From positions 1,705,766 through 1,769,765 of the forward strand of contig LT599017.1 of assembly GCA_900079765.1 (NCBI GenBank): a stretch of DNA of 64,000 bases. Direction: 5' to 3'. Each line of letters starts with the position of its first letter. Positions within the stretch are counted from its first letter, which is position 1. Below are positions 1 through 64,000 of this stretch, one piece after another. The notes under the pieces are model-generated. The model did no database searches and was not told where the DNA came from. It saw nothing but the letters and a program-made list of their open reading frames with translations. Source of the DNA: an uncultured Eubacteriales bacterium (lineage in GTDB: Bacteria > Bacillota > Clostridia > Oscillospirales > Oscillospiraceae). The translations under genes were made by a program, and so were the position numbers.

Positions 1-549
1 GCAGAGCACCAGGGCCATGTTGCCCCCCGCCGAGTCCCCAGCCACGACGATGTCCCGCGCGCCGTATCCCTGGTACATGAGGTAGTCCCAGGCCTTCATC
101 GCGTCGTCCGCGGCGGCGGGGAAGGGGTGCTCGGGGGCCAAGCGGTACTCGAAGGAGAGGACCGCCCAGCCCGTAACGGAGGCCAGCTTTGCGGCCAGGG
201 GGCGGGAGTAGCCCAGGTTGCCGCTGGTGTAGCCGCCCCCGTGGCAGTAGAGGATAGCCCGGCGGCGGTCGTGCCCGCGGTCGGGCCGGACCCAGGCTGC
301 GTTCATTCCGGCAAGGTCGAAGGGCTCGAAGCTCATGCCGAGCATGGGCGCGGCCAGGCGGCCCAGCAGCTCCTGCCCGGCGCGCTGGCGCTCCAGGTCC
401 TCGGGGTCCATGGATTCGGGGTTGGAGGCCGAGTGGATGGCTTTTAATGCCCGCAGCATGGGCTGGAGCCTGCGCTCCTCAGCGGTATGGCGCTGCTCCG
501 GCGTGGGGCGGATCAGTTTCATGCTCCTGGGCTTGCGTTCCTGGTCCAT
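1..549 (-). CDS. alpha/beta hydrolase, HSL (lipase/esterase) family, C-terminus beyond window edge
   Basis: About 183 codons of a hormone-sensitive-lipase-type hydrolase are present; the rest lies left of base 1. The oxyanion-hole motif HGGGY (near residue 104) and the nucleophile motif GDSAGGN (Ser near residue 172) are intact, as is the YRLAPEHPFPAA stretch typical of the family. The Asp and His of the triad would be in the missing part. The ATG at 549-547 has a GGAGG site just upstream and a TATAAT box on this strand at 591-586. No signal peptide is visible, so a cytosolic esterase for small acyl esters is likely. It is divergent from the acyltransferase gene at 659. Substrate is unknown. 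Confidence 0.85.
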   Translation of the reverse strand, partial: MDQERKPRSMKLIRPTPEQRHTAEERRLQPMLRALKAIHSASNPESMDPEDLERQRAGQELLGRLAAPMLGMSFEPFDLAGMNAAWVRPDRGHDRRRAILYCHGGGYTSGNLGYSRPLAAKLASVTGWAVLSFEYRLAPEHPFPAAADDAMKAWDYLMYQGYGARDIVVAGDSAGGNMALVLC

Positions 550-602
550 GGAGAGGTCCTCCTCGGTAAAAGTATGATTGGTTAAATTATACCATGGTTC
601 TC

Positions 603-631
603 TTGTGATTTACAGGCTGGCATGATAAAAT
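603..631 (+). promoter_or_regulatory. candidate sigma-A promoter of the acyltransferase gene
   Basis: TTGTGA (603-608), a 17-bp spacer and TAAAAT (626-631) sit about 28 bp before the ATG at 659. The match to consensus is moderate. The divergent hydrolase has its own TATAAT on the other strand at 591-586, so the two genes share a promoter region of about 110 bp. Confidence 0.4.
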
Positions 632-658
632 TTATCTGTTCGTCAGAGAGGGGGGAGT

Positions 659-1948
659 ATGTTGGCGGAAAAGAAAGGCCGAAAGGGCTGGTACAAGCTG
701 GACAACGCGGGCGTGCTTTACTCCGCCATACAGCGGGAGAAGTACTCCTCTGTCTACCGCTTTTCGGCGGTAATGACCGAGACAGTGGATCCCGTCGTCC
801 TCCAGCGGGCGGTGGACAAGACCATGCCCCGCTTTCCCGGATTCAGGGTCCATATGAAACGGGGGGCCTTCTGGTGCTATTTCGAGCCGAACGAGGAGCC
901 CGGCCCCTTCGTGAAGAAGGACATCGCAAACCCTTGTCAGCCCATCCGCGCCAAGGAGGACAACGGCTGGCTTGTGCGCTTTTTCTACTATGAAAAACGC
1001 ATCTCCTTAGAGGTGTTCCACGCCATTTCAGACGGAGGGGGCGCGCTCATTTTTTTCCGTACCCTTCTGGCGGTCTATCTGCGGGAGCGGGGATACGCTG
1101 TCCCCAATGGAAACGGCGTCCTGGATGTGGACGAGCCGCCCCGCAGGGAGGAGATCGAGGATTCCTACAGCAAGTATGCCACCGGCAAGGTCCGCAGGGG
1201 CGGTTGGCAGAAGACTGCCTACCCCAATACCAGCGAGCCGGAGCCGTTCTATACCCTCAACGTCACCATGGGCTTTCTCCCGGTGGATAGGCTCAAGGAG
1301 GTGGCGAAGGGATACGGCGCCTCCATTACCGAGTATCTGGCGGCCACACTGATCGAGGCCATTTTGGAGAACCAGCGGGCCGAGGGAAACAGGCGTGAGC
1401 TCCCGGTGGCATTGGCAATTCCCATCAACCTCCGGCCCTGGTTCGAGTCTGCCACCCTGAGGAATTTTATCATCACCATCCGCCCCTGCATCGATCCGGC
1501 GATGGGGGAGTACACCTTCCGGGAGATCGTGGAATACGTCCACCACTTTATGCGCCTGAACATCAACCGCCAGCAGATGCGCTCCGCCTTCACCGGCAAC
1601 GTGCGTTTCACCACCAACCCCTTTTTGCAGGTGATCCCCGTGGTACTGAAAAACCCGGTGATGGCCCTCTCGTACAAGCTGGTGGGGGTGCGGCCCTTTT
1701 CGGCTACCTATACGAACCCCGGCCCCTTCATGGTGCCCGATGAGATGCGCCCCCACATCCGGCGGATGGAGGTTATCCTGGGTCAGGCCACCCGGCCCTC
1801 GCCCCACTGCGCGTCCATCAGCTACGGCAACACGATGGAGATCACCTTCGCCGGTACCGGCGTATCCTCCGAGACAGAGCGGCGCTTTTTCACCCATCTG
1901 GTGAAGGAGGGCATCCCCGTCAAGGTGGAGAGCAACCGGGAGAATTAA
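659..1948 (+). CDS. CoA-dependent acyltransferase / condensation-domain-like protein
   Basis: A 429-residue protein with HAISDGGG at residues 121-128, which is the HxxxDG catalytic motif of the chloramphenicol-acetyltransferase-fold superfamily (condensation domains, alcohol and BAHD acyltransferases). The N-terminal part covers an acceptor-binding subdomain and the C-terminal half carries the second subdomain. No signal peptide or membrane segment is visible. A run of G (651-656) provides the ribosome site. It is followed after 13 bp by a zinc-ribbon membrane protein with which such proteins often pair, and it is divergent from an esterase, which suggests making and breaking of an ester. The acceptor and donor are not predictable. 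Confidence 0.75.
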   Translation: MLAEKKGRKGWYKLDNAGVLYSAIQREKYSSVYRFSAVMTETVDPVVLQRAVDKTMPRFPGFRVHMKRGAFWCYFEPNEEPGPFVKKDIANPCQPIRAKEDNGWLVRFFYYEKRISLEVFHAISDGGGALIFFRTLLAVYLRERGYAVPNGNGVLDVDEPPRREEIEDSYSKYATGKVRRGGWQKTAYPNTSEPEPFYTLNVTMGFLPVDRLKEVAKGYGASITEYLAATLIEAILENQRAEGNRRELPVALAIPINLRPWFESATLRNFIITIRPCIDPAMGEYTFREIVEYVHHFMRLNINRQQMRSAFTGNVRFTTNPFLQVIPVVLKNPVMALSYKLVGVRPFSATYTNPGPFMVPDEMRPHIRRMEVILGQATRPSPHCASISYGNTMEITFAGTGVSSETERRFFTHLVKEGIPVKVESNREN

Positions 1949-1961
1949 GGGAGAATTGATT

Positions 1962-2666
1962 ATGTCATACTGCGTCAACTGCGGCGTAGAGCTGGACAAG
2001 ACAGCCCAGACCTGCCCACTATGCCATTCCATTGTAGCGAATCCCCAGCAGCCGGTGGATCTCACCTCGTCCAAGCCCTTTCCCACTCATCGGGAAGAGG
2101 TGCCCCCGGTCTCCCGGTGGGAGCTGGCGCTGCTCCTCTCTGCCATGTTCCTCTCTATGGGGGTGTGCTGCGGGCTGCTGAACGTCTTCCTCCGGTCTGA
2201 ACGGATATGGTCCCTCTATGTTATCGGCGCTGCGGTCATGCTATGGATATGGTTCGTACCGCCCCTCCTTATGCGGGGGATGCACCTGCTGCTGCGGCTT
2301 ATGCTGGATGTGGCGGCGGTGGGAATCTATATTTTTCTCATCTCGGTGGACCTGGACGGGCAGGGGTGGTTTGTCCATCTGGCGCTGCCTATCATTTTGC
2401 TGGCGGGGGCCATCATGCTCTTTCTGGGGATGATGCTCCGGGGCGGAAAGCGGTCCATCCTATCCAGCGTGACCCTCATCATCGCCAGTGCCGGCGTCTT
2501 CGTGGTGGGGGTGGAGCTTTTTTTGGACTGGTACGCTCTGGGGGCATGGGGCCCCGGTTGGTCCATCGCGGTCCTTGCCGTCTGCGTCGCCCTGGTCATC
2601 CCGCTGATTATTGTCCGCCGTATTCCCTCCTTCCGGGAGGAGGCGCGGAGAAGATTTCACATGTGA
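1962..2666 (+). CDS. DUF6320-type zinc-ribbon multi-pass membrane protein
   Basis: A 234-residue protein. It starts with a four-cysteine zinc ribbon (CVNCG near residue 4 and CPLCH near residue 20), followed by a short linker and about six hydrophobic segments between residues 48 and 225, then a basic tail. A TTG six bases upstream is in frame, but the ATG at 1962 has AAGGGAG eight bases ahead, so it is preferred. This layout matches the family I know as DUF6320, which is commonly next to acyltransferases like the upstream gene. Function is unknown; a membrane partner of the acyltransferase is an inference from adjacency. Confidence 0.7.
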   Translation: MSYCVNCGVELDKTAQTCPLCHSIVANPQQPVDLTSSKPFPTHREEVPPVSRWELALLLSAMFLSMGVCCGLLNVFLRSERIWSLYVIGAAVMLWIWFVPPLLMRGMHLLLRLMLDVAAVGIYIFLISVDLDGQGWFVHLALPIILLAGAIMLFLGMMLRGGKRSILSSVTLIIASAGVFVVGVELFLDWYALGAWGPGWSIAVLAVCVALVIPLIIVRRIPSFREEARRRFHM

Positions 2667-2679
2667 GGTGAGCAAAAAA

Positions 2680-3102
2680 ATGAATCAGTCCATCGTGCAC
2701 ATTGCCTTGGTGGTCCGGGATTATGATGAAGCCATTGAGTTCTATACAAAAAAACTTCACTTTACCCTGGTGGAGGACACCTACCAAAACGAGCAGGACA
2801 AGCGCTGGGTGGTGGTGTCCCCGCCCGGCTCCAACGGGACAACGATCCTTCTGGCCCGCGCCTCAAAGCCTGTGCAGGAGCCCTTCATCGGGAATCAGGC
2901 AGGCGGGCGCGTGTTCCTTTTCCTTGGGACCGACGATTTTTGGAGGGATTTTCACGAGATGAAGGCCCTCGGCATCGAGTTCGAGCGCGAGCCCAAGGAG
3001 GCGGACTATGGCACGGTAGCGGTATTTAGGGATCTCTATGGATACCTGTGGGATTTGGTTCAGTTCAAAGCGGGGCATCCCATGGCGGCGCGGGTGACAT
3101 GA
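2680..3102 (+). CDS. VOC (glyoxalase/bleomycin-resistance fold) family protein
   Basis: A 140-residue protein with the opening IVHIALVVRDYDEAIEFYT, the classic start of a vicinal-oxygen-chelate domain with its first metal-ligand His. A second half runs through GRVFLFLGTDDFWRDF and ends in FRDLYGYLWDLVQ, where the metal Glu of many members is replaced by Asp. I took the ATG at 2680 because the upstream in-frame ATG would run into the preceding gene; GAGGTGAG lies just before it. It sits 13 bp after the membrane protein. Reaction is unknown (lyase, dioxygenase or binding protein). Confidence 0.8.
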   Translation: MNQSIVHIALVVRDYDEAIEFYTKKLHFTLVEDTYQNEQDKRWVVVSPPGSNGTTILLARASKPVQEPFIGNQAGGRVFLFLGTDDFWRDFHEMKALGIEFEREPKEADYGTVAVFRDLYGYLWDLVQFKAGHPMAARVT

Positions 3103-3117
3103 TTCATACAGTGAAAT

Positions 3118-3155
3118 AATGAATATTCATAATAAAATGAATATTATGCAATAAT
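3118..3155 (+). promoter_or_regulatory. candidate ArgR (ARG box) operator of the arginine operon
   Basis: Two copies of TGAAT start 18 bp apart (3120 and 3138) in a strikingly A/T-only stretch. The first is followed at once by ATTCA, giving the palindrome TGAATATTCA, and the second by ATTATGCA. ArgR/AhrC boxes are built from TGAAT...ATTCA half-sites in tandem. The site lies about 50 bp upstream of the -35 box of argG. Spacing inside each box is not canonical, so this is a candidate only. Confidence 0.45.
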
Positions 3156-3201
3156 ACTAGAAATTTTGCGAGGTAATCCGTATAAACATACGAATTGCCT
3201 C

Positions 3202-3230
3202 TTGCTTTTTATCCGGGGGCATGGTAGACT
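3202..3230 (+). promoter_or_regulatory. candidate promoter of the arg operon
   Basis: TTGCTT (3202-3207), 17-bp spacer, TAGACT (3225-3230), then about 33 bp to the argG start codon. A GGAGG site at 3251-3255 precedes ATG 3264. This would drive all seven arg genes, because no terminator-like hairpin with a T-run is seen before 11152. Confidence 0.55.
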
Positions 3231-3263
3231 ATCCTCAACATAGAGAACACGGAGGTTTTTACC

Positions 3264-4481
3264 ATGGCTGAAGTTAAAAAAGTAGTCCTCGCCTACTCCG
3301 GCGGACTGGATACTTCTATTATCATTCCCTGGCTGAAGGAGAACTACAACAATCCCGAGGTCGTCGCCGTCTCCGGCGACGTGGGACAGGGCACCGAGCT
3401 GGACGGCCTGGAGGAGAAGGCCATCAAGACGGGCGCAAGCAAGCTCTACGTCGAGGACCTGACCGACGAGATGGTGGACGACGTCATCATCCCCTCCATG
3501 CAGATGGGGGCGAAGTATGAGGATTATCTGCTGGGCACCGCCTTTGCCCGGCCCATCATCGCCAAGCGCCTGGTGGAGATCGCCAAGGCCGAAGGGGCCG
3601 ACGCCATCTGCCATGGCTGCACCGGCAAGGGCAACGACCAGGTGCGGTTCGAGCTGGCCATCAAGCGCTTTGCCCCCGAGATGAAGATCATTGCCCCCTG
3701 GCGCGAGTGGACCATCAAGGGCCGGGAAGAGGAGATCGACTATGCCGAGGCCCACGACGTGCCCCTGAAGATCTCCCGTGAGACCAACTACTCCAAGGAC
3801 AAGAACCTCTGGCACCTCTCCCATGAGGGCCTCGACCTGGAGGACCCCGCCAACGAGCCCCAGTACGATAAGCCCGGTTTCCTGGAGATGAGCGTCTCCC
3901 CCGCGATGGCTCCCAATGAGCCCACTTACGTGACCGTTGACTTCGTAAAGGGTGTGCCCACGGCGGTGGACGGCGTGAGCATGAAAGCCTCCGACGTGGT
4001 GCGCAAGCTCAACGAGCTGGGCGGCGCCAACGGCATCGGCCTTTTGGACATCGTGGAGAACCGGCTGGTGGGCATGAAGGACCGCGGCGTCTATGAGACC
4101 CCTGGCGGCGCCATCCTCTACCGTGCCCATGAGGTGCTGGAGATGATCACCATCGACAAGGATACCGCCCACATGAAGAGCAAGCTGGCGGTGGACTTTG
4201 CGGACCTCGTTTACAACGGCAAGTGGTTTACCCCCCTGCGGGAGGCCCTCTCCTCTTTCGCCACTGAGACGCAGAAGCATGTTACCGGCACGGTGAAGCT
4301 CAAGCTATACAAGGGCAACATTATCACCGCCGGCGTCACCTCCCCGGAGACTCTGTACTCCGAGAACCTGGTCACGTTTGAGGAGAGCGATTATGACCAG
4401 AAGGACTCCCAGGGCTTTATCAATCTCTGGGGCCTGCCCGACACCGTCCAGGCGCTGCGGGAGCAGGGGAAACTGAAGTAA
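3264..4481 (+). CDS. argG: argininosuccinate synthase
   Basis: Condenses citrulline and aspartate with ATP to argininosuccinate in the cytosol. The 405-residue length is normal. The N-terminal ATP pyrophosphatase P-loop AYSGGLDTS is at residues 10-18 and the conserved [15 protein letters not shown] block is present near residue 116. Good GGAGG site. It is first in an operon that then runs argH-argC-argJ-argB-argD-argF, so the last two steps are transcribed before the ornithine-making steps. No truncation or frameshift. Confidence 0.98.
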
Positions 4482-4484
4482 AAA

Positions 4485-4550
4485 GGGCGGGCGGCCATAG
4501 GCCGCCCCTACGATAGGCATGTAGGGGCGACCTGGGGTCGCCCGCTACGC
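4485..4550. repeat. intergenic double-palindrome element (REP-like)
   Basis: The argG-argH spacer is almost filled by two perfect or near-perfect stems: GGGCGGCC/GGCCGCCC (4489-4507, loop ATA) and GTAGGGGCGACC/GGTCGCCCGCTAC (4521-4548, loop TGG). The sequence GCCCCTAC (4504-4511) can also pair with GTAGGGGC (4521-4528), so two mutually exclusive folds exist. No T-run follows, so it is not a standard terminator. A related but shorter GGGGCGC/GCGCCCC stem follows alr near 22294. It could be a dispersed palindromic repeat that tunes expression between the two genes. Confidence 0.65.
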
Positions 4551-4566
4551 AAAGGAGCGGCTATCT

Positions 4567-5946
4567 ATGAAATTATGGGGCGGACGTTTCCAGAAAGAAA
4601 CCGATACGCTGGTAAATGACTTTAACTCCTCCATCACCTTTGATGCACGGATGTACCGGCAGGACATTCAGGGTTCCCTTGCCCACGCCGCTATGCTGGG
4701 CGCTCAGGGCATCATTGAGGAGCAGGAGGCCGAAAAGATCATTGAGGGACTCAAAGCGATCCTGATTGACATCGACGCCGGGGGCGTGGAGTTCTCTCTC
4801 GATAATGAGGACATCCACATGAACATCGAGGCCATGCTCACGGCGCGCATCGGGGACACAGGAAAGCGCCTGCACACTGCCCGCAGCCGAAACGACCAGG
4901 TGGCGGTGGACTTTCGCCTTTTTGTTAAGGAGGAGATTTCCTCCATCATCGGGCTTTGCCTTGACCTGGAAAAGGTTCTGGTGAAGAAGGCCGAGGCAAA
5001 CCTTGAGACCGTCATGCCCGGCTATACCCACCTCCAGCGGGCTCAGCCCACCACCTTCGCCCACTACATGATGGCCTATGCCAACATGCTCCGCCGGGAC
5101 ATTACCCGGTTTGAGGACTGCCTGGAGCGCATGGACGAGTGCCCTCTGGGGGCGGGGGCCCTGGCAACCTCCACCTACAACGTGGACCGTTTCGCCACCG
5201 CTGCCGCCCTGGGGTTCCGTCAGCCCACGGAAAACTCTCTTGACTCGGTCTCGGACCGGGACTTTGCCATTGAGTTTTTGTCCGCCTGCTCCATTTTGAT
5301 GATGCATCTCTCCCGGTTCTCGGAGGAGATCATCGCCTGGTGCTCCTGGGAGTTCAAGTTTGTGGAGCTGGACGACGCATACTCCACCGGATCCTCGATC
5401 ATGCCCCAGAAGAAGAACCCCGACGTGGCCGAGCTGGTTCGGGGCAAGACCGGGCGGGTCTACGGCTCCCTCTTCACGCTCCTCACCGTTATGAAGGGAC
5501 TGCCCCTGGCGTACAACAAGGATATGCAGGAGGACAAGGAGCCGGTGTTTGACGCTATCGACACCGTGGAGATGTGTCTGCCCGTCTTCACCGCTATGCT
5601 GGACACCCTGACGGTACTGGATAAGAATATGCGCAAAGCGGCCTCCGGCGGTTTCATCAACGCTACCGACTGCGCCGACTACCTCACCAAGAAGGGACTG
5701 CCCTTCCGGGAGGCTTATATGGTGGTGGGGCGGCTGGTCTCCCAGTGTATCAAAGCGGGGGAGACCCTGGACACCCTTCCTCTCAAGGACTTCCGCGCCG
5801 TCTCCCAGGTCTTCGACAGCGATGTCTACCAGGCCCTGGAGCTCAAGACCTGCGTCAATGACCGCAAGGTCTATGGCGGCCCTGCCAAGGAGGCTGTGGA
5901 GAAGCAGATTGAGAGCATAAAGGCGTTTGTGGAGGCGCGGGTCTGA
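4567..5946 (+). CDS. argH: argininosuccinate lyase
   Basis: Cleaves argininosuccinate to arginine and fumarate. 459 residues, standard length. The fumarase/aspartase superfamily signature GSSIMPQKKN lies at residues 275-284 and holds the flexible catalytic Ser loop; the TH of GYTHLQRAQP near residue 155 is the other active-site element. AAAGGAG precedes the ATG. The stop overlaps the argC start by one base (TGATG), so argC translation is probably coupled. Confidence 0.98.
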   Translation: MKLWGGRFQKETDTLVNDFNSSITFDARMYRQDIQGSLAHAAMLGAQGIIEEQEAEKIIEGLKAILIDIDAGGVEFSLDNEDIHMNIEAMLTARIGDTGKRLHTARSRNDQVAVDFRLFVKEEISSIIGLCLDLEKVLVKKAEANLETVMPGYTHLQRAQPTTFAHYMMAYANMLRRDITRFEDCLERMDECPLGAGALATSTYNVDRFATAAALGFRQPTENSLDSVSDRDFAIEFLSACSILMMHLSRFSEEIIAWCSWEFKFVELDDAYSTGSSIMPQKKNPDVAELVRGKTGRVYGSLFTLLTVMKGLPLAYNKDMQEDKEPVFDAIDTVEMCLPVFTAMLDTLTVLDKNMRKAASGGFINATDCADYLTKKGLPFREAYMVVGRLVSQCIKAGETLDTLPLKDFRAVSQVFDSDVYQALELKTCVNDRKVYGGPAKEAVEKQIESIKAFVEARV

Positions 5947-6887
5947 TGGGAAAGCCGAAAATCTACATCGATGGCAGGGAGGGCACCACCGGTCTCCAGA
6001 TTTATGAGAGGCTGGGGGGGCGGGAGGACCTGGAGCTCCTGCTGATCGATGATGACAAGCGAAAAGACTTGATTGAGCGGGCACGCTATCTCAACGCTGC
6101 CGACATCGCCTTCCTCTGCCTGCCCGACGCCGCCGCTGTGGAGGCGGTGCGCCTGATTGAGAACGACCGCACCCGCGTCATCGACGCCTCGACCGCCCAC
6201 CGGGTGGCCTCCGGCTGGGTGTACGGTTTCCCGGAGCTACACGGCCAGCGTGAGAAGATTCGCTTTGCCAAGCGGGTGGCAAACCCCGGCTGCTTCGCCA
6301 CCGGGTTTATCGCCCTGGTGCGGCCCTTGGTGGAGCTGGGAATTCTGCCACAGGACTATCCCTTGGTCTGCCATGCCCTGTCGGGCTACACCGGGGCGGG
6401 GAAGAAGGCCATTGCCCAGTACGAGGACCCAAGCCGGGAGGAGGAGCTCGACAGCCCCCGGCACTACGCCATGGGCCTTACGCACAAGCATCTGCCCGAG
6501 ATGGCAGTCCTCTGCGGTCTGGAGCGCAACCCCATCTTTTCCCCCATCATCTGCGACTACCCCCAGGGCATGGTGGTCACTGTGCCCCTCCATCTGGACC
6601 TTCTGACCTCCGGGCAGAGCGTGGAGGAGCTGCGAGCGGCCTATGATAAGTACTATAAAGGGGAAGCCCTTGTCACGTTGCGACCTGCTGACGCGCCCTC
6701 CTGCGGCTTTCTGGGGTCTAACAATCTCGTGGGGAAAGACACGCTGCAGATTTTTGTCAACGGAAACGGTGATCAAGCCGTCCTGACCGCCCGGCTGGAC
6801 AATCTGGGTAAGGGGGCCTCGGGCGCGGCGGTACAGAATATGAACCTGATGCTGGGCCTTGATGAGACCACGGGCCTTGCCCTGTAA
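5946..6887 (+). CDS. argC: N-acetyl-gamma-glutamyl-phosphate reductase, short (type 2) form
   Basis: NADPH-dependent reduction of N-acetylglutamyl phosphate to the semialdehyde. At 313 residues it is the short ArgC class. The N-terminal nucleotide-binding segment starts IYIDGREGTTG and the catalytic cysteine is in NPGCFATG (Cys116). The start overlaps the argH stop. The next gene begins 12 bp downstream with its own AAGGAG site. Confidence 0.96.
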   Translation: MGKPKIYIDGREGTTGLQIYERLGGREDLELLLIDDDKRKDLIERARYLNAADIAFLCLPDAAAVEAVRLIENDRTRVIDASTAHRVASGWVYGFPELHGQREKIRFAKRVANPGCFATGFIALVRPLVELGILPQDYPLVCHALSGYTGAGKKAIAQYEDPSREEELDSPRHYAMGLTHKHLPEMAVLCGLERNPIFSPIICDYPQGMVVTVPLHLDLLTSGQSVEELRAAYDKYYKGEALVTLRPADAPSCGFLGSNNLVGKDTLQIFVNGNGDQAVLTARLDNLGKGASGAAVQNMNLMLGLDETTGLAL

Positions 6888-6899
6888 GGAGTGGTAACA

Positions 6900-8123
6900 A
6901 TGAAAGAGATTTCGGGCGGCGTCACCGCCCCTATCGGCTTTACCGCGGGCGGAATCCATTGCGGCGTGAAGAAGAGCAGCGACCCCGGCAAGAAGGACCT
7001 GGCGCTCATCCTCTCGGAGCGGGAGTGCACCACCTCTGCCACCTACACCCTCAACAGGGTGAAAGCCTCTCCGCTTTACATCACTATGGAGCATCTGGAG
7101 GACGGCGTGGCCCATGGCATCATCGCGAACTCCGGCAACGCCAACGCCTGCGCCCCCGAGGGACATGAGAACGCCAAGCGTATGTGCGCGGCGGCGGCCA
7201 AGGCTACGGGACTTAAGCCTGAGGATTTTGTGGTGGCCTCCACCGGCGTTATCGGCCAGACCCTCAATATCGCCGCCATCGAGACGGGCGTGCCCGCGCT
7301 TATGGCAGCTCTCAAGCGGGATGGCGGCTCCGACGACGCAGCCCGGGCTATTATGACTACTGACACCGCGAAGAAAGAGATCGCCGTCTCTTTTCAGGTC
7401 GGGGGCAGGACGGCTACTATCGGCGCCATTGCCAAGGGCTCGGGCATGATACACCCCAATATGGGCACCATGCTCTGCTTTGTTACAAGCGATGTAAATA
7501 TTTCCCAGGAAATGCTGACCGATGCTCTCCACTCTATCGTGCCCCGTACCTTTAACCGGGTGACGGTGGACGGGGATACTTCCACCAACGATATGTGCGT
7601 GGTTCTCTGCAACGGTATGGCGGGCAATGCCCTCATCGAGTGGAAGGACGAGAGCTATGAGGCTTTCCGACGTGCCCTCCACTACGTCTGTGAGTCTCTT
7701 GCCAAGCAGATCGCCGCCGACGGGGAGGGGGCCACTCGCCTTGTCACCTGCACGGTGAATGGGGCGCGGAGCGAGGAGAGCGCCGAGCGCCTCGCTAAGA
7801 GCGTGGTTGGCTCCCCGCTGGTGAAAGCCGCCATGTTCGGGGCTGACGCCAACTGGGGCCGGGTCCTCTGCGCCATGGGGTACTCCAAGGCGCCCTTCCG
7901 CCCGGAGTATGTGGACGTAAAGTTCCGCTCCCCCAAGGGAGAGATCTTGGTCTGCCAGCAGGGGGCCGGGGTGGCGTTTGACGAGGGACGGGCCAAGGAG
8001 ATTCTGCTCACCGACGACATCACCATTGACGTGGCCCTCCACGAGGGGGACTACAGCGTCTCCTGCTGGGGCTGCGATTTGACGTACGACTATGTAAAAA
8101 TTAACGGCGACTATCGGACTTGA
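6900..8123 (+). CDS. argJ: bifunctional glutamate N-acetyltransferase / amino-acid acetyltransferase
   Basis: Transfers acetyl from N-acetylornithine to glutamate, closing the acetyl cycle; many members also use acetyl-CoA. The ATG at 6900 is preferred over an in-frame GTG at 6891, because the AAGGAG site at 6886-6891 has correct spacing only to the ATG; this gives 407 residues. The self-cleavage region reads KGSGMIHPNMGTML with the new N-terminal nucleophile Thr190. Gly rather than the common Ala precedes it. No argA is present, consistent with ArgJ recycling. Confidence 0.96.
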   Translation: MKEISGGVTAPIGFTAGGIHCGVKKSSDPGKKDLALILSERECTTSATYTLNRVKASPLYITMEHLEDGVAHGIIANSGNANACAPEGHENAKRMCAAAAKATGLKPEDFVVASTGVIGQTLNIAAIETGVPALMAALKRDGGSDDAARAIMTTDTAKKEIAVSFQVGGRTATIGAIAKGSGMIHPNMGTMLCFVTSDVNISQEMLTDALHSIVPRTFNRVTVDGDTSTNDMCVVLCNGMAGNALIEWKDESYEAFRRALHYVCESLAKQIAADGEGATRLVTCTVNGARSEESAERLAKSVVGSPLVKAAMFGADANWGRVLCAMGYSKAPFRPEYVDVKFRSPKGEILVCQQGAGVAFDEGRAKEILLTDDITIDVALHEGDYSVSCWGCDLTYDYVKINGDYRT

Positions 8124-8155
8124 TAGCACGCCTGCGGTGATCTGGGGGTTCCGAT

Positions 8156-9010
8156 ATGTCCTATTCCCATGTGGAGCGGGCCGAGGTCCTGGCCGAGGCC
8201 CTGCCCTATATTCAAAAATACAGCGGGAAAACCGTAGTGGTGAAATACGGCGGTAACGCCATGATCTCTGAGGAGCTGCGACGAGCCGTCATCTCCGACG
8301 TGATTCTGCTCAACCTGGTGGGCGTCCGAGTGGTGATGGTCCACGGCGGCGGGCCGGAGATCAACGATATGCTCCACAAGATAGGTAAGGAGCCGGTCTT
8401 TGTGGACGGTCTGCGCTATACCGACCGGGAGACCATGGACGTGGTACAGCAGGTTCTGTGCGGAAAGGTAAACAAGGATCTGGTCTCCACGCTGAACCGC
8501 ATGGGAGGTAAAGCGCTTGGCCTTTGCGGGCTGGACGCATCGCTCTTCCAGGCGAAGGTGCTGGACGAGAAGTACGGCCTTGTGGGGGAGATCACCCACG
8601 TGGATCCCACCAGCGTGGTGGACTGTCTGGAACGCGGTTATATCCCGGTGGTCTCCACCGTGGCTCAGGGGATGGACGCGGAGACGGCCTACAACATCAA
8701 CGCCGATACCGCCGCCGCCAAGCTGGCCACCGCTCTCCACGCTGAAAAGCTAATTTTGCTCACCGACGTGCGGGGGCTCCTGCGGGATCCCAAAGACGAG
8801 AGCACGCTCCTGCCCGTGGTCCAGCTCTCCCAGGTGCCCGGCCTCGTAAAGGACGGAGTCATCAAGGGCGGGATGATTCCCAAGGTGGACTGCTGCGTGG
8901 AGGCCGTGCGCTCCGGGGTCAAGAACACCATTATTTTGGACGGGCGCATCGCCCACTCCATTCTCATCGAGCTGCTGTCCGACGAGGGCATCGGCACCAT
9001 GCTGCTGTAA
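8156..9010 (+). CDS. argB: acetylglutamate kinase
   Basis: Phosphorylates N-acetylglutamate with ATP. 284 residues. It shows the amino-acid-kinase motifs KYGGNAM (near residue 26) and HGGGPEI (near residue 63), and the C-terminal GGMIPKVDCC block. An N-terminal extension of about 22 residues before the first strand is present, as in arginine-inhibited hexameric ArgB, so feedback control by arginine is likely though not proven. Separated from argJ by 32 bp. Confidence 0.97.
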   Translation: MSYSHVERAEVLAEALPYIQKYSGKTVVVKYGGNAMISEELRRAVISDVILLNLVGVRVVMVHGGGPEINDMLHKIGKEPVFVDGLRYTDRETMDVVQQVLCGKVNKDLVSTLNRMGGKALGLCGLDASLFQAKVLDEKYGLVGEITHVDPTSVVDCLERGYIPVVSTVAQGMDAETAYNINADTAAAKLATALHAEKLILLTDVRGLLRDPKDESTLLPVVQLSQVPGLVKDGVIKGGMIPKVDCCVEAVRSGVKNTIILDGRIAHSILIELLSDEGIGTMLL

Positions 9011-9023
9011 AGGGGCGGAAACT

Positions 9024-10202
9024 ATGACACACGAGGAATTAAAGGCGCTGGACGGCCAGTATACCATGCAGACCTACGGGCGTTTCGACGTGGACATCGA
9101 CTATGGTAAAGGCGCGAGCCTATATAGCTTGGACGGCAAGGAATATATCGACTTTTCCAGCGGCATTGGCGTTAACTCCGTGGGCTATGGGAACGAAAAA
9201 TGGGGGAGCGCCATTGCCGCCCAGTGTGCCAAGCTGGGGCACATCTCCAATCTTTTCTACTCTCAGCCGTACGCAAAGCTGGCCGAGACCCTCTGCCGCC
9301 GCGCGGGCATGAGCAATGCTTTCTTCTCCAACTCCGGTGCGGAGGCCAATGAAGGGATGATCAAGCTGGCCCGGAAGTACAGCTTTGATAAGTACGGCAA
9401 GGGGAGGGGTACCGTCATCACCCTCCAGAACTCCTTCCACGGCCGGACCCTCGCCACACTCACCGCCACCGGGCAGGAGGTCTTCCATAATTATTTCTTT
9501 CCGTTCCCCGACGGATTCCGCTACGCGGAGGCGGGTAAAATAGACAGTGTGGAGGCGGTGGCGGGGCACGACGTGTGCGCCGTCATGGTGGAGCTGGTGC
9601 AGGGCGAAGGGGGCGTGCTCCCTATGGAGCCGGGCTTTGTCCGGGCGCTGGCCGCCCTCTGCGCGGAGCGGGACTGGCTCCTCCTCGTGGACGAGGTGCA
9701 GACCGGCATCGGCCGGACGGGCAGTCTTTTCGCGTTCCAGCAGTACGGCGTGCGGCCCGACGTGGTCTCCTTCGCCAAGGGCATCGCGGGCGGGCTGCCC
9801 ATGGGCGGCATCTTAGCCAATGAGAAGTGCAGGGGCGTTTTTACCCCCGGCACTCACGCTACCACCTTCGGCGGCAACCCCATCTGCGCCTCCGCCGCCC
9901 TGGCGGTTCTGGACATTCTGGACGAAGAGGCCCTGGCCGCCGTCAAGGAAAAAGGAGAGTACCTGCGCGCTCGCATTGAGGGCATGGACCTGCCCTGCCT
10001 CGGGAAGACCCGGGGACTGGGCCTGATGATCGGCGTGGAGGTTCTGGGCGAGAGGCCCAACAGGGAGCTGGCCGTAGAGCTTATTGAAAACGGCCTGCTG
10101 GTGCTGACAGCGGGCAAGGCCCTGCGGCTCCTGCCGCCGCTGACCATCACGATGGAAGAAATCGACAAGGGACTAAAGATCATGGAGGGGACGTTACAAT
10201 GA
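9024..10202 (+). CDS. argD: acetylornithine aminotransferase
   Basis: PLP-dependent class III aminotransferase converting N-acetylglutamate semialdehyde to N-acetylornithine. 392 residues. It contains SNSGAEANE (near 102-110), the LVDEVQTGIGRTG block (221-233) and the PLP lysine in FAKGIAGGLPM (Lys252). The stop overlaps the argF start (ATGA), so the two are translationally coupled. Confidence 0.95.
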   Translation: MTHEELKALDGQYTMQTYGRFDVDIDYGKGASLYSLDGKEYIDFSSGIGVNSVGYGNEKWGSAIAAQCAKLGHISNLFYSQPYAKLAETLCRRAGMSNAFFSNSGAEANEGMIKLARKYSFDKYGKGRGTVITLQNSFHGRTLATLTATGQEVFHNYFFPFPDGFRYAEAGKIDSVEAVAGHDVCAVMVELVQGEGGVLPMEPGFVRALAALCAERDWLLLVDEVQTGIGRTGSLFAFQQYGVRPDVVSFAKGIAGGLPMGGILANEKCRGVFTPGTHATTFGGNPICASAALAVLDILDEEALAAVKEKGEYLRARIEGMDLPCLGKTRGLGLMIGVEVLGERPNRELAVELIENGLLVLTAGKALRLLPPLTITMEEIDKGLKIMEGTLQ

Positions 10203-11122
10203 AAAAAGACCTGCTAAAGCTCCTGGACCTGAGCCGGGAAGAGATCGTAAAAATCCTGGACGTGGCCGACCAGATGAAGTACAACCAGAAGCACGGCCTC
10301 ACCCACAACTACCTCCAGGGTAAGACCTTGGCCATGATCTTTGAGAAGAACTCCACCCGCACCCGCGTCTCCTTTGAGACCGGCATGTTCCAGTTGGGGG
10401 GACACGCCCTCTTCCTCTCCGGCAAGGAGAGCCAGATCGGTCGGGGTGAGCCCATCGAGGACACCGCCCGGGTGCTGTCCCGCTACTGCGACGGCATCAT
10501 GATCCGCACCTTCAGCCAGGCAGACGTGGAGAAACTGGCCGAGTATGCCTCTATTCCGGTCATCAACGGCCTGACCGACTTCTCCCACCCCTGCCAGGTG
10601 CTGGCCGATTTGATGACCATCCGGGAGCACCAGACCCGCCTGGAGGGACTGAAACTCTGTTTCATCGGCGACGGCAACAACATGGCCAACTCCCTCATTG
10701 TGGGCGGTCTCAAGTGCGGCATGGACGTTTCGGTGGCCTGCCCCGAGGGGTACGACCCCGATCCCCAGGTGCTGGAATTTGCCAAGACCGTCACAGACTG
10801 CAAGTTCGAGCTCTGCCGCAAGCCCGAGGACGCGGCGGCGGGGGCCGACGTGGTCATTACCGACGTGTGGGCCTCCATGGGCCAGGAGGAGGAGAAAGCG
10901 GTCAGGGAGAAGGCCTTCGCGGGATACCAGGTCAGCGACTCCCTTATGGCTCTCGCCAACAATGGGGCCATGGTGCAGCACTGCCTGCCCGCCCACCGGG
11001 GTGAGGAGATCACCGCGGAGGTCTTTGAGGCGCACGCCGGCGAGATCTTCGACGAGGCCGAGAACCGGCTCCATGCCCAGAAGGCGGTCATGTACCTCCT
11101 CATGGGCGGGGAAGAGGCGTAA
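10199..11122 (+). CDS. argF: ornithine carbamoyltransferase
   Basis: Makes citrulline from ornithine and carbamoyl phosphate. 307 residues. The carbamoyl-phosphate loop STRTR is at residues 52-56, HPCQ follows near 136, and the ornithine-binding HCLPAHRGEE block is near 261. Last gene of the operon, followed 30 bp later by a strong terminator. No arginine deiminase or carbamate kinase is nearby, so a biosynthetic rather than catabolic role is likely. Confidence 0.96.
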   Translation: MKKDLLKLLDLSREEIVKILDVADQMKYNQKHGLTHNYLQGKTLAMIFEKNSTRTRVSFETGMFQLGGHALFLSGKESQIGRGEPIEDTARVLSRYCDGIMIRTFSQADVEKLAEYASIPVINGLTDFSHPCQVLADLMTIREHQTRLEGLKLCFIGDGNNMANSLIVGGLKCGMDVSVACPEGYDPDPQVLEFAKTVTDCKFELCRKPEDAAAGADVVITDVWASMGQEEEKAVREKAFAGYQVSDSLMALANNGAMVQHCLPAHRGEEITAEVFEAHAGEIFDEAENRLHAQKAVMYLLMGGEEA

Positions 11123-11151
11123 GCCGAGAGAGGCAGCGGAGACATTATAGG

Positions 11152-11185
11152 GGCGGACAGCGCATGCGCGCTGTCCGCCTTTTTG
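11152..11185 (+). terminator. rho-independent terminator of the arg operon
   Basis: Perfect 12-bp stem GGCGGACAGCGC / GCGCTGTCCGCC with an ATGC loop, then TTTTTG. Confidence 0.93.
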
Positions 11186-11209
11186 TTGCCGTACATCCGC
11201 GGGAAAAAT

Positions 11210-11242
11210 GAAAACACCTCCGTCAAAAGGGCTTGACGGAGG
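11210..11242 (-). terminator. terminator of ireB
   Basis: On the minus strand CCTCCGTCAA / TTGACGGAGG forms a 10-bp stem followed by TGTTTTC. It closes the ireB transcript convergently to the arg operon terminator. Confidence 0.8.
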
Positions 11243-11260
11243 CGCTAGTCTTGCTTTGCA

Positions 11261-11509
11261 TTAGTCGGCCAGGTATTTTTTCACCAGTTCCTGAAGTAGC
11301 TCGTCCCGGTCCAGACGGCGGATCAGGGTGCGGGCGTTGTTGTAATTGGTGATATAGGTGGGGTCCTCGGAGAGGATGTACCCCACGATCTGGTTGATGG
11401 GATTGTAACCCTTCTCCTGCAAGGAATTATAGACCGAGGTGAGGATGTCCTTGATCTCCTGGTCCCGCTCATAATTCAGGCTAAATTTTCTGGTAAAATC
11501 TACGTCCAT
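11261..11509 (-). CDS. ireB: IreB family regulatory phosphoprotein (UPF0297)
   Basis: An 82-residue protein with the family pattern: F[14 protein letters not shown] near the start, then [20 protein letters not shown] and a charged C-terminus. In enterococci IreB is a small substrate of the PASTA kinase IreK and lowers cephalosporin resistance; in other Firmicutes it is a conserved phosphoprotein. GGGAGGTG precedes the ATG. The usual neighbours (ruvX, alaS) are not beside it here. Confidence 0.92.
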
Positions 11510-11621
11510 GCGGTTACACCTCCCATAGGGTTGTCTTTAGAGCTATTGTACCCGAAATTGAGTGGAGTGTAAAGGGGAGGTGGAAAATATTTATGAAGAT
11601 TTAATATGCTTGTCACCCTGC

Positions 11622-11650
11622 TTGACGCATAGTACGGTTAGTGATATAAT
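11622..11650 (+). promoter_or_regulatory. sigma-A promoter of the PadR gene
   Basis: TTGACG (11622-11627), 17-bp spacer, perfect TATAAT (11645-11650), about 30 bp before the PadR start. PadR proteins usually repress their own promoter; no clear ATGT-type palindrome was identified. Confidence 0.8.
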
Positions 11651-11681
11651 ACGGAAAACGTAATAAAAAGGGGCGGATTGC

Positions 11682-12074
11682 TTGCGAGATAGTGTGAAGG
11701 GAGGAGCCTTGACGGAGGTTACCTTTTTCGTCCTATTGGCGGTACACGCGCCCAGACACGGATACGCCGTCATGCAGTTTGTGGAGGAAAGGACCGCCGG
11801 GCGGCTGCGACTGGGAGCGGGGAGCCTGTACGGGGCCATCAGCGCCCTGGTGGAGAAGGGCTGGGCCGCTGCGCTGGAGGAGCAGGACGGGAGGAAGAAG
11901 GAATACTTGGTCACCAACTTGGGCAGGCAGGTCGCCCAAGCAGAGCTGGAGCGCCTGCGTGGGCTGGTGAGCACGGCAGAGCAAATCATGGAGGAGGCGG
12001 AGCATGAGGAGGATATACAGGTACTTCGGGGGTTTCCTGGAGCGGCAGGAGCGCTGGCTGAACAACTTGTCTGA
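11682..12074 (+). CDS. PadR family transcriptional regulator
   Basis: A 130-residue winged-helix regulator: FFVLLAVHAPRHGYAVMQFVEER, then LGAGSLYGAISALVEKGW (recognition helix) and the wing GRKKEYLVTNLGR, the PadR pattern. A TTG start at 11682 has AAGGGG eight bases upstream; GTG 11694 and TTG 11709 are alternatives. Its C-terminal reading frame overlaps the DUF2812 gene by 71 bp, an unusually long overlap. In Firmicutes such PadR-DUF2812 pairs form a regulator/membrane-protein module; the signal is unknown. Confidence 0.88.
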   Translation: MRDSVKGGALTEVTFFVLLAVHAPRHGYAVMQFVEERTAGRLRLGAGSLYGAISALVEKGWAAALEEQDGRKKEYLVTNLGRQVAQAELERLRGLVSTAEQIMEEAEHEEDIQVLRGFPGAAGALAEQLV

Positions 12075-12585
12075 TGAGGGATGGCGGCTGGTCCGTGTGG
12101 GAAAGCTCAGCTATGAGTTCGAGCCCTGCCCGCCGGGGGCGTATCGATACAGGGTGGACTTAGTGGGCCACCTCCCGGCAGGCCGGCAGGAGGACTATCG
12201 GTCCCTGCTGCGGGAGCTGGGGTATAGGGTGATGAGCAAGAACCTGAACCTTAACTGGTCTGCGGGCCACGTGCGCTTTCGTCCCTGGGCAAAGGGGGCG
12301 GGAAAGCTGTCCACCTCGCCGGGGTCTTTCAACCGGGAGCTGCTCATCGTCGAGAAGGAGAACGACGGGGCGCCCTTTGAGCTGCACACCGCTCCTGAGG
12401 ACCTGCGGGAATACTACCGCTATCAGCGAAATATGTACGCCACCACCGCCCTGCTGGGCTTGGCGTTTGCTCTGGTACTCTTCTATCAGGAGGCTATCGC
12501 GGGAGGGACAGCGTTCGCGGTGCTGGCCGTCCTGTGCGGCCTGCCTGTGGTCTGGTGCCGGAAGAGGATGGGAGAAACGGAATAA
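12004..12585 (+). CDS. DUF2812 domain membrane protein
   Basis: A 193-residue protein. The N-terminal about 120 residues are soluble, with the characteristic LERQERWLNNLSDEGWRLV, and the C-terminal part holds two hydrophobic segments (near 143-160 and 165-183), followed by a basic end. It starts inside the PadR gene with GGAGGAGG-type sites ahead of it. The family is a common PadR partner and is thought to act with it, but its molecular role is unknown. Confidence 0.82.
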   Translation: MRRIYRYFGGFLERQERWLNNLSDEGWRLVRVGKLSYEFEPCPPGAYRYRVDLVGHLPAGRQEDYRSLLRELGYRVMSKNLNLNWSAGHVRFRPWAKGAGKLSTSPGSFNRELLIVEKENDGAPFELHTAPEDLREYYRYQRNMYATTALLGLAFALVLFYQEAIAGGTAFAVLAVLCGLPVVWCRKRMGETE

Positions 12586-12590
12586 CGAAA

Positions 12591-12635
12591 GACCGGCGCG
12601 CCGTCCTGCTTGGGCGGCGCGCCGGTCCTCTTTTT
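12591..12635 (+). terminator. terminator after the PadR-DUF2812 pair
   Basis: GACCGGCGCGCC / GGCGCGCCGGTC 12-bp stem (12591-12602 with 12616-12627) and CCTCTTTTTG. Confidence 0.88.
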
Positions 12636-12734
12636 GTATTTCGCAACTGAGGATAACATAATTAATTAAAAAATGTTATCTAAACTTGCTGGATAAGCGG
12701 CCTGGAATCCGTTAAGATAGGAGAGAAAAGGGGT

Positions 12735-13193
12735 ATGAAAAATATGATAAGTAGGAATTTGCAAATGCTCAGAAAACAAGGCAAGTTCACACAGGAAGAT
12801 GTAGCGGAGCGACTCGACGTCTCCCGCCAGGCGGTGGCAAAGTGGGAGAGCGGCGACAGCCTGCCCGAGCTTGATAAGTGCGTGGCGCTGGCGAAGCTCT
12901 ACGACGTGAGTCTGGACGACCTGGTCAGCGGAGGGGAAGAGGAAACAGTTCCTATCCTGCCGCCCAAGGGCAAGCACGTTTTCGGTGCGGTCACCCTGGG
13001 AGAGCGGGGCCAACTCGTCATTCCCAAAAAAGCGCGGGACATCTTTCACTTTAGCCCTGGCGACAGCCTGATGATCCTGGGTGACGAGACCTTGGGCGGC
13101 ATCGCCATCCTGAAGACGGAGCTTTTTCTGCGCAGTATTGAGCCCCTTCTGGACGCGGTTCCCCGTCCAGTGAAGGACGAAACGAATGGGTAA
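12735..13193 (+). CDS. XRE-type HTH fused to an AbrB-like domain
   Basis: A 152-residue regulator. Residues about 5-66 are a Cro/C1 helix-turn-helix (FTQEDVAERLDVSRQAVAKWE). Residues about 78-115 are a swapped-hairpin AbrB/SpoVT domain (AVTLGERGQLVIPKKARDIF). Both are DNA-binding folds, so this is a dual-domain DNA-binding protein. AGGAG and AAAGGGG lie ahead of the ATG. It overlaps the following hydrolase gene by 8 bp, so the two are probably co-expressed. Target genes are unknown. Confidence 0.85.
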   Translation: MKNMISRNLQMLRKQGKFTQEDVAERLDVSRQAVAKWESGDSLPELDKCVALAKLYDVSLDDLVSGGEEETVPILPPKGKHVFGAVTLGERGQLVIPKKARDIFHFSPGDSLMILGDETLGGIAILKTELFLRSIEPLLDAVPRPVKDETNG

Positions 13194-14268
13194 AAAAAGG
13201 AGGGGAAAGAGGATGCCGATGACGCTTGGGATCGTTGGGGCCGTTCTTCTCTGTCTTGCGGCTCTGGCAGGCTGGTATCTCTACCGCAATATTCACTATG
13301 ACAACGGCTTGATGATGCGTGTAAATGAAATTGGCTTTACAGAAAAAACAGAGGCACTGCCGGACGGCTCCGTCCTCTGTTATGGCGAGGGGCCCGACAA
13401 TGGCCCGGCGCTCCTGCTGATCCACGGCCAGGACGTGGCGTGGGAGGAATATGACCGGGTATTGCCCGAACTGGCAAAGTCATTTCATGTCTACGCGGTG
13501 GACTGCTATGGGCACGGCGGCTCGAGCCATGAGGCCGCGCTCTACTCCTGTCGGGCGAACGGAGAGGCTCTTGTCTGGTTCATGGACAACGTGATCGGGG
13601 AGAAATGCTATCTGTCCGGGCACTCCTCGGGCGGTATTCTTGCGGCCTGGCTTGCGGCCAACGCGCCGGAGCGTACGGCAGGGCTCCTACTGGAGGACCC
13701 GCCCCTCTTCCACGTCACGCCTGAGGAGATACAGGAGGGGAACGGGGCATTTGCCTGGTATGATGGGTACGTCGTCACCCACGACTTTGTGCGTCAGAAG
13801 GAGAAGGCGGATTTTTCCCTCTACTACCTGGAGCATGGTTATCTTCTCTCACTCTTCGGCGGCCTGCGGGAAAAAATTATCCGGGCGGCCACAGAGTACC
13901 GGCAGGAGAACCCCGACAGGCCCATCAAGCTTGCGTGGATTCCCCACGCCTGGCTTCGTACGCTGCTCTACATGGACAACTATGATCCGCGCTTTGGGGA
14001 GGCGTTCTACGACGGGACCTGGATGGAGGGTGTAGATCAGGAGGCGCTCCTAGAAAAAATCCAATGCCCCACGATTTACCTAAAGGCGAATACCCAGTAC
14101 GGCAAGGACGGCGTTTTGTACGCCGCCAACACCGACGCGGACGCGGATAAGGTTCAGCAGTTGATCGACGGCTGCGAGAGGGTCAATGTCAAATCCGGCC
14201 ACGACATCCACTTTGAGCGCCCAGAGGTGTTCCTGTCGGCCTGCGAGCGGCTTTTGGGGAAGCGCTGA
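13186..14268 (+). CDS. membrane-anchored alpha/beta hydrolase
   Basis: A 360-residue protein. Basic residues 1-12 and a hydrophobic segment (about 13-32) give an uncleaved anchor, so the catalytic domain is probably outside the membrane. LLLIHGQD near residue 76 provides the oxyanion region, SGHSSGG the nucleophile (Ser near 150), and SGHDIHFERPEVF near the end the catalytic His. Alpha/beta hydrolases of this type act on esters, peptides or lactones; the substrate is unknown. Coupled to the XRE-AbrB regulator by an 8-bp overlap. Confidence 0.82.
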   Translation: MGKKRRGKRMPMTLGIVGAVLLCLAALAGWYLYRNIHYDNGLMMRVNEIGFTEKTEALPDGSVLCYGEGPDNGPALLLIHGQDVAWEEYDRVLPELAKSFHVYAVDCYGHGGSSHEAALYSCRANGEALVWFMDNVIGEKCYLSGHSSGGILAAWLAANAPERTAGLLLEDPPLFHVTPEEIQEGNGAFAWYDGYVVTHDFVRQKEKADFSLYYLEHGYLLSLFGGLREKIIRAATEYRQENPDRPIKLAWIPHAWLRTLLYMDNYDPRFGEAFYDGTWMEGVDQEALLEKIQCPTIYLKANTQYGKDGVLYAANTDADADKVQQLIDGCERVNVKSGHDIHFERPEVFLSACERLLGKR

Positions 14269-14300
14269 TAAGCCTTCGCACACACCAGCAACCAAACATA

Positions 14301-14340
14301 AACCGGCGGCTTTGAAAGGGTTCAAAGCCGCCGGTTTTTA
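14301..14340. terminator. bidirectional terminator between the hydrolase gene and pheT
   Basis: Perfect 16-bp stem AACCGGCGGCTTTGAA / TTCAAAGCCGCCGGTT with loop AGGG, followed by TTTTTA on the plus strand and a run ending TTTATG on the minus strand. Confidence 0.92.
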
Positions 14341-14367
14341 TATCGAATAATTGTAAAGGAAAAGTGC

Positions 14368-16758
14368 TTAACGAAGCACCGCCCCCAGCTCTTTTTCCAG
14401 CAGAGTCAGGACGCTCTGTACGTCCTCGTCGGCCTCGGCAGCGGTGAGACTGCGGTCGTCGGCCCGGAGGGTAAGGTTGAAGGCCACGCTCTTCTTCCCG
14501 TGAGGGATGGGGGCGCCGGTGTAGATGTCGAAGAGCTCGATGGACTTGATAAGACCCTTGGCGCCCCGGCGGATGCAGTCTTCCAGGGCCGCCACGGTGA
14601 GGGATGCTTCACAGACCACGGCGATGTCCCGCGTCACGCTGGGGAAACGGGGAAGGGGGGCGTACTGGGCCTCGGGGCCCCGAGCCTCCCACAGTTTGTC
14701 GAAGGAGAGCTCTGCGCAGTAGACGTCCTCATCCACGCCGTAATTGCGGCAGACCAGGGGATGAATCTGGCCGAAGACGCCGACTTCCCTGCCGCCCACC
14801 AGCACCCTGGCGCAGCGGCCGGGGTGGTAGGAGGGATTGTCGCTGACGGCCTCGTAGGCCGCGCCGCTAATGCGCAGAGAGGAGAGGATACTCTCCACCG
14901 CGCCTTTTAGGTTGAAGAAGTCCATGCCGCCATAAGCGCCCAGGGAGAGCACCTTGGGCTCGTCGGCGAGGCCGTCCTCCCGGGGGAAGTAGGTCCGGCC
15001 CAGCTCGTACAGGCGGACGGACTTGTTGCGGAAGTTGTAGTTGCGGGAGAGAATTTCCAGCATGGAGGGGAGGACGGTGGTGCGCATGATGGAGGTGTCC
15101 TCGCCCAGGGGGTTCATGATCTTCAGGGAGCCGCGCAGGGGGGAGGCCTGTGGAAGGCGGATCTTATCATAATAGGTGGGGGAGATGAAGGAGTAGGTGA
15201 TAATCTCGCTGTATCCCATGCTGCGGCAGAGAGCGCCAAGGCCCCGCTCCGCTTCCTCCTTGATGGAAAAACCGCCTAAAGTGGTATCCCCCCGCATGAG
15301 GGTGGTGGGAATTTTATTGTACCCATGGAAACGGGCAACCTCTTCGGCAAGGTCGGAGTAGTGTGCCACGTCGCCCCGCCAGGAGGGGACGGTCACGTTA
15401 TCGTCCTCAACGGTGAAGTCCAGGGAGCGGAGAATGGAGACCATTTCGTCGGCAGCAATGTCGGTACCCAGCAGAGTGTTGATCTTGTCTGCACGGAGCT
15501 TAAGGATGGTGGGGTGGGGGACATAGTTCAGGATGTCGATGACGCCGCTCACCACCTGGCCCGCGCCCAGCAGCTCCACCAGCTCGCAGGCCCGGTCCAC
15601 GGCTGGGAGGGTGTTCATGGGGTCGAGGCCCTTTTCGAACTTGGCGCTGGCCTCTGTGCGCATGCCTAGAGCCAGAGCAGTCTTACGAATGGAGGTGCCG
15701 TTAAAGTTAGCTGACTCGAAGACCACATCCACCGTGTCCTCCACGATCTCGCTGTTCTCGCCGCCCATGATGCCGGCAAGGCCTACGGCACGGGTCTCGT
15801 CCGCGATGACCAGCATGTCGCTGGTGAGCGCGCGCGCGCCGCTGTCCAGGGTAGTCAAAACCTCGCCGTCCTTGGCCCGGCGGACGATAATCTTGCCGCC
15901 CTTCACGTAGCGGTAGTCAAAGGCGTGCATGGGCTGGCCGTACTCTAGCATAACGTAGTTGGTGATGTCCACGATGTTGTTGATGGGCCGCACGCCGGAG
16001 GCGCGCAGCCGGGAGCGCATCCATTTGGGCGAGGGGGCAATCTTTACGCCCCGCACCATGCGGGCTGTGTACCGGGGGCAGAGGTCGGCGTCGGGGGTCT
16101 CCACGTCCAAAAGATCCAGAAGAGAGCCTTCGCCGTCGGCCTTCACCTCGGGGTTGTGGAGGCGGAGGGGACTTCCAAAGGTGACAGCCGCCTCGCGGGC
16201 GAGGCCTATGACGCTGAGGCAATCGGGCCGGTTGGGGGTGATCTCAAACTCCACCACATGGTCGTCAAGCTCCAGCACACCGCGGATGTCGCCGCCGGGG
16301 GTCAGGTCCTTTAAATCGGGGTCATCCGAGAGGACAAAGATACCGTCCTCAATGGCATAGGGAAAGTCGTGGGTGGTAAGGCCCAGCTCTTTGAGGGAGC
16401 AGAGCATGCCGCTGGACTCCACGCCACGGAGCTTGCCGGCGTTGATCTGCACCCCGCCGGGCAAGGTGGAGCCATCTAATGCCACAGGGACGAAGTCACC
16501 CTCGTGCAGGTTCTGGGCTCCGGTAACGATCTGGATGGGGGAGGACTTGCCCACAGCGACCTGGCAGACCCACATATGGTCGGAATCAGGATGCCGCTCC
16601 AAAGCGAGCACCTGGCCTACCACCACGTTCCTGATGTCCTCGCCCATGACTTCGGTGACCTCTACCTTGGAGCCGGAGAGGGTCATGGCCTCAGCGAACT
16701 CTCTATCGTTGACGCTGACCGAGACGAACTCGTCCAGCCATTTTCTGCTTAAGTTCAT
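14368..16758 (-). CDS. pheT: phenylalanyl-tRNA synthetase beta subunit
   Basis: 796 residues, normal for the bacterial beta subunit. Domain order is as expected: an N-terminal segment, an EMAP/OB-fold tRNA-binding domain (about 40-150, VVGQVLALERHPDSDHMWVCQV), B3/B4 editing domain, two B5 domains, the catalytic-like core and the C-terminal anticodon-binding domain (ferredoxin fold, about 700-796). It acts as an alpha2-beta2 enzyme with PheS, edits Tyr-tRNA(Phe) and lies 20 bp downstream of pheS under the same T-box. Confidence 0.97.
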   Translation of the reverse strand: MNLSRKWLDEFVSVSVNDREFAEAMTLSGSKVEVTEVMGEDIRNVVVGQVLALERHPDSDHMWVCQVAVGKSSPIQIVTGAQNLHEGDFVPVALDGSTLPGGVQINAGKLRGVESSGMLCSLKELGLTTHDFPYAIEDGIFVLSDDPDLKDLTPGGDIRGVLELDDHVVEFEITPNRPDCLSVIGLAREAAVTFGSPLRLHNPEVKADGEGSLLDLLDVETPDADLCPRYTARMVRGVKIAPSPKWMRSRLRASGVRPINNIVDITNYVMLEYGQPMHAFDYRYVKGGKIIVRRAKDGEVLTTLDSGARALTSDMLVIADETRAVGLAGIMGGENSEIVEDTVDVVFESANFNGTSIRKTALALGMRTEASAKFEKGLDPMNTLPAVDRACELVELLGAGQVVSGVIDILNYVPHPTILKLRADKINTLLGTDIAADEMVSILRSLDFTVEDDNVTVPSWRGDVAHYSDLAEEVARFHGYNKIPTTLMRGDTTLGGFSIKEEAERGLGALCRSMGYSEIITYSFISPTYYDKIRLPQASPLRGSLKIMNPLGEDTSIMRTTVLPSMLEILSRNYNFRNKSVRLYELGRTYFPREDGLADEPKVLSLGAYGGMDFFNLKGAVESILSSLRISGAAYEAVSDNPSYHPGRCARVLVGGREVGVFGQIHPLVCRNYGVDEDVYCAELSFDKLWEARGPEAQYAPLPRFPSVTRDIAVVCEASLTVAALEDCIRRGAKGLIKSIELFDIYTGAPIPHGKKSVAFNLTLRADDRSLTAAEADEDVQSVLTLLEKELGAVLR

Positions 16759-16778
16759 AGCTATTCTCTCCTTTCCAA

Positions 16779-17804
16779 TCAGAATTGCTCAAGGAAGCGC
16801 ATATCGTTTTCAAAGATCAACCGCAGGTCGGCGATCTTGAAACGGCGCATGGCCAGGCGCTCCAGGCCCATCCCGAAAGCCCAGCCGGAGTAGACCTCGG
16901 TGTCGATGCCCGCCATCTCCAGCACCTTGGGGTGGACCATACCCGCGCCCAGAACCTCGATCCAACCCTCGCCCTTGCAGGTGGGGCAGCCCACGCCGCC
17001 GCACTTGTGGCACTGTACGTCCATCTCGCAGGAGGGCTCAGTGAAGGGGAAGTGGTGGGGACGGAAACGGGTGACGGTGCCCTTGCCGTAGAGCTTTTCC
17101 ATGATGGTGTTCAGTGTACCCTTCAGGTCGGCCATGGTGATGCCCTTGTCGATGACCAGGCCCTCTACCTGATGGAACATGGGGGAGTGGGTGGCGTCCA
17201 CCTCGTCCTTTCGGTAAACCCTTCCGGGGGCCAGCACCCGGATGGGCAAAGGCAGTGTGTCCATGGCCCGCACCTGCATGGGGGAGGTCTGGCTGCGCAG
17301 CATCACACGGCTGTCGGCATCAAAATAGAAGGTATCCGACCAGTCGCGGGAGGGGTGGCCTTCTTCGGCGTTGAGCCGGTCAAAGTTATATTCCGCCAGC
17401 TCAACCTCCGGGCCGTCCAGCACCTGAAAGCCCATGCCCACGAAGATCTCCTTGATCTCGTCCAGGGCGATATACATGGGGTGCCGGTGGCCCATGACGG
17501 GGGCCCTGCCGGGGATGGTTACGTCCAGCTTCTCCAGCTCCAGACGCGCGTTGAGGGCGTGTTCCTCGATGGCGGCCTGACGGCGCTCCACCGCCTGGGT
17601 GACGGCCTCGCGCACACTGTTTGCCAGCTCCCCGATGACTGGGCGCTCTTCGGCGGAGAGGCTGCCCATCTGCTTTAAAACGGCGGTCAACTCGCCCTTC
17701 TTGCCCAGGTACTTGACCCGCAGGGCCTCCAGGTCGGCCGCCGCCTTGGCGCTCTCCAGGGCGGAGAGTGCCTCCTGACGGATTTTTTCCAGCTGTTCTC
17801 TCAT
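16779..17804 (-). CDS. pheS: phenylalanyl-tRNA synthetase alpha subunit
   Basis: 341 residues. An N-terminal coiled-coil tRNA-binding region (1-90) precedes the class II core with motif 2 (about FRKDEVDATHSPMFHQVEG) and motif 3 GMGLERLAM near the C-terminus. A longer in-frame reading back to 17990 exists, but it translates the T-box leader; the ATG at 17804 has AGGAGGTT directly upstream and gives the normal N-terminus. The core carries a CxxC...CxxC zinc-like insertion (HKCGGVGCPTCKGEG), common in clostridial PheS. Confidence 0.97.
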   Translation of the reverse strand: MREQLEKIRQEALSALESAKAAADLEALRVKYLGKKGELTAVLKQMGSLSAEERPVIGELANSVREAVTQAVERRQAAIEEHALNARLELEKLDVTIPGRAPVMGHRHPMYIALDEIKEIFVGMGFQVLDGPEVELAEYNFDRLNAEEGHPSRDWSDTFYFDADSRVMLRSQTSPMQVRAMDTLPLPIRVLAPGRVYRKDEVDATHSPMFHQVEGLVIDKGITMADLKGTLNTIMEKLYGKGTVTRFRPHHFPFTEPSCEMDVQCHKCGGVGCPTCKGEGWIEVLGAGMVHPKVLEMAGIDTEVYSGWAFGMGLERLAMRRFKIADLRLIFENDMRFLEQF

Positions 17805-17861
17805 GATCAAACCTCCTATGAGCGCATGACCCGATGTGAACATCGGGCCTGCGTAGACAAT

Positions 17862-18101
17862 AAAAAACGCCTCTCCTCCCCAAACGGGGACGAAAGGCAA
17901 ACCCTCCGCGGTACCACCCACGATTCGCGTATTTCTACGCGCGCTTAAAGCCTCTTTAACGGCAGCCACGCCGTCCATGTATTTCCTCATGGCCGCTCCC
18001 GGGCGAACTAAGCGATGTGCTCCCGCGTCTGCTCTCAGCCGGTGACAGACACTCTCTGACGGAACATTTGACCGCTATTTTCCCGTTCCTCGCGTTTCGA
18101 T
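17862..18101 (-). ncRNA. T-box riboswitch (tRNA-Phe) leader of pheST
   Basis: On the minus strand the leader carries the T-box core GGGTGGTACCGCGG (17918-17905), followed by the GC-rich terminator GCCTTTCG...GAGAGGC and GTTTTTTA (17898-17862). The AGAGAG-type stem I bulge is present near 18058. A candidate TTC (Phe) specifier lies at 18007-18005 in the descending arm of stem I. Uncharged tRNA-Phe would pair with the UGGU bulge and block the terminator. A small extra hairpin (CCGATG/CATCGG, 17847-17832) lies between the terminator and the pheS ribosome site. Confidence 0.93.
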
Positions 18102-18108
18102 ACCAACC

Positions 18109-18137
18109 TTTATACCATAGAAAGAAGGAAAATGCAA
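18109..18137 (-). promoter_or_regulatory. promoter of pheST
   Basis: Minus strand TTGCAT (18137-18132), 17-bp spacer, TATAAA (18114-18109), just ahead of the T-box leader. It lies back to back with the nnr promoter. Confidence 0.7.
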
Positions 18138-18144
18138 GATGAAA

Positions 18145-18173
18145 TTGACGGAGGAGCGGGAATCGCTTATAAT
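18145..18173 (+). promoter_or_regulatory. promoter of nnr
   Basis: TTGACG (18145-18150), 17-bp spacer, perfect TATAAT (18168-18173), 33 bp before the nnr ATG. Confidence 0.8.
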
Positions 18174-18206
18174 GTGCTTCACGTTAAGGAACGGAGGAAT
18201 TCATAC

Positions 18207-19868
18207 ATGATATTGGCAACAGCGGCGCAGATGCGTGAGCTGGATCGGCACGCCATTGAGGAACGGGGTATCCCGTCCCTGACGCTGATGGAAAACGCCG
18301 CCCAGGCGGTGGCCCGGACCATCATCACCATGATGGAGGAGCAGGAGCCCGCTGAGGCTGGCCTGAAAAAGTTCCGCTATCTGCCTGAAGAGGAAGGCTG
18401 CGTCATTGTGGGGGGTCAGACCGCCGCTTACAAGAGGGGCGGCGTTTCCGGCGGCAAACCCCGCCGTGCCGTCGTCTTCTGCGGTGCGGGTAACAATGGC
18501 GGGGACGGCGTCGCCGTGGCCCGGCGGCTTCTGGAGGCGGGCTGGGAGGCCAGGGCCGTGCTGGTGGGGAAACGCTACCGCCTCACAGACGATGCCCGTG
18601 AGATGGAGCGCCGTCTGGAAGAGAAGGGAGGTAAGCTGGAAGACTTTACACCCTCTGCCGCCCAGTTTGCGGCCTGGTGCCTGGCCGCCGACGTGATGGT
18701 GGACGCTCTTTTTGGCGTGGGGCTGAATGCCGCCCCGGAGGGGGACGCCCTCATGGCGGTACAGATGATGAACACCTGCTCCATCCCGGTGGTTGCGGTG
18801 GACATCGCCACCGGGGTGGAGGCCGATACGGGCCGGGTCCTGGGCGCGGCGGTAGAGGCGGCAGTAACCGTCACCTTTACGCTGCCAAAGGTGGGCCACT
18901 GCGTGGGCAAAGGGGCCCTCCACCGGGGCAGGCTGGTGGTGGCCGATATCGGTATCCCCGCCGACCTGGTTGCCTCCGGGGACTATCCGGTCCGTTCGGT
19001 GGAGCGGCAGGACGTCCGCCTGCCACGCCGCCCCAGGGACGCACATAAGGGGGAGTTCGGAAAGGCATACATCGTGGCGGGCAGCACGGGCATGACGGGG
19101 GCCCCCGTCATGGCGGCCCAGGCCGCTGTCCGCTCCGGCGCGGGGCTGGTGACCTTGGGGGTGCCCCAGCCTATCTGGCCCATCGCTGCGGCCAAGCTAG
19201 ACGAGGCAATGGTCCAGCCCCTGCCCGCCGGAAAGGACGGTCTGCTGGAGCTGGGGGCCGCGCTCACGGTTCTGGAGCGGCTGGGGAAGTATGGCGTGTG
19301 CCTCATCGGCCCCGGCCTGGGGCGGAGCAACGCCGTATACTCCGTAGTGCGCAGCATCCTCCAGGACACGGCGTTGCCCGTGGTGCTGGACGCCGACGGC
19401 ATAAACGCGCTGGAGGGGCATATAGATGTTTTGGACGGGCGGAGCGGGCGCTGCACCATCCTCACGCCACACGACGCGGAGTTCAAGCGCCTGGGAGGCG
19501 ACCTGTCGGGCGGGGACCGACTCAGGGCGGCCAGGGAGTTCGCCGTGGCCCACAGCTGCTGTCTGATTCTCAAAGGGCACAGCACCATCACCGCCTTCCC
19601 CGATGGCTCCGCCTACGTGAATACCACTGGCAACCCCGGCATGGCCAAGGGAGGCAGCGGGGATGTGCTGGCGGGGGTTCTGGTGTCTTTGCTGGCCCAG
19701 GGCTTTACGCCCCGGGAGGCGGCGCCCATCGCGGTGTGGCTCCATGGCTGCGCGGGGGACCTGTGCGCCGAGGCGCTGGGCGAGTATGGCATGGCGGTCA
19801 CCGACCTCATCGCCCGCCTGCCTGAGGCCATGCGGAGCATTGAGGACCGGACCCGGGAACTCTGGTAA
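18207..19868 (+). CDS. nnr: bifunctional NAD(P)H-hydrate epimerase / ADP-dependent dehydratase
   Basis: Repairs damaged (hydrated) NADH and NADPH. The N-terminal YjeF_N epimerase domain (about 1-220) has FCGAGNNGGDG; the C-terminal ribokinase-like dehydratase domain (about 240-553) has the KGHSTIT and GMAKGGSGDVLAG motifs. The ATG at 18207 with GGAGG nine bases upstream is chosen; an upstream in-frame ATG lies in the promoter. About 30 residues with a basic GGKP stretch are inserted before the GAGNNGGDG loop, longer than usual. Usually neighbours acpS and alr in Clostridia; alr is here, acpS is not. Confidence 0.95.
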   Translation: MILATAAQMRELDRHAIEERGIPSLTLMENAAQAVARTIITMMEEQEPAEAGLKKFRYLPEEEGCVIVGGQTAAYKRGGVSGGKPRRAVVFCGAGNNGGDGVAVARRLLEAGWEARAVLVGKRYRLTDDAREMERRLEEKGGKLEDFTPSAAQFAAWCLAADVMVDALFGVGLNAAPEGDALMAVQMMNTCSIPVVAVDIATGVEADTGRVLGAAVEAAVTVTFTLPKVGHCVGKGALHRGRLVVADIGIPADLVASGDYPVRSVERQDVRLPRRPRDAHKGEFGKAYIVAGSTGMTGAPVMAAQAAVRSGAGLVTLGVPQPIWPIAAAKLDEAMVQPLPAGKDGLLELGAALTVLERLGKYGVCLIGPGLGRSNAVYSVVRSILQDTALPVVLDADGINALEGHIDVLDGRSGRCTILTPHDAEFKRLGGDLSGGDRLRAAREFAVAHSCCLILKGHSTITAFPDGSAYVNTTGNPGMAKGGSGDVLAGVLVSLLAQGFTPREAAPIAVWLHGCAGDLCAEALGEYGMAVTDLIARLPEAMRSIEDRTRELW

Positions 19869-19899
19869 AGCGAGAAACCAAAAAGGGAGGGCAGCCACC

Positions 19900-20499
19900 G
19901 TGCGCAAGAGGAGCCTATGCGCACAAATGATGATCGCCTGTTTCCTGCTCACCGCCTGCGGCGGAGGGATGGGAGTGAGTAAGGCGGAGGAACTGGCGCT
20001 GACCATCCGCACCGAGTACCTGGCTATGACCTCCTGCGTGGCGGCGCTTGCGGTGACTGCCGACTACGGGGAGCGGATCTACGACTACGGCCTCGACATG
20101 AACTGGAGCAAGGAAACTGGCTTTACGCTTGCCGTCACCGCCCCGGAGGATATCGCCGGGGTGACCATCAGGATCGAAACCGGTCAGACAGCCCTGGAGT
20201 ACGACGGCGCCCGCATCGAGACAGGGGCCATCACCCCCGGCGGCCTCTCGCCCATCGATGCGCTGCCTACCTTCCTTGATTACGCCAGGGCGGGTTTCAT
20301 CGCTGAGTGCGCAGAGGAGTCACTGGGGGAGACCCAGACACTCCGGGTCCGCTACCGGGAGCCGGACAGCTCCCCGGGGACCGGGCTGGAGGCCGACCTC
20401 TGGTTTGATCCCGTCAGCCACATCCTTCTCCGGGGAGAGCTGTCCTCGGAAGGGCTTACAGTAATCCAGTGTGTGTTCAGCGACTTCCGGATGGCATAA
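19900..20499 (+). CDS. GerS/LolA-like sporulation-type lipoprotein
   Basis: About 199 residues from a GTG start with AAGGGAGG upstream. The N-terminus (basic, hydrophobic, then LTAC at residues 17-20) is a lipoprotein signal, so it is anchored outside the membrane. The body has the beta-rich LolA-like look of clostridial lipoproteins (ADLWFDPVSHILLRGEL). In Clostridioides difficile a related lipoprotein, GerS, sits directly before alr and is needed for cortex modification at germination. The position between nnr and alr here is similar, though a small minus-strand gene intervenes. Homology is inferred from fold look and context only. Confidence 0.6.
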   Translation: MRKRSLCAQMMIACFLLTACGGGMGVSKAEELALTIRTEYLAMTSCVAALAVTADYGERIYDYGLDMNWSKETGFTLAVTAPEDIAGVTIRIETGQTALEYDGARIETGAITPGGLSPIDALPTFLDYARAGFIAECAEESLGETQTLRVRYREPDSSPGTGLEADLWFDPVSHILLRGELSSEGLTVIQCVFSDFRMA

Positions 20500-20510
20500 A
20501 ATATAAATGC

Positions 20511-20550
20511 GAGGGCCGCGGAACAATTTTGTTCCGCGGCCCTCGTTATT
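20511..20550. terminator. bidirectional terminator between the lipoprotein and the coiled-coil gene
   Basis: GAGGGCCGCGGAACAA / TTGTTCCGCGGCCCTC is a perfect 16-bp stem (20511-20544). The flanks are short T/A runs only, so the two convergent genes probably share it. Confidence 0.75.
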
Positions 20551-20563
20551 GATTGGTCTAGGC

Positions 20564-20920
20564 TTACTCCTCGTCCTTGTGCTCAGGGTCGAAGTCGATG
20601 ATCTTGGCGGCCTCAGCAGCGGCTCTGGCCTCCTCGGCCCTGCGCTCGTCCAGCTCGGCCAGACGGCGGTGCAGGTCCTCGCGCTCCTCGTCAGTCATGC
20701 GCTCAATATACTCCTGCTTGCAGCGCTCGCGGCCCTCGGCGGCCTTCTGCTCAGCCTTGACCCGCCACTCTTCGCCGGCGACTTTGCTCTTCTCAAGAAA
20801 CTCGCCGCCGCGGTCAGCGCAGACCTTGACCAGCTCGCTCGTCTTCTCCACCGCGATGACGGTCAGGCCGATACCGGCCAGGGCCACGTCAGCCAGGGTC
20901 TTGCTCAGATCTTCCAACAT
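20564..20920 (-). CDS. uncharacterised coiled-coil protein
   Basis: A 118-residue protein with no recognised domain. Residues 1-35 are amphipathic or hydrophobic (LADVALAGIGLTVIAVEKTSELV), and the rest is a highly charged Glu/Arg/Lys/Ala helix likely to form a coiled coil, ending acidic. The layout recalls phasin-like or stress-related helical proteins, but this is only a look-alike. AAAGGAG precedes the ATG by good spacing and a TATAAT lies on the minus strand at 20992-20987. It is transcribed opposite to its neighbours. Confidence 0.75.
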   Translation of the reverse strand: MLEDLSKTLADVALAGIGLTVIAVEKTSELVKVCADRGGEFLEKSKVAGEEWRVKAEQKAAEGRERCKQEYIERMTDEEREDLHRRLAELDERRAEEARAAAEAAKIIDFDPEHKDEE

Positions 20921-21083
20921 AATTTATGATCTCCTTTCATGACATATGGTTATGGTATGTGAGTAACTTTGTCTTTCACTGTGCATATTATACTGCCCCG
21001 ATAGCCGTTTTTCTTTGCGTTTCTATGAACCTTGGATTAAATTGAGGTTAAAAGAAACAGCTGCGTGTCCTTTGGATTAGTCG

Positions 21084-21112
21084 TTCCATTTGAGCGCCGG
21101 GTGTGGTATACT
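21084..21112 (+). promoter_or_regulatory. candidate extended -10 promoter of alr
   Basis: TGG-TATACT (21104-21112) is an extended -10 box; the matching -35 (TTCCAT, 21084-21089, 17-bp spacing) is poor. It lies 37 bp before the alr ATG. The 230 bp between the coiled-coil gene and alr hold otherwise only the divergent -10 box. Confidence 0.5.
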
Positions 21113-21149
21113 ATCCCTGTATCTTTTGAAAATTAAGAGGGTAAGCCGA

Positions 21150-22292
21150 ATGGAGACAGCACAGAAACGCACCTGGAGAGAGATCAGCCTCTCCAATCTC
21201 GAACACAATTACCGAACCCTCCGGGCCATGCTGCCCGCGGGCTGCCGCTTTTTGGGCATCGTCAAAGCAAACGCCTATGGGAATGGTGCCGTACGGGTGG
21301 CCCGCAAGCTGGAGGAACTGGGTGCCGAGTATCTGGCGGTAGCCTGCGTGGATGAGGCCGCCGATCTGCGAGAAGCGGGCGTCACAACGCCTATCCTTAT
21401 TCTAGGCAGCACTCCTGCTGATTATGCCGGGGAGCTGCTGGACCTGAACCTGACCCAGACAGTCTTTGACCTGGAGACCGCCCAGGCCCTTTCTGAGGCT
21501 GCGGTCAAAGCCGGAAAGAAACTGAAGATCCACGTAAAGCTGGACACCGGCATGTCCCGCCTCGGGTTCCTCTGCGACGAGGAGCATATGGACGCTGCGG
21601 CTGCCCAGGTTACCGAGCTCTGCGCTCTGCCGGGCCTGGAGCACGAGGGGGTTTTCACTCACTTCTCCGACTCGGACGGCAGCGAGGAGTACACCATGCT
21701 CCAACTCACCCGCTTTTTGGAAACCCTGAAACGGCTGGAGGAAAAAGGAGTTACCTTCCCCATTCGGCATTGCGCCAACAGCGGCGCGGTGCTGAACTTC
21801 CCCTGTACCCACCTCGACATGGTTCGCCCCGGCCTCTCTCTCTACGGTCACTACCCCGACCCCTCCTGCGAAGGGCTGGACGGCCCCGGCCTCCTGCCGG
21901 TGATGGAGCTGAAGAGCCGGGTTTCCGCCGTCCGCAGTCTGCCCGCAGGTACGGTGGTGAGCTACGGCAGGACTTTCACCCTCAAACGTGACAGCCGACT
22001 GGCTGTTCTGCCCGTGGGGTATGCCGACGGGCTACACCGGGTCTGCTCCAACCAGATGGAGGTGCTCATTCATGGCAGCCGCGCCCCTATTGTAGGGCGC
22101 ATCTGCATGGATATGTGCATGGCCGATGTGACCGACATCTCCGGCGTGCAGGTTGACGACGTCGCCACGGTGTACGGCCAGGACGGCGGGGAGAATCTCC
22201 CCATCGAGGAGGCTGCCCACGCCGCCGGGACCATCCAGTATGAGCTCCTCTGCGCCATATCGGAGCGGGTGCCGAGGGTATATTTGGAGTAG
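21150..22292 (+). CDS. alr: alanine racemase
   Basis: Interconverts L- and D-alanine for peptidoglycan. 380 residues from ATG 21150 (AAGAGGG upstream); a longer in-frame start at 21090 overlaps the promoter and is rejected. The PLP lysine is Lys39 in GIVKANAYGNG, and the second-base tyrosine is in VVSYGRTF of the C-terminal beta domain. Downstream in many Firmicutes come the EndoAI/EndoA (MazEF) genes; here only the toxin is found after a 340-bp gap. Confidence 0.96.
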   Translation: METAQKRTWREISLSNLEHNYRTLRAMLPAGCRFLGIVKANAYGNGAVRVARKLEELGAEYLAVACVDEAADLREAGVTTPILILGSTPADYAGELLDLNLTQTVFDLETAQALSEAAVKAGKKLKIHVKLDTGMSRLGFLCDEEHMDAAAAQVTELCALPGLEHEGVFTHFSDSDGSEEYTMLQLTRFLETLKRLEEKGVTFPIRHCANSGAVLNFPCTHLDMVRPGLSLYGHYPDPSCEGLDGPGLLPVMELKSRVSAVRSLPAGTVVSYGRTFTLKRDSRLAVLPVGYADGLHRVCSNQMEVLIHGSRAPIVGRICMDMCMADVTDISGVQVDDVATVYGQDGGENLPIEEAAHAAGTIQYELLCAISERVPRVYLE

Positions 22293-22631
22293 GGGCGCAG
22301 GAGATCGCGCCCCAGGCCGGTCCCGCTTTGCACACCCCGCGGCCGGAGCGATAACGCCTCCAACTGCTCAAAATCCATACAGCCCCTTCTGGGCCTCCTG
22401 GACTTCGCTCTGCTCCGTCGCTATCCGCCTGCTCCGCACCCCTCCGCGTTTCCCTGCATAAAATGGCTCGGGGGAGAATCGTCCGAGTGGGCGGCGGGGG
22501 TCTCTGCTTGGGAGTTTTTTATCTCAGTTGTGTATAAATTCCGCCGCCCCGTGGGAGAATCATAGTACCGTGTCAGCAGGCCCGACGTGGCCGTGATACA
22601 GTGACTATCTTCCGGCGGAGAGTGAGCATTT
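22293..22631. other. gene-free stretch between alr and mazF
   Basis: No convincing reading frame, in particular no ribbon-helix-helix antitoxin, in 339 bp. It starts with a GGGGCGC/GCGCCCC stem (22294-22315) related to the palindromes after argG. The rest is low-complexity C/T-rich text with weak open frames lacking ribosome sites. A GGAGAG at 22616-22621 serves mazF. It may be a decayed antitoxin gene or a dispersed repeat. Confidence 0.5.
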
Positions 22632-23000
22632 GTGGACATGAGCGTGAAACGTGGGGACATTTTTTATGCCGACCTGAGCCCCGTGGTGGGCAGCGAGCAG
22701 GGCGGGGTGCGCCCGGTCCTCATCGTGCAGAACGACACAGGGAACCGACACAGCCCCACCGTGATTGCCGCCGCGATCACATCTCAGACGGGCAAGGCCC
22801 GGCTTCCCACCCATATTGAGCTGTCAGCCAAGAACTACGGCCTCCCCAAGGATTCTGTCGTGCTCCTGGAGCAGATCAGGACCCTGGATAAAAAACGGCT
22901 GAGAGAACATATGGGACGGCTAGACGACGATCAGATGCAGCGGGTGGACAGCGCCATAGCGGTGAGCTTTGGCCTGCACAGTCAGCAGCAGTTAGTCTGA
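22632..23000 (+). CDS. MazF/PemK-family mRNA interferase (EndoA type)
   Basis: A 122-residue toxin almost textbook for the NdoA/EndoA family: [26 protein letters not shown], the [10 protein letters not shown] strand, LPTHIEL and [13 protein letters not shown], ending in IAVSFGL. EndoA cleaves single-stranded RNA at UACAU. The start is GTG 22632 (GGAGAG ten bases upstream) or ATG 22638. The cognate ribbon-helix-helix antitoxin, normally encoded directly upstream, is not visible. Catalytic Arg and Thr/Ser positions look intact. Confidence 0.93.
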
Positions 23001-23094
23001 GCCGCAGAATTTTCAGATCGCGGGCCGGGGCGGCTGCCGCGTGCAGCCGCCCTGTCGCCCGACCAACGGCAGCATACATGAGGAGGACATACAT

Positions 23095-23637
23095 ATGAAC
23101 AAGAGCAGATGGCTCGCCCGGGCCGCCGCCGGGGCGCTAGTGACTGTGACCCTGCTGGGCGTGGCCTTGGCTGCGGGCCAGCAGGGGAGCCAGACCGACC
23201 CCCTGGTGACCCTGAGTTACCTCACCGAAAAAGCCACCCCCGAGATTTTGACTCAGGCTGACGCCAAGGCTACAGACCGGGCAAAGGCTCTCGCCGACCA
23301 GCTTAACGCCTCCATCAGCGCCTACACGAAGAGCATGGAGGACAAGCTGTCCTCCGCCGGCGGCGGGAGCAGCTCGGCGGCCTTCTCCGTGGTGTCACTG
23401 GCGGCGGGGCAGAAGCTCACCGCCGGGGTGGGCTGTGAGTTGATGCTCCGTATGGGCTCGGCCACCTGCTTTGCCTCCTCATCGCCCGCCCTCATCGACA
23501 TGACGGACGGCGGCGCCACCTGGGACGGCAGCGCCCTGGTCCAGAACCACCTCTACATGGCCACCATCGAGGGCCGGGGCGTGGTGGCGAAGGACGCCGT
23601 CAAGCTCCTGGTACGGGGCAGCTATACCATCGGATGA
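23095..23637 (+). CDS. secreted protein of unknown function
   Basis: A 180-residue protein with a clear Sec signal peptide (KSRWLARAAAG then a hydrophobic stretch, cleavage near ALAAG at residue about 27). The mature part begins with a TDPLVTLSYLTEKATPEIL segment and a helical region, then a Ser/Gly linker, then a small beta-rich domain (FSVVSLAAGQKLTAG to VKLLVRGSYTIG). I have seen this N-terminal pattern in clostridial proteins but know of no function. GAGGAGG lies before ATG 23095. A terminator follows, so it may be co-transcribed with mazF. Confidence 0.75.
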   Translation: MNKSRWLARAAAGALVTVTLLGVALAAGQQGSQTDPLVTLSYLTEKATPEILTQADAKATDRAKALADQLNASISAYTKSMEDKLSSAGGGSSSAAFSVVSLAAGQKLTAGVGCELMLRMGSATCFASSSPALIDMTDGGATWDGSALVQNHLYMATIEGRGVVAKDAVKLLVRGSYTIG

Positions 23638-23642
23638 TAAAA

Positions 23643-23673
23643 AACGGGACGGCAGAACGCCGCCCCGTTTTTT
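23643..23673 (+). terminator. terminator after the secreted protein gene
   Basis: AACGGGACGGC / GCCGCCCCGTT with loop AGAAC, then TTTT. Confidence 0.88.
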
Positions 23674-23735
23674 GCAGTTTGACCAGGATGGGCCGTGTTG
23701 AGAAAGAGAAATTTGCTGCACTGTGCAAAAAGGGA

Positions 23736-23764
23736 TTGACACCTGCTTTTGGAAACCATATACT
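23736..23764 (+). promoter_or_regulatory. promoter of the glycine-cleavage operon
   Basis: Perfect TTGACA (23736-23741), 17-bp spacer, TATACT (23759-23764), about 30 bp ahead of the riboswitch. Confidence 0.85.
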
Positions 23765-23792
23765 GGAGCTATAATTGAATAGGGTTTGAATG

Positions 23793-23952
23793 ACGACACC
23801 GGGAGAGGCCGCTTTGACGAGCGGAGCCGAAGGGGAGCGCAAAATCTCTCAGGCAAAAGGACCGGCGTCTGACAAGACTCCGAAGAGCCGCGGATTCCGC
23901 GGCACCGAAGAAGCAATCCCGCTCCAGGGGGAGAATCTTTCAGGTCTATGAC
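23793..23952 (+). ncRNA. tandem glycine riboswitch
   Basis: The first aptamer shows GGGAGAGGCC (23801), GCCGAAGGGG and CTCTCAGGCAAAAGGAC. The second shows CTCCGAAGAG, CACCGAAGAAGCAA and TTTCAGGTCTATGAC. These are the conserved blocks of the two glycine aptamers joined by a short linker. An intrinsic terminator follows, and gcvT begins 31 bp after it, so glycine binding should prevent termination and turn on degradation of glycine. Confidence 0.93.
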
Positions 23953-23990
23953 GGGGCGTGCAGTTAATTCTGCGCGCCCTGTTTTTTTAT
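23953..23990 (+). terminator. riboswitch-controlled terminator upstream of gcvT
   Basis: GGGGCGTGCAG / CTGCGCGCCC stem with TTAATT loop and TGTTTTTTTA. It overlaps the 3' end of the second aptamer, as expected for a genetic on-switch. Confidence 0.88.
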
Positions 23991-24020
23991 TAAAAATTTA
24001 ACGATTGGAGTGGGTAACCA

Positions 24021-25103
24021 ATGGAACTCAAAACACCGCTTTACAGCCAGCACGAGCACCTGGAGGGGAAGATCGTGTCCTTCGCCGGGTATCTTCTGCC
24101 CGTCCAGTACTCTGGAGGGGTCATCGCCGAGCATAAGGCCGTGCGGGAGCGCGCGGGCATCTTTGACGTGTCCCATATGGGGGAGGCCATTCTGGAGGGG
24201 CCGGACGCCGTCGCTAACCTGGACCATTTGCTCACCAACCGCTTTGGGGATATGTCTCTGGGCGGCGCGCGGTACGCCGTCATGCTCTACGAAGACGGCG
24301 GTACGGTGGACGACCTCATCGTCTATCGCAGGGGAGAGGAGAAATTCCTTTTGGTCCTCAACGCCTCCAACAAGGACAAGGATGTGGCCTGGATTGCCGA
24401 ACACCTGACCGGGAACGTGCGCTTTGCCGACATCTCCGACCAGGTGGCCCAGATTGCCCTCCAAGGGCCCGACTCCAAGGCTGTCCTCACCACCCTTGTG
24501 CCTGAGGCGCAGCTACCGGGCAAGTATTATACATTTACGGAAAACGTGACGGTGGCCGGGGTGTCATGCATGGTCTCCCGCACCGGGTATACCGGGGAGT
24601 TCGGCTATGAGCTCTACATGGCCCCCGAGGGGGCTGAGGCTGTGTGGTGCGCGCTCCTGGAAGCGGGGGCACAGCCCTGCGGACTGGGGGCCCGGGACAC
24701 CCTGCGGCTGGAGGCCGCCATGCCTCTCTACGGGCACGAGCTCTCCGCCGAGATAGACCCCATCACCGCCGGTCTTGACTTCGTGGTCAAACTGGACAAG
24801 GAGGACTTCATCGGTAAAGCGGCACTTGTGGAGAAGGGCACGCCCGGCAAAGTTCGGGTTGGGCTGAAGGTCACGGGCCGTGGCATCGTCCGGGAGCATG
24901 AGGCTGTCTTTATCGGAGATACGCGGGTTGGGGAGACCACCTCGGGCACCCACTGCCCCACGCTGAACGTGGGCTGCGCAATGGCATACATCGACCGGCA
25001 CCACTCCGAGGTCGGCACAGCGGTGGAGGTAGAGGTCCGGGGCCGCCGGGTGGCTGCCGAGATTGTCAGCTTGCCTTTTTACAGTAAGACGAAAAAGGCT
25101 TGA
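24021..25103 (+). CDS. gcvT: glycine cleavage system T protein (aminomethyltransferase)
   Basis: Transfers the methylene of the H-protein-bound aminomethyl group to tetrahydrofolate, releasing ammonia. 360 residues, normal. It shows the folate-binding FDVSHMGE (about 49-56), [13 protein letters not shown] and the D[15 protein letters not shown] block with its conserved Arg. GGAG precedes the ATG. First structural gene behind the glycine riboswitch. Confidence 0.97.
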
Positions 25104-25130
25104 TTATATTTTAAATAGGAGGGTCATTGT

Positions 25131-25508
25131 ATGAAATTTCCCAAAGGGCTGCTCTACTCCGAATCCCACGAGTGGGTCCAGAAGCTGGAGGGCGGCAGCG
25201 TCCGCATCGGCCTCACCGACTTTGCCCAGCACGAGCTGGGAGACCTGGTGTTTGTTAACCTGCCCCAGGTGGGGGACGCGCTGGACATCGGCGACAGCTT
25301 TTGCGACGTTGAGAGTGTGAAGGCGGTCTCCGACGTCTACAGTCCCCTCAACGGCACCGTGGCCGCCGTCAACGATGAGCTGATGGACGAACCCCAGCTC
25401 ATCAATGAAAGCCCCTATGACGCATGGCTGGTGGAGGTGGAGGCCATCGAGGAGTACGGCGAGCTGATGGACGCCGACGCCTACGCCGCGTTCTGCGAGA
25501 AGGGTTAA
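25131..25508 (+). CDS. gcvH: glycine cleavage system H protein
   Basis: 125-residue lipoyl carrier. The lipoylated lysine is Lys64 in DVESVKAVSDVYSP. It shuttles the aminomethyl intermediate between P, T and L proteins. AGGAGG precedes the ATG. No lipoate ligase or LipA/LipB gene is in the window. Confidence 0.97.
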   Translation: MKFPKGLLYSESHEWVQKLEGGSVRIGLTDFAQHELGDLVFVNLPQVGDALDIGDSFCDVESVKAVSDVYSPLNGTVAAVNDELMDEPQLINESPYDAWLVEVEAIEEYGELMDADAYAAFCEKG

Positions 25509-25511
25509 GCC

Positions 25512-26828
25512 ATGGGTACATATATACCGTCCACCGCCGAGCAGAGGGAGGAGATGCTGCGGGCGGTGGGGATCTCTTCGCTGGAGGAGCTCTATGATGT
25601 GATTCCCGGCACCATCCGGCTAAGCGGCAAAGACGCCGCCCCTGGCATGAGTGAGCTGGAAGCCGCCGCCGCCCTGCGCCGCATGGCGGCGAAAAACCGT
25701 GCGTTTGGCAGCATCTTCCGGGGCGCGGGGGCCTACGACCACTACATCCCCTCCGTCGTCAAGCGCGTTACCGCCAAGGAGGAATTCGTCACCGCCTACA
25801 CCCCCTATCAGGCTGAGATCAGCCAGGGCGTGCTTCAGTCCATCTTCGAGTACCAGACTATGATCTGTGCCCTTACCGGCATGGACGCGTCCAACGCCTC
25901 CATTTACGATGGGGCCTCGGCCGCGGGCGAGGCTGCCGCCATGTGCCGGGAGCGCAAGCGTGAGCGTATTTTGATCTCGGGCGCGGCCAACCCCATGGTC
26001 ATCCAGACCATCCTGACCTACTGCGAAGGGGTCAACGCCGCCGCAGAGGTCGTCCCTGTCAAGGACGGGAAAACCGATATGGACGCACTGAAGACCATGC
26101 TGAACGATACCGATGCGGGGGTCTACCTCCAGCAGCCCAACTACTTTGGTATGCTGGAGGACGCCGAGGCGGTGGGTGAGCTGGCCCACACTGCCGGGGC
26201 CAAGTTCATCATGGGGATCAACCCTATAGCCGCCGCGATTTTAAGGACGCCCCGGGACTGTGGGGCGGACATCGCCGTGGGCGAGGGGCAGCCGCTGGGC
26301 ATGCCCCTGGGCTTTGGCGGGCCCTACCTGGGCTTTATGGCGACCACCCAGGAGTTTCAGCGCAGGCTGCCCGGCAGGATCGTGGGCGAGACTACGGACG
26401 ACCGGGGCAGCCGCTGTTTCGTTCTCACCCTCCAGGCCCGGGAACAGCACATCCGGCGGGAGAAGGCCTCCTCCAACGTCTGCACCAACCAAGCCCTTTG
26501 CGCAATGACCGCGGCGGTCTATTTGGCCGCGATGGGTCCCGAGGGGCTGCGCCAGGCAGCTACACATAGCTATTCCAAAGCCCACTACCTGGCGGGAGAA
26601 CTTGGAAAGGTAAAAGGCTTTACGCAAATGAACCAGGGCGACTTTTTTCATGAGTTCGTCATGACCTGTCCCGTCCCGGCGGGCGAGCTGCTGGCTCGGC
26701 TGGAGAGGGAGGACATTCTGGGCGGGCTCCCGGTGGAGGGCGGCATCCTGTGGTGCTGTACCGAGAAGAACAGCAGGGCCGATATGGACCGTGTCGTGGC
26801 AATCGCGAAGGAGGTGGCGGGCGTATGA
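25512..26828 (+). CDS. gcvPA: glycine dehydrogenase (decarboxylating) subunit 1
   Basis: 438 residues, the N-terminal half of P protein in organisms with the split form. It begins with YIPSTAEQREEMLRAVG and includes the conserved YDGASAAGEAA and FGGPYLGFMAT stretches. It forms a heterotetramer with GcvPB; the PLP lysine is on the other subunit. It starts 3 bp after gcvH and overlaps gcvPB by ATGA. Confidence 0.96.
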   Translation: MGTYIPSTAEQREEMLRAVGISSLEELYDVIPGTIRLSGKDAAPGMSELEAAAALRRMAAKNRAFGSIFRGAGAYDHYIPSVVKRVTAKEEFVTAYTPYQAEISQGVLQSIFEYQTMICALTGMDASNASIYDGASAAGEAAAMCRERKRERILISGAANPMVIQTILTYCEGVNAAAEVVPVKDGKTDMDALKTMLNDTDAGVYLQQPNYFGMLEDAEAVGELAHTAGAKFIMGINPIAAAILRTPRDCGADIAVGEGQPLGMPLGFGGPYLGFMATTQEFQRRLPGRIVGETTDDRGSRCFVLTLQAREQHIRREKASSNVCTNQALCAMTAAVYLAAMGPEGLRQAATHSYSKAHYLAGELGKVKGFTQMNQGDFFHEFVMTCPVPAGELLARLEREDILGGLPVEGGILWCCTEKNSRADMDRVVAIAKEVAGV

Positions 26829-28261
26829 AACTGATTTTTGAGCGCAGCGTCCCGGGCCGCGCCTGCACCCTGCTGCCTGAGTGCGATGTGCCGGTTTCCT
26901 TTCTGCCAGAGCATATGAAAAGGGAAGAGGCTTTACAATTGCCTGAGCTCTCTGAGATCGATCTCTCCCGCCACTATACCGAGCTTGCAAAGCAGGTCTT
27001 TGGTGTGAACGACGGGTTCTATCCCCTGGGCTCCTGTACTATGAAGTATAACCCCGCCGTCAACGAGGAGATGGCCGCCCTGCCCGGCTTTGCGGGAGTT
27101 CATCCCCTCCAGGAGCCCCACACCGTCCAGGGCTGCCTGGAGGTGCTGGCGACGGCGGAGAAGCTGCTGTGCAAAGTCACCGGGATGGACGCCATGACCT
27201 TCCAGCCCGCGGCGGGTGCCCACGGCGAGTATACCGGTATGCTCATCATCAAGGCATACCATAAGGCCCGGGGCGACTTGGGCCGCACCAAGGTCATCGT
27301 CCCTGACTCAGCCCATGGTACCAACCCGGCTACCGCCGCCATGTGCGGTTTCCAGGTGGTGAACGTCCCCTCGGGGAGTGACGGCTGCGTGGACCTGGAC
27401 GCCCTGCGTGCCGCCGTCGGCCCGGACACGGCGGGGCTGATGCTGACGAATCCCAACACTTTGGGTCTCTTCGACAAGAACATCCTGGAGATCACCAGGA
27501 TCATCCATGACGCCGGGGGCCTCAACTATTACGACGGGGCCAACCTCAACGCTGTTATGGGGATGGCCCGTCCCGGGGACATGGGCTTTGACGTGGTGCA
27601 CCTTAACCTCCACAAGACCTTCTCTACCCCCCATGGGGGTGGCGGCCCCGGCTCAGGCGCGGTGGGGGTCAAGGCGTTCCTGGCCCGCCACCTGCCCAAG
27701 TTCCATGCCGCGGAGGGGCCGGAGGGGTTCTGCTTTGAGAAGCCGGAGGCCACCATCGGCAGCGTGAAGGAGTTCTACGGCAACTTCCTGGTGGTGGTGC
27801 GGGCCCTGTGCTATATGCTCGTTTTGGGTGAGGCGGGCCTGCGGGATGCGTCCCAGACCGCGGTGCTGAACGCAAACTATATGCGCGTCAGGCTGGCGCC
27901 TTACTGCCCAATGGCGTCGCAGGATATTTGCATGCACGAGTTCGTTATGACCCTGGCCGACCTGAAGCGGGAGACCGGCGTGTCGGCCAAGGACGTGGCG
28001 AAGGCCATGCTGGACTATGGGATGCATGCCCCCACCATGTACTTCCCCCTCATCGTAGAGGAAGCTCTCATGGTGGAGCCCACCGAGACAGAGAGCAAGG
28101 AGACCCTGGACTGGGCCTGCGACTGCATCATAGAGATTTTGAAGAGGGCAAAGGAGGACCCCGCGGCGGTCCAGGCCGCCCCCGTCAGCACCCCCATCGG
28201 CAGGCCCGACGAGGTCACCGCCGCCCGCAGCCCCAAGCTTCGGTGCGTATTTGGAGGATGA
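26825..28261 (+). CDS. gcvPB: glycine dehydrogenase (decarboxylating) subunit 2
   Basis: 478 residues from the ATG overlapping the gcvPA stop; a longer frame back to 26750 is inside gcvPA and is rejected. It carries the PLP lysine Lys264 in HLNLHKTFSTPHGGGGPG and the GSCTMKYNP and DSAHGTNPA motifs. Decarboxylates glycine and passes aminomethyl to GcvH. Confidence 0.97.
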   Translation: MKLIFERSVPGRACTLLPECDVPVSFLPEHMKREEALQLPELSEIDLSRHYTELAKQVFGVNDGFYPLGSCTMKYNPAVNEEMAALPGFAGVHPLQEPHTVQGCLEVLATAEKLLCKVTGMDAMTFQPAAGAHGEYTGMLIIKAYHKARGDLGRTKVIVPDSAHGTNPATAAMCGFQVVNVPSGSDGCVDLDALRAAVGPDTAGLMLTNPNTLGLFDKNILEITRIIHDAGGLNYYDGANLNAVMGMARPGDMGFDVVHLNLHKTFSTPHGGGGPGSGAVGVKAFLARHLPKFHAAEGPEGFCFEKPEATIGSVKEFYGNFLVVVRALCYMLVLGEAGLRDASQTAVLNANYMRVRLAPYCPMASQDICMHEFVMTLADLKRETGVSAKDVAKAMLDYGMHAPTMYFPLIVEEALMVEPTETESKETLDWACDCIIEILKRAKEDPAAVQAAPVSTPIGRPDEVTAARSPKLRCVFGG

Positions 28262-28262
28262 T

Positions 28263-29606
28263 ATGGCGGATTTTGACCTGATCGTGATTGGCGCGGGGCC
28301 CGGCGGCTATGTGGCCGCGCTGGAGGCAGCAGCACTGGGGAAGACGGTGGCCATCGCTGAGCGGCGGGAGGTAGGGGGTACCTGTCTCAACCGGGGCTGT
28401 ATCCCCACCAAGGCCCTGCTCCGGGCGGCCCGCACCTATCGCGAGGCGACTCAGAGTGCGGAGCTGGGCGTCACCGTGACCGGGGCGAACATTGATATGG
28501 AGGCCATGTACCTCCACGTGGACGAGGTGACCGCCAATCTCCGGAGCGGCATCGAGATTCTGCTCCATAAGGGTAAAGTAGAAATCCTTCACGGCGCAGC
28601 CCGCGTAGAGGGCGAGGGAAAGGTCAGCGTGGATGGGACGGAGTACACCGCCGGGCGCATTTTGCTGGCCGTCGGCTCCCGTCCCGCCAGGCCGCCAATT
28701 CCGGGGCTGGAGCTGCCCGGCGTCGTCACCAGCGACGAGCTGTTGGCGGGCCAGGGGGCGGACGCAGAGCGCATCGTAATCATCGGCGGCGGCGTGGTGG
28801 GGGTGGAGTTCGCCCAGATCTTCTCCGATCTGGGGCGGCAGGTCACGATTCTGGAGGCCCTGCCCCGTATCCTGAACAACATGGACCGGGAGATATCCCA
28901 AAACCTGAGTATGATACTCAAAAAGCGGGGTGTGGAGGTCCACGCCGGTGCAGCGGTGAATGGTATTGAGGCTGAAGACGGTGGGCTGGTCTGCCGGTAC
29001 ACCGAGAAGGAGACTGCCGCTGAGGTCGGGGCCGACTGCGTACTGGTCTGCACCGGCCGCCGTCCGGCCACCGAGGAGGTCTTTGCCCCCGGTGTGGGGC
29101 CGGAGCTGGAGCGGGGCTATGTTCGGGTGGACGAGAACTTCGAGACCGGGATGAAAGGCCTGTTCGCCGTAGGTGACATCGTGGCCGGAGGCGTACAGCT
29201 TGCCCACGCGGCGGAGGCCCAGGCGCGCAACGCCGTCCGGGCCATGTTCGGGGGAGTACCGTTTAAGAAGTTGGACCTTATCCCATCCTGTGTCTTTACC
29301 GACCCTGAGATCGCATCTGTGGGCATCACGGCTGACGAGGCCAAAGCTGCCGGGCGGTCGGTGGCGGTGCGCAAGTCCCTCACCTCGGCCAACGGGAAGG
29401 CCCTGGTGGAGGGGGCGGAGCGGGGCTTTGCAAAGCTGGTCTTCGACGGTGAGGGCGGGGCCCTGGTGGGCGCGCAGATCATGTGCCCCCACGCCTCTGA
29501 GATGATCGGGGGTCTGGCCACGGCGATTGTGGCGAGTCTGACCGGGGAGCAGCTTGCCGGGACCGTGTTCCCACACCCCACGGTGAGTGAAATTTTGAGT
29601 GTTTAA
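28263..29606 (+). CDS. lpdA: dihydrolipoyl dehydrogenase (L protein)
   Basis: Reoxidises the H-protein dihydrolipoate with NAD+. 447 residues. FAD-binding GAGPGGY at 10-16, redox disulfide Cys41-x4-Cys46 in GGTCLNRGCIPTK, NAD-binding GGGVVGVEFAQ, and the catalytic His438-Glu443 in HPTVSE from the dimer interface. No fused lipoyl domain. GGAGG lies five bases before the ATG, just after the gcvPB stop. Last gene of the operon. Confidence 0.96.
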   Translation: MADFDLIVIGAGPGGYVAALEAAALGKTVAIAERREVGGTCLNRGCIPTKALLRAARTYREATQSAELGVTVTGANIDMEAMYLHVDEVTANLRSGIEILLHKGKVEILHGAARVEGEGKVSVDGTEYTAGRILLAVGSRPARPPIPGLELPGVVTSDELLAGQGADAERIVIIGGGVVGVEFAQIFSDLGRQVTILEALPRILNNMDREISQNLSMILKKRGVEVHAGAAVNGIEAEDGGLVCRYTEKETAAEVGADCVLVCTGRRPATEEVFAPGVGPELERGYVRVDENFETGMKGLFAVGDIVAGGVQLAHAAEAQARNAVRAMFGGVPFKKLDLIPSCVFTDPEIASVGITADEAKAAGRSVAVRKSLTSANGKALVEGAERGFAKLVFDGEGGALVGAQIMCPHASEMIGGLATAIVASLTGEQLAGTVFPHPTVSEILSV

Positions 29607-29611
29607 AATCC

Positions 29612-29652
29612 CAAAAGCGAAAGGCCGGCGAGCATCGCCGGCCTTTCGTTTG
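29612..29652. terminator. bidirectional terminator between lpdA and the ABC-F gene
   Basis: CGAAAGGCCGGCGA / TCGCCGGCCTTTCG perfect 14-bp stem (29618-29648) with loop GCA; T-rich flank on plus (TTTGTT) and TTTTGGGATTTT on minus. Confidence 0.85.
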
Positions 29653-31143
29653 TTATTCGGGACGCTCAAGGCGCACCAACCTGGCCTTGACACCCTCCAG
29701 GAAGTCCTTGTCGTGCTCCACCAGAAGCAAAGTGGGATGGTAGTCTTTGATCAAGGCCTCGATCTGCATCCGGGAAAAGAGGTCGATATAATTGAGCGGC
29801 TCGTCCCAGATGTAAAGGTGAGCCGCCTCACAGAGGCTGCGGGCCAAGAGGACTTTCTTCTTCTGCCCGGCGCTGAACTCGGCCATGTCCTTTTCAAACT
29901 GGGCCCGGGAGAAGTCCAGCTTGCGCAGGATGGTTTTAAAGAGGCTCTCGTCGATCTTGCACTCCCGGGCGTACGCGGCAAGGTCACCCCGTAGAAAGGA
30001 CGCGTCCTGAGGCACCAGCGAGAGGATGAGGCCGGAGGCCAAGGTCAGCGTGCCGGTATGGCGGAGGTCATGTCCGGCGATCAGCTTTAAAAGGCTGGAT
30101 TTTCCCGCGCCGTTGCGGCCCGTGAGGGAGACCCGCTCCCCTTGCATGACTGTAAAGGAGATCGGCTTGCAGAGTGGCCCGTCCCCATAGTCCACGGCCA
30201 AATTAATGGCCTCCACCAGCCGTTTCTGTGGGTGGGCGAGGGGGTGGAGCTTTAGGCTCTCCGTCAGCTCAATATTTTTGAGGAGGCCGGACTTTTCCTC
30301 CACGGCGTCCTGCCGCCGGGCCTCCACGGACTTGGCCCGTTTCATTACCTTGGCGGCCTTGTGGCCGACGTAGCCCCGGTCGGGCTTCAGGCCTGAATTA
30401 CGGGTGGCGTACTTGGCGCTCTCCGCCTGGTCGGACCAGGAGGAGTTACGTTTTGCCGCGGCGTCCAAGCGGGAGATATCCTGCCTGAGCTTTTCATTTT
30501 CGGCACGCTCCCAAGCGTCCTGCCGGGCCTTGTTCTCCCACCAGGAGGAGAAATTTCCCTGCCGGACCTGGATGTCCAGCTTGTTGATGGACAGGATATG
30601 GTCGGTGCAGCCGTCCAGAAAGGCCCGGTCATGGGATACCAGGATGAAACCCTTCTTCCGGGCGAGGTACTCGCACACTACACGGCGGCCCTCCAGGTCT
30701 AAGTGATTGGTTGGCTCGTCGATGAGGAGAAAGCTGCCGGGGTGCAGAAAGAGGGCGGCCAGGAGCACCTTGGTCTTTTCCCCGCCCGAGAGGGTGGCGT
30801 AGGGGCGGTAGAGGACTGCGTCGTCCACCTCAAGAGCCGCCAGCTCCTTATAGATCTGCCAGGACTCCAGCTCCGGGTCCAGGCTCTCCAGCACGTCGAT
30901 GGTGTTTCGCTCCTGTTCGGGGACGGGGAACGGGAAATAGTCAAAGCTTACAGAGGCAGAGATGCTGCCCCGGTACTCATACTCGCCCTGGAGAAGCCGC
31001 AGAAAGGTGGTCTTGCCCCGGCCATTGCGGCCCACAAGGCCCAGCCGCCAGTCGGTATCGATTTGAAAGGAGACGTTTTCAAAGACGTTGTCGCTGCTGC
31101 CATCGTACCCAAAGGTGAGGCTTGATACGTTAATGAGGGACAT
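29653..31143 (-). CDS. ABC-F ATPase, Lsa/CplR-type ribosomal protection protein
   Basis: 496 residues, two ABC domains, no membrane segments. Domain 1: Walker A GRNGRGKTT (about 37-45), LSGGEKTKV and LLIDEPTNHLD. Domain 2: Walker A GRNGAGKSS, AEFSAGQKKKVLLA and a variant Walker B YIWDEPLNYID. The long charged linker between them is the antibiotic-resistance determinant of this class. The opening MSLINVSSLTFGYDG fits the clostridial Lsa/CplR group that protects ribosomes from pleuromutilin, lincosamide and streptogramin A. The ATG at 31143 is taken; a longer frame reads through an attenuator leader. Confidence 0.85.
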   Translation of the reverse strand: MSLINVSSLTFGYDGSSDNVFENVSFQIDTDWRLGLVGRNGRGKTTFLRLLQGEYEYRGSISASVSFDYFPFPVPEQERNTIDVLESLDPELESWQIYKELAALEVDDAVLYRPYATLSGGEKTKVLLAALFLHPGSFLLIDEPTNHLDLEGRRVVCEYLARKKGFILVSHDRAFLDGCTDHILSINKLDIQVRQGNFSSWWENKARQDAWERAENEKLRQDISRLDAAAKRNSSWSDQAESAKYATRNSGLKPDRGYVGHKAAKVMKRAKSVEARRQDAVEEKSGLLKNIELTESLKLHPLAHPQKRLVEAINLAVDYGDGPLCKPISFTVMQGERVSLTGRNGAGKSSLLKLIAGHDLRHTGTLTLASGLILSLVPQDASFLRGDLAAYARECKIDESLFKTILRKLDFSRAQFEKDMAEFSAGQKKKVLLARSLCEAAHLYIWDEPLNYIDLFSRMQIEALIKDYHPTLLLVEHDKDFLEGVKARLVRLERPE

Positions 31144-31161
31144 ATAAATCACATCCAGATA

Positions 31162-31201
31162 CAAAAATGAGGCGCAGGAAAGGATAACCTCCCCGCGCCC
31201 C
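31162..31201 (-). terminator. leader terminator (attenuator) in front of the ABC-F gene
   Basis: On the minus strand GGGGCGCGGGGAGG (31201-31188) pairs with CCTTTCCTGCGCCTC (31183-31169) around a TTAT loop, followed by ATTTTTG. It lies only about 20 bases before the start codon, so read-through is required for expression. Confidence 0.75.
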
Positions 31202-31307
31202 ATTTTGGGCATAAAAGGAGGGAGGACACGCAAACCAACTTCCCGCGCGGGATACGACAAAGCGAGCGGCATTTGCCGCCTTTGTCCTATCCACAAAATG
31301 CAGAAAG

Positions 31308-31319
31308 TTATTTGCGCAT
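31308..31319 (-). CDS. three-codon leader mini-ORF (Met-Arg-Lys) of the ABC-F gene
   Basis: ATG CGC AAA TAA on the minus strand, preceded at 7 bases by GGAGG (31331-31327), close to the predicted transcript start. Genes for antibiotic-resistance ABC-F proteins are often controlled by ribosome stalling on very short upstream ORFs that shift a downstream terminator. Everything needed is present: promoter, ribosome site, mini-ORF, alternative hairpins and terminator. Confidence 0.55.
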   Translation of the reverse strand: MRK

Positions 31320-31351
31320 CTTCCCGCCTCCAATTCCTTAATATTGAGCTT

Positions 31352-31380
31352 AGTATACCCAGTTTATCCGCATTTGTCAA
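31352..31380 (-). promoter_or_regulatory. promoter of the ABC-F gene leader
   Basis: Minus strand perfect TTGACA (31380-31375), 17-bp spacer, TATACT (31357-31352). The transcript then has about 200 nt of leader before the ABC-F start codon. Confidence 0.85.
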
Positions 31381-31403
31381 GGAAAGCACACGCTGCGCAT
31401 AAG

Positions 31404-32021
31404 ATGGAGAGACAGAATGGGGGTGGAGCGGTGGAACAGCGTTTCAGTTTGGGGCGGTCCGGCGGGACCCTTCTGGTACGGGATGAGGGGCCCAGGGCGG
31501 TTTTCGAGGTCGAGCTGCCGGACGACGGGCGGGGGCTATACAAGGCATACGCCCAAGGCAATGGGGGAAACCTGCTCCTGGGAACCCTGATGCCGGAGCG
31601 GGGCCGCCTGCGCCTGCGGCGGACGATGGCCATCAGTGAGCTGGAGCGGCGGGGCTGCTGGCCAGTGACGGGCGGGGAGGGGCGGCTGGAGTTTTTCTTC
31701 AACCAGAGCGGGCAGGGAAACGCCTGCGCTCCGGGCTGGAGCCGGGAGGAGAACCCTGCCCGGCTCATGGGGGAGCGGCTTTTGGTCCATGCCGCCGGGG
31801 AACTGCGAGGGACTCTCTTCCGGCGGGAGGAAGAGGGCTTTTCTCTGGCTGCGCCCATGGAGAAGGGAGGAGCCTTCCCCATGACGCCCCTCTTCTGCTT
31901 TGCCAGCCTGGAGACCCTATGCGGGCGGACCTACGCGGTTTTTCATTTTAATGGGCGCGGATATCCCATCTTCCAGAATAAAGAAAATAAGACAGGGCAT
32001 ACTGAGGGGGCAAATCAGTAA
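31404..32021 (+). CDS. conserved hypothetical protein
   Basis: About 205 residues, soluble, with no signal peptide. The segment LYKAYAQGNGGNLLLGTLMP followed by GRLRLRRTMAISELERRGCWP is a pattern I associate with uncharacterised clostridial proteins, but no domain name is known to me. The likely start is ATG 31404, or GTG 31431, which has a GGTGGAG site just upstream. It is divergent from the ABC-F gene and precedes two coat-like genes by 16 bp. Confidence 0.65.
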   Translation: MERQNGGGAVEQRFSLGRSGGTLLVRDEGPRAVFEVELPDDGRGLYKAYAQGNGGNLLLGTLMPERGRLRLRRTMAISELERRGCWPVTGGEGRLEFFFNQSGQGNACAPGWSREENPARLMGERLLVHAAGELRGTLFRREEEGFSLAAPMEKGGAFPMTPLFCFASLETLCGRTYAVFHFNGRGYPIFQNKENKTGHTEGANQ

Positions 32022-32037
32022 AAGGAGTGAAAACGCC

Positions 32038-32223
32038 ATGCCAAACCTCACCAGCAAGGAGCTTTCTGCCCTGTCCGACCAGCTTGGACTGGAAAAGGTC
32101 ATGTGCTGCAAATACCGGGCGGCGGCACAGGAGTGCACCGACCAGAGCATTAAGCCCAAGTTCCAGCAGTACGCCGACCAGCACAAGCAGAACTACGACT
32201 GTCTTCTGGGATATCTGAAATAA
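32038..32223 (+). CDS. small CotF-like spore coat protein
   Basis: A 61-residue helical protein (NLTSKELSALSDQLGLEKVM, then KYRAAAQEC and QQYADQHKQNYDCLLGYL). It resembles half of a CotF/ferritin-like coat domain with a repeated helix carrying Lys/Tyr/Cys residues. AAAGGAG lies before the ATG. The next gene, 15 bp on, encodes a second protein of the same type, so the two probably act together in the coat of spores. Expression by a mother-cell sigma factor is likely but no such promoter was identified. Confidence 0.72.
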   Translation: MPNLTSKELSALSDQLGLEKVMCCKYRAAAQECTDQSIKPKFQQYADQHKQNYDCLLGYLK

Positions 32224-32238
32224 GGGGGAACCGTACCA

Positions 32239-32493
32239 ATGAACGACCAAGAACACATGGACGACCTGCTGCTCTCTGAGAAGAAGATGAGCGACAACTA
32301 CGACATCTTTGCCTCCGAGTGCGCCAACATTCAGTTGAGGGACGAATTCATCAAGCTCTTTACCCAGGGCCACAAGACACAGACCGAGCTCTTCCAGACT
32401 GCCCAGCAGAAGGGGTGGTATCAGGTGGAGCAGGCCCCCGAGAACAAGATCACCGCCGCGTACCAGAAATATTCCAGCGACAAGCCCCAGTAA
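32239..32493 (+). CDS. CotF-like spore coat protein
   Basis: 84 residues. MDDLLLSEKKMSDNYDIFASEC and LRDEFIKLFTQGHKTQTELFQTAQQKGWYQVEQA match the coat F domain (an antiparallel helical pair, ending with the GWYxVxxA signature). Paired with the shorter protein upstream, followed by a terminator. Confidence 0.82.
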   Translation: MNDQEHMDDLLLSEKKMSDNYDIFASECANIQLRDEFIKLFTQGHKTQTELFQTAQQKGWYQVEQAPENKITAAYQKYSSDKPQ

Positions 32494-32513
32494 AAAAGTC
32501 TGAAGTTCTGCAA

Positions 32514-32553
32514 GCAGGGCAGGCCATTTTGGCCTGCCCTGCTGTACATTTTT
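32514..32553 (+). terminator. terminator of the coat gene pair
   Basis: GCAGGGCAGGCCA / TGGCCTGCCCTGC stem, TTT loop, followed by TGTACATTTTTG. Confidence 0.88.
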
Positions 32554-32606
32554 GAGAAACTATGGTAGACTATACCCCGCCAGAAAAACAGAGGAGGAAA
32601 ACAACA

Positions 32607-33017
32607 ATGGAGCAGAAAAAGAGCAAAAAGGGCCTTTTGATCGCACTTGCTGCGGTGGTTGTGGTGCTGATCGCCGCCATCGCGATCTATGCTGCCACCC
32701 GTCCCGAAGCCTCGGCTGAGAATAAGAGCATTACCGTCCAGGTCGTCCATGCCGATGGCAGCACCAAGGACTTTAAGCTGGCCACTGAACAGGAATTTCT
32801 GGGCAAAGCCCTAGTGGAGGGCGGCGTCGTGGAGGATAACCAGACCCAGTATGGCCTCTATGTCCTAACCGCCGACGGCGAGACTGTGGACGAGTCCAAG
32901 CAGGAGTGGTGGCTCATGACCAAGGATGGCGAGTCTATCATGGTGGGGGCCGATAGCCAGCCCATTGCGGACGGAGAGCACTATGAGCTGGTGTTCACCG
33001 TGGGGTACGACTCTTAA
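32607..33017 (+). CDS. DUF4430-like membrane-anchored extracytoplasmic protein
   Basis: 136 residues. A basic N-terminus and one hydrophobic segment (about 9-30) anchor it; the outer domain (about 38-136) has the DUF4430 look: ITVQVVHADGSTKDF, FLGKALVEGGVV and the WWLMTKDGESIMVGADSQPIADGEHYELVFT end. DUF4430 is related to the cobalamin-binding transcobalamin-like beta domain and occurs in surface proteins; ligand unknown. GAGGAGG precedes ATG 32607; an upstream in-frame ATG is not favoured. An extended -10 (TGG-TAGACT, 32564-32571) lies upstream. Confidence 0.75.
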   Translation: MEQKKSKKGLLIALAAVVVVLIAAIAIYAATRPEASAENKSITVQVVHADGSTKDFKLATEQEFLGKALVEGGVVEDNQTQYGLYVLTADGETVDESKQEWWLMTKDGESIMVGADSQPIADGEHYELVFTVGYDS

Positions 33018-33074
33018 AGCCTGCCCGCGCGAGACCGGGGAGCGCCCATTTATATGCAAAGGTAGAGGGATATT

Positions 33075-33476
33075 ATGACGGATTATTTTCACCTATCGGC
33101 CACCCCGGATGAGATTCGGGCCATCAGCACCCTGGGCCTCGCCCATCTGGGGGACGCAGTATTTGAGTTGATGGTGCGCTCCTGGCTGTGCATGCACGGG
33201 AAGGCCACCTCCAAGGGCCTCCACAAGGCCACGGTGTACTATGTGGCGGCCCCCGCCCAGGCCAGAGCCGCGGAAAAGATACTGCCCCTCCTCACCGAGG
33301 AGGAGGGGGACGTCTTCCGCCGGGGGCGCAACAGCAGCCCCCACACGGTCCCCAAGGCGGCCAGCCGGGAGGAGTATCAGACCGCTACGGCGCTTGAGGC
33401 CCTCTTTGGGCACCTCTATTTACAGGGGAAGACCGAGCGGCTCAACGAGCTCTTTGGGCTCATGATGGGGGAGTAG
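33075..33476 (+). CDS. mrnC: Mini-ribonuclease III
   Basis: 133-residue RNase III domain without a dsRNA-binding domain. LAHLGDAVFELMVR near residue 23 is the Mini-III catalytic motif with its conserved Asp, and RRGRNSSPHTVPK near residue 82 is the other family block. It matures 23S rRNA ends in Bacillus. The typical partner cysS is not adjacent; rqcH follows 42 bp later, so both act on ribosome biogenesis or quality control. Confidence 0.95.
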   Translation: MTDYFHLSATPDEIRAISTLGLAHLGDAVFELMVRSWLCMHGKATSKGLHKATVYYVAAPAQARAAEKILPLLTEEEGDVFRRGRNSSPHTVPKAASREEYQTATALEALFGHLYLQGKTERLNELFGLMMGE

Positions 33477-33518
33477 CTCCCAAACCAGGCGTAAAGACGG
33501 AAACTTCGAGGTTATTAT

Positions 33519-35135
33519 ATGGCATTGGACGCGATTTGCCTGTCGGCGGTGGTAGAGGAGCTGCGCAGTACCCTGGCCGGCGGGAAGATAGACAAGATAT
33601 ACCAGCCGGGCCGGGACGAGGTTATCCTGGCGGCCCGGGGCGCGGGGAAGAACGTAAAACTCCTCCTATCCGCTAACCCCAGCCATCCACGGCTCCACTT
33701 CACCGAGGCGGTTCGGGAGAACCCGGCGGAGCCGCCCATGTTCTGCATGCTCCTGCGCAAGCACCTCACCGGTGCGCGCATCCTGGGGCTGGAGCAGCCC
33801 TCTCTGGAGCGGGTGGTGATTTTCACCCTGGAGTGCCTTGACGAGCTGGGGGATAGGGTAGAGCGTAGGCTGGTGCTGGAGGCGATGGGCCGCCACGCAA
33901 ATCTTATTTTGCTGGATGGCGAGGGCCGCATCACCGACTGCCTGCGCCGGGTAGATGCCGATATGTCCGCCCAGCGGCAGGTGCTGCCCGGCATGTTCTA
34001 TCGCCTGCCCGAGCCTCGGCCCGGCGTACCTCCCCTGATCGGGCGGGAGCTGGAGTTTCAGGGCAAGGTGGCCGACGTGGCGGCTATGTACGCCCTGGAG
34101 GAGGGGGTCAGAGCCGGGGGCGGGAAACCCTATATGCTCCTGCGCAGCGGTAAGCCGGCTGAATTTTCCTTTATGCCCATTCTACAGTACGGACCGGACT
34201 CCGAGCTAAAGGAGTACGACACCTTCTCCCACCTGCTGGACGACTTCTACGCCACCCGTGAGGATGCGCGGCGTATGGGGCAGAAAGAGCAGGAGCTCTT
34301 GAAGATGGTCACCCGCGCCCGGGAGCGGACTGCCCGCCGGGTGGGTCAGCAGGAGATCGAGCTGGCCGCCACAGCGGGCCGGGAGCGCAAGCGGGAGCTG
34401 GGGGACATCCTCACCTCCAACCTCCACATGATGGAGCGGGGGATGGGCAGCGTCCGGCTTGTTGACTTCTATGACCCGGAGGGCGGACAGGTTGACATAA
34501 AACTGGACTCTCTGCTTTCCCCCCAGCAAAACGCGGCGAAGTACTACAAGGAATACAATAAGGCCAAGACCGCCCAGCGGGTCCTTACCGAGCAGATCGA
34601 AAAGGGCGGGCGGGAGCTTGCTTATCTGGACAGTGTACTGGAGAACATCACCCTGGCCGAGGGGGAGCGGGATCTGCAGGAGATCCGTCAGGAGCTCATC
34701 GAGACAGGATACCTGCGCCGCCCACCCAAGTCCAGGGGCCGGGAGAAGACGGTGGCGGGCAAGCCCATGGAGTTCCGTTCCACGGCGGGCCTGCGCATCT
34801 CGGTGGGCAAGAACAACAGCCAGAACGACACCCTTACCACCAAGTCCGCCGGGAAAGGGGACGTCTGGCTCCACACCCAAAAGGTCCACGGCTCCCACGT
34901 CATCCTTTGGACTGGCGGGGAGGAGCCGGACGCGCAGAGCCTTACCGAGGCGGCCATCCTGGCGGCTTATTTCTCCCAGAGCCGGGAGGGAAAGAAGGTG
35001 CAGGTGGACTACACGCCGGTAAAATTCGTAAAGAAACCCGCCGGGTCCCGACCCGGCATGGTGGTCTATACCACCTATCAGACCGCGGTGGTGGACCCGG
35101 ACGGGGACTTAGCGCGGAAACTGAGAGTAAAATAG
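33519..35135 (+). CDS. rqcH: Rqc2-family ribosome quality-control factor RqcH (NFACT/FbpA)
   Basis: 538 residues. The NFACT-N domain (1-about 180) starts MALDAICLSAVVEELRSTLAGGKIDKIYQPGRDE; a helical coiled-coil middle follows; the C-terminal NFACT-R domain has GKGDVWLHTQKVHGSHVIL. RqcH binds obstructed 50S subunits and adds C-terminal alanine tails to stalled peptides; the family was formerly annotated as fibronectin-binding. Soluble, no signal peptide, consistent with an intracellular role. 12 bp before a response-regulator gene. Confidence 0.94.
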   Translation: MALDAICLSAVVEELRSTLAGGKIDKIYQPGRDEVILAARGAGKNVKLLLSANPSHPRLHFTEAVRENPAEPPMFCMLLRKHLTGARILGLEQPSLERVVIFTLECLDELGDRVERRLVLEAMGRHANLILLDGEGRITDCLRRVDADMSAQRQVLPGMFYRLPEPRPGVPPLIGRELEFQGKVADVAAMYALEEGVRAGGGKPYMLLRSGKPAEFSFMPILQYGPDSELKEYDTFSHLLDDFYATREDARRMGQKEQELLKMVTRARERTARRVGQQEIELAATAGRERKRELGDILTSNLHMMERGMGSVRLVDFYDPEGGQVDIKLDSLLSPQQNAAKYYKEYNKAKTAQRVLTEQIEKGGRELAYLDSVLENITLAEGERDLQEIRQELIETGYLRRPPKSRGREKTVAGKPMEFRSTAGLRISVGKNNSQNDTLTTKSAGKGDVWLHTQKVHGSHVILWTGGEEPDAQSLTEAAILAAYFSQSREGKKVQVDYTPVKFVKKPAGSRPGMVVYTTYQTAVVDPDGDLARKLRVK

Positions 35136-35147
35136 GGAGGAGTGCCT

Positions 35148-35846
35148 ATGGACGCCTGCAATATTCTCGTCGTGGAGGACGACCAGAACATCAACCGCCT
35201 TTTGTGCAAGATATTGGAGGGGGGCGGCCACTGCTGCCGCCCGGCCTTCTCGGGCAGCGAGGCTATGCTCTGGGCTGGGCAGTACGAATACGACTTGGTG
35301 CTCCTGGACCTGATGCTTCCCGGCCTCACGGGAGAGGAGTTTATCACCCAGATCCGCAAGAGCAGGAATATGCCCATCATCGTCCTCTCCGCGAAAGCGG
35401 GGCTGGAGAACCGGGTGGAAGTTCTGCGGCTGGGGGCCGACGACTTTATCCCCAAGCCATTTGACAACGCAGAGGTCCTGGCCCGTGTGGAGGCCCAGCT
35501 CCGCCGGTACAAGCAGTTCTCCGCGCCCGCCCAGGCCGCAGGCCGCTTAACCCACGGGGACCTGATACTGGACCGGGAGGGGGTCACTGTGACGGCGGCG
35601 GGCAAGGAGGTACAGGTCACTGCCCGGGAGTTTGAGATACTGGCTCTTCTCATGGCCTCACCCAAGAAGGTCTTCACCAGGGAGCAGCTCTACGAGCAGG
35701 TTTGGGGCGGGGAGTACATGGGGGATGACAACACGGTGAACGTCCATATCTCCAACCTCCGCTCCAAGCTGGCAAAGGCCAGCGCCGCCGAGTATATCAA
35801 GACGGTATGGGGAATCGGATTCAAGATGAACGAGGAGACCGCCTGA
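35148..35846 (+). CDS. OmpR-family response regulator (KdpE-like), orphan
   Basis: 232 residues from ATG 35148 with AGGGAGG 7 bases upstream (an in-frame GTG at 35142 is too close). The receiver has ILVVEDDQN, phosphoacceptor Asp in LLDLMLPG (near residue 52) and the conserved Lys in FIPKPFD. The C-terminal winged helix has LLMASPKKVFTREQLYEQVWG and NTVNVHISNLRSKL. No histidine kinase adjoins it and a terminator follows, so it is an orphan here, perhaps truncated from a pair by the insertion to its right. Confidence 0.92.
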   Translation: MDACNILVVEDDQNINRLLCKILEGGGHCCRPAFSGSEAMLWAGQYEYDLVLLDLMLPGLTGEEFITQIRKSRNMPIIVLSAKAGLENRVEVLRLGADDFIPKPFDNAEVLARVEAQLRRYKQFSAPAQAAGRLTHGDLILDREGVTVTAAGKEVQVTAREFEILALLMASPKKVFTREQLYEQVWGGEYMGDDNTVNVHISNLRSKLAKASAAEYIKTVWGIGFKMNEETA

Positions 35847-35876
35847 GATAAGAGCCCTTTTCTGATAGACTTATTC

Positions 35877-35904
35877 AAAAAAAGCCCGCGCCAATTAGGC
35901 GGGG
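35877..35904. repeat. left hairpin flanking the BlaR1/BlaI segment
   Basis: A7-GCCCGCGCC-AATTA-GGCGGG. The same hairpin occurs inverted at 38257-38282. Read on the minus strand it would be a terminator (hairpin plus T7). Confidence 0.7.
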
Positions 35905-35948
35905 TATCATAGGGACAAAAAATGAACCGGGGTATAAATCCCTGTGAT

Positions 35949-35982
35949 GGGGCGGACAGTTTTGGCTGTCCGCCCCGTTTTT
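35949..35982. terminator. terminator after the response-regulator gene
   Basis: GGGGCGGACAG / CTGTCCGCCCC with loop TTTTGG, then GTTTTTG. It also closes the minus-strand BlaR1 gene from the other side only weakly. Confidence 0.88.
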
Positions 35983-36066
35983 GCTAAGCGGCGGGTGCGG
36001 GGAAATTTCTGCGACCTTTCTCCCGCCACGATCTTCTCTCCCGCCTGTTCCTGCTACGTCCACACC

Positions 36067-37611
36067 TTATTCAACAAATGGTGTGTACTGTGGATGTTCA
36101 TGTACGTATTTGTTCATAATTTCCGCAGCTTTGTCCTGACTGATAGGTTCAGCATTTTTAATATCAGGTTTATCTTCGGTTGAATAAAACCAAGGATGTT
36201 CTTCATCCTGCAAACTGTAATATAGAACAGATTCCACCAAGGTCAATTCGGTTCCGCTATATGTATAATAGTTGTAGCTGGACTCAAAGGCGCTACTTGA
36301 GCCCTCATTGGCAATACAGCCGTTTTCACAGAGATAATATCGGTTTCGCTCCCATCCGTCCAGTACATGAAACACTTTTCCGTTTACTATCGTATAGAGA
36401 TCATAAATGATGCCATCCCAACCGCCGTTATCCCAGCCATCCGTATTTGCGCCAAATATGAGTTCGTCTACGCCGTTGCCATCAATGTCTTTTATCAGAT
36501 AACCGAGCGTTTCATAGTCCCAGTGCTGATAGAACACATGGCTGAACGGTTCCTCCTCCGGATAATTGCCGTCAGAATTTTCGAGCACATCTCTTGCCTC
36601 AGCAATTAGTTCGCTGTATCCCGAATAATCTGTTCCTTCTAGCGGTGTCTCAATCGCCTGCCCCTTCGGATTCGTCAAAAAACACATTGCAGCAACAACG
36701 CAAGCAATAACGGCGACTACAACAGTCCAAAACGCAGGCTTCTTATAATTCAGCACAGTATTAATCCTCTCCTTCACGCCGACCTCACCGAAAGCAAGTG
36801 GGTAAACCATCACCATTTTCCGCTGCATACTGCAAGATACCAGCGCATAGGAATAGGCTTTCTTTTCATCTATCTTCATGGTTTTGATCACTGTTTCATC
36901 ACAGGCAAGTTCAATATCCCGGCAAAAAAGAATATACGCCGCCGCCACCAGCGGATTGAACCAATACACCGCCAGCAACAGAAATCCCAGCGGCTTCCAC
37001 CAATGATCCTTGTGTTTTAAGTGAGCCTGCTCATGGGCAAGTACATAATTCACCTGTCCTTCGGGTATATCAGAGGGCAAAAAAATTTGAGGTCTGATGA
37101 TACCTAAAATAAACGGAGATTTCACAGCATCACAGAGCCAGATGTTATCCCGAAGAGGAACAGCCTCGCGCACCTTGCCCCACATCCGCAGATAGCTGAT
37201 GATTGCATACAGCAATAATAGGACAGCGCCTACAAGCCAAATCCATGCAAAAATTTCAATATTTGAACGCATTGCGGAGCCAGTCGTTTTAAGGGTAATC
37301 GGATTAATAGCCCGATCAATAGTCTGAATACCGCTTTGCAGCTGAAAATTATATGGTTCGTTTGCAGCGATAGAATTACCTGAATAAATACTTTGAACTG
37401 GTATTGTCTCTGCACTCGGTATCAAGCTGAATACGCTTTTAAAAGAGAACGGAAAAATTAGACGGACTGCAACCATTGCCCAGAGTATGCACGGAATCCA
37501 CTTTGGCGCTCTTTTCATAAACAGACGAAACACCATTACCGCCAAAATCAGCCAGCTTGCGGCAATGCTCATATTAAGCAGTTTCAAAAAAATTGCACCC
37601 ATCGTCAGCAT
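36067..37611 (-). CDS. BlaR1/MecR1-type M56 metallopeptidase sensor with a non-PBP outer domain
   Basis: 514 residues, A+T-richer than the rest of the window. Membrane helices near 5-25, 35-55 and 118-140 surround the zinc peptidase domain with LAHEQAHLKHKDH (HExxH) and RDIELACDETV (third ligand Glu, ExxxD). After a final helix near 300-320 the C-terminal domain is not a penicillin-binding sensor; it contains DIDGNGVDELIFGAN, an EF-hand/FG-GAP-like calcium loop, and a beta-rich region. It should respond to an outer signal by cleaving the BlaI-type repressor encoded upstream; the two genes overlap by 7 bp. Confidence 0.88.
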   Translation of the reverse strand: MLTMGAIFLKLLNMSIAASWLILAVMVFRLFMKRAPKWIPCILWAMVAVRLIFPFSFKSVFSLIPSAETIPVQSIYSGNSIAANEPYNFQLQSGIQTIDRAINPITLKTTGSAMRSNIEIFAWIWLVGAVLLLLYAIISYLRMWGKVREAVPLRDNIWLCDAVKSPFILGIIRPQIFLPSDIPEGQVNYVLAHEQAHLKHKDHWWKPLGFLLLAVYWFNPLVAAAYILFCRDIELACDETVIKTMKIDEKKAYSYALVSCSMQRKMVMVYPLAFGEVGVKERINTVLNYKKPAFWTVVVAVIACVVAAMCFLTNPKGQAIETPLEGTDYSGYSELIAEARDVLENSDGNYPEEEPFSHVFYQHWDYETLGYLIKDIDGNGVDELIFGANTDGWDNGGWDGIIYDLYTIVNGKVFHVLDGWERNRYYLCENGCIANEGSSSAFESSYNYYTYSGTELTLVESVLYYSLQDEEHPWFYSTEDKPDIKNAEPISQDKAAEIMNKYVHEHPQYTPFVE

Positions 37612-37967
37612 CCCTCTGCATTGTCAATCATTTTTCGAATTTCAGTCGCTTCTTCTGGGGTCAGTGTACGATTCTTGGTAAAGGCAGCAATAAAAGCCGG
37701 AAGGGAGCCTTCAAAGGTGTCTTCCACAAACTTTTTGCTTTGCAGTGCGTAAAACTCCTGTCGAGAAATTAGTGAAGTTACCGTACCATTGTCATTCTGG
37801 AATAGACCTTTGTCGCACAGCCGCCGTAGGACATTGTGTGCGGTGGTACGCTTCCAGTTGAACTCTACTGCTGTGAGTTTTACCAGTTCCGAAGAGGTGA
37901 CCGGCTCACGCTCCCAAATCATGTCTGCATAACGAGCTTCAATCACGCCTAACTGAATTTCTGTCAT
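37605..37967 (-). CDS. BlaI/MecI/CopY-family repressor
   Basis: 120 residues. Winged helix: GVIEARYADMIWEREPVTSSELVKLTA, then KRTTAHNVLRRLCDKGLFQ, followed by the dimerisation helices. Proteolysis by the co-encoded BlaR1-type sensor in the C-terminal dimer region would relieve repression. AGGGAGG lies before the ATG. Two overlapping palindromes at the promoter are its likely operators. Confidence 0.92.
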   Translation of the reverse strand: MTEIQLGVIEARYADMIWEREPVTSSELVKLTAVEFNWKRTTAHNVLRRLCDKGLFQNDNGTVTSLISRQEFYALQSKKFVEDTFEGSLPAFIAAFTKNRTLTPEEATEIRKMIDNAEGC

Positions 37968-37999
37968 AATATATTCCTCCCTCGGTAAGACTACTCTCT

Positions 38000-38030
38000 G
38001 TAGTCTATATACAGACTACACAATGTAGTC
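38000..38030. promoter_or_regulatory. BlaI-type operators
   Basis: GTAGTC-N8-GACTAC (38000-38019) and GACTACA-CAA-TGTAGTC (38014-38030) overlap and contain the TACA/TGTA core of BlaI/MecI sites. They cover the -10 region and spacer of the blaI promoter. Confidence 0.8.
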
Positions 38031-38041
38031 TATTTTGTCAA
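38013..38041 (-). promoter_or_regulatory. promoter of the blaI-blaR1 pair
   Basis: Minus strand perfect TTGACA (38041-38036), 17-bp spacer, TAGTCT (38018-38013), overlapping both operators. Confidence 0.75.
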
Positions 38042-38157
38042 GAGGAATTTAAGACGCTACGCCTACTTCTTTCTACTTTTTCTTTGTTAGTGCCCCTGCG
38101 CTTCCATCCGCATACTTCCATGATCCTACCCATTCTCGAAAAGGACTTGAAATTTAC

Positions 38158-38208
38158 AAGCCCCTTATTTCTAAAAGAACTCTTTTTTAGAAATGAGGGG
38201 CTTTTTTT
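38158..38208 (+). terminator. strong hairpin with T-run in the BlaI-LacI spacer
   Basis: A long stem (AGCCCCT-TATTTCTAAAA with TTTTTAGAAATGAGGGGCT) followed by TTTTTTT. No gene on the plus strand leads into it here, so it may be a remnant or block read-through toward lacI. The rest of 38041-38305 carries no gene. Confidence 0.8.
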
Positions 38209-38256
38209 ATATTCAGTTTGCCTTATGGTGTAGGTTCACACTTATCCTTATGACTT

Positions 38257-38282
38257 CCCGCCTTTTGGCGCGGGCTTTTTTA
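38257..38282. repeat. right hairpin flanking the BlaR1/BlaI segment, inverted copy
   Basis: CCCGCC-TTTT-GGCGCGGGC-TTTTTT, the reverse complement of the hairpin at 35877-35904 apart from the loop. On the plus strand it is a terminator-like structure that also faces the end of the minus-strand lacI gene. Confidence 0.7.
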
Positions 38283-38305
38283 TGCCGAAGTACGATTCCG
38301 GCAGC

Positions 38306-39307
38306 TCATTCCCAGCCGCGCAGGGTCAGGCGCGGCTCCAGCGTGACGGTCTTGGCGAAAGCGTCTTTGACCCGGCCTTGGTTTTCGGTGATCATCTCCA
38401 TAGCCGCCTGGGCCATCTCAAGGATGGGCATATGGACGCTGCTCAGCGGCGGCGTCAGGCTTGGGGCCAGCGTGTCGTCAAAGCCGATGACCTCCACGTC
38501 CTCCGGCACGCGGAGCTGGTGCCGGTACAGGTATTGCAGCACACCGGCGGCGTAGTTGTCGCTCCAGGTCATCACGCCGGTGATACCGGGGCAGGCGCCG
38601 AAAGCCTGCTCCGCGGCCTGCCGGGCGATCTCCACGCTGGTGTCGGTGCAATGCCGCACATGGTAGGTCAGCTTGCCGTCCGCCTCCTCCATGGCCCGCA
38701 GAAAGCCCTTCATCCGAGCGTTTTCCACCTCGGTGTCCTTGGCGCGGACGATGTAAAGGATCTGCTGGTGTCCTTGCCGCACTAATCTGTTGGCCGCTTG
38801 GTAAGCGCCGCTCTCGTTGTCGATCAAAACCCGGTTAAAGCCCAGGCAGCCGCCCGTGCGCTCTATGAGCACCACGGGAACGCCGCTGGCCCGCAGGTAA
38901 ACGCGCACCTCGTCCCGGATCACCTTGTCGCCAAAGCCGCCGATGATGATGCCGCTGACGTGGTAGTTGCGCAGCTCCTCCAAATGGCGCATGAGCGCGT
39001 CGTTGTCCAGCGTCTCGCTGTACATCACCATGGTGTGGAAACCGCAGGCGGCAGCACTCTCCATCAGGGCGCTGGTGAGAGAGGCGTAGAACATGCCGCC
39101 CAGGGAACGCAACAAAATCAGTCCGATCAGCGGGACCCGGGGCGCAGGCGGCACCTGCCGGAGCTGATAGCCCGTGCCATGCAGGGAATTTATGACGGCG
39201 GCACGCTTGTCAGGGGCCACATAACCGCTGCCGTTCAACACCCGCGACACCGCCGATACCGACACGCCGGCCCGTTCGGCCACGTCCTTCATAGTAATTT
39301 TCTTCAT
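38306..39307 (-). CDS. LacI-family transcriptional regulator of the sulfatase locus
   Basis: 333 residues. N-terminal HTH (MKDVAERAGVSVSAVSRVLNG, residues 5-25) with the hinge, then a periplasmic-binding-protein-type effector domain (60-333). The end of the effector domain shows DVEVIGFDDTLAPSLTPPLSSVHMP, the usual LacI block. It is divergent from the first sulfatase gene with 330 bp between, where three TGAAA/TTTCA palindromes lie, so it probably represses the locus until a sugar inducer binds. An extended -10 (TATACT at 39379-39374, minus) overlaps one palindrome, which suggests autoregulation. Confidence 0.93.
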   Translation of the reverse strand: MKKITMKDVAERAGVSVSAVSRVLNGSGYVAPDKRAAVINSLHGTGYQLRQVPPAPRVPLIGLILLRSLGGMFYASLTSALMESAAACGFHTMVMYSETLDNDALMRHLEELRNYHVSGIIIGGFGDKVIRDEVRVYLRASGVPVVLIERTGGCLGFNRVLIDNESGAYQAANRLVRQGHQQILYIVRAKDTEVENARMKGFLRAMEEADGKLTYHVRHCTDTSVEIARQAAEQAFGACPGITGVMTWSDNYAAGVLQYLYRHQLRVPEDVEVIGFDDTLAPSLTPPLSSVHMPILEMAQAAMEMITENQGRVKDAFAKTVTLEPRLTLRGWE

Positions 39308-39361
39308 AGATCTCGCCTTCTCTCGATGTTTCCTTTAATGTATTTGTGTACAAAAAAAAGA

Positions 39362-39374
39362 TGAATTTTTTTCA
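39362..39374. promoter_or_regulatory. candidate LacI operator 1 (autoregulatory)
   Basis: TGAATTTTTTTCA, a degenerate form of the TGAAA-N3-TTTCA pattern, touching the -10 box of lacI on the minus strand. Confidence 0.4.
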
Positions 39375-39425
39375 GTATACCACAGTTTGAATGCGGAAGA
39401 AATACCCTGTTTTCTGTATATAGTA

Positions 39426-39437
39426 TGAAAAGTTTCA
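39426..39437. promoter_or_regulatory. candidate LacI operator 2
   Basis: TGAAA-AG-TTTCA, a perfect 5-bp-arm palindrome about 50 bp upstream of the -35 box of the sulfatase promoter. Confidence 0.5.
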
Positions 39438-39484
39438 CGTCGAAAATTATAAAATCGAACAAAGATATTCGTGTACTCTGTCGA

Positions 39485-39514
39485 TTGCGTTGTATAAGTT
39501 GAGTAATATATAAT
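39485..39514 (+). promoter_or_regulatory. candidate promoter of the first sulfatase gene
   Basis: TTGCGT (39485-39490), 18-bp spacer, perfect TATAAT (39509-39514). The transcript would have about 115 nt of leader before ATG 39637, containing operator 3. Confidence 0.6.
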
Positions 39515-39554
39515 GAGGAACAGAAAAACGAAAATCTTTTCAGCTGTGCCTGTA

Positions 39555-39567
39555 TGAAAAAATTTCA
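39555..39567. promoter_or_regulatory. candidate LacI operator 3
   Basis: TGAAA-AAA-TTTCA, flanked by TAT and CATA, about 40 bp downstream of the -10 box. A downstream roadblock position is common for LacI-type repressors. Confidence 0.5.
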
Positions 39568-39636
39568 CATAAGCCTTGATATGCCGCCGTTCATGGATAC
39601 GCCCCGCAAACCTGTATGGCAAAGAGGAGAGACGTT

Positions 39637-41085
39637 ATGATTGCGGAAGGGAACGAGAAGACCTCCATGCCGAAACGGCCCAACGTGATCTGGGTGCTGG
39701 CCGACCAGCTGCGCGCTCAGGCCCTGAGCTGTAACGGAGAGACGAATATCTGCACGCCCAACCTCGACCAGCTGGCCGCCAGAGGCGTGAATTATCAGGC
39801 GGCGGTGTCGGGCTATCCGCTGTGCTGCCCCTACAGAGGGAGCATGCTCACCGGCCAGTACCCGCACCACTGCACACCGGGCCATGATATGGGCCTGCCG
39901 CCGGAGAAACAGACCATCGCCCACGTGCTTCGGGAGGCGGGCTACCACACGGCCTATTTCGGCAAGTGGCATCTGGACGCGGAGGGGGCCGCCGCGTCCA
40001 TCCGTCCGAACCGGGAGGTCATGCACATCGTGCGGCCTGAGAACCGGGGCGGGTTCGACCGCTGGGTGGGGTATGAGAACAACAACGAGCCCTGGGATTG
40101 CTACGTCCACGGTGACGGTACGCCATTTAAGAGGCTGGAGGGCTTTGAGACCGACGCGCTGACCGACCTTCTGATCGATTACATGGCGGAGCCTCACGAC
40201 AAGCCCTTCTTCGCGGTGCTGAGCGTTTTCCCGCCACACAACCCCTATCTGGCGCCCGAGCGGTTTGCCGAAGGGCTGACGCCTGAGAGCATCCGTCTCC
40301 GGCCCAACGTGCCGCCGGTGCCCTGGGTGGAGCAACAGGCCAGACGAGAACTGGCGGGGTATTACGCCATGGTGAGAAACTTGGACTGGAACGTGGGGCG
40401 CATCGTGGACGCGCTCGACACGCTGCGTCTGGCGGACGATACCTATATCGTATTTTTCAGCGACCACGGCGACATGCACGGCAGCCACGGGTGGTTCCGC
40501 AAGACCAATCCCTATGAGGAGTCCTGCCGTATCCCGTTCATTATCTCCACCGGCCACGGCTGCATGTACAGTGTGGCGCCCGAGCTGCTGTACGGGGCCA
40601 ACGGCGCGGCTCTCTGTGACGCGCCGCTGAACCATGTGGACGTGGCGCCCACCACCCTGGGACTGTGCAGCGTGCCGACACCGGAGTGGATGGAGGGGTA
40701 TGACTATTCCGGCTATGTCACCGGGCGCACCCTGCCAGAGGGGGAGCCGGATTCGGCCTTTCTCCAGTGCAATACGGTCACGGGCCACCTCAACAGCACG
40801 GCGGACCCGTGGCGGGGCATCATCACCCGGGACGGCTGGAAGTACGTCGTGACCGAGCACGGGCCATGGATGCTGTACAATTTGAAGGACGACCCCTACG
40901 AACAGATGAACATGGCCCACATCACCAATTACCGGGCCATCATGAGTGATTTGAACCTCCGCCTGGCGCGGTGGCTGGAGCGAACGGGCGACAAATTCCC
41001 GCTGCCGGATATCCACTGCGGCGTGATCCGCAGGGGACGCGGCAACGGCGTGTACCATGGCGCGGGGGGGCGGATGGAATATTAA
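39637..41085 (+). CDS. cytosolic type I sulfatase 1 (Cys type)
   Basis: 482 residues. Opening RPNVIWVLADQLRAQ gives the first metal Asp (Asp23). The formylglycine motif is Cys63-Cys-Pro-Tyr-Arg67, which fits CxPxR and is followed by GSMLTG. A second metal site is FFSDHGD (Asp276-His277). FGKWHLD is the usual sulfatase block after it. No signal peptide: only 15 hydrophilic residues precede the catalytic domain. ATG 39637 is chosen for its AGAGGAG site over ATG 39616. It should hydrolyse a sugar sulfate ester. First gene of the LacI-controlled unit. Confidence 0.93.
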   Translation: MIAEGNEKTSMPKRPNVIWVLADQLRAQALSCNGETNICTPNLDQLAARGVNYQAAVSGYPLCCPYRGSMLTGQYPHHCTPGHDMGLPPEKQTIAHVLREAGYHTAYFGKWHLDAEGAAASIRPNREVMHIVRPENRGGFDRWVGYENNNEPWDCYVHGDGTPFKRLEGFETDALTDLLIDYMAEPHDKPFFAVLSVFPPHNPYLAPERFAEGLTPESIRLRPNVPPVPWVEQQARRELAGYYAMVRNLDWNVGRIVDALDTLRLADDTYIVFFSDHGDMHGSHGWFRKTNPYEESCRIPFIISTGHGCMYSVAPELLYGANGAALCDAPLNHVDVAPTTLGLCSVPTPEWMEGYDYSGYVTGRTLPEGEPDSAFLQCNTVTGHLNSTADPWRGIITRDGWKYVVTEHGPWMLYNLKDDPYEQMNMAHITNYRAIMSDLNLRLARWLERTGDKFPLPDIHCGVIRRGRGNGVYHGAGGRMEY

Positions 41086-41117
41086 AATGCCGAAAGTAGG
41101 ACACCCGGACCCGATAC

Positions 41118-41137
41118 AGGGGCGTCGTGACGCCCGA
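41118..41137 (+). other. hairpin between sulfatase 1 and binding protein 1
   Basis: GGGCGTC-GT-GACGCCC (41120-41135) without a T-run. It may be a processing or stability element that sets the higher level of the binding-protein mRNA. Confidence 0.5.
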
Positions 41138-41193
41138 CAGAGGATGGGGCAACCCCCTTTCTACATATATTAAGCAGGAAAAGAGGAAAGAAA

Positions 41194-42492
41194 ATGAAAA
41201 AGAGCCTATGGAAACGCGCAACTACCCTTGTCCTTGCCGGTGCTCTGGCGCTGACCGGACTGTCCGGCTGCGGCAGTACGGCCCCGTCCGGCTCCGCCGT
41301 GCCGTCCGGCTCCAGCTCCGCTGCTCCCCAGGAGAGCTCCGCCGCCCCCGCAAAGCAGTACGTCATCGGCATCGCTGAGGCCCAGGCCAACGACGAGGTG
41401 ACCACCCGCCGCGCCTATCTGGAGGACTTCATCGCGCCTACCTACAACGTGAAGTTCATTTTCTCCGAGGTGCTGAAGGACGATGCCGCCACCAAGGCGT
41501 TCATCGAAAACTGCGCCGATTCCGGTGCGGACGCCATCATCGACTTCAAGTCCATGTCCGGTCAGATGGCCCAGATATGCGCCGACAACGATATGGTATA
41601 TACCATAAGCGGCAACTATGTGGCCCACCCTGAGTTCCTGGAGAACGACTATCCCAACTTTGCCGGCGCCGTGGGCTCTAATAACGCTGAGCTGGGCGCC
41701 CTGTTTGCCGGCTGGCTGCGGGCAAGCGGCAGCGCCGACGGCAGTGAGGGTTTCCTGATCGCGACGGGTATTGCCTCCTCCGGCAACCAGCAGCACATTG
41801 AGATCACCCAGGCCATCCTGAACGGCCTTGCCGAGCAGTACGGACTGACCTACGAGGAGAGCGTGGACGCGCTGGCCGTCGTGTCCGAGACCACCAACGT
41901 TGCGAACAACAAGGGGCTGACCATCACCCTGTACCCCGGCTCTCCCAACAAGGAGACCTGGCTGCCCGGCATCTCCTCCCTGATCCAGAGCGGCAACTAC
42001 GGCGTGTTCCTCAGCGCGGGGCAGACCTATAACCAGTCCGCCACCGTGGTCAATGAGGTGGAGCAGAGCTTTGGCATGGATATCAAGGTCGCCAGCCTAG
42101 CTACCTGGGGCGATACGCTGGACACCGCGTTCAACACCAAGGACCCCAACGGAAACCCCAGCATCGACCTTGCCAACGTTAAGTCCACCTCCGTGCTGAC
42201 CGCAGCCCTGTTCGCCATTACCTATAACGCGCTGAACGGGGATGTTGACACCGCCTGCCGGAACGCCGAGGGCAAGCCCCTGTATTTCGAGTTCATCATG
42301 ATGGGCATAACCACGTCCGAGCAGCTTGCCACCATGGACGGCTGGGACGACAAAGCCAGCGGTAAGTGGGTGGCCGGCAAGGAGATGGTGGACGCCATGC
42401 TGACCACCGTACATCCCGATCTGACCGCGGAAGAGATTAATACCTATCTGGGCACACTGGACTATGAGACCATCAAGGGCCTGATGGGCTAA
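41194..42492 (+). CDS. sugar ABC transporter substrate-binding lipoprotein 1
   Basis: 432 residues. Lipoprotein signal with LSGC at residues about 23-26, then a Ser/Ala/Pro-rich tether and a periplasmic-binding-protein type 1 domain starting YVIGIAEAQANDEVTTRRAYL. It is a close paralog, same length, of the protein encoded at 55062, including a 60-nt identical stretch (41911-41970). No permease adjoins it, so it probably feeds the importer at 52.5-57.5 kb, with a different ligand preference or as a sensor. Confidence 0.88.
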   Translation: MKKSLWKRATTLVLAGALALTGLSGCGSTAPSGSAVPSGSSSAAPQESSAAPAKQYVIGIAEAQANDEVTTRRAYLEDFIAPTYNVKFIFSEVLKDDAATKAFIENCADSGADAIIDFKSMSGQMAQICADNDMVYTISGNYVAHPEFLENDYPNFAGAVGSNNAELGALFAGWLRASGSADGSEGFLIATGIASSGNQQHIEITQAILNGLAEQYGLTYEESVDALAVVSETTNVANNKGLTITLYPGSPNKETWLPGISSLIQSGNYGVFLSAGQTYNQSATVVNEVEQSFGMDIKVASLATWGDTLDTAFNTKDPNGNPSIDLANVKSTSVLTAALFAITYNALNGDVDTACRNAEGKPLYFEFIMMGITTSEQLATMDGWDDKASGKWVAGKEMVDAMLTTVHPDLTAEEINTYLGTLDYETIKGLMG

Positions 42493-42530
42493 CCTCGGCG
42501 CTCCGACCGACAGGAAAGAAAAGTTGCCTC

Positions 42531-42570
42531 AAGTCTCCGGGGAGCCTCAGTTCCCCGGGGACTTGCTTCT
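42531..42570 (+). terminator. terminator after binding protein 1
   Basis: AAGTCTCCGGGGA / TCCCCGGGGACTT stem with one wobble, then GCTTCTCATTTG. The T-run is poor, so it may be leaky. Confidence 0.6.
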
Positions 42571-42573
42571 CAT

Positions 42574-42603
42574 TTGACAAGCCCGGGGGTAAAACGGTAC
42601 ACT
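42574..42603 (+). promoter_or_regulatory. promoter of the two-component/sulfatase unit
   Basis: Perfect TTGACA (42574-42579), 18-bp spacer, TACACT (42598-42603), 42 bp before the kinase ATG. It would drive the unit that runs to 52171. Confidence 0.65.
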
Positions 42604-42645
42604 GGATATAGGAAAGTAACCAACGCCCAAAAGGGGAGGCCGCCC

Positions 42646-44400
42646 ATGAAACAGATCCGGAATATCTCGTTAAAACGCCGCGTGATGGCCATTTTCGCGG
42701 CGTTGGCCTTGCCTGCGGTGCTGGCTTTGAGTCTCAACACGGCCACGGCTATGGAAGAGGTAAAAAGCAAGCTGGCCAAGGCGGGGGAGGCCTCGCTGCG
42801 TCTGTTCGCCGTATCACTGGAGACTCAGATGAACGCTGCTGAGACCTATATGGTGGACCTGGCTTTGCACAGCGAAAACCTGCGCCGCCTTGGCGGGGAG
42901 ACGGGACGGACTCAGGCGTATCTGGACGGCTATGAGGTGAGCCAGAGCTTTTCCGCCATCCTGACGGCCAACAAGGCCCTGATGGGCGTGATGCTGTACA
43001 GCGTGCCGAACGACCTCTTCATGGCGCAGTACGGTACGGTGGCCGGCGGCGGGCCGGAGCAGAGAACCCAGGCAATGCAAGCCATGCAGGAGGAGCTGAC
43101 GGAGCTTGCCAGCGTTGGCCCCCTGGATGCGAAGGAGTGGTTTGCCAAGGAGGTGGGCGGGCGCACCTACTGGCTGCGCGTGGTGCGCTACCACTCGGTC
43201 TACCTCGCCAGCGCCATCGACCTGGGCCTGCTGCTGGACAAGGCTGCCGGGCAGTACGATTTCGACGGTCTGCTGGCATTTCTGGATGAGGAGGGGAACA
43301 CGCTGATCGGCGGCGTTGGCGTGACGGCGGGACAGATAGCCTGGAACCAGGAGGGGTATGGAACCGCCAACAGCGACGGCCGCTCGTACCTGAGCGTAAA
43401 GAGCGCGGCGGACCGGCTGAGCCTTTTATACCTCATGCCGTTTCAGGGCGTTCAGGGAGCCATGCGCCCTCTGGAGCTGGTGCTGGTACTGTGTACGGCA
43501 CTGATGCTGGTGGCCATCCCCGTAATGTGGGTATACGTGCGCCGCACGGTGTTCCAGCCGCTGGATTCCCTGGTGGATACGATGGAGAAAATCGGTCGGG
43601 GCGAGCTGACGGCCCGGCCCAGCGCCGCATATAAAAACAGGGAATTTAAGCAGGTAAACGACACATTCAACGGCATGATCAACCAGATTACTGACCTAAA
43701 GATAGACAGCTACGAGCGGCAGCTCGCGGCCGAGCGCAGCGAGATGACGGCGCTGAAGATGCAGATCCGCCCACATTTTGTCCTCAACTGCCTGAAGAAC
43801 GTATATGCGCTGGCAGAGACGGGCCGTACCGGTGAGATACAGAAGCTGATCCTGCTCCTCTCCCGGCATTTGCGCTACATTCTCTCGTATTCGGAGGACA
43901 CCGTGCCGCTGGAGAGGGAGCTTGAGCTGTGTCAAAACTATATTGAACTGAGCGGCGTGGGCCAGACGCACCCAGCCTGCTGCTCCATCGAGCTGGACGA
44001 GCGGCTCGGGGAGCTGCCCGTGCCTCCGGTCTCACTGCTGACGTTGGTGGAGAACAGCTTAAAGCACGGGGTCTGGGAGGGCAGGGCGCTGCACATCGTT
44101 ATCACAGCCCGGCAGCTTGAAATGGAGGATGGCGCACTTGCCAACATCACGGTGGCTGACAATGGCCCGGGCTTTACACCCTCACAGCTGGAAGAGCTGA
44201 ACCGGGCTGCCCCTCGGGAGGAGAGCGGCCGGCATGTGGGCCTTGCCAACGTGCTGCGCCGGTTGAAGCTGCTGTATGGCAGCGGACTGGCTGTGGCGTT
44301 CGCCAACGGCAGGGACGGGGGAGCGCGCGTGGAACTGTTCCTCCTGCAGGAGAAAAAGGAAAAGGAGAGCTCCGAGCATGAAATTGCTGATCGTGGATGA
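42646..44400 (+). CDS. YesM/LytS-type sensor histidine kinase
   Basis: 584 residues. First membrane helix about 13-35, an outer sensor domain about 36-275, second helix about 277-298, a HAMP linker (300-350), then a His_kinase/HATPase pair. The phosphoacceptor is His377 in QIRPHFVLNCLKN, with the N-box VENSLKHG (468-475) and G-box DNGPGF (505-510). GGGGAGG precedes ATG 42646. Its 3' end overlaps the response-regulator start by 23 bp. It probably senses a sugar, possibly through the DUF3502 binding protein encoded two genes on. Confidence 0.92.
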   Translation: MKQIRNISLKRRVMAIFAALALPAVLALSLNTATAMEEVKSKLAKAGEASLRLFAVSLETQMNAAETYMVDLALHSENLRRLGGETGRTQAYLDGYEVSQSFSAILTANKALMGVMLYSVPNDLFMAQYGTVAGGGPEQRTQAMQAMQEELTELASVGPLDAKEWFAKEVGGRTYWLRVVRYHSVYLASAIDLGLLLDKAAGQYDFDGLLAFLDEEGNTLIGGVGVTAGQIAWNQEGYGTANSDGRSYLSVKSAADRLSLLYLMPFQGVQGAMRPLELVLVLCTALMLVAIPVMWVYVRRTVFQPLDSLVDTMEKIGRGELTARPSAAYKNREFKQVNDTFNGMINQITDLKIDSYERQLAAERSEMTALKMQIRPHFVLNCLKNVYALAETGRTGEIQKLILLLSRHLRYILSYSEDTVPLERELELCQNYIELSGVGQTHPACCSIELDERLGELPVPPVSLLTLVENSLKHGVWEGRALHIVITARQLEMEDGALANITVADNGPGFTPSQLEELNRAAPREESGRHVGLANVLRRLKLLYGSGLAVAFANGRDGGARVELFLLQEKKEKESSEHEIADRG

Positions 44401-45958
44401 CCAGATGAGCGTGGTGGACGGCCTGAAACGAGGCGTCAATTGGAAGGCCATGGGTTTTTCCGCCGTGGATACCGCCTACAACGCCGTGGACGCCAAGGCC
44501 AGTTTGCGCAGGCAGGTGGCGGACGTGATGCTGTGCGATATCGAAATGCCCATGGAGAGCGGCCTGGAGCTGCTGCAGTGGATGCGCGAACAGGGAATGC
44601 AGACCCGGTGCATCTTCCTGACGGCCCACGCGAAGTTTGATTACGCACAGGAGGCCTTGCGCCTTGGCGGTTTCAGCTACATCGTCCAGCCCGCGCCCTA
44701 CTCCGAGATCGGGCAGGCGGTGGCAAAGGCCGTCGAGGATGTGGAGAGCGGCCGGGAGCAGGCCGAGCTGCAGCAGATGGGCAAGGCCTTCCACCAGCAG
44801 GAGCCCGCCATTGTGGCAAACGTGCTGCGTGGCTTTTTGCGGCGCCAGCCCAACGGGCGCGACATGTCCACCCTGGAAAAAATGGGCATCATGCCGCTGC
44901 GCGGCAAGGTGGGCTATCTCGTAATGATCCAGCCCCTGCGCTGGGAGCTGGATATGCCCTGGGACGGGTCATTGCTGGGGGTGGCGCTGGGCAACATCTC
45001 CAGTGAGACGTTTGAGCCCCACTCGGAGCTCTCGGTAGTGGCTTATATGCTGCGGGAGGAGTGCCTCGCCATGGTGCTGCAGAACACCGAGGGAGAGGAG
45101 ATGCCGCTGGAGGGCGTGGTGCGCCAGCTTGTGTTTTTGGAGAGCGTGTTTGAGCAGTACATCCAGTGTACCGTAGCCTGTTATCTGGACGGCCCCGTGC
45201 CGGTGAGCAGTATGCCTGAGCGGTGGGAAAAGCTGGTTGCCATGCGGGACGAGAACGTGGCCCTGCGCCCAGGCGTATTCCAGCTGGAGGAGAAACCCAG
45301 AGTACCCCACACGTTCCGCGTACCCCAGATACGCAACTGGTACAGCCTGCTGAGGGAGGGCTATACAGAGGCCATGGAAAAAGAGGGGGGTGCGCTCCTG
45401 GACAAGCTGCTGGAAAATGGGCAGCTCGACAGTTCCACGCTGAGGGCTTTTTACCAGGATTTTTTACAGATGGTGTACCACGCCATAGAGGGCAGCGAGG
45501 ACAAGATGCACCAGATGTTCCATGAGCCGGAGGATTTGGAGCTGTACCGTAACGCGATGAAGTCGGTGGACAACATGAAACGGCTGCTGCACCACGTGGC
45601 CGTCCACTTCTCAGCTCCGGCTCCCGCCGACGACCAGAAGACCGTGGTGGAGAAGGTGCGGCGCTACATCGGAGAGCATTTGGACAGTGAGCTCCGCCGG
45701 GACGAGCTGGCTGAGTACGTCCACCTGAACCCCGACTATCTCACCCGTATCTTCAAGAAGGAGACCGGCTATTCCATCAAAGAGTACGTTATCCTGCAGA
45801 AGATGGAGGAGGCCAAGGCTCTGCTGCGCACCACGTTGCTGCCCATCAGCTTTATCGCGGCCAAGGTGGGCTACTGCAACTTTTCCCACTTCTCCTATAC
45901 CTACAAAAAGGTGCTGGGCGTGACCCCGCAGGAGGAGCGCCAGGGGGGCGGCGCATGA
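44378..45958 (+). CDS. YesN/AraC-type response regulator
   Basis: 526 residues. Receiver domain 1-120 with acidic Asp7/Asp8, phosphoacceptor Asp54 in CDIEMP, and a conserved Thr82. The usual Lys of the KP motif is replaced by Gln104 (IVQPAPYS). A long middle domain follows, and the C-terminal AraC domain (about 422-520) has LRRDELAEYVHLNPDYLTRIFKK and IAAKVGYCNFSHFSYTYKK. It should activate the neighbouring sulfatase and glycosidase genes. The stop overlaps a tiny ORF at ATGA. Confidence 0.9.
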   Translation: MKLLIVDDQMSVVDGLKRGVNWKAMGFSAVDTAYNAVDAKASLRRQVADVMLCDIEMPMESGLELLQWMREQGMQTRCIFLTAHAKFDYAQEALRLGGFSYIVQPAPYSEIGQAVAKAVEDVESGREQAELQQMGKAFHQQEPAIVANVLRGFLRRQPNGRDMSTLEKMGIMPLRGKVGYLVMIQPLRWELDMPWDGSLLGVALGNISSETFEPHSELSVVAYMLREECLAMVLQNTEGEEMPLEGVVRQLVFLESVFEQYIQCTVACYLDGPVPVSSMPERWEKLVAMRDENVALRPGVFQLEEKPRVPHTFRVPQIRNWYSLLREGYTEAMEKEGGALLDKLLENGQLDSSTLRAFYQDFLQMVYHAIEGSEDKMHQMFHEPEDLELYRNAMKSVDNMKRLLHHVAVHFSAPAPADDQKTVVEKVRRYIGEHLDSELRRDELAEYVHLNPDYLTRIFKKETGYSIKEYVILQKMEEAKALLRTTLLPISFIAAKVGYCNFSHFSYTYKKVLGVTPQEERQGGGA

Positions 45959-46026
45959 AGAAGGTCTGGATTCTAATAATAAAGACCGGTTTTCTGGTAG
46001 TGGACGCGGAGGAGGGAGACGTATAA
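45955..46026 (+). CDS. possible 23-residue hydrophobic peptide, coupled at both ends
   Basis: The ATG overlaps the response-regulator stop (ATGA) and the TAA overlaps the ATG of the binding-protein gene (TAATG). The peptide starts MKKVWILIIKTGFLVVDA and ends acidic, like a very short membrane or leader peptide. GGGGGG lies upstream. It may only be a coupling device that carries ribosomes to the next gene; the GGAGGAGGGAG site of that gene is inside it. Confidence 0.35.
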   Translation: MKKVWILIIKTGFLVVDAEEGDV

Positions 46027-47486
46027 TGGTATCATCGGCAAGGAAACTAATCCGTGGTCTTGCCCTGGGGATGGCGGCGCTGTATCTGGCAGCTCTGGCG
46101 GGCTGCTCGCGGGAGACGGAAGGGCCGCTTGAAACGGGGGAACCGGCGGTAAAGCTGCGCATCCTGTCCGTTGGCTCCTCCGGCGAGGAGGCCTGCCAGC
46201 GCATCGGAAAGGCTCTCAGTGAGCTTACGCAGCGCGAGCTGGGGTTTTCGGTAGAGCTGCAGCAGGCGTCCATGGCCAAATACGACAGTGAACTCTCCCA
46301 ACAGATGCTGCTGGGGCAGGCACCGGATCTGTTCTGCTACATCGCCCCTGAAGATCTGCAAAATTATATAGACGAGGGCGATGTTTTCCCGCTGGACAGC
46401 CATCTGAAGGATTTCTTCTACCTGACCCGAAACGTGCCCTCCGAGGTGTGGTCCTGCGTGCGGGTGGACAACCAGACCTATGCCGTACCCGCCAACAACA
46501 GCGTGAACTACAGCCTGGGTTTTCTGGCTCGGGCCGACATTGTGGAGGAGCTGGGTATCGACCCCAGCCAGGTAACGACCTGGGACGGGCTGCACGATGT
46601 GCTGCTGCGGGTGAAAGCCGCCTATCCGGACATGGTGCCGGTGGTGCCGCACTTCGGGCAGACCCATCAAACGCTTGGGCAGGACCCGCTGGGCAACGAC
46701 CTGGGCGTGCTGCTGGACAACAAGGGGACCGTGGTTGAGAACCTGTATGCCAGTGAGCAGTACGCCGAGATGTGCGCACGGATGCACCAGTGGTACGAAG
46801 AGGGGCTTATCCTAAAGGATGCGTCCATGACTGGCGAGGCGGCGTCGCGCATGGTGAAGCTCTATAACGGTTTTGGTTTTTTTATTCGTCTCAGCGACAA
46901 CAATATCGTGAGCAACACCCGCTCCGTGGGGCAGGAGATGGTGGCCTTTGAGCTCGGGGGTCCCATCGCCAACAGCTCCTCGGTGAATCTGGGGTGGTGC
47001 GTGTCCCCCACGAGCCAGTACAAGCAGCAGGCAATGCAGCTGCTGGAACTGCTGTATACGAACCAGGAGGCCGCCGACCTGTGCATTTATGGGCAGGAGG
47101 GTGTGGACTATACCCGCATCGACGCGGACACGGTGACCAATATCGACACGCCCCCCCAGGACGAGTGGAGCACCATCCACTGGGGCTGGCCCAATCGGCA
47201 GGTAGCCAGCGTATGGCGGCTGCCTGATAAGGAGACGCCTAAGCTGGCACTCAAAGGCGCGCAGCGTTCGCCCGCGATGGGGTTTGTATTCAACTCCGCG
47301 CCCGTGCAGTCGGAGGTGGACCGCTGCAAGGCGGTAGCGGATAAATACCATAACGTACTGATGAGCGGCTATCTGGACCCGGCTGATGCGCTACCGCGCT
47401 TTCTGACCGAGCTGGAGGAGGCCGGCATTGAGACGGTCATAGCGGAGAAACAGAGACAGCTGAACGACTGGCTGGCGGCACGATGA
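46026..47486 (+). CDS. DUF3502-type ABC substrate-binding lipoprotein, orphan, likely sensory
   Basis: 486 residues. Lipoprotein signal with LAGC at about 24-27, then a periplasmic-binding type 2 (solute-binding family 1) fold: LRILSVGSSGEEACQ, QQMLLGQAPDLFCYI, and YAVPANNSVNYSLGFLARADIVEELG. The C-terminal about 130 residues, with AMGFVFNSAPVQSEV and IETVIAEKQRQLNDWLA, match the DUF3502 region of LipO-like proteins. There is no permease of this class nearby; it sits directly after the kinase/regulator pair, so a role as ligand presenter to the kinase is inferred. Confidence 0.85.
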   Translation: MVSSARKLIRGLALGMAALYLAALAGCSRETEGPLETGEPAVKLRILSVGSSGEEACQRIGKALSELTQRELGFSVELQQASMAKYDSELSQQMLLGQAPDLFCYIAPEDLQNYIDEGDVFPLDSHLKDFFYLTRNVPSEVWSCVRVDNQTYAVPANNSVNYSLGFLARADIVEELGIDPSQVTTWDGLHDVLLRVKAAYPDMVPVVPHFGQTHQTLGQDPLGNDLGVLLDNKGTVVENLYASEQYAEMCARMHQWYEEGLILKDASMTGEAASRMVKLYNGFGFFIRLSDNNIVSNTRSVGQEMVAFELGGPIANSSSVNLGWCVSPTSQYKQQAMQLLELLYTNQEAADLCIYGQEGVDYTRIDADTVTNIDTPPQDEWSTIHWGWPNRQVASVWRLPDKETPKLALKGAQRSPAMGFVFNSAPVQSEVDRCKAVADKYHNVLMSGYLDPADALPRFLTELEEAGIETVIAEKQRQLNDWLAAR

Positions 47487-47543
47487 ATGCGCCCTGCGCC
47501 GCTGTGAATTAAAAAAGTGACGTGCAGGAAAGGAGCAGTCTGC

Positions 47544-48965
47544 GTGAAACACACAGCGGTCAATCCCTATCTTCCCCTATATGAGTACGTGCCCGACGGC
47601 GAGCCCCGGGTATTTGATGGGCGGCTGTACATCTATGGCTCTCACGACACTGCGGGCGGGGATTTCTTTTGCCTGGAGGATTATGTCGCCTGGTCGGCGC
47701 CCGAGGACGACCTGGGTGACTGGCGCTATGAGGGCGTCATCTACCGCAGGGACCAGGATCCCTCCAACCCGGACGGTGCGCTGGAGCTGTTTGCCCCCGA
47801 TGTGGTACGGGGACCGGACGGACGCTATTATCTGTACTACTGCCTGCGTATGCTGCGGGAGTTCGGCGTGGCCGTGAGTGATTCACCCGCCGGGCCGTTT
47901 GAGTTCTATGGACACGTGCGCCGCCCGGACGGCACGCTGCTTGCGGAGTACATGCCCTACGACCCCTCCGTCCTGGTGGAGGAGGACGGCAGCGTATACC
48001 TCTACTACGGTTTTTCCTCCGAGATGCTCGCCCGGAAGTTCGACACGGAGGTGAGCCCCGGCGCGCTGGTGGTGCTGCTGGAGCGGGATATGCTGACAGT
48101 CAGGACCGAGCCGAAGCTGTGTATCCCCCGGGACGCGCTGGCGGCGGGCACCTCCTTCGAGGGCCACGGCTATTTTGAGGCCCCCTCCATGCGCAAGATC
48201 GGCGGGCTCTACTATCTGGTGTACTCCAGCCAGTGGTGCCGCGAGCTGTGCTATGCGCACAGCACAAGACCGGATGAGGGCTTTGCGTACGGCGGGGTGA
48301 TCGTGGATAATGCCGACATGGGGATGCACGGCCGCACAAAGCCCGCTTACATACCGGGGAACAACCACGGAGGGGTGATTTTGGCGGGTGGAGAAGCCTA
48401 TATCTTCTACCATCGCCACACACACGGCACGTCGTTCTCCCGCCAGGGCTGCGCCGAGCGGGTCCAAATCCTGAGCGACGGGAGCATCCCGCAGGTGGAG
48501 CTCACCTCCTGCGGTCTGAACGGTGGGCCGCTGCCCGCCCGGGGGAGTTGGCCCGCGGCGATTGCCTGCCATCTGACGGGTCTGGAGCCAGAAAAACTGT
48601 TGGATTTTCGCAACGTTGACCCGGGGACCATTCCCCACATCCGGGAGACCAGGGGCGGGGCTGAAAAGGAGCAGTTCATCACAAATATGGCGGACGGCTC
48701 CGTTGCGGGCTATAAGTATTTCAAGGCGGAGAGCGCCGTGGCGCTCACGCTGCGCCTGCGGGGCCGCGCGGAGGGAATATTGAGCCTGCATCTGGATGGG
48801 CCGGACGGGCCGGTCCTGGAGGAGACGAAGCTGAAGCTGGCGACAGGGGAGTGGCAGACGGTCGCGCTGCCGGGGGCCTTCTCCGGCACGCACAGCCTAT
48901 ATGTATGCTTTCGCGGCGTGGGGAGCTTTGACTTCCTGAGCTTTGCGTTCCGGGAGGCGCGGTAG
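47544..48965 (+). CDS. glycoside hydrolase family 43 protein with C-terminal beta-sandwich
   Basis: 473 residues from a GTG with AAAGGAG eight bases upstream. Five-bladed-propeller catalytic domain (about 1-320): base Asp18 in YEYVPDGEPRVF, pKa-setting Asp140 in MPYDPSV, and general acid Glu212 in GYFEAPSM. A CBM6-like or similar beta domain occupies about 335-473. GH43 enzymes remove arabinofuranose, xylose or galactose residues. No signal peptide, so it works on imported saccharide. It is 57 bp after the binding-protein gene and 52 bp before sulfatase 2. Confidence 0.85.
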   Translation: MKHTAVNPYLPLYEYVPDGEPRVFDGRLYIYGSHDTAGGDFFCLEDYVAWSAPEDDLGDWRYEGVIYRRDQDPSNPDGALELFAPDVVRGPDGRYYLYYCLRMLREFGVAVSDSPAGPFEFYGHVRRPDGTLLAEYMPYDPSVLVEEDGSVYLYYGFSSEMLARKFDTEVSPGALVVLLERDMLTVRTEPKLCIPRDALAAGTSFEGHGYFEAPSMRKIGGLYYLVYSSQWCRELCYAHSTRPDEGFAYGGVIVDNADMGMHGRTKPAYIPGNNHGGVILAGGEAYIFYHRHTHGTSFSRQGCAERVQILSDGSIPQVELTSCGLNGGPLPARGSWPAAIACHLTGLEPEKLLDFRNVDPGTIPHIRETRGGAEKEQFITNMADGSVAGYKYFKAESAVALTLRLRGRAEGILSLHLDGPDGPVLEETKLKLATGEWQTVALPGAFSGTHSLYVCFRGVGSFDFLSFAFREAR

Positions 48966-49017
48966 GCCCCTCAAAAAATAACCGGCCCGCAAGGGTTTGA
49001 CAGAAGGAGAGTTTCTG

Positions 49018-50535
49018 ATGCGGATTCTTTATGTGGACATCGACACCCTGCGCCCGGACCACCTGGGCTGTTATGGGTATCCCCGCAATACCAGCCCCAA
49101 CATTGACGCCATTGCCGGCGAGGCAGTGCGCTTTACCGACTATTACTGCTCCGACGCACCCTGCCTGCCCAGCCGCGCCGCCTTGATGACGGGGCGTTTC
49201 GGCATTCATACGGGCTGTGTGGGCCACGGCGGCGTGAACGCCGAGATGCGCTGGGAGGGACGCGACCGCGGCATGGCCGATTTCAACGGCCGCTATAATT
49301 TGCCCGCCGTAATGCGCCGGGCCGGTATGAAGACGGCGACCATCAGCAGTTTCCCCGACCGCCACGCCGCATGGTGGTTCAACGGCGGCTTTGACGAGTG
49401 CTACAACGTGGGTATGCGGGGGCTGGAGCCGGCCCACGAGGTGGTGCCCATCGCCCTGGACTGGCTGGAGCGGAAGAAGGAGACAGAGGACTGGTTCCTC
49501 CACGTGCACGTGTGGGACCCGCATATCCCCTACCGCACCCCCGAGGTGTACGGCAAGCCCTTTGAGAACGTGCCCCTGCCCGACCCATGGATGACGCAGG
49601 AGATCCTGGACGAGCACCGGCGCACAAAGCCCGGCGGGCACTGCGCCTGTGAGGTTACGGGGTACGACAGTGTGCCCAACCCCGCAACGCCGCGCCAGCC
49701 GGTGGAGATCAAGGATTTGGACGATTTCAGGCGCATGGTCGACGAGTACGATACCGGCATCTGGTACGCCGACCAGCAGCTCGGTCAGGTGTTCGACAAG
49801 CTGAAGGAGCAGGGCATTTATGACGACACCGTCATCATCATCAGCTCCGACCACGGCGAGGACCTTGGTGAGCTGGGCAGCTACTGCGAGCACGGCGAAG
49901 CCGACTATATCACCACCCATATCCCCATGATCATCAAGTGGCCCGGCTGCGCCAAGGGCGCTGAGTCCCGCGGGTTCCACTACAATCTGGATCTGCTGCC
50001 CACGATGATTGACCTGCTGGGCGGGGTGCCCGAGTTCACCTGCAATCCGGTGGTGGGCAAAAAGAACCCTGTGGTGTACGATGGGAAGAGCTTTGCCGAC
50101 TGCGTGCGCACAGGCGCCGACGGCGGTCGCGACCACCTGGTGGTGAGCCAGTGTGCCCACGTGTGCCAGCGCAGCGTGCGGTTTGGTGACTGGATGTACA
50201 TCCGTACCTATCACGACGGCTACCACCTCATTGAGGATGAGGAGCTGTTCAACGTGAGGGAGGATCCCCATGAGAAACGCAACGTGGCGGAGGATCACCC
50301 TGAGGTGTGCTGGCACGCGGCCTGGTATCTGGAGCGCTGGGTAGCCGACAATATGCTGAGCAACATCTACAATTCCCACGAGGACCCGCTGTGGAACGTC
50401 ATCGCCGAGGGCGGCCCCTTTCACTGCCGGGGCTATCTGCACGACTACTGTGAGCGCCTGGAGCAGACTGGACGGGCCGACTGCGCGAAGGAGCTGCGCC
50501 GCCGCCACGCGGAGGAGTTAAAGGAACGCCGTTAA
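49018..50535 (+). CDS. cytosolic type I sulfatase 2 (Cys type)
   Basis: 505 residues. It starts directly with MRILYVDIDTLRPDHLGCYGY (first metal Asp). Formylglycine motif Cys49-Leu-Pro-Ser-Arg53 followed by AALMTG. Second metal site SSDHGED (Asp278-His279). The C-terminus has the EDPHEKRNV pattern common in sulfatases. ATG 49018 has AAGGAGAG upstream; an in-frame upstream ATG is disfavoured. No signal peptide. The DTLRPDHLG opening resembles the group of sulfatases of heparan and mucin breakdown, but specificity cannot be assigned. Confidence 0.92.
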   Translation: MRILYVDIDTLRPDHLGCYGYPRNTSPNIDAIAGEAVRFTDYYCSDAPCLPSRAALMTGRFGIHTGCVGHGGVNAEMRWEGRDRGMADFNGRYNLPAVMRRAGMKTATISSFPDRHAAWWFNGGFDECYNVGMRGLEPAHEVVPIALDWLERKKETEDWFLHVHVWDPHIPYRTPEVYGKPFENVPLPDPWMTQEILDEHRRTKPGGHCACEVTGYDSVPNPATPRQPVEIKDLDDFRRMVDEYDTGIWYADQQLGQVFDKLKEQGIYDDTVIIISSDHGEDLGELGSYCEHGEADYITTHIPMIIKWPGCAKGAESRGFHYNLDLLPTMIDLLGGVPEFTCNPVVGKKNPVVYDGKSFADCVRTGADGGRDHLVVSQCAHVCQRSVRFGDWMYIRTYHDGYHLIEDEELFNVREDPHEKRNVAEDHPEVCWHAAWYLERWVADNMLSNIYNSHEDPLWNVIAEGGPFHCRGYLHDYCERLEQTGRADCAKELRRRHAEELKERR

Positions 50536-50554
50536 GCTGGAAAGGAGACTACTG

Positions 50555-52171
50555 ATGGCAAAGCGTCCCCATATTATCATCTTTAATCCGGATGAGATGC
50601 GCGCCAGTACGTTGGCTCATCTGGGGAACCCCGCGGCGGTGACGCCTAATCTGGACGCGTTCGCGGCGGAGGAGGCGGTGTCCTTCCGCAACGCCTACTG
50701 CCAGAACCCGGTGTGCGTGCCCAGCAGGTGCAGTTTTTTCACAGGCCTGTACCCCCATGTGCGGGGCCACCGCACCATGAGCTATCTGCTGCGTCCCGGC
50801 GAGACGTCGCTCCTCAAGGAGCTCAAGGACGCCGGGTACTATGTCTGGATGAACGACCGCAACGATCTGACCGCCGGGCAGATACCCGGCTGGACAGAGA
50901 GCCACGCGGACGAAATTTATTACGGCGGACAGAAAAAGCAGGAGCCGGGGCCGGAGAACCCAGATCCCCGGGGCCCGGAGGACGGAAAGAACTACTATTC
51001 TCATTTTGATGGTAAGCTCAGGCTGAATGAGAAGGGCCTCAACTATAGCGGAGACGACGAGGTGGTGGATGCTGCCATTGGGCGCATCCTGGACCGCCCG
51101 GCGGACAAGCCTCTCTGTATGTTCCTGGGCCTGATCTACCCGCATTCGCCCTACCGGGTGGAGGAGCCGTACTTTTCCGCCATCGACCGCGCCAGGCTGC
51201 CCAAGCGCATCCGCGCCTCGGATTGCAGCGGTAAGCCGAAAATTCAGGAGAAGATCCGGGATTATATCCAGATGGACGGGTACACCGACGCAGACTGGGA
51301 CGAGCTGCGGGCGGTGTACCAGGGCATGTGCATGAAGATCGACGCCCAGTTCGGCGCTCTGGTGGCCGCGCTGAAGGAGGCGGGCATCTACGACGACACC
51401 GCCATCTTCTTCCTCAGCGACCACGGCGACTTCGCCGGGGATTACGACCTGTCGGAAAAATGTCAGAACAGCTTTGAGGACTGCCTGACCCGCGTGCCCC
51501 TGCTCGTCAAGCCCCCCAAGGGCGTACCGATGGACCCCGGCGTCAGCGACAGCCTTGCCGAGCTGGTGGATTTCTACGCCACGGCGATGGACTTCGCTGG
51601 CGTGACGCCGAGCCACACCCATTTCGGCCGCAGCCTGCGGCCCGTGCTGGCGGACCGCACAGCCCATGTGCGGGACTACGCCTTCTGCGAAGGGGGGCGG
51701 CAGCCCGGCGAGACCCATTGTGACGAGTACCATCAGTCGGGTCCCAACGGTGCCCCCAGGACCATGGTCTACTGGCCCAAAATGATGGCGCAGCTTGACG
51801 ATGAGGCTCACGCCAAGGGTATCATGATGCGGGGCGATCGGTACAAATACGTGAGCCGCACCCTCGGCCCCGACGAGCTGTACGACCTTGAGGAGGACCC
51901 CGGCGAGACCCGGAACCGGATCAATGATCCGGCGCTGGCGGACGTGTTGACCCGGATGCGGTTCGATATGCTCAAATGGCTGGAGGCTACGGCGGACGTG
52001 GTGCCCTATGAAGAGGATCAGCGTTTCACCCCCGAGATGCTCTGGGCGCGGGTGCGGAGCCTGGTGCCGCCGGACAGGGAGCCCCAGGTGCGCGAGATGA
52101 TTGCCAGCGGCGTCAGTTTCGGCATGCTGATGGGCTATTGCAGGGGACTGTCCGAGCAGGCAAAGACATAG
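50555..52171 (+). CDS. cytosolic type I sulfatase 3 (Cys type)
   Basis: 538 residues, the largest of the set. RPHIIIFNPDEMRAS provides the first metal-binding residues (Asp13/Glu14). Formylglycine motif Cys54-Val-Pro-Ser-Arg58 followed by CSFFTG. Second metal site LSDHGDFAG (Asp289-His290). The end LYDLEEDPGETRN is a usual sulfatase C-terminal block. No signal peptide. AAAGGAG lies before the ATG. Last gene before a terminator at 52196. Confidence 0.92.
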   Translation: MAKRPHIIIFNPDEMRASTLAHLGNPAAVTPNLDAFAAEEAVSFRNAYCQNPVCVPSRCSFFTGLYPHVRGHRTMSYLLRPGETSLLKELKDAGYYVWMNDRNDLTAGQIPGWTESHADEIYYGGQKKQEPGPENPDPRGPEDGKNYYSHFDGKLRLNEKGLNYSGDDEVVDAAIGRILDRPADKPLCMFLGLIYPHSPYRVEEPYFSAIDRARLPKRIRASDCSGKPKIQEKIRDYIQMDGYTDADWDELRAVYQGMCMKIDAQFGALVAALKEAGIYDDTAIFFLSDHGDFAGDYDLSEKCQNSFEDCLTRVPLLVKPPKGVPMDPGVSDSLAELVDFYATAMDFAGVTPSHTHFGRSLRPVLADRTAHVRDYAFCEGGRQPGETHCDEYHQSGPNGAPRTMVYWPKMMAQLDDEAHAKGIMMRGDRYKYVSRTLGPDELYDLEEDPGETRNRINDPALADVLTRMRFDMLKWLEATADVVPYEEDQRFTPEMLWARVRSLVPPDREPQVREMIASGVSFGMLMGYCRGLSEQAKT

Positions 52172-52465
52172 AGATCCGCCCATTATAAGAAAAACGATTC
52201 CGGCAGGGAGGCATATATCGCCTTCCTGCCGGAAATTTTTATAGATCACCTGTGGCAATCTATAAAAATAGCCGATACGTCGTAAAAAGGACAGGGGAAG
52301 TCGGATTTTTGATAACTGTTTATAGAAAAATCAAATAAGGTCGCAAATTCGATAAGAGGCTCACGGAAAATCTACAGACCGGGGAGAAGGGCGTCGATAT
52401 AATATAAAAACAGAAAAAGTCCGGTACTTCCGGGCGGCGACGACAGAGAAGGAGGCATGTTCCCT
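52172..52465. promoter_or_regulatory. regulatory gap upstream of the ABC importer
   Basis: No gene in 294 A+T-rich bp. It holds a terminator (52196-52240); an inverted repeat TTTTTATAGAT-N11-ATCTATAAAAA (52236-52268); a second imperfect palindrome, GATTTTT-N15-AAAAATC (52304-52332); and a -10-like TATAAT (52398-52403) without a good -35, as expected for an activator-dependent promoter. AraC-type YesN or the LacI protein could act here; no TGAAA-TTTCA operator was seen. Confidence 0.55.
52196..52240 (+). terminator. terminator after sulfatase 3
   Basis: ATTCCGGCAGG ... CCTGCCGGAAAT stem with an internal GGC/GCC extension, followed by TTTTT. Confidence 0.85.
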
Positions 52466-53971
52466 ATGCCGGAGAAAGGTGAGGTCCTGGTCGAAGTAAA
52501 AGACATGTGCAAAAACTTCGGCGTGACCATTGCGCTGTCCCATGTGGATTTCGTGGTGAAAACCGGCGAAATCCGAGGGCTGATCGGCGAGAACGGCTCA
52601 GGCAAATCCACGGTTTCTTCCATCATTGCGGGGCTTCAGCCGCCCAGCAGCGGCGAGATGCGCTACAAGGGCCAGCCGTGGAGCCCCAAGGATGTGCTGA
52701 GCGCCCAGGAATCAGGCATCGGCATGATCGTTCAGGAGGCGGGAACCATTGCCAATATCTCGGTGGCCGAGAACATCTTCCTGGGCAGCTATAAAAAGTT
52801 CAAAACAGGTCCTATGGTCAGCAAGAAGACCATGGTGGCAGAGGCTCGCAAGGCGCTGGAGAAGATCGGCGTCACCAACATTAACCCCGCCCTGCCCACC
52901 CGCATGTACGACATGCAGGAGCGCAAACTGATCGAGATCGCAAAGTGTATGTACAGCGACCCGGAGCTGCTGATCGTGGACGAAACCACCACGGCGCTAA
53001 GCCAGCATGGACGCGACATCATCTACAAGATCATGCACGACATGGCCGACGCGGGCAAGGCTGTGATGATCATCAGCCACGATCTGAACGAGATGATGGA
53101 GCAGTGCGACACACTGACGGTGCTGCGGGACGGCGTGATCATCGATAATATCGCCAGGGCGGACTTCGATCCGGACGACATCAAGCAGAAGATGGTGGGC
53201 CGGGAGATTAAAGGGCACTACTACCGCGTGGACATGGACGGCTACGGTGACGAGGTGGTATTGAAAGCCGACTGCATTACCACCATGCAGAGTCTGCTGT
53301 GTTTCGACCTGGAGCTGCACAAGCAGGAGATTCTGGGCATCGGCGGCCTGTCCGACTGCGGCATGCACACCGTGGGCCGCGCGCTGTACGGCCTTGAACA
53401 AGTGGTGGACGGCCGGGTGGTTATCACAAACGGCGGCACCGTGGTGAAAAACGCGCAGGTGGCATTTAAAAACAGCTTGGGCTACGTGTCCAAGAACCGC
53501 GATACCGAGAGCCTGGAGCTGAACGCCTCTATTTATAACAACATTGCCTCCACCGGGTACGACAAGAACAAGGTGGGACCTTTCATCAGTGGCCGCAAGG
53601 AAAAAGTATACGTGGACAGGCAGATCAAAGCGCTGATGATCAAATGCCAGAATGCCCACCAGCCCGTCCGTGCCTTGAGCGGCGGCAACAAGCAGAAGGT
53701 CGTGTTCGGCAAGTGGTGCGCGGACGATGCCGACATCCTGATTCTGGACTGCCCCACCCGCGGCGTGGACATCGGCGTGAAGGCGGCCATGTACCAGCTC
53801 ATCTATGACATGAAGCAGCAGGGCAAATCCATCATCATGATCAGCGAGGAGCTGCCCGAGCTGATGGGCATGTGCGACCGGCTGCTCATTATGCGCGACG
53901 GACAGGTGTCCGGCGAGTTTTTCCGTGAAGATGGCTACGACGACCGTACGCTCATCGAGTACATGATTTAA
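52466..53971 (+). CDS. sugar ABC transporter ATP-binding protein (CUT2, RbsA/MglA-like)
   Basis: 501 residues, two ABC domains. Domain 1: Walker A GENGSGKST (about 39-47) and Walker B LLIVDETT. Domain 2: signature ALSGGNKQKVVFGKW and ILDCPTRGVDIG, with a degenerate Walker A, typical of CUT2 ATPases. ATG 52466 with GGAGG ten bases upstream is chosen over ATG 52457. First gene of an ATPase-permease-binding protein-permease unit, so it powers uptake of the ligand of the paralogous binding proteins. Confidence 0.92.
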   Translation: MPEKGEVLVEVKDMCKNFGVTIALSHVDFVVKTGEIRGLIGENGSGKSTVSSIIAGLQPPSSGEMRYKGQPWSPKDVLSAQESGIGMIVQEAGTIANISVAENIFLGSYKKFKTGPMVSKKTMVAEARKALEKIGVTNINPALPTRMYDMQERKLIEIAKCMYSDPELLIVDETTTALSQHGRDIIYKIMHDMADAGKAVMIISHDLNEMMEQCDTLTVLRDGVIIDNIARADFDPDDIKQKMVGREIKGHYYRVDMDGYGDEVVLKADCITTMQSLLCFDLELHKQEILGIGGLSDCGMHTVGRALYGLEQVVDGRVVITNGGTVVKNAQVAFKNSLGYVSKNRDTESLELNASIYNNIASTGYDKNKVGPFISGRKEKVYVDRQIKALMIKCQNAHQPVRALSGGNKQKVVFGKWCADDADILILDCPTRGVDIGVKAAMYQLIYDMKQQGKSIIMISEELPELMGMCDRLLIMRDGQVSGEFFREDGYDDRTLIEYMI

Positions 53972-53985
53972 GGGAGGCGTGAAAA

Positions 53986-55002
53986 ATGACAGCAGCAACC
54001 TCCACAAAATCGAACAGCAAGGAGCTGCACCTGAGTCTAAAGGAGCGCATCGAAGTTGTCCGCTCGAACCGCTGGTTCCTGATGGTGTTCCCCTTTGTGA
54101 TGCTGGCGCTCATCATCGTGATTTTCGGCAGCGCCACACAGGGGCGTTTCTTCCAGCCCCGCGTACTTAACAGCATACTCAGCCAGGCAATCATCATCGG
54201 CACCTGCGCCACGGGCGTAGCCTTTATCTACTCCAACGGAAACCTCGACATCTCCATCGGTGCCGTGCTGGGGCTGGCCGCCACGCTGGGCGTGATGGTG
54301 TATGGCGCTACTGGCTCCGTTGTACAGATGATCGTGGTGAGCGTGCTGGCCGCGCTGGCGCTGATGGCCTTCAACTGTACCCTGAGCGTGGTGTGCCACA
54401 TCAAGACCATCACCGTCGCCATCGTGGTCACGCAGATATATGGCGCGATCAGCACCCTGCTGATCGGCGGCGGAGGTAAGCTGGAGATCAGCTATGACGC
54501 CGCGGCGGCTCTGGAGGACGGGGGATTCCGCTACATCGCCTTCTTCGCGTATTTTATCTTCTGCGTAGTCATCTACCATCGCACCAAAGTGGGGCGCGAG
54601 CTGCGTTTTCTGGGCGGCAACGAAAACTGCGCCCAGCAGACCGGCATGAGTAACGCAAAGGCCACGTACATCAGCTTTCTGATGACGGGTCTGGGCGTGG
54701 GCCTGGCGGCTGTGTTCAGCGTGATCGACGTCGCCGCCGTGAGTGTGGAGACCGGCAGCGGTCTGGGCATGGATGTGATGCTGGCCACGGTGCTGGGCGG
54801 TATGTCCATCTTCGGCGGCTCCCGCTCCAACGCCTACGCGGGCCTCATCGGCGCGCTGACCGTGGCCGCGCTGAACAAGGGCCTGCTGATGGTGGGTGTC
54901 TCGTCTGCCCTGATTCAGGGTATTCGCGGCGTCATCTTCCTGGCGCTGGTATACCTCAACAGCGAGCGTCAGAGCCTGCTGCCCTCCCGCGTACAGTTCT
55001 GA
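53986..55002 (+). CDS. sugar ABC transporter permease 1 (RbsC-like)
   Basis: 338 residues with about eight to ten hydrophobic segments from residue 31 on, and the BPD_transp_2 cytoplasmic loop TGSGLGMDVMLATVLGGMSIFGGS that contacts the ATPase. The hydrophilic N-terminal 30 residues are cytoplasmic. GGGAGGCG precedes the ATG. It would form a heterodimer with the permease at 56421. Confidence 0.92.
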   Translation: MTAATSTKSNSKELHLSLKERIEVVRSNRWFLMVFPFVMLALIIVIFGSATQGRFFQPRVLNSILSQAIIIGTCATGVAFIYSNGNLDISIGAVLGLAATLGVMVYGATGSVVQMIVVSVLAALALMAFNCTLSVVCHIKTITVAIVVTQIYGAISTLLIGGGGKLEISYDAAAALEDGGFRYIAFFAYFIFCVVIYHRTKVGRELRFLGGNENCAQQTGMSNAKATYISFLMTGLGVGLAAVFSVIDVAAVSVETGSGLGMDVMLATVLGGMSIFGGSRSNAYAGLIGALTVAALNKGLLMVGVSSALIQGIRGVIFLALVYLNSERQSLLPSRVQF

Positions 55003-55061
55003 GAACCTGCCGCGTCCGCGGGACGCGGATGATGAAAATCAATAAGAAAGGGAGACTTAAA

Positions 55062-56360
55062 ATGAAAAAGAACCTCTGGAAACGCGTAACTACCCTTGCC
55101 CTTGCCGGCGCCCTTGCTCTGGGCACCCTGTCCGGCTGCGGAGGCACTGCCGCTCCGTCCGGCTCCACGGCGCCCTCCGGCTCCGGCTCCGCCGCCCCGC
55201 AGGAGAGCTCCCCCGCCCCCACCAAGCAGTATGTCATCGGCATCGCCGAGGCCCAGGCTAACGACGAGGTGACCACCCGCCGCGCCTACCTCGAAAACTT
55301 TATCGCGCCCACCTACAATGTGAAGTTTATCTTTTCCGAGACGCTGAAGGACGACGCTGCCACCAAGGCCTTCATTGAGAACTGCGTCGACTCCGGCGCG
55401 GACGCCATCATCGACTTCAAGTCCATGTCTGGCCAGATGGCCCGCCTCTGCGAGGAGAACGGCCTTGTCTACACCATGAACGGCGACTACGCGAATGCTC
55501 CTGAGCTCCTGGAGGGTGACTATCCTATGTTTGCCGGCGCTGTAGGCGCGAACAACGTTCAGGTAGGTTCTCTGTTTGGCAGCTGGCTGGAGGAGAAAGC
55601 CAGCGCCGACGGCAGCGAGGGCTTCCTCGTCTCCACCAGCCTCGCCTCCTCCGGCAATGCCCAGCATGTGGAGACGGCCAAGGCCATCCTCACGGGCCTG
55701 CAGGAGAAATATGGCCTGACCTATGAAAAGACCATTGATGAGCTGGTTGCCTCCTCCGAGACCACCAACGTGGCAAACGATAAGGGGCTGACCATCACCC
55801 TGTACCCCGGCTCTCCCAACAAGGAGACCTGGCTGCCCGGCGTTTCCTCCCTGCTGCAGAGCGGCAAGTACGGCATGTTCCTCAGCTCCGGCCAGACCTA
55901 TAACCAGTCCGCCAACGTGGTCAACGAGGTGGAGCAGAACTTTGGCATAGACATCAAGGTCGCCAGCGTGGGCGCTCTGGGCACCACTCTGACCACCGCG
56001 TTCAACACGAAGGACCCCAGCGGGAACCCCAGCGTTGACTTAGTCACCGTGAAGTCCGTCTCAGCCCTGACCGCCTGCCTGTTTGCCGTCACCTATAACG
56101 CGCTGAACGGTGGCATCGACACTGTCAGCCGCGTGGATGGCAAGCCTGCCCACTTTAAGTTCAACATGATCGGCGTCACCAGCCCCGAGCAGCTGGCCGA
56201 GATGGAGGGCTGGGATGACCGCGACGCCGGCAACTGGATTGCGGGCAAGAAGGTCGTGGACTCCATGCTGACCACCGTGAATCCCGGCCTGACCGCCGAC
56301 GATATCAACGCTTTTATGGAATCCCTGAGCTTTGAGACCATCAAGGAACTGATGGCCTGA
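55062..56360 (+). CDS. sugar ABC transporter substrate-binding lipoprotein 2
   Basis: 432 residues from ATG 55062 (AAAGGGAG upstream). Lipoprotein signal with LSGC, a Ser/Gly/Pro tether, and a periplasmic-binding type 1 domain. It is a close paralog of the protein at 41194, with equal length and a 60-nt identical stretch at 55782-55841. It lies between the two permease genes, so it is the main ligand receptor of this importer. Confidence 0.9.
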   Translation: MKKNLWKRVTTLALAGALALGTLSGCGGTAAPSGSTAPSGSGSAAPQESSPAPTKQYVIGIAEAQANDEVTTRRAYLENFIAPTYNVKFIFSETLKDDAATKAFIENCVDSGADAIIDFKSMSGQMARLCEENGLVYTMNGDYANAPELLEGDYPMFAGAVGANNVQVGSLFGSWLEEKASADGSEGFLVSTSLASSGNAQHVETAKAILTGLQEKYGLTYEKTIDELVASSETTNVANDKGLTITLYPGSPNKETWLPGVSSLLQSGKYGMFLSSGQTYNQSANVVNEVEQNFGIDIKVASVGALGTTLTTAFNTKDPSGNPSVDLVTVKSVSALTACLFAVTYNALNGGIDTVSRVDGKPAHFKFNMIGVTSPEQLAEMEGWDDRDAGNWIAGKKVVDSMLTTVNPGLTADDINAFMESLSFETIKELMA

Positions 56361-56420
56361 GCCAAACGGTGAGACCACTTACGAGGGTGGTCGTTCCAAT
56401 CAGTAAAGGAGAGTAAGACA

Positions 56421-57473
56421 ATGAGCAAATGGCAGGATTTTCAGAAAAAGCATATTCTGCTCATGCACGCGCTGTTCACCATTGCGGTACCCCTTGCGGT
56501 ATGGCTGGTGATGGAGCTGCTGAATCTGGCAGTCTGCGGCGTCCATACGATGAACTCCATGGTGGACTGGACCACCCTCATGCGGAACTTGCTCTCTTCT
56601 TTCTGTTTCGCGCTGGGCCTGAACTGCAACCTGCCGGTTGGCCGTATGGACACCTCCACCGGCTCCCAGATGTACTTAGCCTGCATCATCGGCGGCAACA
56701 TCGCGCTGTCCCTGAATCTGGGCGGTGTAGGCGTACTGGTGTTCAGCATGCTGCTGGGCATGGTGGCCGGCGGTTTTACGGGGTTCTTATTCATCAACCT
56801 GCGCATCCTGCCCATGGTGCTGGGTCTGGGTCTCTCGCTGGTGTACGAGTGCATCTCCTTCAGCGTGTACAACCAGCAGGGTCTCAATCTCTTTGGCAAG
56901 CCGGGCGTGGCAATCCTCTCCAACCGGATCTTCATCGTTGTGGTGATTTTGGTCATTATGGCTGTGATGACCTATCTGTTCCAGTACAGCTCGTTTGGCT
57001 ATAACCGCAGAGCCATCCAGGGCAGCCAGAAGCTGGCCAACGACGCGGGCATCAACATCTACATCAACGCCCTGCTGTGCTACGTGGCGGCGGGTGCCCT
57101 GGTGGCCATCGCCGGCGTGTTCGACACCGCCTACAAGAGCAGCCTGGTGCCCGTGCTGGGCATGAACTCCAACAGTACGGTCTTTGCCAACATGTTCCCC
57201 ATGGCCGTGGGCGTGTGGCTGTCCAAAAAGTCGAGCCCCGTCATCGGCATCCTGGCCGGCTCGCTGAGCGTACAATTCTTGGTGCTTGGCCTTGCCAAGT
57301 TTACCAACGTGGGTATGAGCGACTACCTGCAGACCTGCATCAAATACAGCGTCTGGCTGGTGTTCATGATCTACCGCATGAACGAGGACAAGCTCCAGTT
57401 CCTGCGCGACAAGCGCACCCGCGTGGCACTGGCAAAAGAAACCCGCGCCAAACGCGTCGCGGTGGCTGTTTGA
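56421..57473 (+). CDS. sugar ABC transporter permease 2 (RbsC-like)
   Basis: 350 residues, multi-pass (about eight to ten helices between 13 and 310), with the loop FDTAYKSSLVPVLGMNSNSTV in the position of the ATPase-contact region, and a long basic cytoplasmic tail (NEDKLQFLRDKRTRVALAKE...). More diverged from RbsC than permease 1. Its placement after the binding protein is unusual but AAAGGAGAG and spacing fit one transcript. Confidence 0.88.
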   Translation: MSKWQDFQKKHILLMHALFTIAVPLAVWLVMELLNLAVCGVHTMNSMVDWTTLMRNLLSSFCFALGLNCNLPVGRMDTSTGSQMYLACIIGGNIALSLNLGGVGVLVFSMLLGMVAGGFTGFLFINLRILPMVLGLGLSLVYECISFSVYNQQGLNLFGKPGVAILSNRIFIVVVILVIMAVMTYLFQYSSFGYNRRAIQGSQKLANDAGINIYINALLCYVAAGALVAIAGVFDTAYKSSLVPVLGMNSNSTVFANMFPMAVGVWLSKKSSPVIGILAGSLSVQFLVLGLAKFTNVGMSDYLQTCIKYSVWLVFMIYRMNEDKLQFLRDKRTRVALAKETRAKRVAVAV

Positions 57474-57492
57474 ATTGAAGAGATAGCGTTCA

Positions 57493-57523
57493 GACGGCGG
57501 CAAAGAACCTCTTTGCCGCCGTC
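57493..57523 (+). other. hairpin between the importer and sulfatase 4
   Basis: GACGGCGGCAAAG / CTTTGCCGCCGTC, perfect 13-bp stem, AACCT loop, no T-run. More likely an mRNA stabiliser or weak attenuator than a full terminator. Confidence 0.6.
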
Positions 57524-57546
57524 GCCTGTAGAAGGGAGATTTATGC

Positions 57547-58926
57547 ATGAACGAGCGGCCCAATATTTTGATGATCATGGCGGACCAGTTTCGCCTGACC
57601 ACGCTGGACGGCATGGGAGATAACATTCCCACCCCCAACATCAAGCGCATCATGGACAGGGGTGTGGTATTCACACAGGGGTGCTGCTCCTGCCCGCTGT
57701 GCACGCCCAGCCGGGCGTCCCTGGCCACGGGCAGATACCCCAGCCGCTGCGGGGTGCCTGTCCATGACGCCGTGCTGTCCCCGGAGCAGCCCACCTATTA
57801 CCAGGCGCTGCGCAAGGCGGGGTACCGAGTAGGGCTCGCAGGGAAGAGCGACCTGCACAAGGCCGACAAATACTGCGGAGTGAACGGAAATTTGCCCTCC
57901 ATGTATGAGTACGGCTTTACCGATCCTTTCGAGACCGAGGGGAAGATGAACTGCGCCTGGATCAGCTACCGGGAGGACGGCAGCAAGCGCCTGATGGGCG
58001 CTTACCAGAAGTACCTGGACAAGAGGGGACTGCTGGAGACCATCAACGCAGACTATAAGGCCTATATGTGGGAAAAGCCCCGCTACTATGCCGCCCCCAG
58101 CGTGCTGCCCGATGAGGACTTTCAGGACACGTTCATCGGCCGGGCCGCCTGCGATTGGCTCAGCCGTGTGGAGGACGACGCGCCCTGGCACTATTTCGTC
58201 AGTTTCGCCGGGCCCCATAACCCGTGGGACCCTCCCCGGGAGGACTATGAATTTTTCCGGGACGCCTCTTTCCCGCCCCCGCTGGCCGACAGCCTGGAGG
58301 GTAAGCCCGAGTGGGTAAAGCGCCGGGCCGCCAAGCAGACCGGCGGCATGACAGCGGAGCAGGCCCAGAATGTGCGCCGGTGCTATGCCGCAAGCGTCCG
58401 GGTGGTCGACCGCTGGGTGGGGGAGCTGCTGGACGTCCTCGATCAACGCGGCCTTGCGGATCATACAGTGGTGATGTTCTGCGCCGACCACGGGGAGCTG
58501 CTGGGCGATCATGGCCTTTTTGAAAAAAAGGCCATGTACGAGGCCAGCGTGCGCATCCCTCTGGTGGTGAGCGCGCCATGGATGACCGAGCGGCGGGACA
58601 GCGAGGCGCTGGCCCAGCTTATGGACCTGGCCCCGACCTGCCTTGAGCTTGCGGGCGCGGCTTACGATGAGCGGGAGATGGATGCCCGGAGCCTGCTGCC
58701 ACTGCTGCGGGGCGAGGACGGACCGGCTGCGCAGCCCCACGAGGTGCAGATCAGCGAGCTGCTGAACTGCCAGATGGTGTACGATGGCCGGTATAAGTGG
58801 ATCCGCAGCTGGAATGACCAGGACGAGCTGTACGACCTTCAGGAGGACCCCGACGAGCTGAACAACATCATTGGGGAGCACCCCGAGGTGACAAAGCGGC
58901 TTCTGGCCTACACCTTCCGGCAGTAA
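57547..58926 (+). CDS. cytosolic type I sulfatase 4 (Cys type)
   Basis: 459 residues. RPNILMIMADQFRL gives the first metal Asp13. Formylglycine motif Cys52-Thr-Pro-Ser-Arg56 followed by ASLATG; three other Cys residues lie close by (GCCSCPLC). Second metal site CADHGELLGDHG (Asp314-His315). GKSDLHK replaces the common GKWHL. LYDLQEDPDELNN closes the domain. No signal peptide. GAAGGGAG lies before the ATG. Confidence 0.93.
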   Translation: MNERPNILMIMADQFRLTTLDGMGDNIPTPNIKRIMDRGVVFTQGCCSCPLCTPSRASLATGRYPSRCGVPVHDAVLSPEQPTYYQALRKAGYRVGLAGKSDLHKADKYCGVNGNLPSMYEYGFTDPFETEGKMNCAWISYREDGSKRLMGAYQKYLDKRGLLETINADYKAYMWEKPRYYAAPSVLPDEDFQDTFIGRAACDWLSRVEDDAPWHYFVSFAGPHNPWDPPREDYEFFRDASFPPPLADSLEGKPEWVKRRAAKQTGGMTAEQAQNVRRCYAASVRVVDRWVGELLDVLDQRGLADHTVVMFCADHGELLGDHGLFEKKAMYEASVRIPLVVSAPWMTERRDSEALAQLMDLAPTCLELAGAAYDEREMDARSLLPLLRGEDGPAAQPHEVQISELLNCQMVYDGRYKWIRSWNDQDELYDLQEDPDELNNIIGEHPEVTKRLLAYTFRQ

Positions 58927-58963
58927 GCCGGGCCGAGGTGCGAAACAGAGAGGAGCAACGACA

Positions 58964-60472
58964 ATGAAAGCCATTATGGTAATGTACGACTCGCTGCGGA
59001 GGGACTTGCTCTCCTGCAACGGCGGCCCGATCCCCACGCCGAATTTTGAGCGGCTGGCCGCCCGCACGGTCCAATTTGACCGCAGTTACGTAGGCAGCCT
59101 GCCCTGTATGCCCGCCCGGCGTGAGCTGCATACGGGGCGGTATAACTTCCTGCACCGCAGCTGGGGCCCGGTGGAGCCCTTTGACGACTCCATGCCCCAG
59201 ATTCTCAAGCAGCACGGGGTATACACCCATCTCACCACCGACCATTACCACTACATTGAGGACGGCGGCGCAACCTACCATAGCCGCTACAGCACTTGGG
59301 CGTGCTACCGCGGGCAGGAGACGGACGCGTGGGTGGCCGACCTGACGCCCAGCCCTGCCGAGTATTCCCCACACCTCATCGGCACCAAAAACATGAACGG
59401 TACGCTGGCCGAGATGCGCCGAAGGGGCGGCTGGCAAAACGACCACAACCGGGAGCGCCTGCACACCGAGGCCGACTACCCCATGCGCCAGACTTTTGAC
59501 AATGGACTTGACTTCCTCGACCGCAACGGCAGGCTTGATAACTGGTTCTTGCAGATCGAGACCTTCGATCCCCATGAGCCCTTCAACTCGCCGGAGGCAT
59601 TCGAAGCAAAGTATTTCAGCCCCGATGAGCCCTTCGTACCCGACTGGCCCCCCTACGCCAAGGTGGACGAGGATGAGGCCACCGTGGAGGGGATGCGCAA
59701 AAAGTATTTTGCCCTAACCTGTTTCTGCGACCAGCAGCTTGGCCGGGTGTTGGACAAGATGGACGAACTGGATCTGTGGAAGGACACGATGCTGATCATA
59801 AACACGGACCACGGCTTTTTCCTGGCTGAGCATGACTGGTGGGGCAAGGGTGCCTCTCCCAACTATGAGGAGCTGGTCCACACGCCCCTCTTCGTCTGGG
59901 ATCCCCGCTGCGGCACGGCGGGCCAGCGGAGCAGCGCTCTGGTGCAGACCATCGATCTTGCGCCCACGCTGCTGGATTTCTTCGGCGTGGAGGTTCCCGC
60001 CGATATGCTGGGCAGGCCCCTGGGCAAGACGGTGGCGGAGAATACGCCTGTGCGGGAGTATGCCATGTTCGGGTACCACGGCGGGCCGCTGGGCATCACG
60101 GACGGGCGGTATACGCTGCTGCGGGCCGTGGCCGACTTTGGCGTGCAGATGTACGAATACACCCATATGCCCACCCATATGCGCGGCCTTTTCCCTGTGG
60201 AGGAGATGAAGACCGCCACCATGGCCGCTCCCTTCAGCTTTACCAAGGGTGCGCCCGTGATGAAGATTGAGGCCCGGGTGAACCCCCGTTTTGCCAGAGC
60301 GCAGGAGGAGGGGGAGGACCTGCTGTTCGACCTGCGGCAGGACCCTGCCCAGGAGCGCCCGCTGGAGGACGAGGCGGTCAAGGCCCGTCTGCTGGCTGCT
60401 GCTGCCGCCCTGCTGGCGGAGAATGACGCCCCCGCCGAGGTATATGCCCGCTATGGATTGAAAAGAGCCTGA
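58964..60472 (+). CDS. cytosolic type I sulfatase 5 (Cys type)
   Basis: 502 residues. It starts MKAIMVMYDSLRRDLLSCNG with the first metal Asp9. Formylglycine motif Cys48-Met-Pro-Ala-Arg52 followed by RELHTGR. Second metal site NTDHGFFLAEHDWWGK (Asp282-His283). A broad central region (YHSRYSTWACYRGQETDAW) is unlike the other four, so specificity probably differs. No signal peptide. AGAGGAG precedes the ATG. Confidence 0.93.
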   Translation: MKAIMVMYDSLRRDLLSCNGGPIPTPNFERLAARTVQFDRSYVGSLPCMPARRELHTGRYNFLHRSWGPVEPFDDSMPQILKQHGVYTHLTTDHYHYIEDGGATYHSRYSTWACYRGQETDAWVADLTPSPAEYSPHLIGTKNMNGTLAEMRRRGGWQNDHNRERLHTEADYPMRQTFDNGLDFLDRNGRLDNWFLQIETFDPHEPFNSPEAFEAKYFSPDEPFVPDWPPYAKVDEDEATVEGMRKKYFALTCFCDQQLGRVLDKMDELDLWKDTMLIINTDHGFFLAEHDWWGKGASPNYEELVHTPLFVWDPRCGTAGQRSSALVQTIDLAPTLLDFFGVEVPADMLGRPLGKTVAENTPVREYAMFGYHGGPLGITDGRYTLLRAVADFGVQMYEYTHMPTHMRGLFPVEEMKTATMAAPFSFTKGAPVMKIEARVNPRFARAQEEGEDLLFDLRQDPAQERPLEDEAVKARLLAAAAALLAENDAPAEVYARYGLKRA

Positions 60473-60514
60473 GGCGCATAGGCACAGGCAAAATAATACA
60501 GGGAGGGAACGTCT

Positions 60515-60673
60515 ATGGACATATGGAGCGCACTGCTGCCGCTGCTGTGTCTGCTGAGCGGAGGCGGCGTGATCGCGGCGCTGCTCGTATACCGGGGCAG
60601 ACGGCAGAAACCCGATAGGAAGGAACTCCCCACGGACCCGCTGGCCGATCTCTTTATCGACCGGGAAGAGTAA
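60515..60673 (+). CDS. 52-residue single-pass membrane protein
   Basis: ATG 60515 follows GGGAGGG by eight bases; the frame ends at TAA 60671. Residues about 4-26 are a hydrophobic segment (LLPLLCLLSGGGVIAALLVY), followed by a basic stop-transfer patch (RGRRQKPDRK) and a short acidic tail. No family is known to me. It lies 42 bp after sulfatase 5 and 33 bp before the GH3 gene, in the same direction, so it is part of the operon. A small adaptor of the importer or of the membrane is possible but not shown. Confidence 0.7.
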   Translation: MDIWSALLPLLCLLSGGGVIAALLVYRGRRQKPDRKELPTDPLADLFIDREE

Positions 60674-60706
60674 GGCGGCGGGAATACCACGAAATGAGGA
60701 ATAACG

Positions 60707-62404
60707 ATGATCGATTTGAAGGCAAGGCCGTTTTATCTGGACGATGAGGCCATTACCTGGGTAAAGGATACGCTGGCCGGCATGACGTTGGAGGAAAAGA
60801 CCGGGCAGCTGTTCTGCGTGCTGTTTAAAGAGGGGAAGCCGCAGGAGATCGAATATGTATACAGCATCCTCTCTCCGGGCGGGTGCATGTACCGGGTAAT
60901 CCCTACGGCCTGCGCCATCGACGCCACCGAGGAGGTGCGCCGCCGCAGCGCGATCCCTATGTTAATTGCGGCCAACCTGGAGAAAGGCGGCAACGGCATT
61001 GTGGAGGAGGGCACGTTGGTCGGCTCACCCATGGAGATCGCCGCCACGGACGACGCGGAGATGGCCGAAAAGATGGCCGAGGCCTGCACCCGTGAGGCGG
61101 GAGCCGTGGGCGCAAACTGGGCGTTCGCTCCGATTATCGACATCGATTCCAATTTCCGTAATCCCATTACCAACACCCGTACCTTTGGCAGCGACCCGGA
61201 TCGCGTGGCGCGCATGGGCAAGGCGTATGTGAAACGGGCGCAGAGCCTTGGCTTTGCCGCCTCCATCAAGCATTTTCCCGGCGACGGGCAGGACGAACGG
61301 GACCAGCACCTGGTGACCTCCATCAACGATATGGACTGTGAGACCTGGATGAGCACCTACGGCGCGGCCTACCGGGCAGGCATAGAGGCTGGGGCCCTGA
61401 CGGCCATGGTGGGGCACATCATGCAGCCGGCGTGGACCCGCCGCCTGAACACCGGTATCAAGGACGAGGATATCATGCCCGCCACCCTCAGCGCTGAGCT
61501 GATGCAGGGGCTCCTTCGGGGTGAAATGGGCTTTAACGGACTGATCTGCACCGATGCTACCACCATGGCGGGCTATACGCTGGCTATGAGCCGCCGCCGC
61601 GCGGTACCCGAGAGCATTGCCCGGGGCGCGGATATGTTCCTTTTCGCGCGCAATCTGGAGGAGGACTACGGCTTTATGCTGGACGGCGTCCGCAATGGTG
61701 TCATCACTTCCCCGCGGCTGGACGAGGCCGTTACCCGCATCCTGGCCACCAAGGCGGCACTTGGATTGCATAAGGGGCAAAAGCCGCTGGACAAGGCAGA
61801 GGCTGCGAAGATCGTAGGCTGCGCCCAGCACCAGTTCTGGGCCGAGGAGTGCGCCGACAAGGCGATCACCATGGTGAAGGAGCAGCCCGGCGTGCTGCCC
61901 ATCACGCCGCAGCGCTATAAGCGTATCCTCTTTTATACCATCGAGCCCCCCGCGGGCGGCGAAGGCAACTACAAGGTCAAGGCCGCCTGCGCGAAAGTGC
62001 GGGATATGCTGGTGGCTGAGGGCTTCGTCGTGGACGACTTCGTCCCCCAGCCGTATGGCGAGGGCTTTACCACCCGGTATGAGGACGTTGTAAAGCAATA
62101 TGACTTGATCCTCTATGTGGCGAACCTGTCCACCAAGAGCAACCAGACCGTGGTGCGCATCGAGTGGAAACAGCCCATGGGCGCCGACTGCGGCCACTAC
62201 GTTAACGACGTGCCCACGGTGTTCGTCTCCTTGGAAAACCCCTACCATCTGCTGGATTTCCCCCGGGTAAAGACGTACATTAACTGCTACAGCAACAACG
62301 ACCACTGTCTGCGTCAGCTTGTGGAAAAGCTGGTGGGCCGCAGTGCCTTCAAGGGCACAAGTCCTGTGGACGCCTTCTGCGGCAAATGGGACGCCCATCT
62401 GTAA
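60707..62404 (+). CDS. glycoside hydrolase family 3, NagZ-like beta-N-acetylhexosaminidase candidate
   Basis: 565 residues. N-terminal TIM barrel with the GH3 signature KHFPGDGQDERDQH (Lys188-His201); the His of the acid/base dyad (His201) is present, while Asp193 replaces the common His of KHFPGHG. The nucleophile is Asp283 in ICTDATTMAGY. The C-terminal alpha/beta sandwich (about 340-565) is retained, unlike short NagZ. No signal peptide. The dyad loop suggests N-acetylglucosaminidase activity over beta-glucosidase, but specificity is not proven. Confidence 0.8.
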   Translation: MIDLKARPFYLDDEAITWVKDTLAGMTLEEKTGQLFCVLFKEGKPQEIEYVYSILSPGGCMYRVIPTACAIDATEEVRRRSAIPMLIAANLEKGGNGIVEEGTLVGSPMEIAATDDAEMAEKMAEACTREAGAVGANWAFAPIIDIDSNFRNPITNTRTFGSDPDRVARMGKAYVKRAQSLGFAASIKHFPGDGQDERDQHLVTSINDMDCETWMSTYGAAYRAGIEAGALTAMVGHIMQPAWTRRLNTGIKDEDIMPATLSAELMQGLLRGEMGFNGLICTDATTMAGYTLAMSRRRAVPESIARGADMFLFARNLEEDYGFMLDGVRNGVITSPRLDEAVTRILATKAALGLHKGQKPLDKAEAAKIVGCAQHQFWAEECADKAITMVKEQPGVLPITPQRYKRILFYTIEPPAGGEGNYKVKAACAKVRDMLVAEGFVVDDFVPQPYGEGFTTRYEDVVKQYDLILYVANLSTKSNQTVVRIEWKQPMGADCGHYVNDVPTVFVSLENPYHLLDFPRVKTYINCYSNNDHCLRQLVEKLVGRSAFKGTSPVDAFCGKWDAHL

Positions 62405-62423
62405 AGAGGAAGGGGAGAGCGGG

Positions 62424-63482
62424 ATGCAGCCGGAATTTGAGTCTCTGCGCTGGCGGCAGTATGGCGTGGAGCACGTAATCAAGCTGCTGCCCGGCGGGCG
62501 CGTCGGTGTGCTGAGCGATGAGGTGCTGGCGGAGATACTGGCCGCTGGAGGGCAGCCGGATGAGAAAGTGCTTGCCATCCGCGCTGGGGACGTTCAAAGG
62601 GTGCGCGCGCTGCAAGAGCCGGAGGGGCGGGAAATTACCGTAACGCCGCTGGAGCAGTGGAACGAGGAGGTCCCCGGCCCGGGGGGATCTGTACCCGCGA
62701 CGCTGTGCCGTCCGGCGGCAGGAGCGGCGCTGCGGCCCTGCGTCGTCTATTTTCACGGCGGCGGCTGGCAGTATGGCGGCAGGGCCGTCGTACAGCCCTT
62801 CTGCCGCTATCTGGCCGAGCAGGCGGACGCATTGGTGGTGAACACGGAGTACCGCCTTGCTCCCGAGCACCGGTGGCCCGCCGGGCTGGAGGACTGCTGG
62901 GCCATTCTGCGCTGGGTGTACGACCACGCCGAAAAGCTGGGGGTAGACCCGAGCCGTATCACCGTGGCGGGGGACAGCGCCGGCGGCAACCTGGCTGCGC
63001 TCTGTGCCCATAGAGACAGGGACGAGGGCCTGGATATGGTACGGCGGCAGGCGCTCTATTACGCGGCGCTGGCCGTGCGGGACGTTGAGGGTCTGGAGGG
63101 CTTTCACTTCGGCCTGGAGGATTACGTATACGACGACAGTCAGCGGGCGATGATCGAGCCGCGTATCCTGGCGATTTATAACGCGGGTAAGCGCAGTGAG
63201 AATAATTACCTGCCCAAGGGGGTGAGCACCCGAGAAGCGCGGGTCTCGCCACTGTGGGACAGTACGTTTTCCGGCCTGCCCGAGACACTGCTGATCACCG
63301 CGCAGTACGACTACCTCACCCAGCAGTCCCGTACCTACGCAGAGCGCTTGGCCTCCGCCGGGGTGCCGGTCACGTGGATGGATTACTGTGGCATGGCCCA
63401 CGCCTTTGTGGATAAGTGCGGGGTCTATCCCCAGGCCGACGACAGCCTGAGGGAGCTTGCCGCTTTCGTAAAAAAGCCTTAG
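62424..63482 (+). CDS. alpha/beta hydrolase, HSL family, possible sugar O-acyl esterase
   Basis: 352 residues from ATG 62424 (AGGGGAG upstream). Oxyanion motif VVYFHGGGW, YRLAPEHRWPAG, nucleophile Ser185 in VAGDSAGGN, a catalytic Asp in TAQYDYLTQQ and His in MAHAF. About 95 residues precede the core, longer than most members. No signal peptide. In this operon it is well placed to remove acetyl groups from imported sugars. The protein cut by the left window edge is of the same superfamily but not a close relative. Confidence 0.85.
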   Translation: MQPEFESLRWRQYGVEHVIKLLPGGRVGVLSDEVLAEILAAGGQPDEKVLAIRAGDVQRVRALQEPEGREITVTPLEQWNEEVPGPGGSVPATLCRPAAGAALRPCVVYFHGGGWQYGGRAVVQPFCRYLAEQADALVVNTEYRLAPEHRWPAGLEDCWAILRWVYDHAEKLGVDPSRITVAGDSAGGNLAALCAHRDRDEGLDMVRRQALYYAALAVRDVEGLEGFHFGLEDYVYDDSQRAMIEPRILAIYNAGKRSENNYLPKGVSTREARVSPLWDSTFSGLPETLLITAQYDYLTQQSRTYAERLASAGVPVTWMDYCGMAHAFVDKCGVYPQADDSLRELAAFVKKP

Positions 63483-63529
63483 GGTTTATCATGATACACC
63501 CTAATAAAACGCCGGAAGGAGTGGAGCGG

Positions 63530-64000
63530 ATGCAGCCTGATATCCTGCTCTTTATGAGCGACCAGCACGCGCCGCAATTTATGGGGGGCGGAGAGATGGC
63601 GGTGGACACCCCCAATTTGGACGTCCTGCGCCGGGAGGGAACCAGCTTTACCCAAGGCTACACGGCCTGCCCGCTCTGCGTGCCCGCCCGTATGGCCATG
63701 CTGTCCGGCATGCGCCCCTCCCGCACGGGCATCTTCACCAATATGGACGCCCTGCCCGACACGCTGCCTACCTTTTTGCACCAGCTAGTGGCGGCAGGAT
63801 ATGAGACTGTGCTGGTGGGGCGCATGCACTTTATCGGCGTTGACCAGCGCCACGGCTTTACCCGGCGCGTGGCCCCCGACTTTACAAACAGCGGCTGGAC
63901 GCGCCCGCCCTGGCTGGAGGAGGACTTTGGCGTACACACCCAGACTATGGGCTACAAATGGTGCACCCATGTGGTGGGCGGCGGCCAGTCGCCGGTGCTT
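63530..64000 (+). CDS. type I sulfatase 6 (Cys type), cut by the right window edge
   Basis: The first 157 codons are present and open to the last base. ATG 63530 has AAGGAG eight bases upstream; an in-frame ATG at 63491 has none. QPDILLFMSDQHAPQ gives the first metal Asp11. Formylglycine motif Cys50-Val-Pro-Ala-Arg54 followed by MAMLSG. GRMHFIG matches the GK/RxH block after it. No signal peptide. The C-terminal metal site is outside the window. Confidence 0.92.
   Translation, partial: MQPDILLFMSDQHAPQFMGGGEMAVDTPNLDVLRREGTSFTQGYTACPLCVPARMAMLSGMRPSRTGIFTNMDALPDTLPTFLHQLVAAGYETVLVGRMHFIGVDQRHGFTRRVAPDFTNSGWTRPPWLEEDFGVHTQTMGYKWCTHVVGGGQSPVL

Follow-up and report, generated by a model that had tools for sequence, protein, structure and literature searches.

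Ribosome-mediated attenuation of ABC-F genes is already known from other bacteria, in the vmlR, cplR and lsaA attenuators. In Bacillus subtilis vmlR, initiation on a three-codon upstream ORF (uORF), MIN, is required, drugs that block the peptidyl transferase centre (PTC) cause stalling at initiation, and NusG pausing has been shown; MRK is a natural variant of this uORF in other Bacilli and is functional in B. subtilis, with a two-fold lower lincomycin MIC (PMC9226507). The uORF of Clostridioides difficile cplR is MRI (consensus MR[I/M]), and that of the Enterococcus faecalis lsa(A) leader has the consensus MAGN (PMC10201436).

The locus described here lies on the minus strand of a 64,000-nucleotide stretch of contig LT599017.1 (hereafter, the window) from an uncultured Eubacteriales bacterium. 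A first-pass annotation of this DNA had read the leader of an ABC-F resistance-type gene as a ribosome-mediated attenuator. The protein family, the anatomy of the leader, the conservation of mini-ORF and terminator, the pairing of the arms and the folding all fit this proposal, and its coordinates and description hold. We put the probability that the element is a ribosome-mediated transcription attenuator before a chromosomal Lsa-type ABC-F target-protection gene at roughly 0.86.

The leader has a short uORF with its Shine-Dalgarno (SD) sequence in an upstream hairpin, and an intrinsic terminator between the uORF and the gene. As in vmlR, a three-codon uORF sits in an anti-antiterminator hairpin, and the terminator precedes an ARE ABC-F gene; however, the vmlR product belongs to the ARE2 (VmlR) group whereas the window protein is Lsa, and the SD-sequestering fourth hairpin of vmlR has no evident counterpart in the window leader. 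With cplR it shares a Met-Arg tripeptide in a 5' hairpin, a 3' terminator hairpin, a PLSA-type ABC-F protein and a clostridial host, but the cplR protein is of the ARE1 group and its terminator hairpin sequesters the main SD, which the window terminator does not. The lsa(A) system has the same ABC-F family (Lsa), yet MAGN is four codons long, whereas uORFs in the window clade and among its relatives read MRK or M-x-x-x-S-C; the MAGN consensus was found neither in the window leader nor in its own clade, where MRK stands instead.

The gene and its leader

The features of the locus, in window coordinates, are as follows.

31375..31380 (-): -35 hexamer TTGACA; with the -10 hexamer, 11/12 matches to the sigma-70 consensus at a spacer of 17; relatives have a similar promoter
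31352..31357 (-): -10 hexamer TATACT, 17 nt from the -35 hexamer
31327..31331 (-): mini-ORF SD, GGAGG; anti-SD duplex of about -12 kcal/mol, 7 nt ahead of the ATG
31308..31319 (-): mini-ORF ATGCGCAAATAA (ATG CGC AAA TAA, Met-Arg-Lys-stop); same frame in the clade, in 10/10 readable leaders
31214..31331 (-): putative anti-antiterminator, a long hairpin whose middle arm pairs with the SD, start codon and downstream coda (from folding and arm matching)
31188..31221 (-): predicted antiterminator, 31221-31215 with 31194-31188 and 31211-31207 with 31200-31196 (from folding the growing transcript while the ribosome footprint was kept unpaired)
31163..31206 (-): intrinsic terminator, 31206-31164, plus a U tract (five U, to 31163); 19-bp stem, -29 kcal/mol
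31148..31156 (-): ABC-F gene SD, GGATGTGAT; 8/9 of GGAGGTGAT, -9.3 kcal/mol
29653..31143 (-): gene for an Lsa-family ABC-F ribosomal protection protein of 496 aa (from profile and structure-sequence matches)

By sequence similarity, the 496-aa protein is a full-length Lsa-family ABC-F. It scored 455 bits against the general NCBIfam profile NF000355 (cut-off 380), and 722.5 bits across 491/492 positions of the Lsa family profile NF000167, 28 bits short of the curated cut-off of 750. The ribosome-bound Lsa(A) structure 7nhk matched with 437.8 bits over residues 1-488, an alignment that takes in the motifs of two ABC domains (LSGGEK, LIDEPTNHLD, SAGQKKK and YIWDEPLNYID) and in which the interdomain linker differs solely by a three-residue gap. 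By analogy with the family, the product would confer resistance to lincosamides, streptogramin A and pleuromutilins, although, since the protein lies just under the NF000167 exception cut-off, this spectrum is not assured. The gene is present in a single copy in the genome, and the remaining ABC proteins match far more weakly.

A divergent, uncharacterised gene of about 200 aa (31414-32021, +) adjoins the ABC-F gene and does so also in the relative L160, so the gene pair may be syntenic. Elsewhere in the window, a glycine riboswitch (RF00504, 58 bits; 23790-23874, +) lies upstream of apparent glycine-cleavage genes, and a 503-aa glycine dehydrogenase-like ORF occupies 26750-28261.

The consensus promoter and the GGAGG-preceded Met-Arg-Lys ORF of the first-pass annotation are both present as listed, and the terminator, said to end about 20 bases before the start codon, has its U tract ending 19 nt ahead of the ABC-F ATG at 31143. 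We folded the RNA from the expected transcription start to the ABC-F gene. The leader had a minimum free energy of -99.2 kcal/mol, compared with -61.9 +/- 4.3 for dinucleotide shuffles (z = -8.6), none of which was equally stable (0/200). In the fold, the long hairpin 31331-31214 holds an apical hairpin as well as the SD and the mini-ORF. The terminator stem excludes the main SD, and SD sequestration is therefore not evident. This main site had been called weak, and most relatives do have a stronger one (usually -10 to -13 kcal/mol), but it is modest rather than absent. The tight control ascribed to it is only partly borne out. An Rfam search of the leader returned zero families at the gathering score; weak microRNA matches (E 0.01-4) were put down to chance.

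Conservation of the leader and the predicted switch

GGAGG followed by a three-codon ORF occurs twice in the window, against about 0.5 expected by chance, and an SD plus a three-codon ORF by itself lacks significance there. It is conservation in relatives, not this combination alone, that makes the leader significant. We sampled 300 genomes of the family, 79 of which carried the ABC-F gene at E < 1e-110, and took 80 more ABC-F loci from other Bacillota. Within the gene's own clade (SH-aLRT 99), ATG CGC AAR TAA (MRK) stood behind GGAG or GAGG in all leaders that reached far enough (10/10), and most clade leaders with the MRK frame also showed a recognisable strong promoter. The 17-mer core GGRAGATGCGCAARTAA was found in 12/400 family genomes, in every case (12/12) directly upstream of the ABC-F gene, and its reversed control in 0/400. 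The distance from terminator to ATG was 15-23 nt in 10/10 modelled MRK/MRN leaders, for which terminators were set by hand, automatic calling having missed or mischosen the hairpin in L011, L016 and L140.

The SD, AUG and coda paired into a long helix with an arm 60-130 nt downstream in 16/16 MRK/MRN leaders. Consensus folding of seven clade leaders gave no good helix alignment, the sequences being too diverged, and we therefore matched arms within each leader instead. Across the 16 leaders, own arms paired with -20.3 kcal/mol and swapped arms with -15.5, 12% of swaps being equally good; for the portion after the conserved codons, 9% of swapped arms matched the own-arm pairing. Such matching of own against other arms is a form of alignment-free covariation evidence.

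We modelled a ribosome at the AUG by keeping positions -16 to +15 unpaired in the growing transcript. With this footprint in place, 31221-31215 paired with 31194-31188 in the 5' arm of the terminator, and occupancy of that arm by upstream RNA, before its partner had been made, rose from 0.30 to 0.62. The same occupancy rose in 10/10 modelled MRK/MRN leaders, by between 0.01 (L014) and 0.67 (L011), and a control footprint changed it by at most 0.01. At equilibrium, the terminator of the window leader had a probability of 0.86 both with and without a ribosome on the AUG. The pairing alternatives proposed in the first pass are predicted in the growing transcript, where the long hairpin folds the mini-ORF away and the footprint favours the antiterminator, but the terminator is still preferred at equilibrium. 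Since this holds in both states, the model would require the switch in the window to be kinetic, through kinetic trapping or RNAP pausing. Moreover, because the SD and AUG of the mini-ORF are themselves buried in the long helix, translation would have to start before the middle arm is transcribed.

Upstream ORFs of the Lsa relatives

The commonest uORF class among Lsa relatives was M-x(1-3)-Ser-Cys(-Lys/Arg), which differs from the published lsaA MAGN. It comprised 67 loci (e.g. L070, L030, L038 and L115) and spanned Oscillospiraceae, Sporomusaceae, Desulfosporosinus, Clostridium and some Paenibacillaceae. Ser-Cys was usually encoded with TTTCTTGC or TTCCTGC. Across relatives the frames include MRNFSC, MIILSC, MDFSC, MINFSCK, MI, ME and M-stop, but the context of the start codon and the TCTTGC nucleotides further downstream are retained. 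At 28/150 loci, e.g. L015/L058 (MFIR), L023, L025, L082, L103 and L148, none of the described uORF classes could be called; some of these contigs are too short, and others may use different frames.

Leaders with shorter frames, MRK, MRN and MR among them, often retain TCTTGC-like nucleotides past the stop as remnants of the Ser-Cys motif, as in L001 (ATGCGCAAATAActttctgc), L011 and L137 (...TAActtcttgc), L140 (ATGCGCAACTAAtcctgc), L155 (ATGCGCTAAgcttcctgc) and L100 (ATGATTTAAttttcttgc). This pattern suggests that the nucleotides have been kept as an RNA pairing partner. L031 (ATGCGCAAGTAAgcctgt) is the sister of MRKFSCK and MRQFSCK leaders (ATGCGCAAGTTTTCCTGC). Close relatives that pair a long with a truncated uORF are L031 with L122 and L027; L140, L019 and L021 with L029; and L100 with L115. 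Ser-Cys-like nucleotides follow the early stop in L031, L140 and L100 (CCTGT, TCCTGC and TTCTTGC), making these natural truncation cases. In a tree of 53 proteins, the MRK/MRN label changed at least four times on supported branches, and a single clade of MRK/MRN forms was rejected (AU p 7e-62). As no root was inferred, the tree leaves the direction of change unproved; the retained out-of-frame remnants favour truncation.

The start-stop leaders of relatives are more surprising than the window leader. At about 33 Paenibacillaceae loci, an SD-placed ATG is followed at once by TAA (18), TAG (8) or TGA (7) and then by TTCTTGC, although the firm set is somewhat smaller, since L046 and L051 admit an alternative reading, ME-stop from an ATG further upstream, and an overlapping GTG start is available in the TGA cases. 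Among these loci are L049, L053, L064, L069, L071, L073, L075, L078, L080, L084, L088, L091, L101, L104, L105, L107, L110, L111 and L114. Lying about 200-245 nt ahead of the ABC-F start, these uORFs use all three stop codons, which argues for a stop as such. A GCAAGAA-like complement was present downstream in 95/100 leaders of the Ser-Cys and start-stop classes. For 24 start-stop leaders, the equilibrium probability of the terminator was 0.90 for free RNA, 0.03 with a ribosome on the AUG and 0.90 with the control; blocking of the AUG is thus predicted to abolish the terminator. In the literature available without subscription, we found neither start-stop uORFs in bacterial resistance leaders nor M-x-x-x-S-C leader peptides, an absence that is weak evidence.

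With odds slightly better than even, the Bacillota Lsa-type leaders form one large undescribed attenuator family. Starting as M-x-x-x-Ser-Cys(-Lys), its uORF would have been cut repeatedly, to MRK/MRN, then to MR/MI/ME and, in Paenibacillaceae, to a bare start-stop, with TTTCTTGC, once coding for Phe-Ser-Cys, preserved as an arm of the RNA. Antibiotic would then be sensed by the AUG alone, in a regulatory start-stop uORF of bacteria that needs no peptide to read the arrest of an initiating or a terminating ribosome.

What the leader may sense

Following the vmlR model, as the simplest interpretation, we envisage that, when no drug is present, the tripeptide frame would be translated and the ribosome released at once. 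The mini-ORF arm would then pair with the middle arm as anti-antiterminator, the terminator would fold, and transcription would end 19 nt short of the gene. A PTC blocker, expected to be a lincosamide, pleuromutilin or streptogramin A, would arrest the ribosome on the AUG or beside it, where it would cover the mini-ORF arm; the freed middle arm could capture the emerging 5' arm of the terminator, permitting read-through into the ABC-F gene, whose product would take the drug off the ribosome. Stalling on the mini-ORF is proposed here by analogy with the known attenuators, and the likely inducers (lincomycin, pleuromutilin and streptogramin A) by analogy with the family.

What the ribosome responds to could in principle be the peptide. 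Met-Arg-Lys might act as an arrest peptide, for instance with macrolides or ketolides, which stall at Arg/Lys motifs, so that a different drug class would induce; Arg is indeed common at codon 2 of Lsa leaders (MRK, MRN and MRNFSC), and the MRK variant altered vmlR induction (PMC9226507). We nevertheless think this improbable, because the peptide is not conserved: the frame varies freely among relatives whereas TCTTGC downstream and the surroundings of the start codon stay, the start-stop frames offer no peptide to sense, and the Arg/Lys-X-Arg/Lys motif is missing from MRK. The same lack of conservation weighs against a ribosome pause at the Arg or Lys codon under a shortage of charged tRNA. 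The layout does resemble that of biosynthetic attenuators bearing codons of the regulated amino acid, but the gene downstream serves ABC-F target protection rather than biosynthesis, and Arg and Lys codons vary across the family and are missing from start-stop leaders. Amino-acid limitation therefore seems hardly credible as the signal.

The uORF might also be dispensable, with regulation being mainly translational or the locus consisting of a plain terminator beside a chance mini-ORF. At equilibrium the terminator is stable whichever state is modelled, and chance alone should place about 0.5 three-codon ORFs behind GGAGG in the window, as would suit such an explanation. Yet the ORF and its SD are kept in every readable clade leader and are specific to the ABC-F gene, and a main SD outside the terminator stem, with no evident sequestration, argues against translational attenuation; we regard both versions as very unlikely.

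The variation of the Lsa leaders instead suggests that the sensor is an arrested initiating ribosome at the start codon and that the peptide hardly matters; sensing of initiation is supported by a peptide that is variable, shrinks and is finally absent. Since MRK induced less well than MIN in the published vmlR work, codons 2 and 3 may matter somewhat.

With this leader, an Lsa-type intrinsic resistance gene on a Bacillota chromosome is probably inducible by drugs. On a wider view, the ever shorter uORFs of the relatives amount to a natural experiment on what such attenuators sense. Should the AUG-stop leaders prove responsive to drug, the initiating ribosome would be the sensor, and any drug that freezes initiation would be predicted to induce, whatever the peptide.
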